Assembly: GCF_014654725.1 (NCBI RefSeq)
Contig: NZ_JACVZV010000030.1
Location: 62,001-126,000 of the forward strand
Direction: 5' to 3'
Length of the DNA stretch: 64,000 nt
From: Vulcanococcus sp. Clear-D1
Lineage (GTDB): Bacteria > Cyanobacteriota > Cyanobacteriia > PCC-6307 > Cyanobiaceae
Shown: positions 1 through 64,000 of the stretch, piece by piece
Layout of the letters: each line of letters opens with the position of its first letter
Numbering within the stretch: position 1 is the first letter of the stretch
Notes under the pieces: model-generated
Told to the model about the DNA's origin: nothing
The model's database searches: none
What the model saw: only the letters and a program-made list of their open reading frames with translations
Position numbers and translations under genes: made by a program

Positions 1-1
1 G

Positions 2-760
2 GAAATCGGCTATCTCACACTGCTCAGTGATCGCCCACCCCTCAATCAACCGCTGCTGCGCCGGGCTGTGGCCCTGAGCCTGGATCGTGAGCTGATCAGT
101 CAGCGGGTGAGCTACGGCATCCGGGCTCCGCTGCGTTCGCTCGTGCCGCCGCCGCTGGCTGGTTCAGAGCCGCCGGCCTGGCCGGCCTACAACCCCACAG
201 AAGCGCGCCAGCTGTACCAACAAGCCGGCTACTGCCAGGGGCGACGTTTCACCCTGCCGCTCACCTTCCGCTCCAATGTGCCGGCCGACAAGTTGTTTGC
301 CCTCACCTGGAAAGCACAGCTGCAACGCGACCTGAGCGACTGCGTGGCGTTGGAGATCACAGGCGTGGAATCCACCACGGCCTACCGCCAGCTGGCGGAT
401 GGCGCCTTCCCGATGATCCTGTTCGACTGGAGCGCCGATTACCCCGATCCCGACATCTACCTGGCGCCGATGCTTGCCTGCAGCAAACCGAAGGGCCAGC
501 AGTGCCTGGAGGGCAATGCCGCCGCCGCCGGCAGCTTCTGGAGCGCACCGGGTCTGCAGGCAGAGCTGGAGGTCAGTGAACGCCTCTCGGGCCCCACGCG
601 CCTGCCCCTGCTGCGCAAGCTGCAGCAGCGCACGGCGGCCGCAGCGGCCTACATCCCGGTGTGGCAGGTGGCGCCGCGGGCCTGGGCACAGCCACGGCTG
701 CGCCGACCCGTGTTTGATGGCAGCGGCCGCCTGGTGCTGCAGGCCCTGAGTGTTCGATGA
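2..760 (+). CDS. Peptide/nickel-type ABC transporter substrate-binding protein (C-terminal part)
   Basis: The frame is open from base 2 to the TGA at 758-760, so about 252 C-terminal residues of a family 5 extracellular solute-binding protein are present and the start lies before the window. Two family hallmarks are visible: an LRRAVALSLDRELI-like helix near the beginning of the fragment and a WSADYPDPDIYL segment that resembles the W-x-ADYPDP signature of DppA/OppA proteins. It would bind a peptide or similar solute in the periplasm. The stop overlaps the next start (ATGA), so it is coupled to the permease. The ligand cannot be read from the sequence. Confidence 0.87.
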   Translation, partial: EIGYLTLLSDRPPLNQPLLRRAVALSLDRELISQRVSYGIRAPLRSLVPPPLAGSEPPAWPAYNPTEARQLYQQAGYCQGRRFTLPLTFRSNVPADKLFALTWKAQLQRDLSDCVALEITGVESTTAYRQLADGAFPMILFDWSADYPDPDIYLAPMLACSKPKGQQCLEGNAAAAGSFWSAPGLQAELEVSERLSGPTRLPLLRKLQQRTAAAAAYIPVWQVAPRAWAQPRLRRPVFDGSGRLVLQALSVR

Positions 761-1776
761 GTCGCCGTCGCCATCTGCTGCGTTACCTGGCCAGCCGGCT
801 GGCGCTGGTGCCGGTGATGCTGTGGCTGATCGCCAGCCTGGTGTTCCTGCTGCTGCGCGTCGCTCCCGGGGATCCGATCGATGCCCTGCTGGGTTTGCGC
901 GCACCGCCGGAGGCCCGGGCACTGCTACGCCAGCAGCTGGGCCTCGACCAGCCCTTGCTGGTGCAATACGGCCGCTACCTCGTTGATCTGCTGCACGGCC
1001 AGCTGGGCGATTCGCTCACCAACAACGAACCAGTGACCGCCGTGATCGGCCACAGCCTGCCCGCCAGCCTGGAGCTGGGCGTGGTGGCGCTGTTGATCGC
1101 GGCGGTGTTGGGGATCGCGGTGGGGTTCAGCGGCATCGCCAGGCCGGAGGGTAAAACCGATCTGGCTGGGCGGCTCTATGGCATCGGCACCTATGCCCTG
1201 CCTCCCTTCTGGGCGGCGATGGTGGTGCAGTTGGTGTTGGCCGTGTGGCTGGGTTGGCTGCCGGTGGGAGGCCGGTTCCCTGCCACCTTGGTGCCGCCCA
1301 CGGGCAGTGGCTTTTATCTGCTCGACAGCCTGCTGGCGGGGAACACTCAGCAGTTCTGGGGAGCGCTGCGTCATCTGGTGCTCCCCGCCGCAACCCTGGG
1401 TTTGCTGCTCAGCGGTGTGTTTGCCAATGCCCTGCGGCTCAACCTGCGCCGCGCCCTGGATTCCGATTACGTGGAGGCGGCCCGCAGCCGCGGCCTGAGC
1501 GAACGGCGGGTGGTGCTACGCCACGCCCTACCCAATGCCCTGCTGCCGGTGCTCACGATCGCGGGCATCACCGTGGCCTCCCTGATCGGCGGGGCGCTGC
1601 TGATCGAAGTCACTTATTCCTGGCCCGGTGTGGCGTTCCGGCTGCAGGAGGCCATTGGCCAGCGGGATTACCCCGTGGTGCAGGGGATCGTGGTGGTCGT
1701 GGCGGCGCTGGTGGTGGCCGTGAGTGTGCTGGTGGATCTGCTGGTGGCGTTGCTGGATCCGCGGGTCAGTTTTTGA
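757..1776 (+). CDS. DppB-type ABC transporter permease
   Basis: This 339-residue membrane protein has an N-terminal transmembrane helix, a periplasmic segment, then a bundle of hydrophobic helices of the binding-protein-dependent permease fold. The cytoplasmic EAA loop is visible as EAARSRGLSERRVVLRHALP about two thirds along, which is where the ATPase docks. Length and layout fit DppB/OppB. The start ATG overlaps the stop of the binding protein. No second permease (DppC) or ATPase follows, because the next gene is convergent and its last 11 bases overlap the end of this one. Partners must lie upstream or elsewhere. Confidence 0.9.
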   Translation: MSRRRHLLRYLASRLALVPVMLWLIASLVFLLLRVAPGDPIDALLGLRAPPEARALLRQQLGLDQPLLVQYGRYLVDLLHGQLGDSLTNNEPVTAVIGHSLPASLELGVVALLIAAVLGIAVGFSGIARPEGKTDLAGRLYGIGTYALPPFWAAMVVQLVLAVWLGWLPVGGRFPATLVPPTGSGFYLLDSLLAGNTQQFWGALRHLVLPAATLGLLLSGVFANALRLNLRRALDSDYVEAARSRGLSERRVVLRHALPNALLPVLTIAGITVASLIGGALLIEVTYSWPGVAFRLQEAIGQRDYPVVQGIVVVVAALVVAVSVLVDLLVALLDPRVSF

Positions 1777-3334
1777 GGGCGTCGCTCCAGCTCTCCGCCT
1801 GGCGGCGGTTGAGCACATAGGCGGTCACGCCCCCGAGCTGGCGGCGCTGGGGTGCGATCCCCTGCGGCAGGGTGCTGAGGAAATCGGCAGTGAGCCCCAG
1901 GGTGAGGGCCTGCACCCGCTGGGGCTCGACCCCCACAAATTCCTCCCCCAGCTGGAACAGGGCCTGCTCCTGGCGATCAATGCGCACCGGCGAGAAGTGG
2001 CTTCCGCCCTCCAGCAGCACCAGGCGGCTCTGATGCTGTCCCTCGCGCAGGAACAACTGCAGCTGCTCCCCCAACGGTGGGGTAATCAGATCAAGACTGC
2101 CGCCCACCAGCAACACCGGCGCGGGCAGGGCGCGCAGACCGCGATGGGGCCAGAGCAGGCTGCCAAACCCATTGAGGCTCACCACCGCCTGCAGAGGTTG
2201 GGCCAGGGCTTGGACCGGCGGCAGCGACACATCCAGCAGCTGGCACTGCAGCAGCCGCGACAAGTTGGTGAGCGGGATGCCATCGAGGGCGCGATCGCAG
2301 CGGCGGGCCAGCCCCGATTCCGGCCGTAAGCCTGCCGCCAGCAGGCTGCTGAGCCCCCCCAGGGAATGGCCCATCAGCACCACCCGCTCCCCCAGCCGCG
2401 GCAACGGGCCCTGGTCCACCGCACGCACCACGGCCTGCAGATCCAGCACCCGATCACTGAGGGTTTCTGCCCCGGGCGGGGGACGCCGCCCCTCCAGCAG
2501 CTCCCGCACCGCCCGCTCATCACTGCCGGGATGATCCAGCAGCAGCACAGGCCACCCGCGCTGCTGCAACCCCGCCGCCAACCACTCCAGCTGGGCGGCA
2601 CTGCCTCCCAGGCCAGGGCTGAGCAACACCCAGGCCTGGCGAGATCCCGGCCAGATCTGCAGCTCGAGCGGCTGGCGGCGATGGGCCACCGGCAACAGCA
2701 ACCGTTCTGCGCTGGGCGCAGGGCCTGAGTCTGAGGCGACAGCCGGCCACAACTGGGACACCTGCCGCAGACGGAGCTGCTGCAGCGCTTGCAGCGCCGT
2801 GCTCTGCGCCACGATCTGCTGGCGCCACTGGGCCGCCAACTGCAGGCCGCCATCGAGATTCAGCACCAGGTTCTGGCTGGGCACCGCACGCAGCAGCTCA
2901 ATCGTGGTCACCTGGCTCCGGCGGGCGAGCAGCTCCTGCAGGGTTTGAAAGAGAAGCGGACCGGCGCTGCCGCCCTGGTCGGTGCTGATCAGCTGATCGA
3001 GCTCCTCCAGCACCCGCTGGCCGGCCCAGCTGGCCAAAAACTGCTGGGCGAACGAGCGGTCCTGCACCAGGGGAGCGCGCAGGATGCGCCGGAGCTGCTC
3101 CCGGCCACGGGGATCGAGTAGATCCAGCCAGGCGCGCAGATCCCCACTCGCATCGCCCGGCGAACGGCTCCAGGCCTCCAGCGCCACCAGATCAATCGGC
3201 AGGCGCAGGCCATCGAGCCGCACCTCAAGTTGCTCGGCCGCCTGGGCAGGGGTCAGCCACAGCAGGCCAGCCAGCAGACTGCGCAGCACCGCACGCAACG
3301 GTCGACGGGTTGGCACGAGCACAGATGCTGTCAA
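1766..3334 (-). CDS. Alpha/beta hydrolase with N-terminal DUF1400 domain, exported
   Basis: This 522-residue protein begins with a basic stretch and a hydrophobic segment ending TPAQA, a likely signal peptide of about 32 residues. Residues about 33-160 match the cyanobacterial DUF1400 domain by its pattern (RLDGLRLPIDLVALEAW, then the RAPLVQDRSFAQQFL segment). The catalytic domain follows, with the nucleophile elbow GHSLGG at residues 322-327 (Ser324), a later Asp in GSLDLITPP and a His in GGSHFSP. It is probably a secreted or periplasmic esterase/lipase-like enzyme of unknown substrate. It is divergent from the MFS gene, and the two starts overlap by about 25 bases. Confidence 0.86.
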   Translation of the reverse strand: MTASVLVPTRRPLRAVLRSLLAGLLWLTPAQAAEQLEVRLDGLRLPIDLVALEAWSRSPGDASGDLRAWLDLLDPRGREQLRRILRAPLVQDRSFAQQFLASWAGQRVLEELDQLISTDQGGSAGPLLFQTLQELLARRSQVTTIELLRAVPSQNLVLNLDGGLQLAAQWRQQIVAQSTALQALQQLRLRQVSQLWPAVASDSGPAPSAERLLLPVAHRRQPLELQIWPGSRQAWVLLSPGLGGSAAQLEWLAAGLQQRGWPVLLLDHPGSDERAVRELLEGRRPPPGAETLSDRVLDLQAVVRAVDQGPLPRLGERVVLMGHSLGGLSSLLAAGLRPESGLARRCDRALDGIPLTNLSRLLQCQLLDVSLPPVQALAQPLQAVVSLNGFGSLLWPHRGLRALPAPVLLVGGSLDLITPPLGEQLQLFLREGQHQSRLVLLEGGSHFSPVRIDRQEQALFQLGEEFVGVEPQRVQALTLGLTADFLSTLPQGIAPQRRQLGGVTAYVLNRRQAESWSDALKN

Positions 3335-4539
3335 CGGGCCGGCAGTGGTGGCACCAGTTTCCCGCGCCGCTGCGGGAGCTGGCCACTGTGCGGTTGGTGG
3401 CGAGTTTCGGCGCCGGGGGAGTGCTCTATCTCACCCCGATGGTGTTCCACCAGGCGGACTTCTCCGCCTCACAGGTGGGAAGCGGCCTTGCCGTGGCAGC
3501 ACTGGCGGGCACGCTGGGGCGCTTTGCCAGCGGCTGGCTGCTGGATCTGGGCCTGACCTGCGGCCTGCCGGTGCTCCTGGCCGGCCTGTGTGGCTTCCTC
3601 GGCGACACGCTGCTCCTGGGAGCGCACCACCAGCAGGGGTATGTGGCCGGCCAGGTGCTGCTCGGCCTGGCCGGTGGGCTCTATTGGCCCGCGGTGGAGC
3701 TGGCCGTGCCCCTCTGCTCAGCACCGATGGCCTCAGCGCGGGGCTATGCGCTCTCGCGCACGGCGGATGCAGGCGGGGTGGCCGCTGGCACCCTGGCCGG
3801 CGCCCTGCTGGCGCAACTGGGCCATCTGCGCGGGGTGTATCTGGTGGATATGACGGCGATCGTGGCCCTCGCCGCTCTGCTGCTCTGGCGGCCGCTGCCG
3901 CGGGCCCTCCAGGCCGGCCGCGCCGGCGTGCCGCCCGTGGCCTGGGGCGACTGGTTGCCGGCCCTGCTGCCGATGCTGCTGCTTTCGGTGGTGGCCACGG
4001 CGATTCCGGCCTTGATGCAGAGCGCCTTGCCGCTGGATCTGGTGCGGGGCGGGCTGGAGCGCGATGCCCAGCCGGAAGCGATCAGCGCCCTGCTGATCGG
4101 GCTGCCCCTGGCCCTGCTGCTGCTGATTCAGTGGCCCGTGGGTCAGGCCCTGGCACGCCGCTCGGTGGCGGTGGGGCTTGGGCTGAGCATGGTGTGCTTC
4201 AGCGGTGGCACGGCCTTGCTCGCCCTGTCGGCCCTGAGCGATCAGGGCATCGTGATGGTGGTTCTGGCCCTGATGCTGCTGGCCTTCGGGCAAGCGGCCT
4301 TCCTGCCCACGTCCACCGAAGCGGTGGTGGAGCTGAGCCCCGAAGGCCATGGCGGCCTGGCCATGGCGCTGTTCTCCCAATGCTTTGCCCTCAGCGCCTT
4401 CGGAGCACCGCTCCTGGCCGGCCTGCTGCTGGATGGCCAGGGCCACGGGCTGGTGCTCTGGTTGCTGATGGCGCTGGTGTGCGGGCTGTGCCTGCTGCTG
4501 ATCGGGCCCATCCGCCGCCGGGCTCACGTGAAGGGCTGA
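3310..4539 (+). CDS. Major facilitator superfamily transporter
   Basis: This protein of about 400 residues is strongly hydrophobic, with roughly twelve predicted membrane helices in two halves separated by a polar loop near the middle. Small-residue-rich helices (for example LAVAALAGTLGRFASGWLLD, which carries the loop 2-3-like G-R-x-x-x-G pattern) fit MFS carriers. The chosen GTG lies inside the opposite hydrolase reading frame; an ATG five codons later (3325) is an equally good start. The substrate is unknown. No partner gene is linked. Confidence 0.82.
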   Translation: MARAQMLSTGRQWWHQFPAPLRELATVRLVASFGAGGVLYLTPMVFHQADFSASQVGSGLAVAALAGTLGRFASGWLLDLGLTCGLPVLLAGLCGFLGDTLLLGAHHQQGYVAGQVLLGLAGGLYWPAVELAVPLCSAPMASARGYALSRTADAGGVAAGTLAGALLAQLGHLRGVYLVDMTAIVALAALLLWRPLPRALQAGRAGVPPVAWGDWLPALLPMLLLSVVATAIPALMQSALPLDLVRGGLERDAQPEAISALLIGLPLALLLLIQWPVGQALARRSVAVGLGLSMVCFSGGTALLALSALSDQGIVMVVLALMLLAFGQAAFLPTSTEAVVELSPEGHGGLAMALFSQCFALSAFGAPLLAGLLLDGQGHGLVLWLLMALVCGLCLLLIGPIRRRAHVKG

Positions 4540-4624
4540 AACCGAGGCAGGCCGAGGCAGGCCAAGCCCGACACATGCCGGCAGCCGCGGCAGACCGCAC
4601 AATCAAGGCAGTGCTGCCAGGCCC

Positions 4625-5521
4625 ATGGCTGTTCACGATCACGGTCGCCGTCACCCGCAGCAGCACATCGGCCGTGCCGGCCTGGCCTCCGCCTTCCGTT
4701 GGAGCATCCTGCTGAACACGGCGCTCTCATTGGCGCAGATCGTGATCGGCATCGGCTTCGGCTCACTGGCGCTGATCGGCGATGCCTTGCACAACCTGGG
4801 CGATGTGGCCGGGCTGGCCCTGGGCTGGGGCGCAGAACGCCTCAGCACCCGGCCGCCGAGTGAACGCTTCACCTACGGCTTCGGACGCAGCACCCAGCTC
4901 GCGGCCCTGAGCAATGGCGTGCTGGTGGCGATGGCCTCAGCGGTGGTGGTGGTGGAAGCGATCCAGCGGCTGCATAACCCGCAACCGCTGGTGAGCGGGC
5001 CGGTGGCCTGGGCCGCCGCGGCGGGCATCGCGGTGAATCTGGGATCCGCGCGCCTCTTCGGCCATGGCGGGCACAACGGTCATTCCCACGACCTCAATCG
5101 CCGCGCTGCGGTGGTGCATCTGATCAGCGATGCCTTGGTCTCGCTGGCGGTTCTCCTGAGCGCCTTGCTGGTGGGCCTCACCGGCTGGCATTGGCTGGAC
5201 CCACTCACCGCCATTGGGGTGGGCATCGCCGTGGGCTACACGGGGGTGGTGCTGATCCGTGATGCGCTGGTGGTGCTGCTCGATGGCATCCCCAGCCACA
5301 TCCAACCCGAACAAGTGCGCGCCACCCTGTTGGCCCTACCTGGGGTGGTGGACGTGCACCACGTGCACATTTGGAGCCTGAGCACGAGCCAGGTGGCCCT
5401 CACCGCTCACCTGTGCCGCCGCGACAGCGGCATGGGCGATCTGGAACTGCTGCATTGCGCCAAGGACGCCCTGGCCGCCATCGGGGTTGAGCACAGCACG
5501 CTGCAGCTGGAGCCGGCCTGA
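4625..5521 (+). CDS. Cation diffusion facilitator (CDF) metal exporter
   Basis: This 298-residue protein has six predicted membrane helices and a cytoplasmic C-terminal ferredoxin-like domain. Two metal-site motifs of the form HxxxD can be seen, HNLGD in helix 2 and HLISD in helix 5. A His-rich N-terminus (HDHGRRHPQQH) and a His-rich loop between helices 4 and 5 (GHGGHNGHSHD) indicate zinc-type handling as in CzcD/ZitB. It probably exports Zn2+ or related divalent cations using the proton gradient. The gene stands alone, and a small convergent gene ends 12 bases away. Confidence 0.92.
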   Translation: MAVHDHGRRHPQQHIGRAGLASAFRWSILLNTALSLAQIVIGIGFGSLALIGDALHNLGDVAGLALGWGAERLSTRPPSERFTYGFGRSTQLAALSNGVLVAMASAVVVVEAIQRLHNPQPLVSGPVAWAAAAGIAVNLGSARLFGHGGHNGHSHDLNRRAAVVHLISDALVSLAVLLSALLVGLTGWHWLDPLTAIGVGIAVGYTGVVLIRDALVVLLDGIPSHIQPEQVRATLLALPGVVDVHHVHIWSLSTSQVALTAHLCRRDSGMGDLELLHCAKDALAAIGVEHSTLQLEPA

Positions 5522-5533
5522 AGACAGAGGGGC

Positions 5534-5713
5534 TCAGCCCTTGCTCACCTTGGCGGTCCAAGCCTCATGGGGGAGGGGCTCGGTGCCGTACTCCCAGTCG
5601 TCGTAGTCGGGGTCGTTGCGGATCTGCTGGTGCACCTGCTTCTGCACGTCAAAGTCGTGCTGCTGAGTGGCGTCCTGCTGGGTGGGGTCGCCGGCCTGCT
5701 GCTGCTCCGTCAT
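5534..5713 (-). CDS. Small conserved hypothetical protein
   Basis: A 59-residue, hydrophilic protein starting at ATG 5713 (a TTG 33 bases upstream is in frame but less likely). The N-terminal half is very rich in Gln and Asp (TEQQQAGDPTQQDATQQ), and the C-terminal half carries an acidic-aromatic patch, NDPDYDDWEYGTEPLPHEAW. There is no signal peptide, membrane segment or Cys. I do not recognise a function. It lies downstream of a strong hairpin, so it is probably transcribed separately from the DUF1400 gene. Confidence 0.6.
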   Translation of the reverse strand: MTEQQQAGDPTQQDATQQHDFDVQKQVHQQIRNDPDYDDWEYGTEPLPHEAWTAKVSKG

Positions 5714-5754
5714 GGGGCTCAGTGGGGTCCACCCATTGTGAGGCAAACCAGCAC

Positions 5755-5777
5755 GGGCGGCTCGCTGGGAGCCGCCC
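5755..5777 (-). terminator. Terminator-like GC hairpin
   Basis: A perfect 9-bp stem (GGGCGGCTC / GAGCCGCCC) closes a 5-base loop. It lies 27 bases beyond the stop of the minus-strand DUF1400 gene and before the start of the next minus-strand gene. There is no clean T-run after it on either strand, so it may be an atypical terminator or an mRNA-stabilising structure. Confidence 0.45.
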
Positions 5778-5803
5778 GGGGGCTCACCGGAACCCCATGG
5801 CGA

Positions 5804-6394
5804 TCACCAGAGGCCGCGCACAGGAGCAGGAGCGGGAGTCGCTTCCGAGACCTGGGTGTAGGCGGCGATGCAGGCCGGTGTATTCACATACCAACTCAGC
5901 AGCGAAGTCTTGCGCTGGGTGTTGGAAGGATCCACGTTGCACACATCCATCGCGCCCTGCAGCCGCTCATCCACAGGCAGCAGGTTCATCATGCCGAAAC
6001 CGGAGAGATTGCCATCCACGGAATCGAGAATGATGGCGCTGCGCACAGCCTGAAGGCTGTTCTGCTGGCTGTAATAAGGGGTGTAGTTGTTCTGGCCGAT
6101 GCTGTTCTGCAGGAACTGCACGCCCTTATCGCTGTACAGGAAATCAGCCACAGCAACCACATCAACGGCATAGGCCTTCGATAGCCCCTGCTGGAGTTCG
6201 TCCTGGCTGTAGCCGGAGCGAGAGATCAGGCCGTTGGGCACCGGTGTGTCGTTGGTGCCCTCCAGGGGATTGAGCACATCGGAGCGGGGACCAACGCAAT
6301 TCACACACACAGTGCGGGCCGTGAGGGGAATGGCCTGGGCTGCGCTGCCGAACACAACGGCAGCACCGGCAAGACCGGCAAGAACCTTGATCAT
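5804..6394 (-). CDS. Secreted stand-alone DUF1400-like protein
   Basis: The likely start is ATG 6394, which gives a classic signal peptide (MIKVLAGLAGAAVVFGSAAQA) and about 196 residues; ATG 6415 would add seven residues. The mature part contains the DUF1400 pattern seen in cyanobacterial alpha/beta hydrolases (DVVAVADFLYSDKGVQFLQ, then LQAVRSAIILDSVDGNLSG). No hydrolase domain follows: there is no G-x-S-x-G elbow, and the protein ends with a Pro/Ala-rich tail. Two Cys near the N-terminus (CVNC) and two near the C-terminus could pair in the periplasm. Function unknown. The ORF could extend upstream to 6538, but that would bury the signal peptide. Confidence 0.7.
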   Translation of the reverse strand: MIKVLAGLAGAAVVFGSAAQAIPLTARTVCVNCVGPRSDVLNPLEGTNDTPVPNGLISRSGYSQDELQQGLSKAYAVDVVAVADFLYSDKGVQFLQNSIGQNNYTPYYSQQNSLQAVRSAIILDSVDGNLSGFGMMNLLPVDERLQGAMDVCNVDPSNTQRKTSLLSWYVNTPACIAAYTQVSEATPAPAPVRGLW

Positions 6395-6545
6395 GGAATC
6401 GCGAAGGGGATACATGCCATTGCTAGCGATCGTTCGCTGAAGCGGCATCCATCTGTAAGCCTTCGTGGGAAGAGCGCAGCACATACGCCACAACCCCCAT
6501 CTCGAGGATTGACTATTGCTGCTAGAGCCTGGCTGCAACTAGGCC

Positions 6546-7637
6546 CTACACATTGAACAGAAACTCCATCACATCGCCCTCATCCACCACGTACTCCTTG
6601 CCTTCAGCCCGTAGCCAACCCTTGTTACGCGCCTCGGCCAGGGAACCGGCCTCGAGCAGCTGCTGGTAGCCAATGGTCTGGGCGCGGATGAAGCCGCGTT
6701 CGAAGTCGGTGTGGATCACGCCGGCCGCCTGGGGGGCGGTCATGCCGGCCTTGATCGTCCAGGCGCGGGTTTCCTTCTCACCGGTGGTGAAGTAGGTGCG
6801 AAGGCCCAGCAGGCTGTAGGTGGCGCGGATCAGGCTTTGCAGACCACCTTCCTCAACCCCGAGACCCGCCAGAAATTCAGCACGTTCTTCCTCCGGCAGT
6901 TCGATCAGCTCAGCTTCCACCTGGGCACTGATGCGCACGGTGCCGGCACCTTCCTGCTTGGCCAGGGTGGCCACTTCCTCGCAGTAGGCGTTGCCTGAGG
7001 CCAGATCGTCTTCGCTCACATTGGTGGCGTAGATGATCGGCTTGGCGGTGAGCAGCCCCAGGGGCTTCACCATCGCCGCCTCCTCATCCGTGAGATCAAC
7101 GCTGCGGGCCGCGCCGCCCTGCTCCAACACCGCCTGGATGCGCTCAAGGGCCGCATCCTCCACCTGGGCTTCCTTGCTGGTGCGCACCTGCTTCTTCAAG
7201 CGCTCACGCCGCTTCTCCACCTGGCTCAGATCCGCCAGACCAAGCTCCAGATTGATCACTTCGGCGTCGCGGGCCGGGCCCACCGAGCCGCTCACGTGGA
7301 TCACGTCGTCGTTTTCGAAGCAGCGCACCACGTGCACGATCGCGTCGACTTCGCGGATGTTGGCCAGGAACTTGTTGCCCAGGCCCTCGCCCTGGCTGGC
7401 GCCCTTCACCAAGCCAGCGATATCCACAAACTCCACCCGCGTGGGAATGATCTCCTTGCTGCGACTGAGATCAGACAGCTGCTGCAGCCGCGGATCCGGA
7501 ACCGCCACCACGCCCGAATTGGGCTCGATGGTGCAGAAGGGATAGTTGGCCGCCTCGGCCTGGGCATTGGCCACAAGGGCGTTGAACAGGGTCGACTTGC
7601 CCACATTGGGCAGCCCCACGATTCCGGCTTTAAGCAT
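6546..7637 (-). CDS. ychF: Redox-regulated ATPase YchF
   Basis: A 363-residue protein of the normal YchF/OLA1 length. The N-terminal P-loop is GLPNVGKST. The family is an Obg-like P-loop protein that prefers ATP over GTP. A coiled-coil insertion (about residues 130-200) and the C-terminal TGS domain (ending [14 protein letters not shown]) are visible. It binds ribosomes and responds to oxidative stress in bacteria that have been studied. It stands as a single gene. Its start is separated by over 100 bases from the divergent efflux adaptor. Confidence 0.97.
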
Positions 7638-7750
7638 GCGGGGAATCTACGAACCGCCCTCCGAGCACTCCGGCGGTGATCCACCCCACAGCTCAGGGGT
7701 GCGACCAGGAAGACTGGAACGAGCGCCAGCGCAGGACCATTCCCTCCTCA

Positions 7751-8920
7751 ATGCTCCACTCCCCTCCCACGCGCGAGGGCAAGCCGCTGCCAGCCGCCGC
7801 ACGTTTCAACCAGCGCTGGCTCAAACGCAAGCGACTCTGGGCTGGGCTGCTGGCCGGCGCGCTGGTGATCGGAGGGGGCAGCGCCCTGCTCAGCCAACGG
7901 CGCAGCAGCGGTCAGCAGCGCAGCCTGTCCACCTACACCGTGCTGGCCCGCCAAGGGAGCCTGCCGGGCGTAATTACCGCCAGCGGAGAGCTGGAGGCCT
8001 TCCGCAAGGTGAATGTGAGCCCCAAGCGCCAAGGGGTGCTGGAGAAGCTGTTTGTGGAGGAAGGCGACAGCGTGCGGGCGGGCCAGGCCCTGGCCCTGAT
8101 GGATAGCGGCGACCTCACCGACCGCCTCGATGAACTGCGGGCCCAGGTGCGCTCCGCCAAGGCTCAGCTCAGCCGCAGCCAGAGCGAACTGCAACGCCGC
8201 GAAGCGCTGATCCGCCAAGGCGGCATCAGCATGGACGACTACAACAGCGCACGGTCGAGCTACTTCGTCGACAAGGCCGCGGTGGAGGCAGCCCAGCAAC
8301 GGCTGGATGCCCGGCTGATCGAGCGCGGTGATCTCACCGTTCGAGCGCCCTTCACCGGCGTGGTGACCGCCCGCTTCGCGGATCCAGGCGCCTTCGTCAC
8401 GCCCACCACCTCAGCGTCGGCATCGGCCGGCGCCAGCAGCTCCTCGATCGTGGAACTGGCCCAGGGGCTGGAAGCCGTGGCCAAGGTGCCCGAGAGCGAC
8501 ATCGGCCGCATCCAGGTGGGCCAGAGCGCCTCGGTGCGGGTGGATTCCTTCCCCGATCGTCGCTTCCCGGCCCGGGTGCGCCAGATCGCACCCCGCGCCG
8601 AAAAGCTCAACAACGTCACCTCCTTCGAAGTGAAACTGCAGCTGATCGATCCACCACCGGAACTGCGCATCGGCATGACCGCCGACATCGACTTCAGCAC
8701 CGGCACCCTGGCCGCCCGCACCGTGATCCCCACCGTGGCGGTGGTGACCGAACAGGGCAAACCCGGTGTGCTGCTGGTGGGCCCAGGCAATCAGCCCACC
8801 TTCCAGGCCGTGACGCTGGGAGCCAGCAGTGGCAAGGACACCCAGATCCTCGAAGGCCTCAAACCAGGCACCCGGGTGTTCATCGACCTGCCGCCCTGGG
8901 CCAAGAAAAAGCGCGAGTGA
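7751..8920 (+). CDS. Efflux RND/ABC periplasmic adaptor (HlyD/MFP family)
   Basis: Starting at ATG 7751 the protein has 389 residues: a short basic cytoplasmic tail, one membrane anchor (LWAGLLAGALVIGGGSALL), a lipoyl-like half motif (SGELEAFRKVNVSPKRQGVLEKL), an alpha-helical hairpin rich in Gln/Arg, the second lipoyl half (DLTVRAPFTGVVT) and a beta-barrel. This is the membrane-fusion subunit of a tripartite exporter, close to the MacA/DevB type. A GTG at 7676 would give a longer, unlikely N-terminus. No permease or ATPase is adjacent; a MacB/DevA-type ATPase sits at 50219. Confidence 0.88.
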   Translation: MLHSPPTREGKPLPAAARFNQRWLKRKRLWAGLLAGALVIGGGSALLSQRRSSGQQRSLSTYTVLARQGSLPGVITASGELEAFRKVNVSPKRQGVLEKLFVEEGDSVRAGQALALMDSGDLTDRLDELRAQVRSAKAQLSRSQSELQRREALIRQGGISMDDYNSARSSYFVDKAAVEAAQQRLDARLIERGDLTVRAPFTGVVTARFADPGAFVTPTTSASASAGASSSSIVELAQGLEAVAKVPESDIGRIQVGQSASVRVDSFPDRRFPARVRQIAPRAEKLNNVTSFEVKLQLIDPPPELRIGMTADIDFSTGTLAARTVIPTVAVVTEQGKPGVLLVGPGNQPTFQAVTLGASSGKDTQILEGLKPGTRVFIDLPPWAKKKRE

Positions 8921-8931
8921 TGCTGCGCCGC

Positions 8932-10053
8932 TCAGCGAGCAGCCTGAGCGAGGAAGCGACGGCTCACCTCCACAATCCGTTCGCTGGCTTTGCCATCGCC
9001 AAATGGGTTGTGGGCGCGGGCCATGGCCTCGTAGGCGCCTGAGTCCTCCAGCAAAAGCGAGGCCTCGCGCAGGATGTCGGCGCTGGCGGTGCCGATCAAT
9101 TTCGCCGTTCCGGCATCCACAGCCTCCGGCCGCTCCGTGGTGCGGCGCAGCACCAGAACAGGCTTGCCCAGGGCCGGAGCCTCCTCCTGCAAACCGCCGG
9201 AATCGCTCAGCAGCAGCGTGCAGCCGCGCATGGCCGCCACCAGTTGGTCGTAATCGAGCGGCTCGGTGAGGAAGGCGCGCGGGTGATCACCCAGCAGCGC
9301 CTGCAGCGGTTCGCGCACGGTGGGGTTGCGGTGCAGCGGCAGCAGCAGGGCGGTATCGGGGAAACGCTCGAGCACCTGCAGGAAGCCCTGGCCGATCTCC
9401 TGCAGCCGCTCACCCCAGTTTTCGCGGCGATGCACCGTGGCCAGGATCACCCGCTGCTGGTTGAAATCCAGGCCAGGCAACACAAACGGCGGCGCCTTCT
9501 CAGCCATCAACAGCAGCGCATCGATCACGGTGTTGCCGGTGATGCACACCTCACCCACCACGCCCGAAGCTCGGCAGTTGGCCGCCGACACCTCGGTGGG
9601 TGCGAAGTGCAGCTGGGCCAGCTGGGAGATCAGGCGCCGGTTCGCTTCCTCTGGATAGGGATCCATGATGTTGTCGGTGCGCAGGCCCGCCTCCACATGG
9701 CCCACGGGCACCTGGGCATAGAAGGCCGCCAGGGCTGAGGCAAAGGCCGTGGTGGTGTCGCCCTGCACCAGCACCAGATCCGGCTTGTGCTGCTCAAACT
9801 CCGCCTGCAAGCCCTGCAGGGCTCCACAGGTGATATGGGTAAGCGTTTGCTTGGGGGCCATCAAGGCCAGGTCGTGATCGGCCTGCAGGCCGAACAGCTC
9901 CATCACCTGAGCCACCATCTCCCGGTGCTGCCCGGTGAGCACCACCCGGGTGCGGAAATCAGCTGCCGACTGGAAGGCCTGAATCACCGGCGCCAGCTTG
10001 ATGGCCTCAGGGCGCGTGCCCAACACGATGCAGACGTTGTGGGGGGTACTCAC
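8932..10053 (-). CDS. wecB: UDP-N-acetylglucosamine 2-epimerase (non-hydrolysing)
   Basis: A 373-residue enzyme of the usual WecB/MnaA length, interconverting UDP-GlcNAc and UDP-ManNAc for surface polysaccharides. Family signatures are clear: GTRPEAIKLAPVI at the N-terminus, VQGDTTTAFA, GHVEAGLRT, a VHRRENWGERL segment and DSGGLQEEAPALGKPVLVLR near the C-terminus. No other polysaccharide gene is directly linked, though nanE at 30624 acts on a related sugar phosphate. Confidence 0.97.
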   Translation of the reverse strand: MSTPHNVCIVLGTRPEAIKLAPVIQAFQSAADFRTRVVLTGQHREMVAQVMELFGLQADHDLALMAPKQTLTHITCGALQGLQAEFEQHKPDLVLVQGDTTTAFASALAAFYAQVPVGHVEAGLRTDNIMDPYPEEANRRLISQLAQLHFAPTEVSAANCRASGVVGEVCITGNTVIDALLLMAEKAPPFVLPGLDFNQQRVILATVHRRENWGERLQEIGQGFLQVLERFPDTALLLPLHRNPTVREPLQALLGDHPRAFLTEPLDYDQLVAAMRGCTLLLSDSGGLQEEAPALGKPVLVLRRTTERPEAVDAGTAKLIGTASADILREASLLLEDSGAYEAMARAHNPFGDGKASERIVEVSRRFLAQAAR

Positions 10054-10148
10054 AGGGGCCGGCCATGTAGCCGGATCCTAAAGATGGCGGGCGAATTCCC
10101 TGGGCATCCGCTGCATCCGCCGCGAAGCTGGGCCCAGCGATCCAAGCC

Positions 10149-11339
10149 GTGGTGAGTGCCAGCTCTCCGTTTCCCCCCAGCCTGTTTCCCTCGCTGGCGG
10201 GAAACGCCCCTGCCCCCACGCCGGAGCAGGCTCCACCAATCCAGAGCAGCCACACCCCTGGAGCCCTGAATGGCCCCCAGCCCAGCAGCCTGGAGGGCAT
10301 CGTGAAGATTGCTGATGCCAACGGGTTTTCCGATGTGCATCTCGGCGTTGGCGAGGAGCCCAGGTATCGGGCTCGGGGCGAGATGCTGCGCACCGGTTGG
10401 CCGATCACCGATGCCGCCACCTTCCACGGCTGGCTGCGGGAGATGCTCAGCCCGGCTCAGATCGATGGCTTCGAGCGCGAGAAGGAATTCGATGGCTCCC
10501 ACGCCTTTCCCTTTGTGCGGGTGCGCATCAACCTGATGGATTCGCTGCGGGGCCCGGCGATGGTGCTGCGGCTGATCCCCCAGCAGATCGCCAGCCTGGA
10601 GGATCTGAATCTGCCGCCCGTGCTGCAGGATCTGGCGTCGCGGCCCAAGGGGCTGGTGCTGATCACCGGGCCCACCGGATCAGGCAAGAGCACCACCCTC
10701 GCCGCGATGATCGATTGGATTAATCGCAACCGCAGCTGCCACATCCTCACCATTGAGGATCCGGTGGAGTTTGTGCATGAAAGCCGGCAGTCGCTGATTC
10801 GCCACCGGGAGGTGGGGCAGCACACCCGCCAATTTCACAACGCCCTACGCGCCGCCCTGCGGGAAGACCCCGATGTGATTTTGATCGGCGAAATCCGCGA
10901 CGGTGAAACCCTGGCCACGGCGATCGAGGCCTCGCAGACGGGCCATCTGGTGTTTGGCACGCTGCACACCAATTCAGCGGTGAAAACCGTGGAACGGGTG
11001 CTGGGGATGGTGCCGCCCAACGAGCAGGAGAGCATTCGCAGAGCCGTTTCGGAGAGCCTGCTCGGGGTGATTGCCCAGGGGCTCCTGAAAACCACCGACG
11101 GCAAACGCGCCGCCTTTCACGACATCCTGATCAACACTGACGCCTGCAAGGACTACATCCAGCGCGGCGAACTGGCGGAGATCGAAGAGATCATGGCCCG
11201 CAGCGGCTTCGACGGCATGCAGACCGCTAATCAGGCCCTGCAGCAGCTGGTGGAGCGGGGCCGGGTGGTGGCCGATGACGCGCTGGCCCAGAGCCTCAGG
11301 CCGAACGAGTTGGCCCAGGCCTTGCGGGGCAAGAGCTAA
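10149..11339 (+). CDS. pilT: Type IV pilus retraction ATPase PilT
   Basis: A 396-residue secretion-type ATPase. Walker A is GPTGSGKST starting at residue 174, preceded by the PAS-like N-domain with SDVHLGVGEEPRYR. Asp box and Walker B appear as DPDVILIGEIRD, and the His box lies in GHLVFGTLHTNSA. It powers pilus retraction and twitching or DNA uptake at the inner membrane. The chosen start is GTG, followed directly by a second in-frame GTG. Its TAA overlaps the TAG of the convergent hli gene by two bases. Confidence 0.95.
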   Translation: MVSASSPFPPSLFPSLAGNAPAPTPEQAPPIQSSHTPGALNGPQPSSLEGIVKIADANGFSDVHLGVGEEPRYRARGEMLRTGWPITDAATFHGWLREMLSPAQIDGFEREKEFDGSHAFPFVRVRINLMDSLRGPAMVLRLIPQQIASLEDLNLPPVLQDLASRPKGLVLITGPTGSGKSTTLAAMIDWINRNRSCHILTIEDPVEFVHESRQSLIRHREVGQHTRQFHNALRAALREDPDVILIGEIRDGETLATAIEASQTGHLVFGTLHTNSAVKTVERVLGMVPPNEQESIRRAVSESLLGVIAQGLLKTTDGKRAAFHDILINTDACKDYIQRGELAEIEEIMARSGFDGMQTANQALQQLVERGRVVADDALAQSLRPNELAQALRGKS

Positions 11340-11530
11340 GCCCTGCCGGTGAGGCGCGCGATCAGCAGCACGCTCAGACCTACCGAGAGCCCGAGCATCG
11401 CCATCCGGCCGTTCCAGATCTCAGCCTGGGGGGTGAAACCGCGCTTCCATTGGTTGAGCTCTTCAGGAGCTGCTTCCACCACGTCTTGAGCCAGGTCGGA
11501 GGGCTCGGGTGCTGATTGAGCCGAGGCCAT
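11336..11530 (-). CDS. hli: High-light-inducible protein (Hlip/SCP)
   Basis: A 64-residue protein with an acidic, soluble N-terminal half and a single C-terminal membrane helix carrying the chlorophyll-binding signature (AEIWNGRMAMLG, the ExxNGRxAM pattern). Hlips are one-helix relatives of plant light-harvesting proteins; they bind chlorophyll and carotenoid and protect photosystem assembly under stress. Paralogue type cannot be decided from the sequence. The 3' end overlaps pilT. Confidence 0.93.
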   Translation of the reverse strand: MASAQSAPEPSDLAQDVVEAAPEELNQWKRGFTPQAEIWNGRMAMLGLSVGLSVLLIARLTGRA

Positions 11531-11565
11531 GGCTGATGCCGATGAGTCTCAAGAGCCTAGAGAAG

Positions 11566-12633
11566 TTAGAAGGCGGCCTGCGGTTCATACAGAACCGGTG
11601 CCGCTTCAAGGGCCAGCCGAGGCGCCACCGCCAGATCGATCGGGCTGCAAGCTCCGGCACTGAAGCGTTGCTCGGCTGCCACCGCGATCATCGCGGCGTT
11701 GTCGGTGCAGTAGGCGAGCGGGGCCAGTCGCCATTGGATGCCGAGCTCGCCGCAACGCTGCTCCAACCGGGCGCGCAGCCGCCGGTTGGCCGCCACACCA
11801 CCCACAAGCACCAGGGTTTGCAGGCCCTGATCGCGCACGCAACGGGTGGTGCGTTCCACCAACACATCCGCCACCACCTGCTCAAAACTGGCCGCCACAT
11901 CCGCCAACGGGAACGGCTCGCCGCCGCTTTCAGCCTCCGCCTTGAGCTGATTCACCAGACGCAGCACCGCTGTTTTCAAACCGCTGAAGCTGAAGTCGTA
12001 GGGATGGAAGCCCCCCTCGGGCAGCGACACACGCCCTTTGGGCAGAGGAAAGCGCCGCGGATCACCTTGCTCAGCGGCGGCCTGGATTGCCGGACCTCCG
12101 GGGTAGCCCAGATCAAGCAAGCGGGCCACCTTGTCGAAGGCTTCGCCGGCGGCGTCATCACGGCTGCGGGCCAGACGCTGATAGAGACCCGGGCCATCCA
12201 CGCGAATCATTTCGGTGTGCCCGCCGCTCACCAGCAACACGAGGTAAGGCCCTGCCGGCAGCGGATCCCCCAACTGCACCGAGCAGAGATGCCCCTCAAG
12301 GTGATGCACGGCCACAAAAGGTTTGTTGTGGAGCCGCGCCAAGCTCCGCCCTGTCACCGAGCCAACGAGCAAGGCACCCACCAGCCCCGGAGCCGCGGTG
12401 GCCGCAATCGCATCGAGCTCACGGAAAGCCAGCCCGCTCTCAGCCATCACCTGCTCGATCAATCCCGGCAGAGCCTCCACATGACGGCGAGAGGCGATCT
12501 CCGGCACCACCCCACCCCAGCGCGCGTGCTCCTCCACTTGCGACGCCACAGCGCTCGCCAGCACCCGCTGATCGCGCACCACAGCGGCCGCTGACTCGTC
12601 ACAACTTGTTTCGAGGGCCAGCAGGGTTGGCAT
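11566..12633 (-). CDS. tsaD: tRNA N6-threonylcarbamoyladenosine transferase TsaD
   Basis: A 355-residue ASKHA-fold protein of normal length. The metal-binding HxxxH is present in [11 protein letters not shown], with the N-terminal [15 protein letters not shown] motif, the GGHTEMI segment and a late [10 protein letters not shown] motif. It transfers threonylcarbamoyl to A37 of ANN-decoding tRNAs together with TsaB/TsaE. Divergent from psaF with about 60 bases between starts. Confidence 0.97.
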
Positions 12634-12695
12634 CAGCTTTGAACGACCCTCGTACTGTCCGTAAGTGACATCCTGCCGTGCAGCAGCTGGACCCG

Positions 12696-13175
12696 ATGCG
12701 CCCCCTCTTTGCTGTTCTGATTTCCGCCCTGCTGATCTTCGGCTTCGCCCCCGTGGCCAAAGCCGATGTGGCCGGTCTGACCCCCTGCGCTGAGAGCGCT
12801 CGCTTCCAGCAGCGTGCTGCTGCTGCCACCACCGACCAGGCCAAGGCTCGTTTCGCGATGTACAGCCAGGCCTCCTGCGGTGCTGATGGCCTGCCCCACC
12901 TGATCGTGGATGGGCGCCTTAGCCACGCCGGTGACTTCATCATTCCCGGCATCGCCTTCCTCTACATCGCTGGTTGCATCGGCTGGGCCGGTCGCAACTA
13001 TCTGATGGCGATCCGCGGCGACAAGGATGCCGCCATGAAGGAAATCCAGATCGACCTCTCCCTGGCCTTCAAGAGCACCCTGGCTGCTGCCACCTGGCCG
13101 ATCGCTGCCTTCGGCGCTCTCACCAGCGGCAAGCTCACTGAGTCCGACGACAAGATCACGGTCTCCCCTCGCTGA
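12696..13175 (+). CDS. psaF: Photosystem I subunit III (PsaF)
   Basis: From ATG 12696 the protein has 159 residues: a 23-residue signal peptide ending VAKA, then the lumenal domain beginning [11 protein letters not shown], with a second Cys in [15 protein letters not shown] for the conserved disulfide. A hydrophobic segment near the C-terminus ([18 protein letters not shown]) anchors it in PSI. An in-frame GTG six codons upstream is less likely. PsaF stabilises the antenna side of PSI. psaJ follows after 49 bases, the standard cyanobacterial psaFJ operon. Confidence 0.97.
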
Positions 13176-13224
13176 TCAGGCTCAGGCCTGAAACCCTCCT
13201 TTCTCTTCTATTCACCCTCCAGCG

Positions 13225-13341
13225 ATGAAGAAGTTCCTCACCACTGCTCCGGTGTTTGCCGCCATCTGGTTCACCGTGACCGCCGGAATCCTGATCGAAT
13301 TCAACCGCTTCTATCCCGACCTGCTGTTCCACCCGATGTGA
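13225..13341 (+). CDS. psaJ: Photosystem I subunit IX (PsaJ)
   Basis: A 38-residue protein beginning [15 protein letters not shown] and ending PDLLFHPM, with one central membrane helix and the conserved [11 protein letters not shown] region. It matches PsaJ in length and pattern. It binds at the PSI periphery next to PsaF. It is the second gene of the psaFJ operon and is followed 22 bases later by a rho-independent terminator. Confidence 0.96.
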
Positions 13342-13363
13342 GCAGCCTCGGCTGAATCCACTG

Positions 13364-13388
13364 AGCGGCTCAAACGAGCCGCTTTTTT
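13364..13388 (+). terminator. Rho-independent terminator of psaFJ
   Basis: A perfect 8-bp stem AGCGGCTC / GAGCCGCT with an AAAC loop is followed immediately by a run of Ts. It lies between psaJ and the convergent gmk gene. This is the clearest intrinsic terminator in the window. Confidence 0.9.
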
Positions 13389-13395
13389 CATGCCT

Positions 13396-13965
13396 TCAAG
13401 CCAAACCCATCAACTGCTCGAGCTGGGCCAACGCGCGATCCAGGTCGTCGTTCACCAGCACGGCGTCAAATTCAGCCTCGGCGGCCAACTCCACCCGGGC
13501 CCGCTCCAGGCGGCGGCTGATCGCCTCCTCGCTATCGGTGCCGCGGCCACGGATCCGGCGCTCCAGCTCTGCAAATGACGGAGGCTTGATGAAGATCTGG
13601 AAGCCGCTGGGAAAGCTCTGGCGCACCTGGCGGGCTCCCTCCAGCTCGATCTCGAGCAGCACAGGGCGGCCGGCAGCCAGGTATTGCTCCACCGGCTCCC
13701 GAGGCGTGCCGTAGCAGTTGCCAGCGAACTCGGCCCACTCCAAGAGGCCTGATTGGGCCACCTTGGCCTCGAACGCGGCGCGATCCAGAAAGAAGTAGTG
13801 CTGGCCCTCCTGCTCGCCGCTCCGCGGCGAGCGGGTGGTCGCCGACACCGAGAGCCAGATCTGGGGATGCCGCTGCAACAGCGCCGACACCAGGGTGCCC
13901 TTGCCAACCCCGCTCGGACCTGTGATCAGAAACAGCCGGCCGGCAGCGGAGGCCTCAGCAGCCAT
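13396..13965 (-). CDS. gmk: Guanylate kinase
   Basis: From ATG 13965 the enzyme has 189 residues. The P-loop is GPSGVGKGT near residue 18; the GMP-binding region [21 protein letters not shown] and the YGTPREPVE segment are intact. It converts GMP to GDP. The open frame continues far upstream without a convincing start because of high GC, but the N-terminus chosen matches normal gmk length. It is divergent from the NFACT gene; the two starts are about 60 bases apart. Confidence 0.96.
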
Positions 13966-14025
13966 GAACGATCGATCGCGGCCCTGCAGAGTAGGTGTGC
14001 CGCCGCAGCCCGATCGCCCTCGCCC

Positions 14026-15750
14026 ATGGCACCTGCCGCGCTCCAGGCCATGGACCTCACCAGCCTGCGGGCTGTGCTGAGCGAGCTGCAGCCACGGCTG
14101 GTTCCAAGCCGCTTCGAGAAGGCCCAGCAAGCCGACAGCCACACCTTGCAACTGGGCTTTCGCACGCTGCAGCAGCGCCTCTGGCTGGAGCTGAGCTGGT
14201 TGGCGGAAGCGCCGCGTTGTTTCGCGATCGAGCCACCCCCGCGGCAAGGCGATGGCAGCACCCTGGCCCAACAACTGCAGCACGGCCTGGGGGGCTTGGC
14301 CCTGGTGAGCCTGGAGCAACCTGGCTGGGAGCGGGTGGTGGAGCTGGGCTTTGCCGCACGACCCGGTGAAGCGATTCAGCGCTGGTTGGTGCTGGAGCTG
14401 ATGGGGCGCCACAGCAATCTGTTTCTGCTGGATGAACAACGGCGCGTGGTGGCGGCCGCACGCCAGGTGCGCCAACAGCAATCGCGGCTGCGGCCGATCG
14501 GCACGGGGGATGCCTACAGCCCTCCGCCGCCGCTGAGCGGGCAGCCGCCCAACCCCGATGAACCGTTTGAGCAGTGGCAAGCGCAGCTGAGCCTTCTGCC
14601 TCTGCCCCTGCTCAAGGCCCTGCAAAGCGCGTACCAGGGCATCAGCCCGGCCTTGGCCCTGCAGCTCACCGGCGACACACCGGAGCGCAGCGAAGCCTGG
14701 CTAGCCCAACCGGTGGGCGAGCTCAGCAGCGCGCAGTGGCAGGAGCTCTGGCAACGCTGGCAAGCCTGGCTCAAGGCTCTGCACGAGGAACGGTTCGGCT
14801 TCAGCACAGGCCGCTGCTGCTCCTACCGCTGCTGGCAGGAGAGCGCCTCGCAATCAGAGGAAGCTCCCAAGTCAGCCGAGTCGCTGGCCATCAACCAGGC
14901 CCTGGCCACCTATCACCAGGATCGCCTGGGAAGCAGGCAAGTGCTGCAGCGGCAGCATCAGCTGCGGCAGCGGCTGGAGCAGCAGCTGAACCGCGAACGC
15001 CATCAGATGGAGCACCAGCAGCAGCTGCTGGATCAAGTGGAGAACAGCGATCAGCTGCAGCAGCAGGCCGATGCGCTGCTGTGTTTGCCGCAGCCGAGCC
15101 GTGATCAGGTGGCTGAAGCCCAGGCGCTCTACAAACGTGCGCGCAAGCTGCGGCGCTCCGTGGCCGCGATCACACCGCGGATGGAGCAGCACAGCCAGCG
15201 AATCGAGCAGCTGGAAACCAGCCTGACCTTCCTGGAGCAAGGGCCCAGCCACAGCCATGCAGCCGCCCTCGAGCATCTCCAGACCCTGGAGGAGGAGTGC
15301 GCCAACCTGCAGGAGCAGGGTCGGCCCAGCCGCACGCAACGCCGCCAGCAAGCCAGCACCACACCCAGCCCGCTGGAGCTGGCCAGCCCCAGCGGGCTGC
15401 GCCTGCAGGTGGGCCGCAACCACCGCCAGAACGAATGGATCAGTCTGCGGCAGGCGCGCCGCGGTGACCTCTGGTTTCATGCCCAGGAGTGTCCGGGCAG
15501 CCATGTGGTGCTGAAGGGTTCGGAAGGCCTCAGCGCTGAAGGGGATCTGCAGGCTGCTGCCGATGTAGCCGCCCACTTCAGCCGTGCACGCGGCAACAGC
15601 CGTGTGGCGGTGGTGATGGTGCCCTGCGAAGAGCTCCAACGCATTCCCGGCGCTGCACCGGGCACCGTGCGGCATCGCGGTGGAGCTGTGATCTGGGCCG
15701 AACCGGGCCGAGCGGCCTCTCTGCTGGCCGCCGGGGCCCGTAGCCTCTGA
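14026..15750 (+). CDS. NFACT/RqcH family protein (Rqc2 homologue)
   Basis: About 574 residues from ATG 14026 (ATG 14050, beginning [10 protein letters not shown], is an alternative). Layout: NFACT-N domain (residues 1 to about 200), a long Gln/Glu-rich coiled-coil region (about 290-450) and the NFACT-R domain with [17 protein letters not shown] near the C-terminus. Family members in bacteria bind obstructed 50S subunits and add C-terminal alanine tails to stalled peptides. Older annotation as fibronectin-binding protein is not meaningful here. The stop is followed four bases later by tatC. Confidence 0.9.
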
Positions 15751-15754
15751 AGTC

Positions 15755-16573
15755 ATGAGCGAGCGCGACACCAGGCCTGAGGGCAACACCGTGCTGCCCG
15801 CCCCAGCTCCCATCCGCATCCAACCGCCCGAGGACGCTGACACTCCTGTCGCGCCCGACGAGGAGTTCCCGGGTGAGGTGGAGATGACCCTGGTCGACCA
15901 CCTCGAGGAATTGCGGCGCCGCATCCTGCGCAGCCTGCTGGCGGTGGTGATCGGGGCCGGGGGCTGCTTGCTGCTGGTCAAACCGCTGGTGCGGCTGCTG
16001 GAGGTGCCGGCCAAGGGCATTCATTTTCTGCAGCTGGCACCGGGTGAGTTCCTGTTTGTGTCGATCAAGGTGGCCGGCTACACCGGCCTGATCCTGGCGC
16101 TGCCTTACGTGCTCTACGAGGGTCTGGCCTTCGTGCTGCCAGGGCTCACGCGCCGGGAGCAGCGTCTGGTGGCGCCGGCGGTGGGCGGCTCCGCCGTGCT
16201 GTTCATGGCCGGCCTGGCCTTCGCCTGGTGGGCCCTGGTGCCCGCCGCGCTCAATTTCCTGGTGAGCTACGGCGCTGATGTGGTGGAGCCGCTCTGGTCG
16301 ATCGAGCGCTACCTGGATTTCGTGCTGCTGCTGATGGTGGCCACCGCCCTGGCGTTCCAATTGCCGGTGCTGCAGATGCTGTTGGCGGCCCTCGGCGTGG
16401 TGCGGGCTCAGACGATGCTGGCGGCCTGGCGCTTTGTGGTGGTGGCCTCCGCCCTCGCCGGAGCCGTGCTCACGCCCTCCACCGATCCGGTCACGATGCT
16501 GCTATTGAGCGGTGCGATCACAGCCCTCTATCTGGTGGGTGTAGGCCTGGCACGGGTGGTGCAACGCGGCTGA
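15755..16573 (+). CDS. tatC: Sec-independent protein translocase TatC
   Basis: A 272-residue protein with six membrane helices. After a Pro-rich N-terminal extension of about 45 residues comes the diagnostic cytoplasmic motif LVDHLEELRRRI. The rest follows the TatC pattern (QLAPGEFLFVSIKVAGYTG, YVLYEGLAFVLPGL). TatC is the signal-peptide receptor for folded-protein export into the periplasm or thylakoid lumen. It sits next to petC, and the Rieske protein is a known Tat substrate. Confidence 0.96.
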   Translation: MSERDTRPEGNTVLPAPAPIRIQPPEDADTPVAPDEEFPGEVEMTLVDHLEELRRRILRSLLAVVIGAGGCLLLVKPLVRLLEVPAKGIHFLQLAPGEFLFVSIKVAGYTGLILALPYVLYEGLAFVLPGLTRREQRLVAPAVGGSAVLFMAGLAFAWWALVPAALNFLVSYGADVVEPLWSIERYLDFVLLLMVATALAFQLPVLQMLLAALGVVRAQTMLAAWRFVVVASALAGAVLTPSTDPVTMLLLSGAITALYLVGVGLARVVQRG

Positions 16574-16576
16574 GCG

Positions 16577-16936
16577 CTAGATCAGAAATTCACTGGCGCG
16601 GCCTTCCGGCAGGTCGAGCGCCAGGTTCATCGCTTTGCCCAGCCGCGGTTTATCCGTGGTGGTGAGCAGCCAGCCACGCACCTGAGCGGCGACCCCGAGG
16701 CCATTGAGCGTGGCCACCAAATCCTCGAGCTGGGCTTCATATTGCTCGGCCGTCATCGGAAACGATTGCTGCTCGAGATACCCCCACATCACCTGGAGAT
16801 ACAGGCGTCCACGGCGCACGATCAACTGCAGGTCGTAAGAGGCCTGCCAGCGCTGGCGCAGGATCTCGAGCACCTCAGCGCTGCTGAGCGGAGCGTCGGG
16901 CGGCAGGGTCACGGAAGCAGGGGCGCGCAACAGCAT
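16577..16936 (-). CDS. DUF3067 family protein
   Basis: A 119-residue soluble protein from ATG 16936 (further in-frame ATGs lie upstream). Recognisable blocks are [40 protein letters not shown] and [16 protein letters not shown], which I associate with DUF3067, a family of cyanobacteria and plastid-bearing eukaryotes. No catalytic motif, Cys pair or membrane segment is present. It is wedged between tatC and petC on the opposite strand. Function unknown; its placement suggests a link to b6f or Tat-dependent biogenesis, which is inference only. Confidence 0.75.
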
Positions 16937-17035
16937 GTTGCAGGCTGCCGGCACAAGGCCAGTCCGGCCAGCGGGAGCTGGAGGGGCAACGTCCATAATG
17001 GGCGCCACGTTGCAGTGGCCTCCACGCCGCCCCGT

Positions 17036-17584
17036 ATGACCCAGATCCCAGCAAGCGCCTCGAGTGGTGACGTGCCCGGAATGGGTCGTCGTCAATTCAT
17101 GAATCTGCTGACCTTCGGGTCGGTGACCGGCGTAGCCCTGGGTGCTCTCTACCCGGTGGTGAACTACTTCATCCCCCCCAAGGCCGCAGGCTCCGGTGGT
17201 GGCACCGCTGCCAAGGATGAGCTCGGCAACGCTGTGACCGCTACTGGTTGGCTGAGCAACCACCGCGAAGGCGATCGCAACCTGGTGCAGGGCCTCAAGG
17301 GTGACCCCACCTACCTGATTGTTGAGGGCAGCGATGCCATCGGCAGCTACGGCATCAACGCCATCTGCACCCACCTGGGGTGCGTGGTGCCCTGGAACGC
17401 GGCCGCCAACAAGTTCATGTGCCCGTGCCACGGCTCCCAGTACGACGCCACCGGAAAGGTGGTGCGCGGCCCTGCACCCCTCTCCCTGGCCCTGGCCCAC
17501 GTGTCGGTTGACAACGACAACGTGTTCCTGAGCCAGTGGACCGAAACCGATTTCCGCACCGGCGAGAAGCCCTGGTGGGTCTGA
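17036..17584 (+). CDS. petC: Cytochrome b6f Rieske iron-sulfur subunit
   Basis: A 182-residue protein. The N-terminus has a twin-Arg-like [13 protein letters not shown], then one membrane helix kept as an uncleaved anchor, a Gly-rich hinge (AAGSGGG), and the Rieske domain with both cluster-binding boxes, CTHLGC and CPCHGS. It transfers electrons from plastoquinol to cytochrome f in the lumen. It is followed by petA after 38 bases, the usual petCA operon. Confidence 0.98.
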
Positions 17585-17622
17585 TCTCCTCTCCAGCCGT
17601 CCCCCCCTCGCCCTTCCGCCCC

Positions 17623-18555
17623 ATGCGTCGCCCCTTTTCCCTGCTGCTGAGCTCGCTGCTGGCCCTCGGCGCTCTGCTGTTCGCTCCCCAGGCCAGCTGG
17701 GCCTACCCGTTCTGGGCTCAACAGAACTACGACTACCCGCGTGAAGCCACCGGCAAGCTGGCCTGCGCCAACTGCCACCTGGCCAAAAAGCCCACCCACG
17801 TGGAACTGCCCCAGGCCGTGTTCCCCGATGAGGTGTTCAAGGTGGAAGTGGAGATCCCCTACGACACCTCGGTGCAGCAGGTGGCGGGAGATGGCAGCCG
17901 CACGGGCCTGAATGTGGGTGCCGTGGTGATGCTTCCCGATGGCTTCACCCTCGCTCCGGCTGATCGCCTCACCGACGAGCTCAAGGAAGAGACCGCCGGC
18001 GTCTATGTGACCACCTGGAACGACGAGAACCCCAACATCCTGCTGGTGGGTCCTCTCCCCGGCGATGACCACCAGAAGATCGTGTTCCCGATCCTCTCGC
18101 CTGATCCCGCTGCCGACAGCAACATTCACTTCGGCAAGTACCAGCTTCACGTGGGTGGCAACCGCGGCCGCGGCCAGGTGTATCCCACCGGTGAGAAGAG
18201 CAACAACAGCGTCTACACCGCATCCGCTGCTGGAACCGTGCAGGCGATCAATGCTGGCGACAACGGTGCCACTGATGTGGTGATCCAAACCGCTGACGGC
18301 AACACCGTGACCGACACGATTCCGGCTGGCCCCAGCCTCACCGCTGCCGTGGGCGATGTGGTGGCCGCCGGCGCTGCTCTCACCAACGACCCCAACGTGG
18401 GTGGCTTCGGTCAGCTGGATGCCGAAGTGGTGCTTCAGAACCCCAACCGCATCTACGGCCTACTGGCCTTCTTCGCCGCTGTGGCCCTGGCTCAGATCAT
18501 GCTGGTGCTGAAGAAGAAGCAGGTAGAAAAGGTTCAGGCCGCCGAAGGCATCTGA
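17623..18555 (+). CDS. petA: Cytochrome f
   Basis: From ATG 17623 the protein has 310 residues: a signal peptide ending ASWA, a mature N-terminus at Tyr28 (the axial heme ligand, YPFWAQQ), covalent heme site C48-A-N-C51-H52, a large lumenal domain and a C-terminal membrane helix followed by the [12 protein letters not shown] tail. It accepts electrons from Rieske and reduces plastocyanin or cytochrome c6. The stop overlaps the lgt start by one base. Confidence 0.98.
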
Positions 18556-19409
18556 TGCCCCTCGCTCTGTTCACATCTCCGGGGCCCTTGCTGTTTCAGC
18601 TGGGGCCCTTTTCTCTGCGCTGGTATGGCCTGCTGATTGCCATCGCGGTGCTGCTCGGACTGCTGCTGGCCACCCGCCTCGGCAAGCAGCGGGGCATCGA
18701 CCCAGCCCTGATTGCCGATCTGCTGCCCATCCTGGTGTTGGCCGCTGTGCTCGGCGCTCGGCTCTACTACGTGACCTTTGAATGGCGGCAATACCAGCTC
18801 AACTGGCTGGACGCGCTGGCCATCTGGCGCGGCGGCATCGCCATCCACGGTGCGCTGATCGGCGGAACCCTGGCGGTGATCCTCTACAGCCGCTGGCGCC
18901 GGATCGCCTTCTGGAATCTCCTCGATGTGCTGCTGCCTTCGGTGGCGCTCGGCCAGGCCATTGGCCGCTGGGGCAACTTCTTCAACTCCGAAGCGTTCGG
19001 CCTGCCCACCGATCTGCCCTGGAAGCTCACGATTCCCTACGCCAACCGGCCGGTGGAATTTCTCGATCAGAGCACCTTTCATCCCACCTTCCTCTACGAA
19101 TCGCTCTGGAACCTCGGCGTGCTGGCTCTGCTGCTGGTGCTGTTCGAACGCGGAATCCGCGGCAAAATCAACCTGCCGGTGGGCGCGATCAGCTGCCTCT
19201 ACCTGGTGGCCTACAGCTGCGGGCGCCTCTGGATCGAAGGCCTGCGCATTGATCCGCTCTGCCTGATGGGCACCCCTCCCTACTGCGACGGTGGGCTGCG
19301 GATGGCGCAATTGGTCAGCCTTGCGCTGATCGCCCTGGGTGCATTCGGCCTTTACTGGCTCTACGGCCGGCGACAACCGCTGCCGGATCCGAGCGGAGTG
19401 CAGGCATGA
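18555..19409 (+). CDS. lgt: Prolipoprotein diacylglyceryl transferase
   Basis: A 284-residue integral membrane enzyme. Signatures are the LRWYGLLIA-type start, the [13 protein letters not shown] segment with the essential His, and [13 protein letters not shown]. It transfers diacylglycerol from phosphatidylglycerol to the lipobox Cys of prolipoproteins. It is translationally coupled to petA upstream (TGATG) and to cobM downstream (ATGA). Confidence 0.97.
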
Positions 19410-20167
19410 GCGGCAAGGTTTGGATTGTGGGAGCAGGACCGGGAGCCCCCGATCTGCTCACCCTCCGGGCTGCACGGGCGATCGAACAGGCCGAGGTGCT
19501 GATCTGGACGGATTCCCTGGTGAATCCGCAACTGGCCGCCATGGCCCCGGCCAACTGCGAACGCATTCGCACGAGCACGCTCACCCTCGAGGACGTGATG
19601 GCGGTGATGCTCGATCGTGTCGCCGCCGGCCAACGGGTGGTGCGCCTGCACGACGGCGACACCTGCCTCTACAGCGCCCTGCACGAGCAGCTTTGCCGTC
19701 TGCTCGATGCTGACGTGGAGGTGGAGGTGGTGCCTGGATTAAGCGCTTACCAGGCCACGGCGGCAGCCCTGCAGGCGGAGCTCACCATTCCGGGGCTCGT
19801 GCAAACCATCATCCTCAGCCGAGCCGGAGGACGCACGGGCGTGCCGGAGCGCGAAGAGCTGCAGCATCTGGCCTCCTTGCAGGCCTCGCTGTGCCTCTAC
19901 CTGAGCGCCCGGCATGTGGAGGAGGTGCAAGCCGAGCTGCTGCGCCACTACCCCGCCGAAACCCCCGTTGCCATCGGCTATCGGGTGAGCTGGCCCGACC
20001 AATGGATCCAGGTGGTGCCGCTATCGGAGATCGCACGCGTCAGCCAGGAACGGGATCTGATCCGCACCACGCTGTATGTGGTCAGTCCTGCTCTGGCCGC
20101 GCCTGGAGCAGCCCGCTCTCGCCTCTATTCCGCCAGTCATCACCACCTGTTCCGTGGTGGCGCCTGA
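19406..20167 (+). CDS. cobM: Precorrin-4 / cobalt-precorrin-4 C11-methyltransferase
   Basis: A 253-residue SAM-dependent tetrapyrrole methylase. The N-terminal [20 protein letters not shown] motif, the [13 protein letters not shown] block and the [12 protein letters not shown] block fit the CobM/CbiF subfamily. The acidic [10 protein letters not shown] segment is typical of C11 enzymes. It acts in corrin ring synthesis for (pseudo)cobalamin. It forms an overlapping pair with lgt. An end-of-operon terminator was not evident before the tRNA. Confidence 0.93.
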
Positions 20168-20227
20168 AGGGCAGAAGCCAGACCGGCGATGTTCTAAAGT
20201 CTGAAGGCGCGAGCGATCGGCGCAAGC

Positions 20228-20299
<72 letters not shown>

Positions 20300-20492
20300 T
20301 CTTGAAACAGCAAAGATTCACGAAAGCCGTAGGTCTTTCTGTTGAGTGATCATGACTATCTGAGCCGAATTTTCTCTGGGTTCAGGATTGAGAGTACCGG
20401 GGCTTTTTTAGCAACAACCCCAGTTTTCAGCATCAACCTGGATCACCGCTGTTTTCGCGGCACAATATCGGCAACGACCCAGCCGACTCACC
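20300..20492. other. Non-coding spacer between tRNA-Val and the RodZ-like gene
   Basis: About 190 bases with noticeably lower GC than the surroundings. It contains a GGGGC followed by six Ts near 20400, which could end the tRNA transcript, although I could not find a well-placed complementary arm. A promoter for the downstream gene is expected here, but I cannot assign boxes with confidence. No ORF or recognised small RNA was found. Confidence 0.5.
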
Positions 20493-21353
20493 GTGAACGC
20501 CAGTGAGGCCAACCGTTCCAGCGCTGGGAACGACAGCACAGCGGCGGGAGACACCACCGCCTCCAACGATCCCCTCACGCTGTTGGGGCAGACCCTGCGA
20601 CAAGCACGGGAACAGCAGGGGCTGAGCACGGGAGCCCTGGCAAGCCAGTTGCACATGGGCGAAGAACAGCTGCACGCCCTGGAATCCGGAGACCCTGAAC
20701 GGCTTCCGGAGCTGGTGTTTGTGATTGCCCAGGCCCGCCGCGTCGCTGCGGCGCTGGGCATCGACGCCACGCCTCTGGTGGCGCCGATCAAGCAACTGAG
20801 CAGCCAGATCAAACCAGCACCCGCCCCGCTGAGTGCCGCTGAACCCGCCGGCGGCCAACGCCCCCGCGCCAGGCTGAGCGCTCAGAGCTACACCCAGCAA
20901 CCGCGGCCGCGCGCGAACCACTCCGCAGCCGTGCTCCGCTGGCTGGGGAGCCTGGCTCTGCTAGCCGGCGTCGGGGCCGCTGGGATGTGGGGATGGCAGC
21001 GAGCGCCACAAATGATCGGCCGCCTGAAGCCACAACCACCGAGCCAGGTCAAGCCCGCCAAAGCCGTTGCCAAGCCAGTGCTGGTTGCACCCAAGCCCGC
21101 ACCACCATCTCCCGCCACCGAACTGACCCTCAGCGCCGCCCAGCCCAGCTGGCTCAGCGTGCGCACCGCCAAAGGCAAGGTGTTGTTTGAGGGAACGTTC
21201 AAAGGCACCCGGCAGTTCTCGCTCGAAGCAGGCCTCGAACTGCTGGCCGGGCGACCCGATCTGGTGGTGGTGAGCCAAGGCGGAGCCAAGGGCAAACCCC
21301 TGGGCAGGATCGATCAGATCCGTTGGGTGAGCTTCAGCGCTCCTCCACGCTGA
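20493..21353 (+). CDS. RodZ-like membrane-anchored HTH protein
   Basis: A 286-residue protein from GTG 20493. Residues about 28-95 form an Xre-type helix-turn-helix (LGQTLRQAREQQGLSTGALA, then LHALESGDPERLPE), followed by a Pro/Arg linker, a single membrane helix (WLGSLALLAGVGAAGMWGW) and a Pro/Lys-rich linker leading to a C-terminal beta domain of DUF4115 type (LTLSAAQPSWLSVRTAKGKV). This architecture is that of RodZ, which couples MreB to the elongasome. Its 3' end overlaps the convergent ppx by 20 bases. Confidence 0.85.
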   Translation: MNASEANRSSAGNDSTAAGDTTASNDPLTLLGQTLRQAREQQGLSTGALASQLHMGEEQLHALESGDPERLPELVFVIAQARRVAAALGIDATPLVAPIKQLSSQIKPAPAPLSAAEPAGGQRPRARLSAQSYTQQPRPRANHSAAVLRWLGSLALLAGVGAAGMWGWQRAPQMIGRLKPQPPSQVKPAKAVAKPVLVAPKPAPPSPATELTLSAAQPSWLSVRTAKGKVLFEGTFKGTRQFSLEAGLELLAGRPDLVVVSQGGAKGKPLGRIDQIRWVSFSAPPR

Positions 21354-22941
21354 GACGCACCCCCATCGCCTCCTCCACCGCAGGGGCGCAGGCCGCCAGG
21401 CTCCAGCGCTCCAGGCTGAGGTCCTGCCCGGCCTGCATCGGCTCCAGCCGGATTGAGCAGAGGGTATCGCCATCGCGCCGCAACTGAAGGCCAGCCAGCA
21501 CAGGCTCAGGCCGGCGATCCAGCGCCACGGCCAAGCGCAGCAGCAACGCCATCGAGGCCACCGTGCGGCGTTGCTCGCGCCCCTCGATCAGCTGCCACGA
21601 CTCATGCCGCTTTTTGGGCAGTGAGCGGCGGTGATAGCGAGCGATCGCCGCCACCATGAGGTGTTCGCTGTCGGAGTAGCCGAGCAACTCGCCGTGGCGG
21701 ATCAGATACCAGCTGTGCTTGTGATAAGCCCCGGTATTGATGTGCTGGCCGCAGCTATGGAGCATGGCGGCTGCCCAGAGCAGTTGGCGACCGCTGCCGT
21801 CGTCGCTGTGCAGCAGCCCCTGGCTCTGGCTGTAGAGGCTCTGGGCGTAGGCCGCCACCCGCTCTGCCCTCGGCACATCCACCTTGTAGCGCTGCGCTAG
21901 GTGCAGCACCGTGCGCTGCCGGATGCTGCTCTGGAAGGCAAAGCGATCCACGATCAGATCGTTGCGCAGCATCCAATCGACGATCAGCCCTTCCCGCAGG
22001 GCCCGCTCGCAGATCACCAGCTCCTGGGCGCCGAGCATCTCCATCGCTGTCTGCAGGATCAACGCCCCAGGCACGATGATCTCGGCGCGACGCTCATTCA
22101 GTGCGGGCAGCGCGCGGCGCTGGGCCGGCGTGAGCGTGAGCAGGCGATCCACCAGTTGATCGAGCCGCTGCCGGCTCACCCGGTATCCCTGCATGCGCAG
22201 GGGCGGCCGTGGATCGTCCGCTGCGGCCAGGGCCGCAATCGCCATAGCGGTGCCGCTGGTGGCCACCATCACGGGCTGTTCTCCGGCGTGGAGCTGCTGC
22301 CGCACCTGGAGCACCGCCGGCTCAAGGGAACCCTGGATAAAGGCCCTGAGGAACTCAACCCGCTTGGCGGGCAGCGGCTCCTCCCTCACAAAATCCCGCT
22401 GCAGCCGCACAGCGCCCACACGTGTGCTGGTGAGCACGCGGGCATCCCGGCCATCAGCGAGCACCAGCTCGGTGGAACCGCCACCGATATCGAGGATCAG
22501 ATGGGGCTGATCGCCGAAGGCCATCCCGGAGAGCACCCCCAGGTAGATCAGGCGGGCCTCCTCCGGGCCACTCACCAGATCCACCTCCAGGCCCAGCTGC
22601 TCCTGGATGGATTGCAGAAAGTCGCGGCCGTTGGGGGCCTCGCGAACGGCACTGGTGGCCGCGGTCACCACATCGCCGGGCTCCACGCCATGACTGGCCG
22701 CAAGCTCACGGCAGTGGCGCAGGGTGGTGAAAGCCCGCTCGATCGCATCGGGGGAGAGATCGCCGGTTTCCGGGTCGCGCTCCCCCAGCCGGGTGGTGGA
22801 TTTCTCCGTGAGGATCACCGAAAAGGTGCGCAGCTCGGTGTCCACCGCTGCCACCAGCAGGTGAATCGAATTGGTACCGATATCAATCCCCGCCACGGGG
22901 CGAATGGAGCTCCCGATGGAGCCGCTGGGTGCCTCGCTCAC
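21334..22941 (-). CDS. ppx: Exopolyphosphatase / guanosine pentaphosphatase (Ppx/GppA)
   Basis: About 535 residues from GTG 22941 (an ATG at 22977 is possible). The ASKHA ATPase-fold N-half begins AGIDIGTNSIHLLV and contains LILDIGGGSTELV; the C-terminal third has an HD-type domain (LWAAAMLHSCGQHIN). Members degrade long-chain polyphosphate from the ends and hydrolyse pppGpp. Length fits full two-domain Ppx. Confidence 0.95.
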   Translation of the reverse strand: MSEAPSGSIGSSIRPVAGIDIGTNSIHLLVAAVDTELRTFSVILTEKSTTRLGERDPETGDLSPDAIERAFTTLRHCRELAASHGVEPGDVVTAATSAVREAPNGRDFLQSIQEQLGLEVDLVSGPEEARLIYLGVLSGMAFGDQPHLILDIGGGSTELVLADGRDARVLTSTRVGAVRLQRDFVREEPLPAKRVEFLRAFIQGSLEPAVLQVRQQLHAGEQPVMVATSGTAMAIAALAAADDPRPPLRMQGYRVSRQRLDQLVDRLLTLTPAQRRALPALNERRAEIIVPGALILQTAMEMLGAQELVICERALREGLIVDWMLRNDLIVDRFAFQSSIRQRTVLHLAQRYKVDVPRAERVAAYAQSLYSQSQGLLHSDDGSGRQLLWAAAMLHSCGQHINTGAYHKHSWYLIRHGELLGYSDSEHLMVAAIARYHRRSLPKKRHESWQLIEGREQRRTVASMALLLRLAVALDRRPEPVLAGLQLRRDGDTLCSIRLEPMQAGQDLSLERWSLAACAPAVEEAMGVRLSVEER

Positions 22942-23017
22942 GCGGCCATCGCCTCTCGCGCTGCGCCACTTTCGCACTGCTGCTCACCGCCCCGGCAGGC
23001 CTAGGGTTTGCGCCACG

Positions 23018-23923
23018 TTGTTTCCTGGCTGCTTGGCACCGCTGCAGACCTGGTTGGCGCTGCTGCGCTGGGATAAGCCGAGCGGCCGTTTGATCCTGCT
23101 GATCCCGGCTGGATGGAGCCTCTGGCTCTTGCCAGAGGCTCCGCCCCCGGCGGTGCTGGTGGGTTGGATCGTGCTCGGTGGCCTGGCGGTGAGCGGGGCG
23201 GGCTGCGTGGCCAATGATCTCTGGGATCGGCGGATCGATCCGCAGGTGGAACGCACCCGCGAACGCCCCCTCGCCAGTGGCCGGATCAGCGTTGGCGCCG
23301 CGGTGGTGTTGCTGGCGCTCTGTCTGCTGGCGGCCCTGGCAGTGGTGCTCTGGGGGTTACCGGCATCCAGCCGCGGCCTCTGCCTGGGCTTGGCGATCGC
23401 AGCTCTGCCTCCAGTCCTGCTCTACCCCTCCGCCAAACGCTGGTTTGGCTATCCGCAGGCGGTACTCGCGATCTGCTGGGGCTTCGCCGTGCTGATTCCC
23501 TGGGCAGCCGGCAGCGGAGCACTGCTGGGCGGATGGCCGCTGGCCGCCGTTTGGCTGGCCACCTGTTTGTGGACCTTCGGCTTCGACACCGTCTACGCGA
23601 TGGCCGACCGCGACGATGACGCGCGGCTCGGGGTACGCAGCTCAGCCCTAAGCCTGGGGGCGCAGGCCCCCGTGGTGGTGGGCTGCTGCTATGGCGCAGC
23701 GGCAGTGCTGCTGGCCTGGGCCGCAGCGCTGCAAGGGGTGAATGGGGCGTTCTGGCTAATCTGGCTGGTGGCCGCAGGCGGCTGGTGGCGCGAGGCGCAG
23801 CTGCTGCAACACCCGCAGTTGCCGCGCTCCGCCTTTGGCCTGCACTTCCGCCATCAGGTGCTGCTTGGCGCGCTGGTGCTGCTGGCTCTGGTGGTGGGTC
23901 GCAGCGGAGGACTGCCCGCATGA
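23018..23923 (+). CDS. ubiA: 4-hydroxybenzoate polyprenyltransferase (UbiA family)
   Basis: A membrane prenyltransferase of about 301 residues from TTG 23018; the open frame reaches back to 22871, overlapping ppx, and no ATG gives a better length, so the start is uncertain. Two Asp-rich motifs are visible: NDLWDRRIDPQVERT with RPLASGR, and YAMADRDDD. In cyanobacteria this enzyme attaches the polyprenyl tail to 4-hydroxybenzoate for plastoquinone. The stop overlaps the next start (ATGA). Confidence 0.9.
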   Translation: MFPGCLAPLQTWLALLRWDKPSGRLILLIPAGWSLWLLPEAPPPAVLVGWIVLGGLAVSGAGCVANDLWDRRIDPQVERTRERPLASGRISVGAAVVLLALCLLAALAVVLWGLPASSRGLCLGLAIAALPPVLLYPSAKRWFGYPQAVLAICWGFAVLIPWAAGSGALLGGWPLAAVWLATCLWTFGFDTVYAMADRDDDARLGVRSSALSLGAQAPVVVGCCYGAAAVLLAWAAALQGVNGAFWLIWLVAAGGWWREAQLLQHPQLPRSAFGLHFRHQVLLGALVLLALVVGRSGGLPA

Positions 23924-24816
23924 ACGCCTGGCCGGCACCTCTACGCCGCGGTGATCGCGTGCAGCTGGCTGCCGCCAGTTCCGCCCTGCAGCCCGATGCT
24001 CTCGAGCGGCTGCAGGGCGGCATCGCCGTGCTGGAAGGGTGGGGGCTGCAGGTGGATCCCCACCCTGAACCGCTGCGGCAGTGGGGCCACCTGGCCGGTA
24101 CCGATCAGCAACGCCTGGCCGACCTGCAGAGCCCAGCCCCCCTGGTGGCTTGCCTGCGGGGCGGCTGGGGCTCCGCTCGACTGCTGGAGCAGCAGGAGCT
24201 GTTGCCACGCTCCAACCCCAGCCAGTGGCTGCTGGGCTTCTCCGATGTGACCTCCCTGCTCTGGAGCCGCCAGGCCGCGGGCATCCCAGGCGGAATCCAT
24301 GGACCGATGCTCACCAGCCTGGCCGGCGAACCAGCGTGGAGCCAGGAGCGCCTGCGCCAGCTGCTGTTTGGTGAGCCCCTAGCGGCCCTGACGGGCACGT
24401 CCTGGCAGGACGGCGTCGCCGAGGGCCCCCTGCTGGTGGGCAACCTCACAGTGGCCACTCATCTGCTCGGAACCCCGCACCTCCCGGATCTCCGTGGAGC
24501 GGTGCTGGTGCTGGAAGACGTGGGCGAAGCCCCCTACCGCCTCGATCGCATGCTCACCCACTGGCGGCTCTGCGGCGCGCTGCAGCAGCTGGCGGGCATC
24601 GGCTTCGGCCGCTTCAGCGGCTGCGATGACGATGAGGAACCCATCGCCCCAGACCAAGGCTGGCGAACGGTGCTGCAGGAGCGCACCGCGGACCTAGGAA
24701 TTCCGGTGATCGCCGATCTACCGGTCGGTCATGAACCGGGCAATGCCGCCCTGGCCATCGGCCAGCGGGTGCGATTGGACGCAAGCCGAGGTGAGCTGGT
24801 GGTGCTTCAGGCCTGA
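23920..24816 (+). CDS. Murein tetrapeptide LD-carboxypeptidase (S66 family)
   Basis: A 298-residue protein. Catalytic pattern of S66 peptidases: the nucleophile Ser in [10 protein letters not shown] near residue 87, the Glu in [15 protein letters not shown] and the His in PVGHEPGN near the C-terminus. It trims the terminal D-Ala from murein tetrapeptides during recycling, or may act on similar substrates such as microcin-type peptides. Coupled to the UbiA gene; its end overlaps the convergent ispD by 10 bases. Confidence 0.9.
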
Positions 24817-25490
24817 CGCGCCGACAACACGGCCTCGGCGATGGTGAGATCGAAGGGGGTGGTGATCTTGATGTTTGCCGGCGACGACTCCATCACCGTC
24901 ACCGCCCAGCCGAGCCGCTCAAACAGCGAGGCGTCATCGGTGACGCTCCAGCCCTCGGCGCGCGCCCGCCCGTGGGCCTGGCGCAACTGCTCCACCGGGA
25001 AGCCCTGCGGGGTCTGGGCGCCCCAGAGATGGGAGCGATCGGGGGTGTCTTGAATCACCCCCTGGGCATCCACGCGCTTGATCGTGTCGGTGACGGGGGC
25101 GGCGGCGATCACAGCCGCGCCAGCCTCCACCGCAGCTGCGCACCGATCGATCAAGCTCGGCTCCACCAGGCAACGGGCGCCGTCGTGAATCAGCACGCTG
25201 CTGGCGCCGGCGGGAAGAGCAGCGAGGCCGTTGCACACCGAATCCTGGCGGGTGTCTCCCCCCTGAATCCACGCCACCGGCTTCTGGGGATTAGCGGCCT
25301 CCACCATGGCCAGGATGTCGGCCTGATCGATGGGTTGACCCACGATCCCGATCCAACGGATCGAGGCGGAGGCCAGGGCCGCCTCCAGCGTCCAGGCCAG
25401 CACCGGCCGGCCAGCCACCTCCAGCAGCAGCTTGTTGCGCTCAGCCCCCATACGGCGGCCGCTGCCGGCACAGGCGATTAGCAAATGCAT
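24807..25490 (-). CDS. ispD: 2-C-methyl-D-erythritol 4-phosphate cytidylyltransferase
   Basis: A 227-residue enzyme from ATG 25490. The CTP-binding N-terminal motif is [30 protein letters not shown] and VTDTIKRVD are conserved IspD blocks, and the C-terminus has [11 protein letters not shown]-like [15 protein letters not shown]. It makes CDP-methylerythritol in the MEP isoprenoid pathway. Divergent from the GT9 gene with about 60 bases between starts. Confidence 0.97.
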
Positions 25491-25551
25491 GGCGGCTCCT
25501 GGGCTGAGTAATCCCACCTACATACAATCAGTCGACGCTCCGCCTGCGGCC

Positions 25552-26388
25552 ATGCGCGTTCTGTTTCTGGTTCCAGGCGGCATTGAAGCTCAGCTCCACT
25601 GCCTGCCGGCGGCAGCGCAGGTTGCCGAAGCACTCGGGGCCCAGATTCAGGTGGCCTGTGCGCCAACGGCGGCCAGTGCTTGGAGCCTGCTCCCGGCGGT
25701 GGAGAAGCTCATCCCGTTCGATTTCAACAGCAGTCCAACCCTGGCGGACTGGGCCAACCTGCTGGGCAACGTGCGCGAGCCGGATTTCCAAGCCTGCATC
25801 AACCTGGCCAGCGGGCGCCAGGTGGATCTGATGCTTTCCATGAGCCACATCCCAACCCGGGTGGCAGCAGGTGGGTTTTCAGCCACCAACACCGTGGCCA
25901 TCGGCAGCGGCTGGCCGGCGCAGGCCATGGCGGCTTACCTCAAACCCCTGGGGCTGACGCTGAACGCCGATGGGTTCCGCCTGGCCCTACCCAAGCCGGC
26001 TCTGGACAAAGCAAAATCAGCCTTACCGGCCGGGCAGGGTCCGGCCCTCTTGCTGGCCCCGGCCGGCGGCACAGGCGACTGGCCCAGCAGCTGCTGGCAC
26101 CAGCTGCCTGATCAGGTCCGCAGCAAGCTGCCGGATCTGCGCGTGGTGCAGGCCAGCAGCAAAGCCAAGCTGCTGGAGCGGGCCGCCCAGGTGGCCAGCT
26201 GCGATGTGGTGCTCAGCAGCGATCCGATCACCACCGAACTGGCACTGCTGGCGGGCATGCCTCTGGTGGCCTTGGGCCGCAGCTCAACCAGCCTGCCCAG
26301 CCGCCAGGGTGTTCAGGCTGTCGGGCAGGCAGGCCATTTGGACCAACTGGAGCCCGCAGCGGTACTCACTGCCCTCGGCCTGGGATGA
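25552..26388 (+). CDS. Glycosyltransferase family 9-like protein
   Basis: A 278-residue protein, short for the heptosyltransferase family (usually about 340). The N-terminal MRVLFLVPGGIEAQLHCLPA Rossmann half lacks the usual GDxxxT residues; the C-terminal half has LLLAPAGGTGDWPSSCWHQL and a SCDVVLSSDPITTELALLAG block that corresponds to the nucleotide-sugar site of GT9. It may transfer heptose or another sugar to lipopolysaccharide, or be a degenerate member. Coupled to the channel gene by ATGA. Confidence 0.75.
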   Translation: MRVLFLVPGGIEAQLHCLPAAAQVAEALGAQIQVACAPTAASAWSLLPAVEKLIPFDFNSSPTLADWANLLGNVREPDFQACINLASGRQVDLMLSMSHIPTRVAAGGFSATNTVAIGSGWPAQAMAAYLKPLGLTLNADGFRLALPKPALDKAKSALPAGQGPALLLAPAGGTGDWPSSCWHQLPDQVRSKLPDLRVVQASSKAKLLERAAQVASCDVVLSSDPITTELALLAGMPLVALGRSSTSLPSRQGVQAVGQAGHLDQLEPAAVLTALGLG

Positions 26389-27497
26389 AACGCCAACGCC
26401 GGGCCGTACAACACCGGCGGGGCCTGCGCGGAGTACTGGCGCGACAACCCTGGGCAGGACCCTTGCTGGCACTGGCCCTGGTGGTGAACGGCGGCGCCCT
26501 CGGCTACCGCATCACCGAGGGGTGGGACTGGGGCGACTGCTACTGGATGGTGCTGATCACCCTCAGCACCCTCGGCTTCAGCGATGAGCACACACCGCTG
26601 ATCCACACCGGCGGCCGGATCGTGACGGCCCTGCTGCTGGTTGGCGGGCTGGTGGTGGTGCAGCAGACCATCCAGAAACTGCTGGAATTGACCAACTCCG
26701 GCTACTTCCGGCGGCTGCGCGAACGGCGCTACCGCCAACAGCTCAAGCGCACGATGAATCAGCACGTGATCCTCTGCGGCTACGGCCGGATCGGGCGGGA
26801 GATCGCCGAACAGCTCAGCGGTGAAGGCGTGCAGCTGCTGGTGGTGGAGAACGATCCCGACCGCATTGCCGAAGCTCAGCAACGGGGGCTCACCGTGCTC
26901 CAGGGCGATGCCACCCTCGATGAAACCCTCGAGGAGGCCGGCATCCATCACTGCCGCGCCTTGGTGGCAGCCCTTCCCAACAATGCCGCCAATCTCTATG
27001 TGATCCTCAGCGCGCGAGGCCTGGCACCGCGCACCCGCTTGATCGCCCGGGCCGACAGCGAGGAAGCCGAGGGCAAGCTGCGCCTGGCCGGTGCCGATCA
27101 GGTGGTGAGCCCCTACGTGGCCGGCGGCCGCACCATGGCCGCCACGGCCCTGCGCCCCCTGGCCGTCACCTTCATGGAACTGCTCGCCGGCAGCGACTGT
27201 GAGGTGGAGGAGTTCCAGCTCAGCGACGACCCCAGCCGTCTCGGTGAACTCAATGGCGCCAGCCTGGCTGAGCTGCAACTGGGCCGCCGCAGTGGCGCCC
27301 TGGTGCTGGCAATCCGTAATCCCGAGGCCAGCCAGATCAGCAGCGGTGCGCCGGAACCGCTGCTGGCCAACCCCGGCGGCAATGTGCGTTTAGCCCCGGG
27401 CCAATTGCTGGTGGTGATGGGCAGCAAACAACAGTTGCAGCGCTTCGGCGATCTGCTCGGCAGCGCCCTCGCTGGCGTGGAAAGCATGCCGGCCTGA
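26385..27497 (+). CDS. Two-helix potassium channel-like protein with RCK (TrkA-N/TrkA-C) domains
   Basis: 370 residues. Helix 1 ([18 protein letters not shown]), a pore loop with filter-like STLGFSDE, and helix 2 ([17 protein letters not shown]) form a minimal channel of the MthK/Kch type. A Rossmann RCK domain follows ([47 protein letters not shown]), then a TrkA-C domain. The filter reads GFSD rather than the usual GYGD or GFGD, so selectivity is open. Expected role is ligand- or NAD-gated K+ flux at the cytoplasmic membrane. Confidence 0.88.
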
Positions 27498-27550
27498 ACC
27501 CAGCCAGGGCGCAGATCTACGCTCGCTCGACCCGAGCCTTACCCCGAGCC

Positions 27551-28303
27551 ATGGCAGACGCCACCCCCCTCACCGGCCAAGTTGCCCTGGTGACCGGCGC
27601 CAGCCGCGGCATCGGTGCTTCCATCGCCAAAGAACTGGCCGCGGCTGGCGCCACAGTGGTGGTGAACTACGCCAGCTCACCGGCCGCGGCTGAGGCGGTG
27701 GTGGCGGAGATCACAGCTGCGGGCGGCAAGGCCTGGGCTCAGCAGGCGAACGTGGCCGATGAAGAGCAAGTGGAAGGCCTGGTCAAAGCGGTGCTGGAAA
27801 AGGAAGGGCGCCTCGATGTGCTGGTGAACAACGCCGGCATCACGCGCGACGGCCTGCTGATGCGCATGAAGAGCGCCGACTGGCAGAGCGTGATCGACCT
27901 CAACCTCACCGGCGTCTTCCTCTGCACCCGCGCCGTGAGCCGCTCGATGCTCAAGGCCCGCAGCGGCCGGATCATCAACATCACCTCAGTGGTGGGCCTG
28001 ATGGGCAACCCTGGCCAGGCCAACTACAGCGCCGCCAAGGCCGGTGTGATCGGCCTCACCCGGAGCAGCGCCGCCGAGTTCGCCAGCCGTGGCGTCACCG
28101 TGAACGCGGTGGCCCCCGGCTTCATCGAGAGCGACATGACCGCGGAACTCGACAAGGAGCCGATCCTGAAGGCCATCCCCCTCGGCCGCATGGGGCAACC
28201 CGCTGAAGTGGCCAGCGCCGTGCGCTTCCTAGCCGGCGATCCCGCCGCGGCCTACATGACCGGCCAAGTGCTGCAGGTAGATGGCGGCATGGTGATGCGC
28301 TGA
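27551..28303 (+). CDS. fabG: 3-oxoacyl-ACP reductase FabG
   Basis: A 250-residue short-chain dehydrogenase. NADPH site [11 protein letters not shown], structural NNAGIT, catalytic Ser in NITSVVG, and YSAAKAG with Tyr/Lys; the C-terminus VDGGMVMR fits FabG. It reduces beta-ketoacyl-ACP in fatty acid elongation. A conserved single gene here, with fatty-acid partners elsewhere. Confidence 0.96.
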
Positions 28304-28307
28304 TCGA

Positions 28308-28562
28308 TCAGGTGCCCGGCTGTACCGGCTGGGCCAACTCTTCTCGTAGCCGCCGGATCCGCTGCAGCAAGCGCAACCGGCGGCTACGGGTGGTGATCGT
28401 GAGAAAGAGCCGCAGGGGCACATAGATCAGGGCCATCCCTAGGCCCAGCCCGACCACCACCAGAAACGCAATCACATTGCTGCCGGTGCTCGGGTCCGCC
28501 AGCACATCAGTGAGCGGGCCATTGAGGCTCTCCACTAAGGCGTCGCTGAAGCTCTCCTCCAT
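28308..28562 (-). CDS. Small conserved membrane protein
   Basis: 84 residues from ATG 28562 (ATG 28583 would add seven). A polar, acidic N-terminus leads into one long hydrophobic segment (NVIAFLVVVGLGLGMALIYVPL), then a strongly basic amphipathic C-terminus (TRSRRLRLLQRIRRLREEL) that should stay in the cytoplasm. No family name recognised. It lies between fabG and groEL on the opposite strand, ending five bases from fabG. Confidence 0.65.
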   Translation of the reverse strand: MEESFSDALVESLNGPLTDVLADPSTGSNVIAFLVVVGLGLGMALIYVPLRLFLTITTRSRRLRLLQRIRRLREELAQPVQPGT

Positions 28563-28681
28563 GGGGCGAACCCTATCGGCCATGGGGCTGGAACGCATCG
28601 CTAGAGCCGCGCCGATTCGGCTTTCCCCACAAGCCAGCCGCTACCCCGGCATGGGAGCCTTTGGCCATTGCCTGCTCGTAG

Positions 28682-30346
<1,665 letters not shown>

Positions 30347-30362
30347 TCCCGCCGCCGCCTGC

Positions 30363-30554
30363 CTAAAGCGCCCGCACCAAGCGGGCGTGAATCCGGCAGA
30401 CCGCGAGCGCTTCACGGGGCGGATCCGAACAGAGCCGCCCCAGTTCACGATTCAGGGCCTGCAGATCCCCCATAGGCAGACCCGCCACCGGCGCCACCAT
30501 CAGCAGCCCACCGAGCGCCAGGGGCAGCATTGCGTGCGTGCAAAGGGAGGCCAT
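30363..30554 (-). CDS. Small secreted Cys-containing hypothetical protein
   Basis: 63 residues from ATG 30554, a start supported by a strong Shine-Dalgarno AAGGAGG about six bases upstream. The N-terminus is a signal peptide (LALGGLLMVAPVAGL); the mature part has two Cys in LGRLCSDPPREALAVCRIHARL that could form a disulfide. No function recognised. It is the last gene of the minus-strand run below nanE and converges on groEL, ending 16 bases from it. Confidence 0.7.
   Translation of the reverse strand: MASLCTHAMLPLALGGLLMVAPVAGLPMGDLQALNRELGRLCSDPPREALAVCRIHARLVRAL
30369..30387. terminator. Possible bidirectional terminator hairpin
   Basis: A perfect 7-bp stem CGCCCGC / GCGGGCG with a 5-base loop lies inside the last codons of the small secreted protein and 23 bases after groEL. 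Read on the minus strand it is followed by CTTT; on the plus strand there is no T-run. It may help end both converging transcripts. Confidence 0.35.
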
Positions 30555-30623
30555 CAGCACCTCCTTCAAGACGCTTGAGACTCACCCAGTGTGAAAGCTG
30601 AGGAGGGGCACGCCCCCCAAACT

Positions 30624-31316
30624 TCAAAAAGCTTCCAAAGCCCGCCGGTAAGCAGCCACCTGCAGGTCGACACCGGTAATGGCGGTGCCTACCACCACGG
30701 CATCCGCGCCCAGGCTGCGGGATTGCAACGCCTGCTCCGCGCTGGCAATGCCGCCTTCACAGATCAGCAGCGTGTCTGGCGGAAGCTCACGGCGAAGCTC
30801 GGGAATCAACGCCCAGGCAGGAGGCCGTAAGGCCGCCGTGCCCTCGGTGTAGCCGTAGAGCGTGGTGCCCACCCACTGGCAGCCCAGAGCAGCAGCTTGC
30901 AGACCATTGGCCAGGCTGTCGACATCCGCCATCAGCACGGCACCCAGATCGGTGCGTGCACGCTGCACCAGCTCGGCCAGCACGGCGCCCTCTGGCCGCA
31001 GGCGCTCGGTGGCATCGAGAGCGATCACATCCGCGCCTGCCGCCCAAACCGCCTGGATCTCCTCCCAACCCGGCGTGATGTACACGGGACTATCGGGGTA
31101 GGTGCGCTTCCATAGCCCCACAATCAGAGCCTCCGGACAGCGGCGCCGGACCGCACCGATGTGCTCGGGGCTCTCCAAGCGCACACCCACGGCACCGTTG
31201 TTGAGGCTGGCTTCCGCCATGGCGGCAATCACCTCGTTCTGGCGCATCGGTGATCCCTCCGGGGCCTGCACCGACACGATCAGTCCTCCCTGCAGCTCGG
31301 CGCGTTCAGGCAGCAC
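30624..31316 (-). CDS. nanE: Putative N-acetylmannosamine-6-phosphate 2-epimerase
   Basis: 230 residues from GTG 31316, the normal NanE length. The TIM-barrel shows GLIVSVQAPEGSPM at the start, GAVGVRLESPEHI, TPGWEEIQAVWAAGADVIALDAT, and ICEGGIASAEQALQ, with a VVVGTAITG phosphate site at the end. NanE converts ManNAc-6-P to GlcNAc-6-P. No other sialic-acid genes (nanA, nanK) are linked. The start overlaps the upstream hypothetical gene by 11 bases. Confidence 0.9.
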   Translation of the reverse strand: MLPERAELQGGLIVSVQAPEGSPMRQNEVIAAMAEASLNNGAVGVRLESPEHIGAVRRRCPEALIVGLWKRTYPDSPVYITPGWEEIQAVWAAGADVIALDATERLRPEGAVLAELVQRARTDLGAVLMADVDSLANGLQAAALGCQWVGTTLYGYTEGTAALRPPAWALIPELRRELPPDTLLICEGGIASAEQALQSRSLGADAVVVGTAITGVDLQVAAYRRALEAF

Positions 31317-31710
31317 GGCGAGTCTCCTGATCGGGCAGCCAGGCCCGCAGTTGCACCACCGCGGGATGGCTGGGGGCCGGCGCCGGCCGGGTAGCTCTTG
31401 GCAGCTGGGGCTCGAGGCGCGGCAAGGGCACCAGGGGCTCGGCGGCAACGAGCATCGAGTCCTCCAACACCGGCTCCGGAGCAGGGCTTTGCAGCGTCTG
31501 CCACCACGCCCAAGCCTCAGGATTGGCAGCATCCAGCTCCTGGCTGAGAGCTGTCAGAGCGCTCACGCCCTGGCGGTGCACCCACTGGCCCAGCAGGCGT
31601 TCGATCAAGGGAACATCACGAGCCACCAGAGCAGCCTGCAAGGCCAGGATTTGCGCCTGCCGGCGGGCCTGGGGTGAAGGAGAAGCGAGAGGTCGAACAG
31701 CCACAGGCAA
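31306..31710 (-). CDS. Conserved hypothetical protein
   Basis: 134 residues. The N-terminal half is an Ala/Gln-rich helical region (QARRQAQILALQAALVARDV, then LLGQWVHRQGVSALTALSQEL); the C-terminal half is Pro-rich and ends QLRAWLPDQETRRAA. No signal peptide, membrane segment or known motif. It sits between an ABC permease (4-base gap) and nanE (11-base overlap), so it is surely translated with them. Function unknown. Confidence 0.65.
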   Translation of the reverse strand: MPVAVRPLASPSPQARRQAQILALQAALVARDVPLIERLLGQWVHRQGVSALTALSQELDAANPEAWAWWQTLQSPAPEPVLEDSMLVAAEPLVPLPRLEPQLPRATRPAPAPSHPAVVQLRAWLPDQETRRAA

Positions 31711-31714
31711 CGGA

Positions 31715-32581
31715 TCAGGCGAGCTTGCGATCCAGCAGCGGGCGGATCAACAGGAACAGACCCAGCGCCAAAGCAGCCAGCACTCCCAGACAGGCCGCCG
31801 CGCTCAGCTCCCCGTAGGGAGCCACCAGCACCACAGCTGACAGCGAGAACTGGCCGGCGTAGGCGGCGCGAATCGGTTCAATCGCGAAGGTAAGAGGATT
31901 CAGGGCGGCAAGCCAGCCCAACCAGGTGGGCATGAACGAAATCGGCGCCAAGGCGGTGCTCGCAAACAGCAGCGGCAGGTTGGCCACGAAAATCACCGCG
32001 ATCAACTCGATGTGGCCCGGCAGGGCAAAGGCCAGCCCCAGGCTGAGCCCGGTGACCGCAAACACCAACAGCAGCAGCGTGATCAGCACCAGCAGCAAAC
32101 CGGCACCGCCCGGCCAGCCGTAACCCAACGCCCAAGCGGTGACCATGATCGCCACGCTCTGCACCAGGCTCAAGGCCGTGATGTAGAGGACGGAAGCCAG
32201 CACGATCGAGCTACGGGATCGCAATGGCGCCACCAGGAGGCGATTGAGAAAGCCGAATTCGCGATCGAACATCACCGGCAAGCCTGCGTTGAGAGCAGCG
32301 CTGAAAGCGGTGAACACGATCACGCCGGCACCGAGAAAGCGGCCATAGCTCATGCCATCGGGCAGCAGCCCCTCGGGCGCGTTGGCGAACAGGGCACCAA
32401 ACAGCACCAGCCAGATCAGCGGTTGCAGCACACCGGCCACCAGGGTGGAGGGTCGGCGGGCCAGCTGCAGGAACAGCCGACGGGTGAGCGCCAGGGTTTC
32501 CTGCACGAGTTCCGCGGTGGCGGAACGCTGGGGAGGCGTTGCAGCCGCAGCGTTGATCAGAGAGGGAGCGGCGCTGGTCAT
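31715..32581 (-). CDS. ABC-2 type transporter permease (DrrB-like)
   Basis: A 288-residue membrane protein with six predicted helices and the ABC-2 pattern (RRPSTLVAGVLQPLIWLVLF, and VTAWALGYGWP). The N-terminus is cytoplasmic. It pairs with the ATPase encoded 45 bases upstream. Such two-component exporters move lipids, polysaccharides or drugs. The location downstream of ctaA-ctaB suggests co-expression with heme a synthesis but gives no direct substrate. Confidence 0.9.
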   Translation of the reverse strand: MTSAAPSLINAAAATPPQRSATAELVQETLALTRRLFLQLARRPSTLVAGVLQPLIWLVLFGALFANAPEGLLPDGMSYGRFLGAGVIVFTAFSAALNAGLPVMFDREFGFLNRLLVAPLRSRSSIVLASVLYITALSLVQSVAIMVTAWALGYGWPGGAGLLLVLITLLLLVFAVTGLSLGLAFALPGHIELIAVIFVANLPLLFASTALAPISFMPTWLGWLAALNPLTFAIEPIRAAYAGQFSLSAVVLVAPYGELSAAACLGVLAALALGLFLLIRPLLDRKLA

Positions 32582-32626
32582 CGCGGCTGAAGAAGAAACA
32601 ACGACGGAAGAGAGAAAGAAACGCGA

Positions 32627-33670
32627 TCAGCGCATCGATTGCTTGCGCTCAGCCTTGGGATCGCGGCTGCCCGCCACGGCCAGCTCCGCATCCATCAGGG
32701 TGCGGCCGGTGGCCTGGAGGTACACATCATCGAGGCTGGGGCGGCTCTGGGCCAGGGCAAACACCGGCAACTGGGCTTCCGCCAGCTGGCGGCGAAGCTG
32801 CTCCACCACCCCGTCGTGCTCCACCACCAGGTTGAGCGAATAGCCCTGGGCGCGGTTCACCACCACCTGGCGCACCCCGGGGCAGCGCTGCAGGAGCTGC
32901 TGCACCTGCAACGCCTCGGGTTCATCGCTGAATTCGCGCACCCGCAGGGTGACCCGATCACCACCTAAAGCCGCCTTCAACTCAGAAGGCTGACCAGCGG
33001 CGATCACCCGACCGCCCTCAATGATCGCGAGCTGATCGGCCAGAGCATCCACCTCCTCGAGGTAGTGGCTGCTGAGCAGCACCGTGGTGCCTTGATCGCG
33101 CAGTTGGCGCAGCACCTGCCAAATGGCAGCACGGCTCTCGATATCAAGACCAACTGTGGGCTCATCCAGCACCAACACCTGGGGCCGATGCAGCAGGCCC
33201 GAAGCGAGATCCAAACGGCGACGCATCCCTCCGGAATAGGTGCCGCTGCGACGATCAATCCAGTCATCCATGGCCAGAAGCGCGATCAGCTCGGCGATGC
33301 GCTGATCGCGATCGGCGCGGCTCAGGTGATAGAGGTCGCCTTGAAGCTGCAGCAATTCGCGGCCGCTGAGGATTTTGTCGAGGGCCACTTCCTGGGCCAC
33401 ATAACCGAGGCGCTCACGCACGCCGCGGGGATCGCGCAGGGCATCCACACCTGCAACACGCACGCTGCCGCTACAGGGTGCCAGGAGGGTGGCGAGGATG
33501 CGCAGGGTGGTGGTTTTCCCAGCGCCGTTGGGGCCGAGCAAACCGAACAGGCTGCCCGCCGGCACGCTCAAGTTGAGGCCATCGAGTGCCACGACAGCCC
33601 GATCGCCCTTGCCGTAGCGCTTGCTCACATCCCGGAGCTCGATCACCCCTTCCGGCATCCCATCCGCCAA
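32627..33670 (-). CDS. ABC transporter ATP-binding protein (DrrA family)
   Basis: 347 residues. Walker A GPNGAGKTT, Q-loop in GYVAQEVAL, ABC signature YSGGMRRRLDLA, Walker B VLVLDEPTVGLD and the switch His in SSHYLEE are all intact. A C-terminal DrrA-type domain of about 110 residues follows the core. It energises the adjacent permease. A second ATG four codons in (33658) is an alternative start. Confidence 0.94.
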   Translation of the reverse strand: MADGMPEGVIELRDVSKRYGKGDRAVVALDGLNLSVPAGSLFGLLGPNGAGKTTTLRILATLLAPCSGSVRVAGVDALRDPRGVRERLGYVAQEVALDKILSGRELLQLQGDLYHLSRADRDQRIAELIALLAMDDWIDRRSGTYSGGMRRRLDLASGLLHRPQVLVLDEPTVGLDIESRAAIWQVLRQLRDQGTTVLLSSHYLEEVDALADQLAIIEGGRVIAAGQPSELKAALGGDRVTLRVREFSDEPEALQVQQLLQRCPGVRQVVVNRAQGYSLNLVVEHDGVVEQLRRQLAEAQLPVFALAQSRPSLDDVYLQATGRTLMDAELAVAGSRDPKAERKQSMR

Positions 33671-33715
33671 GCGTTCAGGCTCCCTGTGACCAGTGGAAAA
33701 GCCAATCTAGAAAGC

Positions 33716-34735
33716 TCAAGCTGCCAAGGCTGCGGCCAGGGTGAAACCTGCCTTGCCGGACCCGGCCAGAGCCAACAGATCCCAACCCTGGGAGCTCAGC
33801 ACGTCGCCGGCAGGCAACCGAGCCAGGAGCAGCAGCAGGCAGATCCCGAACAGATAGAGGATCGACCAGCGAAACAGCCCCCGGGCGCGCTGCACATCAT
33901 CGGGGTCCTGATGGAGCCGCCAGGCCATCTGAATCAAGCGCGCATCAAAAGGCAGCAGCAGCAGGCCATACAGCAGACCACCGCTCGGCAAAGCCCAAAC
34001 CCCCAGCAGGCTGAGCACGACGGTGAGGGCGGCATACACGCTGATGCCCCGTGCCGTGGCAGCGGTGCCCTTCACCACCGGCAGCATCGGGATGCCGACG
34101 GCGCGGTAGTCCTCGCGCAGCAAGAGCGCCAGGGCCCAGAAGTGGGCCGGGGTCCACACCATCACCAGAGCAAACAGCCACCAGCTGCCCAGCCCCAGGT
34201 GGCCCGTGGCCGCAGCAGCCCCCACCAGGGGAGGAATAGCGCCGGCCACTCCACCGATCACGATGTTTTGTGACGTGCGCGGCTTGAGCAGCACGGTGTA
34301 CAGCAACACGTAGCTACAGAGGCCCAGCAGGGCCAGGCTGGCGGCCAGGCAATTCACACCACCCACCAGCAAGGTGGATGCCGTGAGCGCCAGGGCCACC
34401 GCGATGGCAAAGGCCGTGCCCATCGATAGGCGCCCGGAAGGGAGGGCCCGGGAGCTGGTGCGCTGCATACGGCCATCGAGCTCCTGCTCCCAGAGGCAGT
34501 TGAGAACACCGGCTGCGGCAGCGGCCAGCGCTCCACCGCCGAGCGTGCAGGCCAGGCGCAGGGGAGGCAGCGGCCAACCCTCGGAGAGGGCCATGCCCCC
34601 CAGGGTGGTGGCCAGCAGCAGCGGAATCAGCCGCGGCTTGGCGATCTCCAACCAAGGCGGCAGCTTCACCTTCGCCCGGGAAGGAACAGCCTGTTCGCGG
34701 CTCAGGCCCGTTGAAACAGCAGGAGCACTAACCAC
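33716..34735 (-). CDS. ctaB: Protoheme IX farnesyltransferase (heme o synthase)
   Basis: 339 residues from GTG 34735, which overlaps the last 8 bases of ctaA, so the two are coupled. It is a UbiA-superfamily membrane enzyme with about eight helices; the first catalytic motif is [19 protein letters not shown], and a second lies in the [14 protein letters not shown] region. It farnesylates heme b to heme o, the precursor of heme a for the oxidase encoded divergently. Confidence 0.96.
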
Positions 34736-35651
34736 GCGACACCTCCAAACGAACGGGCTCAAGCAGGCTGCGGCTGAACCAGGCGGCGAGCACCGCCACG
34801 AGGAACGCCGCCATCAGTTGGTGCGCCACGGTGACCGCGGGCACCGCCAGGGTGAGGCGCAGGCTCATCACACCCAGGGCCACCTGGGCGATCACCGCCA
34901 GAGCCGCGAGGGCAGCCAGCACACGCTCGGCCTGCCATCGCCACAGGCCCCAAGCGGCGGTCACCAACACCGCAGCCGCCACCGGCCTGGCGCCGAGGCG
35001 ATGGGCGAACAGCCAACCGCAGCCCTCGCCGGAGCTCAGGCAACGGCCGGCGGCCCATTGGGTGGCCATCAAGCCGCCGAGCAGGCACTGGCCGAGGGCC
35101 AGCAGAGCCACCACTCCAACCAGCCCGGGCCAGAGCCGATCCAGTGAGAAACGGCTCGCTTGAGGAGGCTTGGCCGATGTGGATGGCTCCAGCAGAACCT
35201 GCGTACAGGCACTGAGCAACGCCACCAGTAGCAACGCTGTAACCAGGTGAGCCGTCACCACTGAAAACGGCAACAGCAGCGTCACCGTGAGGGCGCCAAG
35301 GCCGCCCTGCACAGCCACCAGCAGCAGGGCGAGGCCAGAGAGCCAGGGCACCGCGCGGGGCAGCTCACGCCGCCACCACGTACTCAGTGCCGCCTGTACC
35401 AACAGGCCCATCCCCACCACGAAGGCATCCAGCCGGTGGAACCACTCCAGGAACACCTGCAGATTCATCTGCCGTCCCGGCAGGAGGGATCCATAACAGA
35501 GGGGCCAATCCGGACAGGCCAGCCCGGCTTCCATCACCCGAGTGGCTCCACCGATGCCCACCAGGGCGATAAGGGCCACCAAGAGGTGGGCGCTGAGCGC
35601 AGCGAGCGCGGCACGGCGACCGATCGGCGGCGTGAGAGTGATGGCCGTCAT
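34728..35651 (-). CDS. ctaA: Heme a synthase
   Basis: 307 residues with eight predicted helices. Conserved blocks are [21 protein letters not shown] and a heme-binding EWFHRLDAF, with further His residues in later helices ([30 protein letters not shown]). It oxidises the methyl group of heme o to the formyl of heme a. It is first in the minus-strand run ctaA-ctaB-ABC transporter and divergent from ctaC. Confidence 0.95.
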
Positions 35652-35837
35652 CGGGCTATAACAACCGCGGTTGGGCTGAAACTAACCAGGGCAACAGGCG
35701 GCCACACGATTGCATCAGTCCACGTTGCAATCGGTGTTCAATCCCTCACCGGAGCCGGCTCGATTGCTGCAAAGGTCAACAGCGGCAGACCATCCCCGGA
35801 GAACGTCCATAGGGTTGGGCGTTAGAAGCCCGCAGCT
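35652..35837. promoter_or_regulatory. Divergent ctaA / ctaCDE control region
   Basis: A 186-base spacer that must hold promoters for both directions. It contains an inverted repeat, GATTGCA at 35708-35714 and TGCAATC at 35726-35732, separated by 11 bases, and further CAATC/GATTG words between about 35738 and 35766. This arrangement could be an operator for a dimeric regulator. Promoter boxes could not be assigned with confidence. Confidence 0.45.
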
Positions 35838-36671
35838 ATGCGGATCCCTCCCGCCATCCTCACGCTGCTAGCCGGCATGGCCCTCGTGCTCTTCGGGCTG
35901 TGGGTGGGTCAGAACGTGAATCTTTTGCCCGTGGATGCCAGCGCCAACGCGCCGGTGTACGACGAGCTCTTCCGCGTGCTGTTCAGCATCGGTTCGATCC
36001 TGTTCATCGGGATCGTGGGACTGATCCTCTACAGCCTGGTTCGTTTTCGTCGCCGCGTCGGCGAAACCGGCGATGGAGCTGCGATCGAAGGCAATCTGCC
36101 TCTGGAGATTCTCTGGACAGCGATCCCGGCCGTTGTGGTTCTGTTTGTGGGGATTTACAGCTACGACATCTACGACCGCATGGGCGGCATGACCCCGCTC
36201 AACGACCACGGCATGCATGGCATGCAGCACAGCGAGGAGCGCACCTGGGGCGGCATCAGCCCCGTGGCTCTTGAGGCCGATGGGGCCATCGCACCCCTAC
36301 CGGTGGATGTGACGGCCATGCAATTTGCCTTCATCTTCCATTACCCCGATTCCGACATCACCAGCGGCGAACTGCATGTTCCTTTAGGACAACCGGTGGC
36401 CCTTCAGATGAAAGCCCTCGATGTGATCCATGCCTTCTGGGTGCCGCAATTTCGTCTCAAACAAGATGTGATCCCCGGTCAACCCACCCTGCTGAGCTTC
36501 ACCCCCACCCGAGCGGGCCAATACCCGATCGTGTGCGCAGAGCTCTGCGGGCCTTATCACGGCGGCATGCGCTCCACGGTGATCGTGGAGGAGCCTGAAA
36601 GCTTCGCGGCCTGGGTCGCCAAGAACAGCCCCAATCCCCCTGCTGAGTCCCCCACCGCGGTGCAGTCATGA
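35838..36671 (+). CDS. ctaC: Cytochrome c oxidase subunit II
   Basis: 277 residues: two N-terminal membrane helices, then a periplasmic/lumenal cupredoxin domain. The binuclear CuA site is complete, with the first His in VIHAFWVPQF and the CAELCGPYHGGM motif. A His/Met-rich loop (NDHGMHGMQHSEER) lies between helix 2 and the cupredoxin core. It accepts electrons from plastocyanin or cytochrome c. ATGA overlap with ctaD. Confidence 0.97.
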   Translation: MRIPPAILTLLAGMALVLFGLWVGQNVNLLPVDASANAPVYDELFRVLFSIGSILFIGIVGLILYSLVRFRRRVGETGDGAAIEGNLPLEILWTAIPAVVVLFVGIYSYDIYDRMGGMTPLNDHGMHGMQHSEERTWGGISPVALEADGAIAPLPVDVTAMQFAFIFHYPDSDITSGELHVPLGQPVALQMKALDVIHAFWVPQFRLKQDVIPGQPTLLSFTPTRAGQYPIVCAELCGPYHGGMRSTVIVEEPESFAAWVAKNSPNPPAESPTAVQS

Positions 36672-38335
36672 CCCTCAGCCTCAACCCCTCAGAATCACTG
36701 CAGCCACAGGGCTGGCTGCGCTACCTCAGCTTCAGCACTGATCACAAAGTGATCGGCCTGCAATACCTAGTGTGTGGCTTCCTCTTCTATCTGATCGGTG
36801 GGGCCCTCGCCGGAGCAATCCGCACCGAGCTGGTCACACCGATTTCCGATTTCCTCCCCAGGGAGACCTACAACGAAGTGCTCACCCTGCACGGCACGGT
36901 GATGATCTTCCTCTGGATCGTACCGGTGGTGAATGGGGCCTTCGGGAACTATCTGATCCCGTTCTATGTGGGAGCCCGCGACATGGCCTTCCCGCGGCTG
37001 AACGCCGTGGCCTTCTGGCTGATTCCACCTGCCGGCCTCCTGCTGATCAGCAGCTATTTCGTGACCGGTGCGGCGCAATCGGGCTGGACCGCTTACCCAC
37101 CCCTGAGCATCACCACCCCCGCCACTGGCCAGATCATCTGGATTTTGAGTGTTCTGCTCCTGGGAGGCAGCTCGATCTTCGGCGGCATCAATTTCATCGC
37201 CACGATCCTGAAGCTGCGCCGCCCTGGGCTCGGCTTAATGCAACTACCGATGTATTGCTGGGCGATGCTTGGCACCAGCATCCTGGTGGTGCTCTCTACC
37301 CCTGTGCTTGCCGGCACCTTGGTGCTGCTCAGCTTCGACATCATCGCCCACACCGGTTTCTTCAATCCGGCCCTCGGCGGCAATGCCGTTGTGTATCAAC
37401 ACCTGTTCTGGTTTTACTCACACCCGGCGGTGTACATCATGGTGCTGCCGGCTTTTGGCCTGGTGAGTGAAATCCTTCCGGTGCATGCACGCAAGCCCCT
37501 CTTCGGCTACACCACCATGGTGTATTCGATCATGGCGATTGTGTTTCTGGGTCTGATTGTGTGGGCCCACCACATGTTCACCAGTGGCACACCGCCCTGG
37601 ATGCGCCTGTTCTTCACCATCGCCACGGCCTTCATCGCCGTTCCAACAGGGATCAAATTTTTCAACTGGCTGGCCACCCTCTGGGGCGGCAAGATCAGCC
37701 TGAACACGGCGATGCTGTTCTGCTGCGGCTTCATCGTGAACTTCGTGTTCGGCGGCATCACCGGCGTGGCCCTGGCCCAGGTGCCGTTCGATATCCACGT
37801 GCACGACACCTACTTCGTTGTCGGCCATTTCCACTACATCGTCTACGGCGGCACGGTGTTTGTGATCTTTGCCTCCATCTACCACTGGTATCCGAAGGTG
37901 ACAGGCCGTCTGCTCAACGAACCGCTTGGGCAGCTGCACTTCTGGCTCACCTTCGTGGGTTTCAACCTCTGCTTTGCGCCGCAGCACTGGCTTGGCCTGA
38001 ACGGCATGCCGCGCCGCGTGGCCGAATACGACCCCCAATTCACGCTGATCAACCAGTTCAGCAGTGCCGGTGCCCTGCTGATGGCGATCAGCACGTTTCC
38101 ATTCCTGATCAACGTGGTGATGAGCGCCTCCAACGGCGCCCCCGCCGGTGACAACCCCTGGAACGCCCTCACCCCCGAATGGCTCACCAGTTCACCGCCA
38201 CCCGTGGAGAACTGGCATGGCGAGCCGCCATTGGTGCACGAGCCCTATGGCTATGGCGTGACACCCGGCGAGCTGAGCCTTGAGGCCAGCAGTGGCCGCG
38301 ACCTGTGGAACCTCGGCCAGGGAGATCAACGATGA
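36668..38335 (+). CDS. ctaD: Cytochrome c oxidase subunit I
   Basis: 555 residues, twelve membrane helices. Heme and CuB ligands are recognisable: the first His in LTLHGTVMIF, HPAVY with the cross-linked Tyr, the HH pair in IVWAHHMF, and the two His of VVGHFHYIVYG. Helix VI reads FYSHPAVYIMVLPAFG, that is, YS without the Glu of mitochondrial-type oxidases, an A2-type proton-channel signature. It forms the O2-reducing centre. Confidence 0.97.
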   Translation: MTLSLNPSESLQPQGWLRYLSFSTDHKVIGLQYLVCGFLFYLIGGALAGAIRTELVTPISDFLPRETYNEVLTLHGTVMIFLWIVPVVNGAFGNYLIPFYVGARDMAFPRLNAVAFWLIPPAGLLLISSYFVTGAAQSGWTAYPPLSITTPATGQIIWILSVLLLGGSSIFGGINFIATILKLRRPGLGLMQLPMYCWAMLGTSILVVLSTPVLAGTLVLLSFDIIAHTGFFNPALGGNAVVYQHLFWFYSHPAVYIMVLPAFGLVSEILPVHARKPLFGYTTMVYSIMAIVFLGLIVWAHHMFTSGTPPWMRLFFTIATAFIAVPTGIKFFNWLATLWGGKISLNTAMLFCCGFIVNFVFGGITGVALAQVPFDIHVHDTYFVVGHFHYIVYGGTVFVIFASIYHWYPKVTGRLLNEPLGQLHFWLTFVGFNLCFAPQHWLGLNGMPRRVAEYDPQFTLINQFSSAGALLMAISTFPFLINVVMSASNGAPAGDNPWNALTPEWLTSSPPPVENWHGEPPLVHEPYGYGVTPGELSLEASSGRDLWNLGQGDQR

Positions 38336-38934
38336 CCAGCCTTCAGAGCGAGAGCCTCTCCCAGCACGCCGGCGAGGCCGCCCATGCCGAGGGCCATGGC
38401 GACCACCGCATCTTTGGCCTGGCCACCTTCCTGGTGGCGGATGGGATGACCTTCGCCGGCTTCTTCGCTGCCTACCTCACCTTCCGGGCGGTGAACCCAC
38501 TGCCCTCAGGCCACAACTACGAACTGGAGCTGCTGCTGCCCACGCTGAACACGCTGCTGCTACTGGTGAGCAGCTTCACCTTTCACCGCGCAGGAGCCGC
38601 CCTGCGGCGCGGCAACCACCCGCTCTGTCAGCGCTGGCTGCTGCTGACAGCCGCTCTGGGCTTCAGCTTCCTGGCAGGCCAGATGAAGGAGTACTTCTCC
38701 CTGCCCTTCGGCCTCACCGACAACCTGTTCGCCAGCACCTTCTATGCCATCACCGGCTTCCACGGCCTGCACGTGACACTCGGCGGGCTGATGATCCTGA
38801 TCGTGTGGTGGCAGAGCCGCGAAGGTGGTCGGATCAGCATCGACAATCAGTTCCCACTGGAGGCGGCTGAGCTCTACTGGCACTTTGTAGATGGGATCTG
38901 GGTGATCCTCTACGGGCTGCTTTATCTGCTTTGA
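38332..38934 (+). CDS. ctaE: Cytochrome c oxidase subunit III
   Basis: 200 residues from ATG 38332, overlapping the ctaD stop (ATGA). Five predicted helices; conserved FLAGQMKEYF, the GFHGLHVTLGGLM motif and the final ELYWHFVDGIWVILYGLLYL match the short five-helix form of subunit III. A His-rich N-terminal tail precedes helix 1. Last gene of ctaCDE. Confidence 0.96.
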   Translation: MTSLQSESLSQHAGEAAHAEGHGDHRIFGLATFLVADGMTFAGFFAAYLTFRAVNPLPSGHNYELELLLPTLNTLLLLVSSFTFHRAGAALRRGNHPLCQRWLLLTAALGFSFLAGQMKEYFSLPFGLTDNLFASTFYAITGFHGLHVTLGGLMILIVWWQSREGGRISIDNQFPLEAAELYWHFVDGIWVILYGLLYLL

Positions 38935-39011
38935 ACAGTTTCTCTGCTTTTGCCCTTGCGGGTGATTGCAGTTGATCGGCACAATCGGGCTACCAGTTCT
39001 CAGCCCCGCCG

Positions 39012-39458
39012 GTGTTCGTTGAAGAGAAAGTGAGCACGCCCGTGCAGATGCTGGAAGGCAAGGCGCTGCTCGATAAGGCACGCGCGCTGAGCAATCGCCC
39101 GGAGGATCAGATCGCACGGGCCTGCGGCTATGTGGGACCGAGCGGCAGGCTGCTGAAGAAGAGTTTCTACCGGGCTCTGGTGGAGGCCAAGGGCTACAAA
39201 CTCCCCAGCCACACGAGCAATGGCAGCGGTGGTGGTGGCGGCACACGTGGCCGCCAGGCCGAGTTCCGCACACGGGTGCACGGCAATGGCAACCTGCTGA
39301 TCGGCCATGCCTACACCCGACGCATGGGGCTGGAGCCGGGGCAGGAATTCAAGATTGAAATCCACCAGGAAACCGGCTCCATCTGGCTGCTGCCCCTCGA
39401 GGAAGGCAACGAGGGCAGCAGCATTGGCGAGAGCAGCGCAGCCGATCAGGCCGGCTGA
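39012..39458 (+). CDS. Cyanobacterial AbrB-family transcriptional regulator
   Basis: 148 residues from GTG 39012; ATG 39048 (beginning MLEGKALLDKARAL) is an alternative. The N-terminal block (GKALLDKARAL, ARACGYVGPSGR, FYRALVEAKGYKLP) is the cyAbrB-specific part; a Gly-rich linker follows, then the AbrB-like DNA-binding half (GHAYTRRMGLEPGQEFKIEI). These regulators control carbon/nitrogen and other global genes in cyanobacteria. The 3' end overlaps the convergent HdeD gene by 13 bases. Confidence 0.88.
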   Translation: MFVEEKVSTPVQMLEGKALLDKARALSNRPEDQIARACGYVGPSGRLLKKSFYRALVEAKGYKLPSHTSNGSGGGGGTRGRQAEFRTRVHGNGNLLIGHAYTRRMGLEPGQEFKIEIHQETGSIWLLPLEEGNEGSSIGESSAADQAG

Positions 39459-40048
39459 GCAGGTCCGCCCCGATCGTCGGGGCCGTGGAAGGCGGCGCTG
39501 AACACCAGCAGATCAATGCCGCTGAACAGAAAGCTGATTCCCACCAGGATTCCCAGCACGCTCAGCAGACCGCCGGCCTTCATCGAAACAATGATCAGGC
39601 CGAGGATGAAGGTGACGATGCCGTTGGCCAGGCCCCAACCCCAACCGGACATGTTGCGGTGCGAGAGAGCCACGATCGCGGCCACCACCCCCTCCACCAG
39701 GAAGACGATGCCGATGGCAAAGGCCAAAGCAGCCACCTGGGCGGCCGCCGGCACGATGCCGGCACTGAATTGCTGAATGATCCAGGCGCCGGTGACCAGG
39801 AACAACGTGGACACCACCAGGCGCCAGAAGCAATGCCAGCGGCTCAGGCGACGTGAGCGGTTGAGGCTGTTGATCCAGCCGAAGATGCCCCCCACCAGAA
39901 AGGCCAGCGCCACGATCACCGTGACCCAGGCGGAGGCGATCACGGGGAACAGCAAGGCCAACACGCCAAGCACCAGCAGCAGGATGCCTTCGGCGATGGT
40001 GAAGCTGCGCAGGGAACTCAGATCGAGCTCCGGTCTGTCGGAAGCCAT
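39446..40048 (-). CDS. HdeD family membrane protein
   Basis: 200 residues from ATG 40048 (an ATG three codons upstream is also in frame). Six predicted helices arranged as three pairs, with repeated small-residue patterns such as ILLLVLGVLALLFPVIAS and IVTFILGLIIVSMKAGGLLSVLGI, typical of the HdeD/DUF308 acid-stress family. Molecular role unclear. Stand-alone gene. Confidence 0.85.
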   Translation of the reverse strand: MASDRPELDLSSLRSFTIAEGILLLVLGVLALLFPVIASAWVTVIVALAFLVGGIFGWINSLNRSRRLSRWHCFWRLVVSTLFLVTGAWIIQQFSAGIVPAAAQVAALAFAIGIVFLVEGVVAAIVALSHRNMSGWGWGLANGIVTFILGLIIVSMKAGGLLSVLGILVGISFLFSGIDLLVFSAAFHGPDDRGGPAQPA

Positions 40049-40106
40049 AGAGAACAATCGTCTACCGGACGGTAGACATGGCGCAGGAGAACGTCAGCTG
40101 CAAGCG

Positions 40107-40787
40107 TCAGCTCCAGCCATGTTCCGCCAGCCAGCCTGGGGTGATCAGGCCCTCGGAACGCCTTGAACCGGAAGCCTCCCCAGCCTGTCCGCGCCAGGCC
40201 AACAGCCGTTCGGTGTATTTGGCCAGCAGATCAGCCTCAAGGTTCACCGCATCGCCCAGCCGCAACTGCTGCAGGGTGGTGGTGTTCCAGGTGTGGGGGA
40301 TCACAGCAATCCAGAACTCCGCCCCATCGGCGCTGCAGTCAGCCACGGTGAGGCTGATGCCATCCACCGCCACGCTGGCCTTCTCACACACGTAGCGGCC
40401 GTAGGCGGGGTTGGTCCAGCGCAGCACAAGCCGCCAGGAGGCCGGTTGCTGCTCCACCGCCACCACGGTGCCCTGGCCATCCACGTGCCCACTCACCAGA
40501 TGGCCGCCCAAGCGATCGGCCAGGCGCAGGGCCGGCTCCAGATTCACCCAGCCGCGGCGATCGGCCTTGGCGGCGAGGGTGGTGCGGGCCAGCGTTTCTT
40601 CGCTCACATCAGCCTTGAAACCATGGGCCGAGCGCTGGGTCACCGTGAGGCACACCCCATCCACGGCCACACTGTCGCCGAGGGCCAGGGCGGCTGGATC
40701 GAGCCCGGCGTCAGCCGGCACCAGCAGTTCGACACCACCGCTGCAACGCTGCAACTGCCCGACGGCCTGCACCAGCCCGGTGAACAT
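40107..40787 (-). CDS. ribE: Riboflavin synthase alpha subunit
   Basis: 226 residues made of two lumazine-binding repeats. Repeat 1 begins MFTGLVQAVG and has SVAVDGVCLTVT; repeat 2 has the equivalent ASVAVDGISLTVAD. LVSGHVDGQGTV is the conserved inter-repeat motif. It dismutates two 6,7-dimethyl-8-ribityllumazine molecules to riboflavin. No FMN riboswitch was seen in the short upstream gap. Divergent from the DUF151 gene, with 55 bases between starts. Confidence 0.96.
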   Translation of the reverse strand: MFTGLVQAVGQLQRCSGGVELLVPADAGLDPAALALGDSVAVDGVCLTVTQRSAHGFKADVSEETLARTTLAAKADRRGWVNLEPALRLADRLGGHLVSGHVDGQGTVVAVEQQPASWRLVLRWTNPAYGRYVCEKASVAVDGISLTVADCSADGAEFWIAVIPHTWNTTTLQQLRLGDAVNLEADLLAKYTERLLAWRGQAGEASGSRRSEGLITPGWLAEHGWS

Positions 40788-40842
40788 GCGGTGCCCCGAT
40801 CAACCCTGGCCATAATCGGGCAAGGGCGTCTGCAGGCAAGCG

Positions 40843-41409
40843 ATGGTTGAGATGCGCGTGGCCGGCATCGCCCTGGACGCCGCCAGCCGCAGCCCGATTG
40901 TGCTGCTGCGGGATCCTTCCGGGCGCCGGCAGGTGCCGATCTGGATCGACCAGGCCCAGGCCCAAAACATCATGGCGGGGCTGAAAGATCAGGCCCCAGC
41001 CCGCCCCCTCAGCCACGACCTGATGGCGAAGCTGCTGGAAGCGGGGGGGCTTGAACTGCAGCGCGTGATCATTCACACCATCGAAGACAGCACCTTCCGG
41101 GCCGTGCTCAAGCTCAGCGGCGCTGATGGCAGCAGCCACGAGCTCGATGCCCGCCCCAGCGATGCCATCGCCCTGGCGCTGCGCACCGGCAGCGGCATCT
41201 GGATGCTGGAAGAGGTGGTGTCCGATGCCTCGATCCCGGTGGATGCCGAGGCTGATGCGGAGGATGCCGCCGACTTCCGCCGCTTTCTCGATGGGATCAG
41301 CCCCGCCGAGCTGGTGCGCCACATCCGCCAGGCCCAGACCGACGGCAGCGAAAGCGAGGAGGACAGCGGCGATGACGACGATTCCAGCGGCGACACCACC
41401 CCCAGCTGA
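40843..41409 (+). CDS. DUF151 bifunctional nuclease family protein
   Basis: 188 residues. The core (residues 1 to about 140) has VAGIALDAASRSPIVLLRD, QAQNIMAGL, RPLSHDLM and ARPSDAIALALR, all DUF151 landmarks; family members cut RNA and DNA in other systems. The C-terminal about 25 residues are strongly acidic (SESEEDSGDDDDSSGD). The last 38 bases also encode the N-terminus of the next gene in another frame. Confidence 0.88.
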   Translation: MVEMRVAGIALDAASRSPIVLLRDPSGRRQVPIWIDQAQAQNIMAGLKDQAPARPLSHDLMAKLLEAGGLELQRVIIHTIEDSTFRAVLKLSGADGSSHELDARPSDAIALALRTGSGIWMLEEVVSDASIPVDAEADAEDAADFRRFLDGISPAELVRHIRQAQTDGSESEEDSGDDDDSSGDTTPS

Positions 41410-42535
41410 GCGCCGCCCCTTCGGACGCGGGCCGGCCGTTTCACCCTTCTGCCTAGGCACGATGCGCGCCACGGGCAGCGCGGACCAGATGGCATCCGTG
41501 CTCGCCGCGGCCATAGCCGCAGGCATCAACCATGTGGAAACGGCCCCGGCCTACGGCATGGCGGAGCGCCATCTGGGGGATGCGCTGCGCGCCCTGAGCG
41601 CTCGCGATCCAGCCACCCACGCCGATCTGGTGATCACCAGCAAGCTGCTGCCTGGGATCAGCCTGCAAGAGGGGCAGGATCAACTGCGGGCCCTGCTGGA
41701 GCGGCTGGGGCTGCCGCGGCTCCACAACCTGGCGGTGCATGGCCTGAACCGGCCTGAACACCTCAGCTGGGCCCTCGAGGGCGCCGGCGCCGACCTGCTC
41801 ACCTGGGCGCTCGACACCAACCTGGTAGGCCAGGTGGGATTGTCCAGCCACGGCAGCAACGCCCTGATCGAGCAGGCACTGGCCAGCGGGCGCTTCAGCT
41901 TCTGCAGCCTGCATCTGCATCTGTTCGACCAAACCCGGCTTCCCATCGCCCGGGCGGCCCTGCAGGAGGGGATCGGTGTGCTGGCCATCTCCCCGGCTGA
42001 CAAAGGCGGACGGCTTTATGCCCCCTCGCCGGAGCTCCTGGCGGACTGCGCCCCTTTCCATCCGCTGGAGCTGGCCTATCGCTTTCTGCTGGATGCCGGC
42101 ATCTCCACCCTCACCCTCGGTGCCGAGCAGCCCTCCGATCTGGCTCTAGCCCAGCAGCTCCGCGGCGCTACACCCTGGCTGAGCGACGCGCACCGCGCCG
42201 CCCTCAGCCGCCTGCAGGCGGCAGGGCGAGAGCGGCTCGGCGCCGAGGCGTGCGGTCAATGCCGCGCCTGCCTGCCCTGCCCAAGCGCGGTGCCGATCCC
42301 GGAGCTGCTGCGCCTGCGCAATCTGGCCGTGGGCCACGGCATGAAGGCCTTCGCCCAGGAGCGCTACAACCTGATCGGCCGAGCCGGCCACTGGTGGGAG
42401 GAGCTCAATGCCAGCGCCTGCCAGCGCTGCGGCGACTGCCTGCCCCGTTGCCCGCACCAACTGCCGATTCCCGATCTGCTGGCCGACACCCACCAGCGGC
42501 TGGCGGCGGCACCACGGCGGCGCCTCTGGGGCTGA
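41372..42535 (+). CDS. Aldo/keto reductase with C-terminal 4Fe-4S ferredoxin-like domain
   Basis: 387 residues from ATG 41372. The start lies inside the DUF151 gene, but a strong Shine-Dalgarno GAGGAGG ends nine bases before it. The TIM-barrel half keeps HVETAPAYGMAERHLGDAL with the catalytic Tyr, and a His in NLAVHGLN. The last about 90 residues carry two Cys clusters, CGQCRACLPC with PSAVP and CQRCGDCLPRCP with HQLP, enough ligands for one or two [4Fe-4S] clusters. Substrate unknown; likely a cytoplasmic oxidoreductase with ferredoxin-like electron transfer. Confidence 0.9.
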   Translation: MTTIPAATPPPAERRPFGRGPAVSPFCLGTMRATGSADQMASVLAAAIAAGINHVETAPAYGMAERHLGDALRALSARDPATHADLVITSKLLPGISLQEGQDQLRALLERLGLPRLHNLAVHGLNRPEHLSWALEGAGADLLTWALDTNLVGQVGLSSHGSNALIEQALASGRFSFCSLHLHLFDQTRLPIARAALQEGIGVLAISPADKGGRLYAPSPELLADCAPFHPLELAYRFLLDAGISTLTLGAEQPSDLALAQQLRGATPWLSDAHRAALSRLQAAGRERLGAEACGQCRACLPCPSAVPIPELLRLRNLAVGHGMKAFAQERYNLIGRAGHWWEELNASACQRCGDCLPRCPHQLPIPDLLADTHQRLAAAPRRRLWG

Positions 42536-42538
42536 TCC

Positions 42539-43615
42539 TTAGCCCGCCATCGCCTGGTCCCAGAGCTGCTGCAAGCCCTGGCGTTCTGCAGCGCTGAGTG
42601 GCTCCAGGTTGGTGCAACGCTCCAGCACCGCCGGCGGGGGCAACAGCAACGGCCGCAGCCGAGCCGGCCAGCGCTTCAGGGCTGGGGTCAGCTGGGCAGC
42701 GGGCAGCGGCGGCACCCAACCAGCCGCCAGCAGGCGATCGAGAAGCGGGAGGCTCAATCCATCACGCAGCCACTCCAGGGGCAGCGGCGAAGCGGTGGGG
42801 CCTGTGGGGCCTTGGCGCACCAGCAGTTGCCACCAGAGCGGTGACCCCGTAGATGGCAGAAAGGCCGTCAGGCGCGGATCGCGCTGCAACAGGGGCACGG
42901 CGCGCTGACTGGTCACCACCGCCGCATCCGCATCACCAGCCAAGAGGAAATTGATCCCCTGGCTTTCATCCAGGCTGAGGGCCTGGCGGTGCAGGCGGCG
43001 CACCTGATCCACCAATTCGGCGTGATCCGGGGAGGGAACGCCAGCGGAGGTGGGGCTGAGCTGGCGTTGCGCCAACGCGATCAGCAGCCTCGGGCTGGCC
43101 GGCAGCACCAATCGCTTGTACAGGCTGGGGTCGAGCACTAGCGCCCAGCCTTCGCTCTGGCGCCGCAGCAGATCCGGGCGATTGCGCAGCAGGATCACCC
43201 AGGTGCCGAAGGCCCAGGGAAAGGCTTTCGCCGCGGCCTCCGCTCCGGCAAACAGACGGCTGGGTGCCTGGGCGATCGGATCGAGCAGCTTTAGCAGGGC
43301 TGGAGCATGGATGGGCTGCAGGTCGGCCGGCGGCAGCTGCTGCAGCCATCCATCACCGAGGCTGATCAAGCGGCTCGCCGGGCTTGTAACGCGCAGCTGC
43401 TCCAGCAGCTCCGCCGAACTCTCCAACACCTGAGAGCGCCAGGTGGAAGGCAGCGCCTTCAGCCAAGCCGAAGGCAGCTGGCCGCGCACGCTGAGCAGCC
43501 GGCCTGCATCACCGCCCCTGGAGCAGCCCGCCAGGGCTCCGGCAGCCAGCACCGAGCCTCCCTGGCTGGCCAGCTGCAGCAGGTGGCGGCGCGAGAGCAG
43601 AGGGGCTTGGGCCAT
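42539..43615 (-). CDS. Polyamine-type extracellular solute-binding lipoprotein
   Basis: 358 residues. The N-terminus looks like a Tat signal (LSRRHLLQLA) joined to a lipobox, LAGC, so the mature protein should be lipid-anchored at about Cys31. The rest follows PotD-like binding proteins (SLGDGWLQQLPPADLQPI, AFPWAFGTWVILLRNRPDL, INFLLAGDADAAVVTS). No cognate PotABC genes are nearby, so it may have been recruited to another role. It converges on the aldo/keto reductase, with three bases between stops. Confidence 0.78.
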   Translation of the reverse strand: MAQAPLLSRRHLLQLASQGGSVLAAGALAGCSRGGDAGRLLSVRGQLPSAWLKALPSTWRSQVLESSAELLEQLRVTSPASRLISLGDGWLQQLPPADLQPIHAPALLKLLDPIAQAPSRLFAGAEAAAKAFPWAFGTWVILLRNRPDLLRRQSEGWALVLDPSLYKRLVLPASPRLLIALAQRQLSPTSAGVPSPDHAELVDQVRRLHRQALSLDESQGINFLLAGDADAAVVTSQRAVPLLQRDPRLTAFLPSTGSPLWWQLLVRQGPTGPTASPLPLEWLRDGLSLPLLDRLLAAGWVPPLPAAQLTPALKRWPARLRPLLLPPPAVLERCTNLEPLSAAERQGLQQLWDQAMAG

Positions 43616-43641
43616 GGCCCGACCCTAAGGGGCAAACCTGC

Positions 43642-44832
43642 TCACACCAGCTGGCTGCAGGCCTGGTCACAGGCCGCCGCCAGCGCGGCCGAGCTGCGGC
43701 CACTCAGCTCCCACAGCGCCGCCAGGCCGCCAGCCCCCACGCCTTCCTTCACATAGCCCTGCTCGAACGCCAACAGCTGCGGGGAACGGCAACCGTGAAA
43801 GCGCAGCGAGGAGGCGAAGGCAACGGGCTCAGCACCCCAGCGTTGGCCGATCTGCACCAGCAGCTGGGCCAGATCGCTGCTGCCCTCTCCCGCCACCCAG
43901 GCCGTGGTGGCGATGGCGGTGCGGGCCACCAGCAGCGGTCGCAGGGAGGGATCGCACAGCGCCAAGGCCACGGCCAGCACGGCGGCCATCTGGCTTCCAC
44001 CGGCCAACAGCACCGGCACCCCGGCCAGGGCCGCCTCCAACACCAGCCCAGCCGCCAGGGGCTGCATCGGATCACCCACGGCCGCCAGCACCTGAGCCGC
44101 TGGGGCAGGGCTTGTGAGCGCAGCCGCCGCCAACCCCTGCGCCACCAGCTTGGCCTTCAAGGCATGGGCCGGCTCCCGCAGGCTGCCGCTCACCAGCCCA
44201 GCGGCCGGCACCCCGAGGCCCTCCAGCACCGCTTGTGCGGTGCTGGTGCCACCGGGCACACATTCCGCCAGCAACAAAGGCCTCGGCTCGAGCCGCCCCA
44301 GCTGCTGGCCCCAGCGCCGACCTCGCTCGAGCAGCTGGTGCACCCGCTCCCGTTCGATGGCGGCCCCAGTGCTGAGGCAGCGGGCGGGGCTGTAGCCCAG
44401 CTGCAAATGCGGAACCGCCGGAGCCACAGCAGCGCCGGCATCCACCACCAGAGGCTCGAGGGCCAGCTGCTCCACCACCACACGCGCGATCAAAGCGGGG
44501 CTCACACCCGCTGGCAGGGGCGGCAGGGCATGGGGGCGCTGCTGCGCTGGGCCCAGCAGCAGCAACTCCGCATCAGCGGCGGCCGTAAGCCGCCGACTCT
44601 CAGGGGTGGCGCCAGCCGCCGAGATCCCTGGCACCGCAGCGGTGGCGGTGCCAGCCAGCAGCAACAACACCCGCGTGGCCTCAGCAGCGCCAGCCACCTG
44701 AACGCACCAACGCTCCGCCTGCCGAGGATCACCGCTGAGTCGCTGGAGCGTCAAAGGGGATCGAGGGCGAGCAGCGGCCGCAGCAGCGGAGGCGGCGGCG
44801 TGATCGGGCTGCGCAGGCGCGGAAAGATCCAC
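43642..44832 (-). CDS. UPF0284 / CobT-like nicotinate-nucleotide phosphoribosyltransferase homologue
   Basis: 396 residues from ATG 44832; the first 82 bases overlap the DUF2232 gene, so a later start is possible. Characteristic stretches are GYSPARCLSTGAAIERERV, LLLAECVPGGTSTAQAVL, a LAAVGDPMQPLAAGL block and ASSLRFHGCRSPQLLAFEQG. This family is distantly related to CobT, which activates the lower base of cobalamin. Cyanobacteria of this group generally make pseudocobalamin with adenine, so the true base may differ. CobM at 19406 belongs to the same pathway. Confidence 0.82.
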   Translation of the reverse strand: MDLSAPAQPDHAAASAAAAAARPRSPLTLQRLSGDPRQAERWCVQVAGAAEATRVLLLLAGTATAAVPGISAAGATPESRRLTAAADAELLLLGPAQQRPHALPPLPAGVSPALIARVVVEQLALEPLVVDAGAAVAPAVPHLQLGYSPARCLSTGAAIERERVHQLLERGRRWGQQLGRLEPRPLLLAECVPGGTSTAQAVLEGLGVPAAGLVSGSLREPAHALKAKLVAQGLAAAALTSPAPAAQVLAAVGDPMQPLAAGLVLEAALAGVPVLLAGGSQMAAVLAVALALCDPSLRPLLVARTAIATTAWVAGEGSSDLAQLLVQIGQRWGAEPVAFASSLRFHGCRSPQLLAFEQGYVKEGVGAGGLAALWELSGRSSAALAAACDQACSQLV

Positions 44833-45389
44833 AGGGCCACCGCATGCAAGGCCAGCACGTAGATCACGTTCTGCAGAAGCACAAGCCCCAGGGCCAGCAG
44901 CTGCACCTGCCAGAGATCAGGCCCGCCGCCGAGCTGCAACAGGCCACTGAGGCGCTCCAGCAACTGAGCCGCCGCGGTGGTGATCACCACCCAGAGGTTT
45001 TCACCCAGCAGCACCGACACCACGGCAACGCGCACCAGAAAGCCAGTCGCACCGATCAACACCCCCACCCCCCAGCTGATCCACCAGCTGAGCTGACGTG
45101 TCCAGCACCAGCCCAGCCACAGGGCCAGCAAGGTGTAGGGGAAGAGCACCAACGGCCCCCGCACCGGTCCCATCAGAGCCACCAGCAACAGGGCCGACAC
45201 GGCAACGCCCTCCACCGCACAACGGCGGTTGTGGCGCAGCTGCAACAGAGCGAGGGGCAGCGGCAAGGCCAGACGGAACAGGGCACCGCCCACCGGCAGG
45301 TAGTAGAGCCCCACCCAGAGCAAGGCTGTCGAGGCCGCCAGATAGGCGGTGTCGGTGAGCTGATGGGCCTGACGCCGGCTGAGGCTCAT
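44751..45389 (-). CDS. DUF2232-type membrane protein
   Basis: 212 residues with about six hydrophobic segments, the pattern TDTAYLAASTALLWVGLYYLP at the start and a Val/Leu-rich WWISWGVGVLIGATGFLVRV in the middle. This resembles the DUF2232/YybS family. Function unknown. It starts on the stop of a lipoprotein gene (ATGA) and runs 82 bases into the UPF0284 gene. Together with topA these form one minus-strand operon. Confidence 0.72.
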   Translation of the reverse strand: MSLSRRQAHQLTDTAYLAASTALLWVGLYYLPVGGALFRLALPLPLALLQLRHNRRCAVEGVAVSALLLVALMGPVRGPLVLFPYTLLALWLGWCWTRQLSWWISWGVGVLIGATGFLVRVAVVSVLLGENLWVVITTAAAQLLERLSGLLQLGGGPDLWQVQLLALGLVLLQNVIYVLALHAVALWIFPRLRSPITPPPPLLRPLLALDPL

Positions 45390-45814
45390 CGCGCTGGGGG
45401 GGCCGGGGTGGTGCGCAGGGGCGCGGCTGTCTCAGCGCCGCCGGCCGGCACCCGCTCAATCGTTTCCACTTCAAACGCCACGCCGGCCTGGCGCAGGGCG
45501 TCGGTCACGGCCTCAGCCGGCGAGGAAGGATCTGCGGCGGGCAGCTTGATCGTGACCCGATAAGGGGCCGGGGTGAGCGGCGGCGCTGCTGGAGCTGGCT
45601 TGGCCGCGGGCTTGGCGGGTTCGCTCTTAGGCGTTTCCGCCTGGGGAGCGGGCTTGGCCGCAGGGGTGGCGGTGGTGGGTTTGGCGGCCGGCGCTACCGG
45701 GGTGGCGGGTGGCGGCGAGAAGCTGCGCGACAGCTGATCGCCGAAGGGCGTGCCGCTGCAGCCGCTCACCCCGGCAGCCAGCAGCAGAGGAACCAGCAAC
45801 CGCCGCAGCTGCAT
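45386..45814 (-). CDS. Pro/Ala-rich lipoprotein, hypothetical
   Basis: 142 residues. Signal peptide with lipobox VSGC (Cys19), a long low-complexity Pro/Ala/Lys stretch (about residues 35-85), then a small globular end (YRVTIKLPAADPSSPAEAV, GVAFEVETIERVPAG). The start overlaps the topA stop by one base. Anchored in the membrane with a flexible spacer. Function unknown. Confidence 0.7.
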   Translation of the reverse strand: MQLRRLLVPLLLAAGVSGCSGTPFGDQLSRSFSPPPATPVAPAAKPTTATPAAKPAPQAETPKSEPAKPAAKPAPAAPPLTPAPYRVTIKLPAADPSSPAEAVTDALRQAGVAFEVETIERVPAGGAETAAPLRTTPAPPAR

Positions 45815-48528
45815 CAGCTATCGGCGGCGCGGATCACCCGCACGGCACTGGCCCGCAGGCGGCCGGTTTTGGTGGTGGCGGGAGCCTTCTTGGCCGCCGG
45901 TTTCTTGGCCGCAGCAGGCTTCTTGGCAGCGGTTCCAGCAGCCTTGCGGCCCTTGCTCTTGCCGGCGGCGGCCTTGGCCGCCAGCAGCTCCACCGCCTGC
46001 TCCAGGGTGACCGTGTCAGCCGTGGTGCCCTCCGGCAGGGAGGCATTCACCTTGCCCTGCTTCACGTAGAGGCCGTAGGGACCATCGAACAGCTGGATCG
46101 CCTCATCGGCGCCCTCGGGCGTGCCGAGATCCTTCAGGGCCGTGCGGCCGCCGCGGCCGCGCTTGGGCTGAGCCAGAAGTTCCACTGCCCGTGACAGCCC
46201 CACCATCAGCACATCGTCTTCGACCTTGAGGGAGCGGTAGTCCTTCTCGCCTTTGCCCTTGTGGTGCACCACGTAGGGACCAAAGCGGCCCAACCCGGCC
46301 TCGATCTTGCCGCCGTCGGGGTGTTCGCCCAGGTGCCGCGGCAGCCTCAGCAGGCCGAGGGCGTCTTCAAGGGTGAGGTCTTCCGGTTTGGTGCCCTTCG
46401 GCAGGGAGGCGCGCTTGGGCTTGGGGTTCTCATCACTCACCTGGCCGCGCTGCACATAGGGGCCGTACTGGCCGAAGAGCAGATACACCAGATCGCCGGT
46501 TTCGGGATCTTCGCCCAGGGATTCAGGCCCATCGGCCTTCTGCTTGAGGATCAGCTCAGCTTTATCGGCATCCAGATCAGCTGGGGTGATCTCATTGGGC
46601 AGCGTGGCCTTGAGCAGCTCTTCGGTGCCGTCGTCGGCCACGCGCTTGGTTTCCAGATAGGCACCAAAGCGGCCGATGCGCACCACGCAGGGCAGGCCCT
46701 CGAGCTCGATCGTGCGCGAGGCGGTGGGGTCGATGTCGCCCTCGCGCTGCTGCACCTGGGCTTCCAGGCCCTGGTCGCCCTTGTAGAAGCTCTCCAGGTA
46801 GGGCAGCCACTGCACCTGCCCGTGGGAGATCTCATCGAGGGTGTTCTCCATGCGAGCGGTGAAGCTCGTATCCACCAGGTCGGGGAAGTGCTCCTCGAGC
46901 AGAGCCGTCACCGCAAAGGCCGTGAAGCTGGGGGTGAGGGCGTTGTTCTGGAGGGTGGCGTAACCCCGATCCACGATCGTGCCGATGATCGAGGCGTAGG
47001 TGGAGGGGCGGCCGATGCCCTCCTTCTCCAGCATCTTCACCAGGGCCGCTTCGCTGTAGCGGGCGGGGGGCTGGGTTTGGTGGCCGAGGGCTTCCACGCC
47101 CTTACAGGCGGGACTGTCGCCGGTTTTCAAGGAAGGCAGCAACACCTCCTGACCTTCCAGGGCGGCATCGGGATCGTCGCTGCCTTCCACGTAGGCGCGG
47201 AAGAAACCGGGGAAATCGATGCGCTTACCGGTGGATCGGAATGCTGCGGGGCCGAGGCTGCCGCCATCCACCTCCAGATCCACGCTCAGCATCGTGAGCT
47301 TGGCGTCGGCCATCTGGGAGGCCACGGTGCGCTTCCAGATCAGCTCGTAGAGCGCAAGATCACGGCCATCGAGACCTGTGGCGGAGGGGTCGCGGAAGCT
47401 CTCACCGGCAGGACGAATCGCCTCGTGGGCCTCCTGGGCGTTGCGAGCTTTGGTGGAGAACTGCCGAGCCGAAGGGCTCAGATACTCCTTGCCGTACTTA
47501 TCGGACACACAACTGCGGGCGGCATTGATCGCCTGATCGCTGAGGTGCACCGAGTCGGTGCGCATGTAAGTGATGAAGCCGCGCTCGTACAGGCCCTGGG
47601 CCGTGCGCATCGTTTCGCGCGCCGAGAGCCGCAGTTTGCGGTTGGCCTCCTGCTGCAGGGTGCTGGTGGTGAAGGGCGCCACCGGCTTGCGGGTGGTGGG
47701 CTTCTCCTCCACCGCCGCCACCTTCCAGGGGGCTGCCAACACCGCTTCCCGCAACTGACGCGCCTCGGATTCAGCCAGAAGGCGGACCTTGCTACCGGCC
47801 TTCAGAGCGCCCGTGGCTTCATCGAAATCGGAGCCCCCGGCAATGCGTTCACCCTTGAGGTGGGTGAGCTTGGCTTCGAATCCAGCGCTGCCCTGATTCA
47901 GCTGTGCCTTGAGGTCCCAGTAGCTGCCGCTCTTGAAGGCCCGCCGCGCCCGCTCGCGCTGCACCAACAGACGCACCGCCACCGATTGCACCCGGCCGGC
48001 GCTGAGGCCCCAGGCCACCTTCTTCCACAACAGTGGCGAGAGGGTGTAACCCACCAGACGATCGAGGATGCGCCGCGTTTCCTGGGCATGAACCAGCTCC
48101 ATATCGAGCTCGCGGGTCTGCTCGAGGGCTCGGCCGATCGCTTCCTTGGTGATCTCGTGGAACACCATCCGCTTCACCGGCACCTTCGGATTGAGCAGCT
48201 GCAGCAGGTGCCAGCTAATCGATTCACCTTCCCGGTCTTCGTCCGTCGCGAGCAGCAGCTGGTCGGCGCCCTTGAGGGCGTCTTTGAGTTCTTTCACCAC
48301 CTTTTTCTTGTCCTTCGGAACCACATAGAGCGGCTCGAAGTTGTTGGCGGTGTTCACGCCGAGATTGGCCCACTTCTCACCCTTGTGGGCGGCCGGAATC
48401 TCGCTGGCGTTGTTGGGCAGGTCGCGCACGTGCCCCATCGAGGCTTCCACCTTGAAGTCCTTGGGAAGGAACCCGCGGATGGTGCGGGCCTTCGTGGGGC
48501 TCTCAACGATGACGAGGGTGTGCGCCAC
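45814..48528 (-). CDS. topA: DNA topoisomerase I
   Basis: 904 residues from GTG 48528 ([14 protein letters not shown]). The Toprim domain has [12 protein letters not shown], and the catalytic Tyr lies in [15 protein letters not shown]. Several C-terminal repeat domains follow ([42 protein letters not shown]), then a Lys/Ala/Pro-rich basic tail. Zinc-finger Cys clusters are absent, as in other cyanobacterial TopA. It relaxes negative supercoils. Upstream open frame back to 48687 is not needed. Confidence 0.96.
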
Positions 48529-48647
48529 AGGCAGGCGGTAAACCGCTTCCCTCTTTATCGCACCGGCGGTCAAGCCCTGGGGTGAGGCGACAAATCCCGC
48601 CGTCAGCGCGGCTACAGTCCTCGCCAACGGGCGACCCTGAACCAGCT

Positions 48648-50219
48648 GTGCTCTCTCTTCTGGCCGCCGCCGATCCCGGCGCCGCACCTGCGGTGAGTGC
48701 GATCACCTCCCTGCAGCTCAATGCAGGCGCGGTGGCACCGGAAGGTGCGGTACTCCTGGCGATGTTGGCCTGCCTGCTGGTGGATCTGGCCGGCGAGAAG
48801 GCCGCATCCCGCTGGGTCCCCCTCTTCTCTTACATCGGTCTTGGCAGCGCCCTGGGTCTGCTGGCGCTGCAGTGGAACGCTTCGCCACTGGAGCCCTCCT
48901 TCCTGGGCTCGTTCCTGGCCGACAACCTCGCCATTGCCTTCCGTGCCGTGGTGGCAGCCTCCACGCTGCTGTCTCTGCTGATCAGCTGGCGCTACGTGGA
49001 GCGCGCCGGCACACCGGTGGGTGAATACGCCGCAATCCTGCTGGCCGCCACCCTGGGCGCGATGTTGCTATGCGGCTCCACCGATCTGGTGAGCGTGTTC
49101 GTCTCGCTGGAAACCCTCTCGGTGGCCAGCTATCTGCTCTCCGGCTACATGAAGCGCGATGCGCGCAGCTCGGAGGCAGCACTGAAATATCTGCTGGTGG
49201 GCTCGGCGGCGGCGGCCGTGTTCCTCTACGGCGCCTCACTGCTTTATGGCCTCACGGGTGGCAGCACCAGCCTCGAAGCCGTGGGCATCGCGCTGCAAAC
49301 CAGCGCCTCGCCGGTGGCGGCCCTCGCCCTGGTGTTTGTGCTCTCCACGGTGGCCTTCAAGATCGCGGCGGTGCCCTTCCACCAGTGGACGCCGGATGTC
49401 TATGAAGGCTCCCCCACTCCCGTTGTGGCCTTCCTCTCGGTGGGCTCGAAGGCAGCTGGTTTTGCCCTAGCCCTGCGCATCCTGGTGGGCTGCTTTGAGC
49501 CCTTCGAGACCCAGTGGAAGCTGCTGTTCACCGTGCTGGCGATCCTGAGCATGGTGCTGGGCAACGTGGTGGCCCTGGCCCAAACCTCCATGAAGCGGAT
49601 GCTGGCCTACAGCTCCATCGGCCAGGCGGGCTTCGTGATGATCGGCCTGGTGTGCGGCACCGAAGACGGCTACGCCGCCATGGTGCTCTATATGGCGGCC
49701 TACCTGTTCATGAACCTGGGGGCTTTCGCCTGCATCATCCTGTTCTCGCTGCGCACGGGTTCCGATCGCATCAGTGATTACGCCGGCCTCTATCAAAAGG
49801 ATCCACTGATCACCCTGGGCCTCAGCCTTTGCCTGCTCTCCCTGGGGGGCATCCCTCCGATGCTCGGTTTCTTCGGGAAGATTTATCTCTTCTTCGCCGG
49901 CTGGGCTGACGGCCAATACCTGCTGGTGGTGGTGGGCCTGCTCACCTCGGTGGTGTCGATCTACTACTACATCTCGGTGATCAAGATGATGGTGGTGAAG
50001 GAGCCTCAAGAAGCTTCTGAGGTGGTGAAGGCTTATCCAGAGACAACCTGGAATGTGGCTGGTCTTCAACCGCTGCGGGCCGCTCTGATTTCGTGCGTGG
50101 TGGTGACCGCTGTGGGAGGCATCCTTTCCAATCCTCTGTTCGGCTGGGCCAATGGAGCCGTGGCTGGCACCCCGATGCTGCAGAAAGCGCTGGCAGCCTC
50201 CGGCATGCCGATCGGCTGA
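48648..50219 (+). CDS. ndhB: NAD(P)H-quinone oxidoreductase subunit 2 (NdhB)
   Basis: 523 residues from GTG 48648; about fourteen membrane helices. Conserved NdhB/NuoN features include [55 protein letters not shown] and [17 protein letters not shown]. It is a proton-pumping subunit of photosynthetic complex I, used in cyclic electron flow, respiration and CO2 uptake. It is divergent from topA (119-base spacer), and its stop overlaps the next start. Confidence 0.97.
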
Positions 50220-50929
50220 TGACCAGCCCCGCGGCTCCGCTGGTGGCGGAGCTCGATCACATCCGCAAGGTGTATGGCAGCGGCGACACCGCTGTTGCCG
50301 CACTGGATGATCTCTGCCTGAACGTACGCCGCGGTGAATACCTGGCGGTGATGGGCACCTCCGGCTCGGGCAAGAGCACGGCGATGAACATCCTGGGCTG
50401 CCTGGATCGCCCGAGCAGCGGCAGCTACCGCCTCAACGGCACCGCTGTGGAGCACCTCAGCGACGATCAACTGGCGGATCTACGCAACCGCGAACTGGGC
50501 TTTGTGTTTCAGCAGTTCCATCTGCTGCAGGAGCTCACCGCCCTGGAGAATGTGATGCTGCCAATGGTGTACGCCGGAGTGCCGGCGGAACGGCGCCGCG
50601 AACTCGGCATCGCGGCGCTGCAACGGGTGGGATTAGGCGAGCGGCTGCACAACAAACCCAACCAGCTCTCCGGCGGCCAGCAGCAACGGGTGGCGGTGGC
50701 CCGGGCGATCATCAACAACCCCAATCTGCTGCTGGCGGATGAACCCACCGGCGCCCTCGATTCCCGCACCACCAAGGAGGTGTTGGATCTGTTTGATGAG
50801 CTGCACCGCGAGCAGGGGATGACAATCCTGCTGGTGACTCACGAACACGATGTGGCCGCCCGCGCCGAGCGCATCGTGCATTTCCACGATGGGCGGCTCG
50901 TGGATAGCGGCGCAGGTTCCCAGGCTTAG
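50219..50929 (+). CDS. ABC transporter ATP-binding protein (LolD/MacB/DevA type)
   Basis: 236 residues. Walker A GTSGSGKST, Q-loop FVFQQFHLL, signature LSGGQQQRVAVARA, Walker B LLLADEPTGALD and switch His in VTHEHDV are intact. The subfamily serves MacB, LolCDE and DevBCA exporters. It is fused to ndhB by a one-base stop/start overlap, but no permease follows; the adaptor at 7751 is a candidate distant partner. Confidence 0.93.
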   Translation: MTSPAAPLVAELDHIRKVYGSGDTAVAALDDLCLNVRRGEYLAVMGTSGSGKSTAMNILGCLDRPSSGSYRLNGTAVEHLSDDQLADLRNRELGFVFQQFHLLQELTALENVMLPMVYAGVPAERRRELGIAALQRVGLGERLHNKPNQLSGGQQQRVAVARAIINNPNLLLADEPTGALDSRTTKEVLDLFDELHREQGMTILLVTHEHDVAARAERIVHFHDGRLVDSGAGSQA

Positions 50930-52005
50930 GTCTTCGCCTGAGGCCGCTCCAGGCTTTGCAGCAGCTGGCCCATCAGCAGCGCGATCGCATCGCTGCCCTT
51001 GAGGCCATTGCCGGGGTCGAAGTCGCCCGGATCGATCGCCACCCAACCGCCGGCCGCCGGCTCCCGCAGCTCGAAATGCAGATGCGGACCGGTGCTCAAC
51101 CCTGTGCTGCCCACCCGGCCGATCACCTCGCCCTGGCGCACCACATCACCGGCTTTCACATAGAACTCGGAGAGGTGCCCATAGAGGCTGCGCCGCAGCG
51201 GCCGCTGATGTTCCACCTCCACGGCCAGGCCGTAGCCGCCCGCAAGACCACTGCTCACCACCCTGCCGCTCAAGACCGCCACCACCGGAGTGCCCTCAGG
51301 CGCCGCCAGATCTTCACCGGCATGCAACCGCCAAGCCCCAAGCAGGGGATGCAGGCGCCAGCCGAAGCCGCTGGTATTCACCGCGCTGCCGATGATCGGC
51401 AGCAGCAGGCTGCGGTTGCCATTGCCCAGCACCGGCGCGGGACGAGGCGTGACCCGAAACACACTGGCCAGGTTGAAACTGCCGCCATTGCCGGCGAGCA
51501 GAGCCGACACCGGCACGGTGAGCGGCGGCAGGGGCATGCCATCGGCACCGATACGACCGCCCCAGGCGGTGTTGCCATTGCTGCCGCTGCGGCGACCCCA
51601 TCGCAGCGCAATCCCGCCGCGGCATTCCCGGGCGGAGAGCGCACCACCCCGGCAAGCCTGCTGGAACGCTCCCACATCCAGCGGAGCCAGCGCACCGCCG
51701 CCGCCACCGCGCACGAGGTTGCGCTCGCTGGGGGTCACCACCCCTTGGCGCACGAGTTCATCGAGGGATTGATCGAAACGTTTTGGCGCCGTTGCTGCAC
51801 CACTCAGCCGCGCGGGATCAGGCCGCAGCGGCCCGGCGGTGCTCCCCGGCGGGGGCAACAGCGGCGCCACCGGTGCCGATGTTGCCGATGGCGTCTCAGG
51901 CTGGGAAGCCTCCAGCTGGGCCCAGGCCAGACCTCCGCCGAGCAGCGCGGGCAGCGCCACCATCAGGCTCAGCGGTTGGAGGCGAGGCACAGCTATCGCA
52001 TACAA
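50926..52005 (-). CDS. M23 family murein endopeptidase (LytM/NlpD-like)
   Basis: 359 residues: signal peptide ending GLAWA, a Pro/Ala linker, a helical middle, and a C-terminal LytM domain with metal ligands in SGFGWRLHPLLGAWRLHAGED and the catalytic HLHFEL near the end; the STGLSTGPHLHF block is typical. It should cleave peptidoglycan cross-bridges in the periplasm. Convergent with the ABC ATPase, overlapping by four bases. Confidence 0.92.
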   Translation of the reverse strand: MYAIAVPRLQPLSLMVALPALLGGGLAWAQLEASQPETPSATSAPVAPLLPPPGSTAGPLRPDPARLSGAATAPKRFDQSLDELVRQGVVTPSERNLVRGGGGGALAPLDVGAFQQACRGGALSARECRGGIALRWGRRSGSNGNTAWGGRIGADGMPLPPLTVPVSALLAGNGGSFNLASVFRVTPRPAPVLGNGNRSLLLPIIGSAVNTSGFGWRLHPLLGAWRLHAGEDLAAPEGTPVVAVLSGRVVSSGLAGGYGLAVEVEHQRPLRRSLYGHLSEFYVKAGDVVRQGEVIGRVGSTGLSTGPHLHFELREPAAGGWVAIDPGDFDPGNGLKGSDAIALLMGQLLQSLERPQAKT

Positions 52006-52096
52006 AGCGGCTCAAACTCTAGAAACCCCGCCGCAACACAGCTAGGACATCCCAACGACCCAAGCACCGACTTCAAGAACAGGCGAGGATGCCTCC

Positions 52097-52425
52097 ATGA
52101 CCGGCACACCATCCCCACTCGTTACCGCAGAGGCACTGCAGGCCTTCACCTCAAGGTTGGTCCAACATTTCACCCCTCAGAAAGTGATTCTGTTCGGCTC
52201 CCTGGCCGCGGTGAGGGTCAGTGGGATTCCGATGCTGACCTGATGGTGGTGATGCCCTTTGAAGGCTCCCATCTCCACAAAATCCGCGAGATCCGCAAAA
52301 CCTGTCAAGCCACATTTCCGCTAGACCTGCTGCTCTGGCGCCCCGAAGAAGCAGCTGTTCGCTATCAACAAGGTGACCCTTTCCTACGGGAAGCCCTCGA
52401 CCACGGGCAACTTCTGTATGGCTGA
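52097..52425 (+). pseudogene. MNT-type nucleotidyltransferase (antitoxin) with a -1 frameshift
   Basis: Read from ATG 52097, the first frame gives about 37 residues up to FGSLA and then stops at 52241-52243. The continuation RGEGQWDSDADLMVV, with the third catalytic Asp in FPLDLLLW, is in another frame up to TGA 52423-52425. Adding one C after 52207 restores an intact protein of about 109 residues with the motif GSxARGxxxxxSDxDL. MntA-like proteins AMPylate HEPN toxins in type VII toxin-antitoxin pairs. The gene is either freshly broken or a base was lost in the assembly. Confidence 0.82.
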
Positions 52426-52806
52426 GTCAGATCTGAGCCCATTGGTTCAGCAACGGATTCAGAAAGCCGAGGATGACTGGGAGGCAGCGCGACTGCTGAT
52501 CACCAGTCCCTCACAAGCAGCAACCACCTGTTTCCACTGCAGCAATGTGCCGAGAAACTCCTCAAAGCGGCGCTGTTGGCAAGCGGAGGCGCCATTCCAA
52601 AAACGCACGACCTCAACACTCTGTCCACTCTGCTGAGCGGCCTTGATCCCACTTGGGTTTGGGATCTGGATGTTCTCGAGGAGTTGAGCACCAACGCTGT
52701 CGCCAGCCGATATCCGGGTGACACGCTCGATCCTCAAGATGCTGTGAACACCACGCATCGCGCCGGCGAGCTGCGATCCGCTCTGTTAAAGCGCTTGGCG
52801 TTTTAG
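52418..52806 (+). pseudogene. HEPN-domain toxin with a -1 frameshift
   Basis: ATG 52418 overlaps the MNT stop by eight bases. The first frame starts MAESDLSPLVQQRIQKAEDD and keeps homology to TCFHC (about 52540), then drifts to a stop at 52636. The homologous continuation QQCAEKLLKAALLASGGAIP, THDLNTL and ASRYPGDTLDPQDA is in the next frame up to TAG 52806. One extra C near 52540 would restore a protein of about 129 residues with the COG2250-type HEPN pattern. No RX4-6H motif is obvious, so nuclease activity is not proven. Confidence 0.8.
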
Positions 52807-52812
52807 GCCGGA

Positions 52813-52851
52813 AACTGACGTTTTCAGAAGCACTCAGAACTGACGTATCAG
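52813..52851. repeat. Short imperfect direct repeat at the HEPN/birA junction
   Basis: AACTGACGTTTTCAG at about 52813-52827 and AACTGACGTATCAG at about 52838-52851. The second copy encodes the last residues of BirA on the minus strand; the first lies just beyond its stop. It could be a small duplication left by insertion of the MNT-HEPN pair, or chance. Confidence 0.4.
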
Positions 52852-53589
52852 CACAACCTCCGTGTTGTTTCTGCAAAGCCGCAAACCTCCATCAGCCGCC
52901 AAGCCCGCCACGCTCCAGAGCTCGCCGTTGTGCTCAATTCCATCGGGTTGCCAGAGGCGCTGCTCTACCTGACGCCGCACCAGCTCGGGCTGATCGGCGG
53001 CCGCTGCTGCCCACTCCAGGCCCCGCAACAGCCGCGCAGCGAGGCACGCCGGCTGGGCCTGGGGGTGCTGACGCTGGCCCAGGGCCTCCGCCAGGTTGAT
53101 GGCACCGGCGGGCACCCGGTTCAGCCCATTCAGTCCCACCCCAAGCTGGGCGTAGCGCACCCGGCCGCCGCGCCAACGCAGCCGCGGCAGGATGCCAGCC
53201 AGCTTGCGGCCATCGATCAACAGATCATTGGGCCACTTGATCTGAGGCTTCAGCCCGAGCGACTCCAGTTGCAGCGCGATCCCCACCGCCGCGGCCAGGG
53301 CCAGCGAGGCCGCTTCCGCAGGCTGAGCCGGCCAGGGCAGGGCAGCACTCAGCCAAACACCCCCGGGCGGCGACTGCCACACCCGGCCCTGTTGCCCATG
53401 ACCATGGCGCTGCTGCTGCGCCAGCAACGCCAACGGCGGCTGGACGCCGGCCGCAAGCCAACGCTCCAGCTCCAGTTCTGTGCTGGCGCACACCGGCAGC
53501 ACCCTCAGCCGCCAAGCCAGCGGTTGATCCGCCGGAATCCGCCGCAAGGCAGCGGCAATCGAAGCGGCCGTCAGAGCTGAGCCAGCCAA
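52834..53589 (-). CDS. birA: Biotin--[acetyl-CoA-carboxylase] ligase
   Basis: About 251 residues from TTG 53589; the frame continues upstream but the homology does not, and the start overlaps the aminotransferase end by about 19 bases. The catalytic domain shows the ASTELELERWL, AQQQRHGHGQQGRVWQSP (the GRGRxGR-like loop), and IKWPNDLLIDGRKLAGIL motifs. No N-terminal DNA-binding domain, so it is a monofunctional ligase. It biotinylates the BCCP subunit of acetyl-CoA carboxylase. Confidence 0.9.
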   Translation of the reverse strand: MAGSALTAASIAAALRRIPADQPLAWRLRVLPVCASTELELERWLAAGVQPPLALLAQQQRHGHGQQGRVWQSPPGGVWLSAALPWPAQPAEAASLALAAAVGIALQLESLGLKPQIKWPNDLLIDGRKLAGILPRLRWRGGRVRYAQLGVGLNGLNRVPAGAINLAEALGQRQHPQAQPACLAARLLRGLEWAAAAADQPELVRRQVEQRLWQPDGIEHNGELWSVAGLAADGGLRLCRNNTEVVLIRQF

Positions 53590-54791
53590 GCCACCATCCG
53601 CTGGGCACCGGCCTCGAGTTGCTCGATCGGATGCACCAGCGCCAATCGGGCAAACCCCTCGCCGCCTGGACCAAAACCATTGCCCGGCGTGAGGCACACC
53701 CCGCTGGCTTCCAGCAGCTGGGCACAGAACGGCTCCGAATCCAAACCCGCAGCGCGGGCACGGTCCGGCAGCTCCAGCCACAGATACAGCGCCATTGAGG
53801 GGATCCGCAGCGGCCAGCCGGCCTGTTGCAGCACCGCAGCCATCCGATCACGCCGTTCGCGGTAGATCGGCTTGATGCGCTCGGGCCAATCGCCGGCCTG
53901 CTCCAAAGCCGCAATAGCGCCAGCCTGAAGCGCCGTGCTCTGGTTGAAATCCACCACACCCTTCAGCTGCCGCAGTGCCGTGATCAAGGGCTCAGCGCCA
54001 ATGGCGAAGGCAATGCGGTAGCCCCCCAGGCACCAGCCCTTGGAAAACGAGAAAAACTCAATCCCGCACTGGCGCCAGAGCGGTGAGCGCAGCAGTGCCG
54101 GTGCGTCACCCTCCAGAGCCAGATCCACGTAGGGGTTGTCGTGGGCAAACACCACGCCGTGGCGTACGGCCCGCTCAGCAGCCTCATCCACCCAATCCTG
54201 TTGGCCCGTGGTGGCGGTGGGGTTGTGGGGAAAGCCCAGAACCATCAGCTTGAGGGCATCCCAGGCACTAGTGCTGAGCTGATCAAAGCGGGGCGCAAAG
54301 CCCTGAGCCGGATCGAGCTTGAGGAAATGCGGCTCGGCTGAGGCGAGGCGAAGACCGCCGAGATGGGAGGGGTAGTAGGGATCAAGCAACAACGCAGGAT
54401 CACCCGGGTTGAGCACAGCCAGAGGCAGGTGGGCTGTGCCCTCCTGAGAGCCCACCAGCAGCAACACCTCCCGCTCCGGATCCACCGAAACCCCGAAGCG
54501 TCGCCCTGCCCAGGCCGCCACGGCCTCACGAAATGGCAGGGTGGCGCCATGCAGGCAGTAAGCAGCGCTCTCTGGCCGTCCCAGCTGATCGCGGATCGCC
54601 TGGATCGCCGCTTCAGGGGGCTGGAGGTCGGTCGAACCAAGCGAGAGATCCAGCAGGGGCGGCTGACCGGATGCCGCAGCAGCGAGCCGGTAGGCCTGCT
54701 TGCGCTGATCGTTGCGGGCGAACACACCGCTGCCGAGAGCAGCAACCCGATCGGAGCGATGCAGTGCCGTCAGCGCCTCAGAGATGGGCAT
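53571..54791 (-). CDS. PLP-dependent aminotransferase (class I/II, diaminopimelate/aspartate type)
   Basis: 406 residues from ATG 54791, which overlaps the trxA stop. The PLP lysine is in FFSFSKGWCLGGYRIAF; the cofactor-anchoring Asp-x-Pro-Tyr appears as AHDNPYVDLAL, and the LGFPHNPTATTG segment is conserved. It resembles LL-diaminopimelate or succinyl-diaminopimelate aminotransferases, but the exact substrate cannot be told from the sequence. Confidence 0.88.
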   Translation of the reverse strand: MPISEALTALHRSDRVAALGSGVFARNDQRKQAYRLAAAASGQPPLLDLSLGSTDLQPPEAAIQAIRDQLGRPESAAYCLHGATLPFREAVAAWAGRRFGVSVDPEREVLLLVGSQEGTAHLPLAVLNPGDPALLLDPYYPSHLGGLRLASAEPHFLKLDPAQGFAPRFDQLSTSAWDALKLMVLGFPHNPTATTGQQDWVDEAAERAVRHGVVFAHDNPYVDLALEGDAPALLRSPLWRQCGIEFFSFSKGWCLGGYRIAFAIGAEPLITALRQLKGVVDFNQSTALQAGAIAALEQAGDWPERIKPIYRERRDRMAAVLQQAGWPLRIPSMALYLWLELPDRARAAGLDSEPFCAQLLEASGVCLTPGNGFGPGGEGFARLALVHPIEQLEAGAQRMVAWLAQL

Positions 54792-55098
54792 CCAGGAAGG
54801 CCTTGAGCTGGGGTTGAGCCATGGCACCTTCGTGGCGTGCCACCTCCTGGCCGTTCTTGAAAATCACGAGGGTGGGCAGGCCCTGAATCCCCATCTGATC
54901 GCGGGCCGTTGGGTTGGGATCGGCCTCGAGCTTGCCCACAGCCAGCTGGCCGGCGTATTCACCGGCAGCCCAATCCATCATCGGGGCCATCAGCCGGCAG
55001 GGCCCACACCACTCGGCCCACACATCCACGAGCACCGGGGTGGTGGCATCCAGCACCTCGGCCTGGAAGTTGGCATCAGTGAGGTGCAGAACAGACAC
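54778..55098 (-). CDS. trxA: Thioredoxin
   Basis: 106 residues from GTG 55098 (TTG 55110 would add four). Active site WAEWCGPCRLMAP; cis-Pro in GLPTLVIF; final helix MAQPQLKAFLDAHL. A general disulfide reductase, in cyanobacteria linking light to enzyme activity. The stop overlaps the aminotransferase start. No Yfr1-like small RNA was seen beside it. Confidence 0.95.
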   Translation of the reverse strand: MSVLHLTDANFQAEVLDATTPVLVDVWAEWCGPCRLMAPMMDWAAGEYAGQLAVGKLEADPNPTARDQMGIQGLPTLVIFKNGQEVARHEGAMAQPQLKAFLDAHL

Positions 55099-55130
55099 GG
55101 CGACAGTCAACGCTGCGGCGATTGTATGGA

Positions 55131-55898
55131 TCAGAGCTTGTCGATCGAGCGCTTCAGCTCCTCGAGCTCCGCATCCACCTCCTCCACCTTCACCGGTTGC
55201 ACCGCACCGCCCGCTTCAGGCAGTGCCGCCGCCGGAGCAGTGCCGGCCAGCTTGCCCTTCAGGGCGGCCAGTTCGTCATCCACCTCAGGCGCACCTTCGA
55301 GGGCAGCGAACTGACTCTCCAGATCAGCACCAGCCAGCTCAGCGGCTGCCTGGCTGCGGGCTTCGAGGCTTTGCACCTTCTCCTCCATCCGCTCGAAGGC
55401 GGCCATGGAGCTGTTGGTGCCGAGGTTGCCCACAGCGCTCTGCAGCTGCTCCTGGGCCTGAGCCGCCTGGGCCCGGGCCTTGAGCATGTCTTTCTTGGTT
55501 TTGGCCTCGGCGATCTTGCTCTCGAGCTTCACCAGGCTCTGCTTGAGCTGCTCCACCTGACCGGCCTGGCTCTGGAGCTGGGTGTTGAGCGCCGTGGCGG
55601 TGTCCTGGCAGGTTTTGCGGCGGCCCAAGGCCTCGCGCGCCAGGTCTTCCTCGCCTTTCTTCAGCGCCAGTTCAGCGCGCTCATACCAAGTGTTGGCCTG
55701 GGCTTCGGCTTGCTCGGCCTGGTTCTGAATGCGCTTCTGGCTAGCGATCGCTGTCGCCACCGCCTGGCGCAGCTTCACCAGGTCGGCCTGCATGTCGGCC
55801 ACCGACTGATCGAGGATCTTGGCCGGATCCTCCATGGCCCCCACCACGGCATTGGCGTTCGCGCGCACCAGACGGCTGAGGCGATCAAAAAAGCCCAT
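55131..55898 (-). CDS. vipp1: Vipp1/IM30 (PspA family) membrane-remodelling protein
   Basis: 255 residues from ATG 55898. N-terminal amphipathic helix MGFFDRLSRLVRANANAVV, then long coiled-coil (about residues 25-185), and beyond residue 220 an extra C-terminal helix (VEEVDAELEELKRSIDKL) that separates Vipp1 from PspA. It forms ESCRT-III-like rings that maintain thylakoid membranes. Stand-alone gene. Confidence 0.95.
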   Translation of the reverse strand: MGFFDRLSRLVRANANAVVGAMEDPAKILDQSVADMQADLVKLRQAVATAIASQKRIQNQAEQAEAQANTWYERAELALKKGEEDLAREALGRRKTCQDTATALNTQLQSQAGQVEQLKQSLVKLESKIAEAKTKKDMLKARAQAAQAQEQLQSAVGNLGTNSSMAAFERMEEKVQSLEARSQAAAELAGADLESQFAALEGAPEVDDELAALKGKLAGTAPAAALPEAGGAVQPVKVEEVDAELEELKRSIDKL

Positions 55899-55986
55899 GG
55901 CTAGGGATACGGGGCAGGCGACGAGGCTAACCAGTGCCCGCCGCAGCGGCACAGCGTGATTGCCGCATCTCCCGTAGCGTGACGCC

Positions 55987-56541
55987 ATGCCTGCCGCCCC
56001 CCGCAATCAAACCCGGCGCCAGGGCAGCGTGAACCTGCTGGTGCCGCCACCGCGGCCACCGCTGCAAACCGTGGTGGGCTGCTTGGAGCAGCTGCAGCGC
56101 CAGTGGCAGCGCGACGAAAACCTGGCGGCCCTGTGGCAGGCCTGGCCAAAGATTGCTGGCGCCCAACTCGCCCCCCATTGCCGGCCGCTGCGGCTGCAGG
56201 GCGGGCGCCTGGTGGTGGGCGCCAGCCATCCCCAATGGCTGCAAGCGCTGCGCTTCAACAAACACCGCTTGCTGGGTGCCCTCCGCGGTGCTGGCTTTTC
56301 GGTGAAGGATCTGGTGCTGCAGCAGCATCAAGCCACCCCCCTCCCTCCCTTCGGCAGCGATGAAGAGGCGCAGGTGTGGGCGCACCACCCCAGCCGCGTC
56401 GATGTGTTCGGCATGGCCAGCTGCCCCAGCTGCCAGCGACCAGCCCCCACCGGTGAACTGCAGCGCTGGGGGCACTGCAGCTTCTGCCAGCGAGAACGAA
56501 TGGACAACGGCGTCGCCATGGGGACACCCGCCGACGGCTGA
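55987..56541 (+). CDS. DUF721 (DciA-like) protein with C-terminal zinc ribbon
   Basis: 184 residues. Residues about 25-115 match DUF721: LQTVVGCLEQLQRQWQ, LWQAWPKIAGAQLAPHCRPL, GGRLVVGASHPQWLQALRF. DUF721 proteins (DciA) operate on the replicative helicase in bacteria lacking DnaC. A C-terminal two-CxxC ribbon (CPSC and CSFC, spaced about 15 residues) is added, probably binding zinc. It is divergent from vipp1 and converges on the GT39 gene. The DciA role is inference. Confidence 0.8.
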   Translation: MPAAPRNQTRRQGSVNLLVPPPRPPLQTVVGCLEQLQRQWQRDENLAALWQAWPKIAGAQLAPHCRPLRLQGGRLVVGASHPQWLQALRFNKHRLLGALRGAGFSVKDLVLQQHQATPLPPFGSDEEAQVWAHHPSRVDVFGMASCPSCQRPAPTGELQRWGHCSFCQRERMDNGVAMGTPADG

Positions 56542-56559
56542 GCGCATGCCCTGCTGAGC

Positions 56560-58350
56560 TCAGTAGCGCTCGGGCCTCGGCTGCTGCCAATCCGGCGGGG
56601 GCAAGCCCGCAACCCGCAAGTGCTGGGCCCATTGATCCAGGGCTTGCCGTGGCACCCGCCAAAGGGCAAACAAGCCCTCCTGTGCCAGGGGCTGGTGGGC
56701 CAGACCCCGCCAATGGGGTAGCTGGGCGGTGCGTTGATCGATCACCACCAACACGGTGTTGCTGGCGGCCGCCGGGGATGGTTGCTGCCCGGCGCGGCGC
56801 TCCTTCCATAGGCGGTCGTTGAGGTTGAGCGGGCCATTGGCCTGCACGCCCTCGTAGATCACCACCTGATCGGTATAGAAGTGCAGTGAGGGCTTGAGGA
56901 TCCCGACCATCGCCAGGGGTTCGCCGCTGCGCCTCTGATCCAAGGCAGCGGCTGCGAGGCGCCGCAGCGGTGCCTGCCGCAGGCGATCACCCAGGGCCAC
57001 CAGGGGCTGCAGAGCCGTGACGACAAACGTCACCACTGCCAGCTGCTGGGCCAGCAGCCAACCCCGCCGCCATGGAGTCTGGGCCCACCAGAGCAGCACC
57101 CCGGCCAACAAGGCAAGGCCAAAACAGGCGGCGGCGCGGCTGAGCAGTCCACCCGCCAGCAGCTCGGCCGGCAGGGTGGGCAGTTCAGGTTCGTTGATCA
57201 GCGGTACCCAGCGATCGGAGGCCGCCAACCCCGCCGCCAGCACGGCCTGCAGCGCCAGGGTGCTCACCATCACCCAGCGCGCCGGGCGCTGCTGCGCCGC
57301 CATGGCGATCAACAGACCGGCGGCAGGGGTGGCAGGGATCCAGTAGCTGGGCAGTTTGGTGGCCGCCAGGGTGAAAAACAGCAGCACTGCCAGCAGCCAG
57401 CAGATGGCGTAGCGCTGCAGGGATTGCTCGGGCGGAAGGCTGGCCGCTCGGCTGCTGAACCCTCCCACCAATCCGGCGAGCAGTAGGGGGGTGAACGGCA
57501 GCGAAGCCACCACCAGCACCGGCAGGAAAAACCACCAAGGCTGCAGGTGGTTGTTCACCACGCCGGTGAAGCGCTGCAGGTTGTGGTATCCGAAAAAGCT
57601 GTCGATGAAGGGGCGCCCTTCCACCAGCGCCGCCAGGCCGTACCAAGGGAGGGCCACCAAAGCCGTCATGGCGAGTCCAGGCCAAGGGCGCAGCCGGGCC
57701 ATCAGCCCGCGCAGATCGCGCTGCCAGAGGCCAAAGGCACACAGTGTGAGAGCGGCCAGCACCAGCGCCACGGGCCCCTTGGCCAGCACCGCCAGCCCCA
57801 AGAGGATCCAGGCCAACCAGCACCAGCCGCCACCGGCGTAACAACGCCAGAACAGCAGCAGCACGGCCCCGAGCAAACCGGTGAGCAAAGCATCGCTCAC
57901 GGCGATGCGGCTCCACAGCAACACCAGCGGTGAGAGAGCAAAAGCCAGCGCAGCACTCACCGCGGTGATCGCCTGCTGGGAAGGCAGAGGCGAGCGTCCG
58001 CCAGGCAAGGGCTGGGGCCAGCGCAGCAGCGTGGCCGCGATCACCAGCATCAAGCCCACACTGCTCAGGGCCGACGGCAACCGCGCCGCCCAGGTGCCGA
58101 GGGGATCCCATTGCGGCTGGCCGGGCAAGGCGTAGATCAGCCCCATCAGCCAGTACACCAGCGGTGGCTTGTCGTAGCGGGGCAAGCCATTCACCCGGGG
58201 AATCAGCCAGTCGCCCGTGCGCGCCATGGCCCGGGCCGAGGCGGCAAACAGCGGTGGCGTTTCATCCACCAACCCCGTGCTGCCAAGCCCCCAAACAAAC
58301 AGGGCAAGGCCGCAGATCAGCACCAACGGCAACACGAACCTGCGGGGCAC
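56560..58350 (-). CDS. ArnT/GT39-type membrane glycosyltransferase
   Basis: 596 residues with about twelve membrane helices. The catalytic periplasmic loop after helix 1 has the typical acidic pair in GLVDETPPLFAASARAM, followed by RVNGLPRYDKPPLVYW. ArnT-like enzymes use polyprenyl-phosphate sugars to modify lipid A or proteins. A soluble C-terminal part carries LVVIDQRTAQLP. Substrate unknown. It lies 34 bases downstream of the GT4 gene. Confidence 0.88.
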   Translation of the reverse strand: MPRRFVLPLVLICGLALFVWGLGSTGLVDETPPLFAASARAMARTGDWLIPRVNGLPRYDKPPLVYWLMGLIYALPGQPQWDPLGTWAARLPSALSSVGLMLVIAATLLRWPQPLPGGRSPLPSQQAITAVSAALAFALSPLVLLWSRIAVSDALLTGLLGAVLLLFWRCYAGGGWCWLAWILLGLAVLAKGPVALVLAALTLCAFGLWQRDLRGLMARLRPWPGLAMTALVALPWYGLAALVEGRPFIDSFFGYHNLQRFTGVVNNHLQPWWFFLPVLVVASLPFTPLLLAGLVGGFSSRAASLPPEQSLQRYAICWLLAVLLFFTLAATKLPSYWIPATPAAGLLIAMAAQQRPARWVMVSTLALQAVLAAGLAASDRWVPLINEPELPTLPAELLAGGLLSRAAACFGLALLAGVLLWWAQTPWRRGWLLAQQLAVVTFVVTALQPLVALGDRLRQAPLRRLAAAALDQRRSGEPLAMVGILKPSLHFYTDQVVIYEGVQANGPLNLNDRLWKERRAGQQPSPAAASNTVLVVIDQRTAQLPHWRGLAHQPLAQEGLFALWRVPRQALDQWAQHLRVAGLPPPDWQQPRPERY

Positions 58351-58383
58351 CAGGGCGAGCTGCGTCAGGCACGACGTTATCGC

Positions 58384-59460
58384 TTACGGCTGCAGCCCCT
58401 GCTCCAACCAGGCCTCGATGCGCTCCGCCAGCACAGCCCGCGATGCGTGCCGCTCCACCCACTGGCGGCAGGCGCTGCGATCGATCTGCTCCACCCGCTC
58501 CACCGCCTCCACCAGGGCCGTCACGTCGTCGGGGGCCACCAGCCAGCCATTCACACCAGGCTGCACCAGCTCGCCCGGCCCACCGCGGCGGTAGGCCACC
58601 ACAGGCACACCACAGGCCATGGCCTCCACCACCACGTTGCCGTAGGCCTCATTCCATTTGGGCGTGTTGAGCAGCGCCCGGCAACTACCCAGCTCCGCCT
58701 GCAGCTGTGCCGTGGGCAGAAAACCACGCCATTGCAACGTGCACTCCGGCACGGAGGCCTCCACCGCGGCGGCATAGGCCTCGTCTTCCACCAGGCCCCA
58801 CACCGCCAGGGGTAGCCCGCAGCGGGCCGCCGCCGCCGCCGCATCCTCAAGGCCCTTCTCCGGCGCCACACGACCCACCCACCCCAGCAGCACTTCGGGC
58901 TGAGCTCTGAACTGATAGGCGCTCAGATCGAAGCCATTCCCCACCAGCAGCGGCGGATGGGCCAGGGCGAAGTCGGCAGCCTGAGCAGCGGTGTGAAAGG
59001 CCAGGCGACGCTGATCCCAGGCGGCCACCTCGGCGATCACCGCATCCATGGCGGCGTTCACCGAACCCATGCTCACCAGGTGAAACAGCGGCAGCGGCGC
59101 TGTTGGCGTGAGCCAGAAAGGCAGCCAGTCGTAGCCGAGGTTGAGCACCGCCTCAAAGCCCGCCGCTGGCGCCTCAGTGAGAACCCGCTGCCAAAAACGA
59201 GCCAGCAAGGCATCCGCCGGCATGGTGATCAGCGCCTCGCGGCCCTGGTGCTGCACGCTCGGCTGAGGCGACCCACCGCAACTCCAGAGCTCTGCAGCCG
59301 CGCAATCAGCCGGCAGCTCCGAGCCTTGGGCCGCCAACACGGTGATCCGATGCCCCCGCTGCAGCAGCCCTGCCACCAAGCCGGCGAGGGTGAGCTCCAC
59401 CCCGCCGCCGCGGCCGCTGCCCAGAGGCCCAAGGGCCGTGGCCACCACCAACAGCTTCAT
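58384..59460 (-). CDS. Family 4 glycosyltransferase, resembling UDP-glucose:tetrahydrobiopterin glucosyltransferase
   Basis: 358 residues. N-terminal PLGSGRGGGVELTLAGLV closely recalls the cyanobacterial pterin glucosyltransferase (BGluT); C-terminal GWVGRVAPEKGLEDA, NTPKWNEAYGNVVVEAMACGVPVVAY carry the E-x7-E nucleotide-sugar site. It may glucosylate a reduced pterin, or act as a general GT4. The overlap with the DMT gene (ATGA) implies co-translation. The assignment to BGluT rests on recalled motif similarity only. Confidence 0.75.
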   Translation of the reverse strand: MKLLVVATALGPLGSGRGGGVELTLAGLVAGLLQRGHRITVLAAQGSELPADCAAAELWSCGGSPQPSVQHQGREALITMPADALLARFWQRVLTEAPAAGFEAVLNLGYDWLPFWLTPTAPLPLFHLVSMGSVNAAMDAVIAEVAAWDQRRLAFHTAAQAADFALAHPPLLVGNGFDLSAYQFRAQPEVLLGWVGRVAPEKGLEDAAAAAARCGLPLAVWGLVEDEAYAAAVEASVPECTLQWRGFLPTAQLQAELGSCRALLNTPKWNEAYGNVVVEAMACGVPVVAYRRGGPGELVQPGVNGWLVAPDDVTALVEAVERVEQIDRSACRQWVERHASRAVLAERIEAWLEQGLQP

Positions 59461-60419
59461 GGCACCACTTCAGCCGCTGCGCCGCCGGGATGCCAGAGCA
59501 AGGCACGGCGATTAATCAGCACCACGCTCACCAGGGCCAGAGCAGCACCCAGCCACTGCAGCGGCTCCAGTTGCTCGTCGAGCAGCACCACACCGCAGAG
59601 CAAGGCGAACACCGGCGTGAGGAAGGTGAGCGACGTGAAGCTGGTGAGATCGCCGTGGTTCGCGAACCAGAAAAACAAGCCGTAGGCCACGGCACTACCG
59701 AGCAACGCGGCGTAGACCATCAATCCCCACTCCAGCGGGCTCCAGTGGGGCCAAAACGCCGGCGCTTCCGCGCCAAAGGCCGGCAGCATCGCCGATCCGA
59801 CCAGGAGCGGCAGAGCACCCAACAGCATGTGCCAACCCGTCACCGCGACCGCATCGCTATGACGGCAGGCGTAGCGGCTGATCACGGTGCCAACGGCCAT
59901 GGCCAGGGCGGCGGCAAGCATCCAGAGCTCGCCATGGCTCCAGGCCTGATCCCCCAGGAACTCAGGTCCCATCAACCACCAGTGGCGCAGCAGTGGAGCC
60001 GGCAAGCCCAGGCAGAGGATTCCGAGCAACCCCACCAACAGCCCTAGCCAGCCCACCGGATTGATCGCATCACCGAACAAGCTGCGGGCCAGCAGAGCCA
60101 CCAGCAGCGGCTGCGAATCGATCAGCACCGAACCCAGACCAGCGCCCGTGCCCACCAGGCCGCGGGCGAGCAAGGCCTGAAAGGCGGTGGCATCAACCAG
60201 AGCAAACAGCGCCAGCCACAGCCAATCGCGCCGATCCACCCGCCAGTTGCCGCGCCAGAGCCAGGCGGCCAGCAGCAACACAACGCCCGCCGGCAGCAGC
60301 CGCATCCAAGCCAGGGTCAAGGGCCCTGCCTCCACCAGCAACGGCTTCATGGCCGCCATCGCCGTGCCCCAGAGGGCAAACGGCAACAACATCAGCAGCC
60401 AGCGCACGTTCACCAGCAC
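59457..60419 (-). CDS. EamA/DMT family transporter
   Basis: 320 residues, ten predicted helices in two EamA repeats. LLPFALWGTAMAAMKPLL in helix 1 is typical of DMT carriers, and the second repeat begins SHGELWMLAAALAMAVG. Substrate is unknown (metabolite or amino-acid export is common). First gene of the minus-strand run DMT-GT4-GT39, divergent from sppA with 50 bases between starts. Confidence 0.88.
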   Translation of the reverse strand: MLVNVRWLLMLLPFALWGTAMAAMKPLLVEAGPLTLAWMRLLPAGVVLLLAAWLWRGNWRVDRRDWLWLALFALVDATAFQALLARGLVGTGAGLGSVLIDSQPLLVALLARSLFGDAINPVGWLGLLVGLLGILCLGLPAPLLRHWWLMGPEFLGDQAWSHGELWMLAAALAMAVGTVISRYACRHSDAVAVTGWHMLLGALPLLVGSAMLPAFGAEAPAFWPHWSPLEWGLMVYAALLGSAVAYGLFFWFANHGDLTSFTSLTFLTPVFALLCGVVLLDEQLEPLQWLGAALALVSVVLINRRALLWHPGGAAAEVVP

Positions 60420-60469
60420 CAGCGGGCTACAGGCTCCTTTTTAAGATCCAGCCACTGCACACCGCTTCG

Positions 60470-61282
60470 ATGGTCTGGCCCTGGCGCCGCAAGTCCCGCC
60501 GCAAACTGGCACGCATCGCCATCGAAGGGGCGATTGCCTCGGGAACCCGTGAACGGGTGCTCAGAGCGCTGCGGGAGGTGGAGCAGCGCGAGTTCCCTGC
60601 CCTGCTACTGCGCATCGACAGCCCCGGCGGCACCGTTGGCGACAGCCAGGAGATCCATGCCGCCATTCAGCGACTGCGGGAGAAGGGCTGCCGGGTGGTG
60701 GCCAGCTTCGGCAACATCTCCGCCTCCGGCGGGGTGTATGTCGGCGTCGCAGCGGAGAAGATCGTGGCCAATGCCGGCTCGATCACCGGCTCCATCGGCG
60801 TGATCCTGCGCGGCAACAACCTCTCCCGGCTGCTGGAGCGGATCGGCGTGCAGTTTGAAACCGTCAAAAGCGGCCTTTATAAGGACATCCTTTCGCCGGA
60901 CCGCGCCCTCACCGCCTCCGAGCGCCAGTTGCTGCAGGAACTGATCGACTCCAGCTACGCCCAGTTCGTGGCCGCTGTGGCTGAGGGCCGGGGCCTTGAG
61001 GAGAGCGCGGTGCGCAGCTTTGCCGATGGCCGCGTATTCAGCGGCGCCCAGGCGCTGGAGCTGGGCCTGGTGGATCGGCTAGGTGATGAGGAGAGCGCCC
61101 GCCGCTTGGCTTGTGAGCTTGCCGAACTCGACGTGGAGAAAACCAGGCCGGTCAACTTCGGGCAGCCCAAGAAGGGCCTGGCGGGGATGATCCCCGGCCG
61201 CAATCTGTTTGCCCGCCTCAGCGATGCACTCCACCTGGAGCTGGCCTGGAGCGGCCAACCCCTCTGGCTGCACCGCCCATGA
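60470..61282 (+). CDS. sppA: Signal peptide peptidase SppA (short form)
   Basis: 270 residues, the single-domain S49 form. The Ser nucleophile lies in FGNISASGGVYVG, with LLLRIDSPGGTVGDSQEI upstream and the general-base Lys in VKSGLYKDI. There is no clear N-terminal membrane anchor (starts MVWPWRRKSRRKL), so it may be peripheral. It degrades cleaved signal peptides. The next gene starts on its stop (ATGA). Confidence 0.93.
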   Translation: MVWPWRRKSRRKLARIAIEGAIASGTRERVLRALREVEQREFPALLLRIDSPGGTVGDSQEIHAAIQRLREKGCRVVASFGNISASGGVYVGVAAEKIVANAGSITGSIGVILRGNNLSRLLERIGVQFETVKSGLYKDILSPDRALTASERQLLQELIDSSYAQFVAAVAEGRGLEESAVRSFADGRVFSGAQALELGLVDRLGDEESARRLACELAELDVEKTRPVNFGQPKKGLAGMIPGRNLFARLSDALHLELAWSGQPLWLHRP

Positions 61283-61650
61283 GCACCTCCCAACTGCGGG
61301 CCCTGCGCGGCGCCACCACGGCCACGGCCAACACCAGCGCGGCCATCAGCGAGGCGGTGGCTGAGCTGATCGATGCCCTGGTGGAACGCAACAACCTCCA
61401 GGGAGGCCAGATCCTGTCGGTCACTTTTTCGGTGACTGCCGATCTCGATGCCATCTTCCCGGCCGCGATCGCCAGGCGGCGTGAGGGGTGGGATGGGGTG
61501 GCCCTGCTCGATTGCCAGCAGATGGCCGTGGCGGGAGATCTGCCCCGCTGCATCCGCCTGCTGGCCCATGCCTGGCTGGAGCAGCACCAGCCTGTTCGTC
61601 ATGCCTACCTGCGTGACGCCTCCCGCCTGCGCCCCGACCTGGCCGGCTGA
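61279..61650 (+). CDS. aroH: Chorismate mutase (AroH type)
   Basis: 123 residues, trimeric AroH fold length. LRALRGATTATANTSAAISEAV near the start holds the conserved Arg/Thr, LISVTFS-like ILSVTFSVTADLDA in the middle, and RCIRLLAHAW near the end. It converts chorismate to prephenate for Phe/Tyr. Coupled to sppA. Confidence 0.95.
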   Translation: MSTSQLRALRGATTATANTSAAISEAVAELIDALVERNNLQGGQILSVTFSVTADLDAIFPAAIARRREGWDGVALLDCQQMAVAGDLPRCIRLLAHAWLEQHQPVRHAYLRDASRLRPDLAG

Positions 61651-61675
61651 GTTGCACCTGGTCACAGCTTCCAAC

Positions 61676-61706
61676 CCCCGGGCCGGCACCCTGCGGAGCC
61701 CCGGGG
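61676..61706. other. GC-rich hairpin after aroH
   Basis: CCCCGGG at 61676-61682 and CCCGGGG at 61700-61706 form a 7-bp stem whose loop has a further CCG/CGG pair. No T-run follows. It lies between aroH and the DUF2808 gene and may act as an atypical terminator or mRNA boundary. Confidence 0.3.
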
Positions 61707-61759
61707 TCAGCTCCGGCTGCCAAGAATGGTTGCAACTAACCACTTGCCCGATCCAATCC

Positions 61760-62344
61760 ATGGCTGGGTTCCGCATGGGTGCCGCTGGCACCGCTCTGGC
61801 AGCAGCCCTGGGGCTCGCCAGCGCCGCCGCCGCTCTCGCACCAATGCTTCCGGCCAAGGGCCAGGGCACCCCCGGGCTGGTTGAGTTCCGTTGGGACTCC
61901 AGCAAGGACTACCGCAAGCTCTACTACTTCATCACTGATACCAAGCGCCTGAAGCGCTCGGAGTATTACCTGATCCTCAAGCCCAAGGACCGCAAGACGG
62001 CGATCCTCAAGCTCACCGTGGGGATCCCCAAGAGCTTCGACACCAAGATCGATCCGAAGTTCGTCAAGCTCTGCTACATGAAGGAAGGCGGCATGCTCGC
62101 CCGCACCCGCTGCGAAGCCGATATTCCCGCCACTGTGGAGGTGGCTGCCGATGGCACCGCCATCGAGATCTTCCCGGATACACCGGTACCCGTGGGCAAG
62201 ACCATCGGCGTGTACATCAACCTGTTCAATCCCTTCAACATCGGGATGTATCAGTTCAACGCGCTGGCCCAGGCCCCGGGTGACGTGCCCGTTTCGGGCT
62301 ACCTCGGCAGCTGGGTGATCCAGATCGATCCCCAGGGGGATTGA
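61760..62344 (+). CDS. Secreted DUF2808 family protein
   Basis: 194 residues from ATG 61760 with a signal peptide (GTALAAALGLASAAAALAP). The mature domain follows the cyanobacterial DUF2808 pattern: FRWDSSKDYRKLYYFITDT, YYLILKPKDRKTAILKL, GIPKSFDTKIDPKFVKLC, INLFNPFNIGMYQFNALA. Periplasmic or surface protein, function unknown. Monocistronic, just ahead of rpmH. Confidence 0.85.
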   Translation: MAGFRMGAAGTALAAALGLASAAAALAPMLPAKGQGTPGLVEFRWDSSKDYRKLYYFITDTKRLKRSEYYLILKPKDRKTAILKLTVGIPKSFDTKIDPKFVKLCYMKEGGMLARTRCEADIPATVEVAADGTAIEIFPDTPVPVGKTIGVYINLFNPFNIGMYQFNALAQAPGDVPVSGYLGSWVIQIDPQGD

Positions 62345-62402
62345 GCCAAGGCGGACTGGTAGGTTGGGCGATCGACGTTGAAGGCGTAGCCGAGCCGGAG
62401 CC

Positions 62403-62540
62403 ATGACCAAGCGCACCCTTGAAGGAACCAGCCGTAAGCGCAAGCGTGTGTCGGGCTTCCGCGTTCGCATGCGCAGCCACACCGGCCGCCGCGTGATCCG
62501 CTCCCGCCGGAAGCGCGGCCGCGCCCGCCTGGCCGTCTGA
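62403..62540 (+). CDS. rpmH: 50S ribosomal protein L34
   Basis: 45 residues, [19 protein letters not shown] and [19 protein letters not shown], the canonical L34. Shine-Dalgarno GGAG lies close to the ATG. It starts the conserved rpmH-rnpA-yidC cluster. Confidence 0.98.
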
Positions 62541-62576
62541 GCTTCCGGATCAACCGCCCCCGCCAGCCCGTTTCCC

Positions 62577-62966
62577 ATGGTGTTATCCCGGGAACACAGG
62601 CTGCGGGGGCGGTTTGTGTTTGACCGCCTCTACCAGAAAGGCCAGCGCCATCACGGAAGCCTGATGGTGCTGCGTTGCCTGAACGCGCAGCCCGAACTGC
62701 TCAAACCCGATCCCCGCGACCACAGCCCCAACAGCTGCCGGCTGGCGGTGGTGGTGAGCACCAAGGTGAGCAAACGATCCGTGCGCCGCAATCAGCTGCG
62801 CCGCCTGTTCCACAGCCACCTCACGGCGGCTGTGCATGCGCTTCCGGATCAAGCCAGCGGCCGGTGGCTGCTGATCTCCCTCAAACCCGGCAGCGCCGAA
62901 GCCAGCGACGAGGCCCTGCTGGGAGAATGTTCTCAACTCCTCGCCAAGGCAGGTCTACGGCCATGA
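62577..62966 (+). CDS. rnpA: Ribonuclease P protein component
   Basis: 129 residues. Start MVLSREHRLRGRFVFDRLY and the RNR signature VSKRSVRRNQLRRLF are diagnostic. It binds the RNase P RNA and helps mature tRNA 5' ends. The stop overlaps the next start (ATGA). Confidence 0.97.
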   Translation: MVLSREHRLRGRFVFDRLYQKGQRHHGSLMVLRCLNAQPELLKPDPRDHSPNSCRLAVVVSTKVSKRSVRRNQLRRLFHSHLTAAVHALPDQASGRWLLISLKPGSAEASDEALLGECSQLLAKAGLRP

Positions 62967-63415
62967 CAGGCACGCCCAAGACGCCCCCGGTGGCTCCCGG
63001 AGCCAGCATCAACGAAGACGTCTTCTACGCAGGCGGGCCCGCCAAGGGCGACCTGATCACCAACCTGCTGTTCGGCCTCACCCTGATCGGCATCCCCTTC
63101 GCCGTGGGAGCGATCGTGCGGGCCCTGTGGCTGCGCTTCCGCATCACCAGCCGGCGCGTGGAAGTGAGCGGTGGATGGCTTGGCCGCGATCGCAGCCAGG
63201 TGGTGTACAGCCAGATCCGCGAGGTGCGCTCGGTGGCCCGCGGGCTCGGCTTCTGGGGCGACATGGTGCTCGTGCTCAACGACGGCACGAAGCTCGAGAT
63301 GCGCGCCGTGCCCCACTACAAGGACGCCGAGGCTTACATCCAAGAGCGCATGGCGGCCAGCCCGGCCGCCAAGGCCAGCGCCAAAACCGGCTTCAACAAC
63401 AACGCGGCGGCCTGA
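62963..63415 (+). CDS. PH-domain membrane protein (DUF304-like)
   Basis: 150 residues. A short acidic N-terminus, then two close hydrophobic stretches (LITNLLFGLTLIGIPFAVGAI), and a bacterial PH fold: FRITSRRVEVSGGWLGRDRS, VVYSQIREVRSVARG, DMVLVLNDGTKLEM. The C-terminus is Ala/Asn-rich. Such proteins sit between rnpA and yidC in many cyanobacteria. Possible assistance to membrane insertion is inference. Confidence 0.82.
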   Translation: MTGTPKTPPVAPGASINEDVFYAGGPAKGDLITNLLFGLTLIGIPFAVGAIVRALWLRFRITSRRVEVSGGWLGRDRSQVVYSQIREVRSVARGLGFWGDMVLVLNDGTKLEMRAVPHYKDAEAYIQERMAASPAAKASAKTGFNNNAAA

Positions 63416-63470
63416 GCCATCCGCCTGACACACTGGCTCCACTTCCCTTCTCCCCGGACCTGCACACGCC

Positions 63471-64000
63471 GTGATCGGCTACATCTCCGACAACCTGCTG
63501 CTGCCGATCCTCGATTTCTTCTACGGATTGGTGCCGAGCTACGGCCTGGCGATCATTGCCCTCACCGTGGTGATCCGCCTGGCGCTGTTCCCCCTCAGTG
63601 CCGGCTCCATCCGCAGTGCCCGTCGCATGCGCATCGCCCAGCCGGTGATGCAGAAGCGGCAGGCCGAAATCAAGGCCAAGTACGCCAACAACCCCCAGAA
63701 GCAGCAGGAGGAGCTGGGGTCGCTGATGAAGGAATTCGGCAGCCCTCTCTCGGGTTGCCTGCCCCTGCTGGTGCAGATGCCGATCCTGTTCGCGCTGTTC
63801 GCCACCCTGCGCGGATCACCGTTCGCCGATGTGCCCTACACCCTCAACCTCAAGGTGCTGCCGGCTGAGCAGATTGCCGCCGTTGAACCCAAGCCGTTCA
63901 ACAGCCCCAGCCATTCGATCTTCGTCACCGCCACCAATCACGTGCCGGTGGTAGCCAGCCTCGAGAAGGGCACCAAGCTCGGGGTGGGTGACACCGAAAC
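63471..64000 (+). CDS. yidC: Membrane protein insertase YidC (N-terminal part, cut by window end)
   Basis: From GTG 63471 about 176 residues are visible before the window ends. It starts [19 protein letters not shown], then [34 protein letters not shown] and [17 protein letters not shown], the standard YidC/Oxa1/Alb3 core with the conserved Arg in the first core helix. It inserts membrane proteins, including thylakoid ones. A short cyanobacterial type without the large periplasmic domain. Confidence 0.96.

Follow-up and report, generated by a model that had tools for sequence, protein, structure and literature searches.

A DciA-family protein with a conserved C-terminal Cys4 module in Vulcanococcus, and the apparent absence of dciA from some other cyanobacteria

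We analysed a 64,000-nucleotide stretch of the Vulcanococcus sp. Clear-D1 genome (the window) that carries dciA, a gene for a DciA (DUF721) protein of 184 aa with a C-terminal Cys4 module (55987..56541, + strand). This protein is probably the cell's DciA, a loader or operator of DnaB that docks on DnaB through its C-terminal helix and putative zinc module. The call is correct and ordinary for the class: the gene encodes a conserved, previously noted form of a known loader family. Helicase loaders of the DciA type are widespread in bacteria, and a fixed zinc-type module at the place where other DciA proteins grip DnaB offers a clean test of the tail's role. The parts of these results that a specialist might not know are the location of the gene on the vipp1 side and its apparent loss in place from whole groups of cyanobacteria.

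The DciA protein and the replication genes of its genome

The gene is an open reading frame with an ATG start. A Pfam search placed residues 32-110 of its product in the DciA family (PF05258.17, E = 5.8e-22, 78.2 bits against a cut-off of 24; 56080..56316, + strand), which upholds the DUF721/DciA assignment of the initial annotation; this was the sole Pfam family above its own cut-off in the protein. The product is basic (pI 9.96), and no AAA family was present among its Pfam matches at E <= 1; thus, it has no DnaC/DnaI-type (PF01695 AAA+) ATPase domain. The opposite strand carries a mirror ORF of 206 aa (55927-56547) with codon-position GC much like that of dciA. Composition does not decide between the two, and we chose the + strand because of its family match and conservation. 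Searches with tblastn against 50,697 phage records gave no relatives of DciA at E <= 1e-3, and no RNA family reached the gathering threshold between positions 50000 and 62000 of the window.

The genome that contains the window is 2.96 Mb long, in 39 contigs, with a completeness of 99.97%. PF05258 matched once in the genome-wide search, which leaves no second DciA of the kind that would count against a loader role. Full-length DnaB, of 472 aa, was also found once (TIGR00665, 636 bits, cut-off 385), and three further PF03796 matches were much weaker than that of DnaB. PF01695, the DnaC/DnaI/IstB ATPase family, had two strong and two weak matches. Both strong ones were rejected as a resident DnaC, being the IS21 helper ATPase IstB (NF038214, 286 and 266 bits, cut-off 200). 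The PF01695 search thus found no DnaC/DnaI among its strong matches, which were the ones typed; the weak ones scored 28.6 and 21.8 bits. The proposal that the protein is a loader candidate gained support from the PF05258 match, the model's closeness to solved DciA (below), the single copy, and a genome in which DnaB is present and DnaC/DnaI was not found. Separately, one gene of the window matched PRK02504, a model for NAD(P)H-quinone oxidoreductase subunit N that we take to be the cyanobacterial one (913 bits, cut-off 569); together with the class relatives described below, this is the evidence for a cyanobacterial source.

An AlphaFold2 model of DciA was built from an 82-sequence input (mean pLDDT 84.5), and in it the DciA domain is predicted to have a KH-like fold. 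V. cholerae DciA topped the VIA-align list (8a3v_C; Z 12.2, 1.5 A, 73 aligned, residues 44-116), followed by D. radiodurans DciA (7ykm; Z 10.5, 2.9 A, 78 aligned) and by domain I of DnaA (4tps_B; Z 8.9); these top rows cover DciA residues 43-116 only. Foldseek gave E values of 9.8e-5 for 8a3v_C and 8.1e-5 for 7ykm. The D. radiodurans structure holds the same domain (profile E = 2.1e-12), but it consists of the DUF721 domain alone, 105 residues, and a comparison of the zinc module lies out of its range.

The C-terminal module and its predicted use

Two CxxC pairs follow the domain, as the initial annotation had described. They are C146/C149 and C164/C167, and they form a zinc-ribbon-like module, C146-x2-C149-x14-C164-x2-C167, with an invariant Glu157 and Trp161 in the alignment (56422..56487, + strand). 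Its Cys4 pattern suggests that the module binds zinc. In the full DciA model the region had mean pLDDT values of 89-91 in blocks spanning residues 141-170. Modelled alone it was a beta-hairpin with helices (mean pLDDT 76.7), for which solved structures offered no good match (lowest Foldseek E 0.48; VIA-align Z no higher than 2.7). The interval between domain and module contains a predicted short helix at residues 125-132 (56359..56382, + strand), a candidate for docking on DnaB; its near-invariant Trp131 was kept in at least 90% of 78 sequences.

We examined the module at 141 loci of the phylum, made up of all 24 matches from the genus, 27 further loci from the phylum search, 60 hand-picked for spread, and 30 genomes hand-picked chiefly because they scored weakly or came from distant families. 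A pair of CxxC motifs with ribbon-like spacing was present in 123 of the 141. The window's class had the Cys4 module at every locus (109/109), and its pairs were invariably separated by 14 residues. Beyond the class, 14 of 32 loci had two such motifs, three of them with the 14-residue spacing, and none of the 11 in family f31 or the four in family f38 did. A shorter module, C-x2-C-x10-C-x2-C, was seen in deeper branches of the phylum, at eight of those 32 loci (L046, L066, L085, L091, L092, L104, L134, L141). All 39 dciA loci from named organisms carried the Cys4 module. Of the 109 class proteins, 82 were aligned and the rest, mostly near-duplicates, were removed by hand. All 82 matched PF05258 at E <= 0.01, and W53, L88, the four cysteines, E157 and W161 were invariant among them. 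The C-x2-C-x14-C-x2-C spacing appeared in none of 16,400 residue shuffles of these 82 relatives; together with its presence at all class loci, this shows that the module is not a product of chance.

The initial annotation had regarded the module as an addition to the minimal DciA. The addition is real and conserved; it is not new. The zinc-tailed cyanobacterial DciA is already known, in print since 2016: the accessible text of the paper that named DciA (PMC5109545) notes a zinc finger at the C-terminus, 'for example, in Cyanobacteria'. That architecture is the same as the one described here, and the paper's available text gives it one sentence, without the motif or its invariants. We found no literature on the function of the cyanobacterial zinc finger in a search that covered few subscription journals. 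PMC9865707 cites an evolutionary study of DciA groups.

Better-studied DciA proteins share the domain and a C-terminal extension after it. For V. cholerae, the available text on the DciA-DnaB complex (8a3v; PMC9912922) describes a KH-like domain in contact with DnaB and a disordered C-terminal tail that becomes a helix hairpin on the linker-helix/docking-helix (LH-DH) module of DnaB, whereas the window's DciA has the Trp helix and the Cys4 module. For C. crescentus (PMC9825169, PMC12547741; accessible portions), the extension binds DnaB. According to those portions of PMC9825169, the domain alone failed in a pull-down, and Leu163/167/170 matter. That C-terminus is a leucine-bearing helix and the same portions do not mention a zinc finger; in contrast, the window's protein has the Cys4 module. 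The C. crescentus DUF721 domain binds ssDNA (PMC12547741).

We propose that the basic KH-like domain would contact ssDNA as well as the rim of the DnaB ring, and that the C-terminal part would dock on the LH-DH surface of DnaB. In the class, that part comprises the short Trp-containing helix and then the Cys4 module, in which zinc, once bound, would fold a small, nearly uncharged surface bearing the Glu and Trp and help to hold DnaB. The end of the protein that binds DnaB in other species bears, in this class, the Trp helix and the Cys4 module; docking there on DnaB is therefore the likeliest use, and we infer DnaB to be the module's partner on that ground. Charge points the same way: the stretch ahead of the module has a mean net charge of +5.8 and the module's 22-residue core one of +0.5, which suits a protein surface better than a grip on nucleic acid. 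The domain may also dock by itself, because a truncated M. tuberculosis DciA containing the domain reportedly binds DnaB (discussion of PMC9825169).

The DciA loader could instead hold DnaB by the Trp helix or the domain, and the module would then be an added grip on ssDNA or fork DNA. Nucleic-acid binding is common among zinc ribbons, and the residues leading up to the module are basic, with a mean pI of 10.0. DciA proteins of other species bind ssDNA and dsDNA (PMC9865707, PMC12547741). The near-neutral module core speaks against such a grip, as do the non-Cys invariants, Glu and Trp rather than Lys or Arg, although 65 of 82 sequences have Arg at one core position, which could make a weak basic contact. 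We consider this use of the module rather unlikely. Docking on DnaB was also weighed against a sensing role, in which the loader's Cys4 site would respond to redox state or zinc and couple helicase loading to light or metal state. The protein offers four thiols in a phototroph, and a thioredoxin gene (54778-55110; PF00085, 100.7 bits) lies next but one to dciA and shares its locus in 20 of 24 genus loci. Proximity of genes is weak evidence, however, and CxxC pairs that start with CP are typical structural zinc knuckles; a sensor is a distinctly improbable use.

Gene neighbourhood of dciA

Upstream of dciA and divergent from it, 88 bases away, lies a PspA/IM30 (vipp1-type) gene (55131..55898, - strand; PF04012, 209 bits). 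Convergent with dciA is a gene for a glycosyltransferase with a PMT_2 domain (56560..58350, - strand; PF13231, 26.4 bits against a cut-off of 26.1), which was found in 23 of 24 genus loci. The vipp1-type gene accompanied dciA at all 24 genus loci, at 31 of the 36 remaining family loci, and at 38 of 39 dciA loci of named organisms from other families. In 36 of those 39 the order was vipp1, a SPOR-domain gene, dciA and CRHC, the last being our label for a small Cys-rich gene; the named-organism loci were found through CRHC, and this count therefore covers CRHC-bearing loci only. We concluded that dciA has a conserved vipp1-side location in the class, contrary to the available text of PMC5109545, which describes dciA as lacking a conserved location in Cyanobacteria.

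Two further observations concern the neighbours. Among the class loci in which the arrangement was visible, most have the vipp1-type gene adjoining dciA or close to it (window 55131-56541; L001-L045; L228-L307). CRHC encodes a small Cys-rich protein (CRxCRxY.PEGRRGGxCQxL...) and lies beside dciA in many families; examples are L115:480-746(-), L173:515-790(-) and L175:3426-3686(+). Two examples had no family match in Pfam, and one had none in NCBIfam.

Genomes without detectable dciA

It is quite possible, if tentative, that large-genome lineages, namely the Microcoleus/Tychonema group together with members of four further families in the sample, have dropped dciA and load their helicase through an undescribed loader or none. 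PF05258 had no match in 26 of 386 genomes of the phylum, and 20 of the 26 were listed. Of the 20 listed, 17 belong to the class and lie outside the window's family, namely six of six listed in family f12, seven of 11 in f11, and one each in f7, f4, f21 and f24. The initial annotation had named loss of the gene in relatives without effect as evidence against its proposal. Apparent loss was seen at a distance, in the 17 listed class genomes, and not in the genus, where 24 of 25 genomes keep DciA and the exception is 84% complete. One genome of the window's own family, G337, also lacks DciA; three genomes of its genus have it, and an assembly gap may explain the case.

The place of the gene was judged where possible. 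In 12 of the 17 genomes, SPOR and CRHC lay 274-940 bases apart with no dciA between them (L173, L175-L179, L181, L184-L188), and the other five could not be judged. As controls, dciA lay between SPOR and CRHC in G181 and G032 and beside SPOR in G343. The gene can move, because DciA-positive G278 has none at the SPOR/CRHC place. Among named organisms we kept 80 of 206 CRHC loci, in which the absence of dciA was judged at the SPOR-CRHC place only. Thirty-nine carried dciA, 27 had SPOR and CRHC without dciA, and 14 had neither dciA nor SPOR and have no bearing on loss. The 27 (L228-L237, L239-L241, L246, L249, L253, L258, L260, L261, L263, L265, L267, L270, L272, L273, L275, L280) come from Microcoleus, Tychonema, Kamptonema, Microseira, a Lyngbya, a Phormidium and less precisely named relatives. 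Vipp1 was in place in 25 of them, and the gap between SPOR and CRHC measured 181-950 bases in 22 and more than 1.2 kb in five. Six genomes of f11 g26 had stretches 90-99% identical to Microcoleus, Tychonema, Lyngbya and Oscillatoriales loci.

Searches for an overlooked DciA were negative. A profile search for diverged DciA, run without a positive control, gave no match at E <= 0.1 across 21 genomes. A DNA pattern for the Cys4 module recovered all seven controls with no mismatches and gave no convincing match in 20 DciA-less genomes. Matches in G358 (two mismatches) and G376 (three) were rejected as DciA, both lacking the Trp; the ORF at the G358 match (L162) is 92 aa long with no visible DciA domain. 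G034 had a further three-mismatch match, and G000 had one as its second match. Next to the SPOR gene, some small ORFs scored weakly for DciA; these proved to be CRHC. When 82 DciA proteins were compared by tblastn with 14 chosen gaps of the 27, only four weak matches of 19-33 residues resulted (E 0.002-0.027), each of them on the wrong strand for dciA.

If dciA was lost from these genomes, its neighbourhood was otherwise kept. Sixteen of the 17 DciA-less class genomes have a DnaB match. No full-length PF01695 (DnaC/DnaI-type) match was found in the 17. The best partial PF01695 match was DnaA in all nine DciA-less genomes tested, which confirms DnaA in eight of the 17; other partial matches lay in longer frames, and some of these narrowly passed the cut-off. 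PMC5109545 mentions 49 species lacking both genes, with the caution that a number could have been overlooked; some of the DciA-less cyanobacteria seen here may be among them. The main text of PMC7198777, on cyanobacteria without dnaA, does not use the term 'DciA', and our search found no literature uniting Microcoleus and DciA. Loss, if true, would imply that a step presumed essential is open to rewiring, and would mark genomes in which to hunt for a replacement; the window's zinc-tailed DciA provides the reference state for testing it.

The same genomes bear on whether the window's protein is a DciA homologue by descent that is dispensable or repurposed in cyanobacteria. DciA may be dispensable in some of them, because several lineages keep DnaB with no detected DciA: among those listed, 17 class genomes outside the window's family and one inside it lack a detectable DciA, and 17 of these 18 have a DnaB match. 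PF05258 nevertheless matches in 360 of 386 phylum genomes and all 109 class loci carry the module, which argues for constant selection on DciA. A dispensable or repurposed protein is thus very unlikely, and we retain the reading of a DnaB loader.

G075 (f7 g28, 3.8 Mb, one contig) stood apart. It had no DciA, no DnaB_C match at E <= 1e-30, and no PF01695 match, though PF01695 caught DnaA elsewhere; its DnaB gene may be split by inteins.

Finally, a link between DciA and the docking-helix Trp of DnaB was considered. DnaB was scanned in 80 genomes, of which G075, G216 and G368 yielded no stretch. Among the first 29 DnaB loci, the Trp was missing in eight of 17 DciA-less genomes and present in all 12 DciA-positive loci. 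We then added 51 stretches from 50 DciA-positive genomes, in which the Trp was present in 33 and replaced in 18. Covariation with DciA was rejected as a sampling effect in this wider sample, because 18 of the 51 DciA-positive stretches were without the Trp. In those 18 (within L308-L358), the residue, described as conserved, was Met, Leu, Tyr or Phe.
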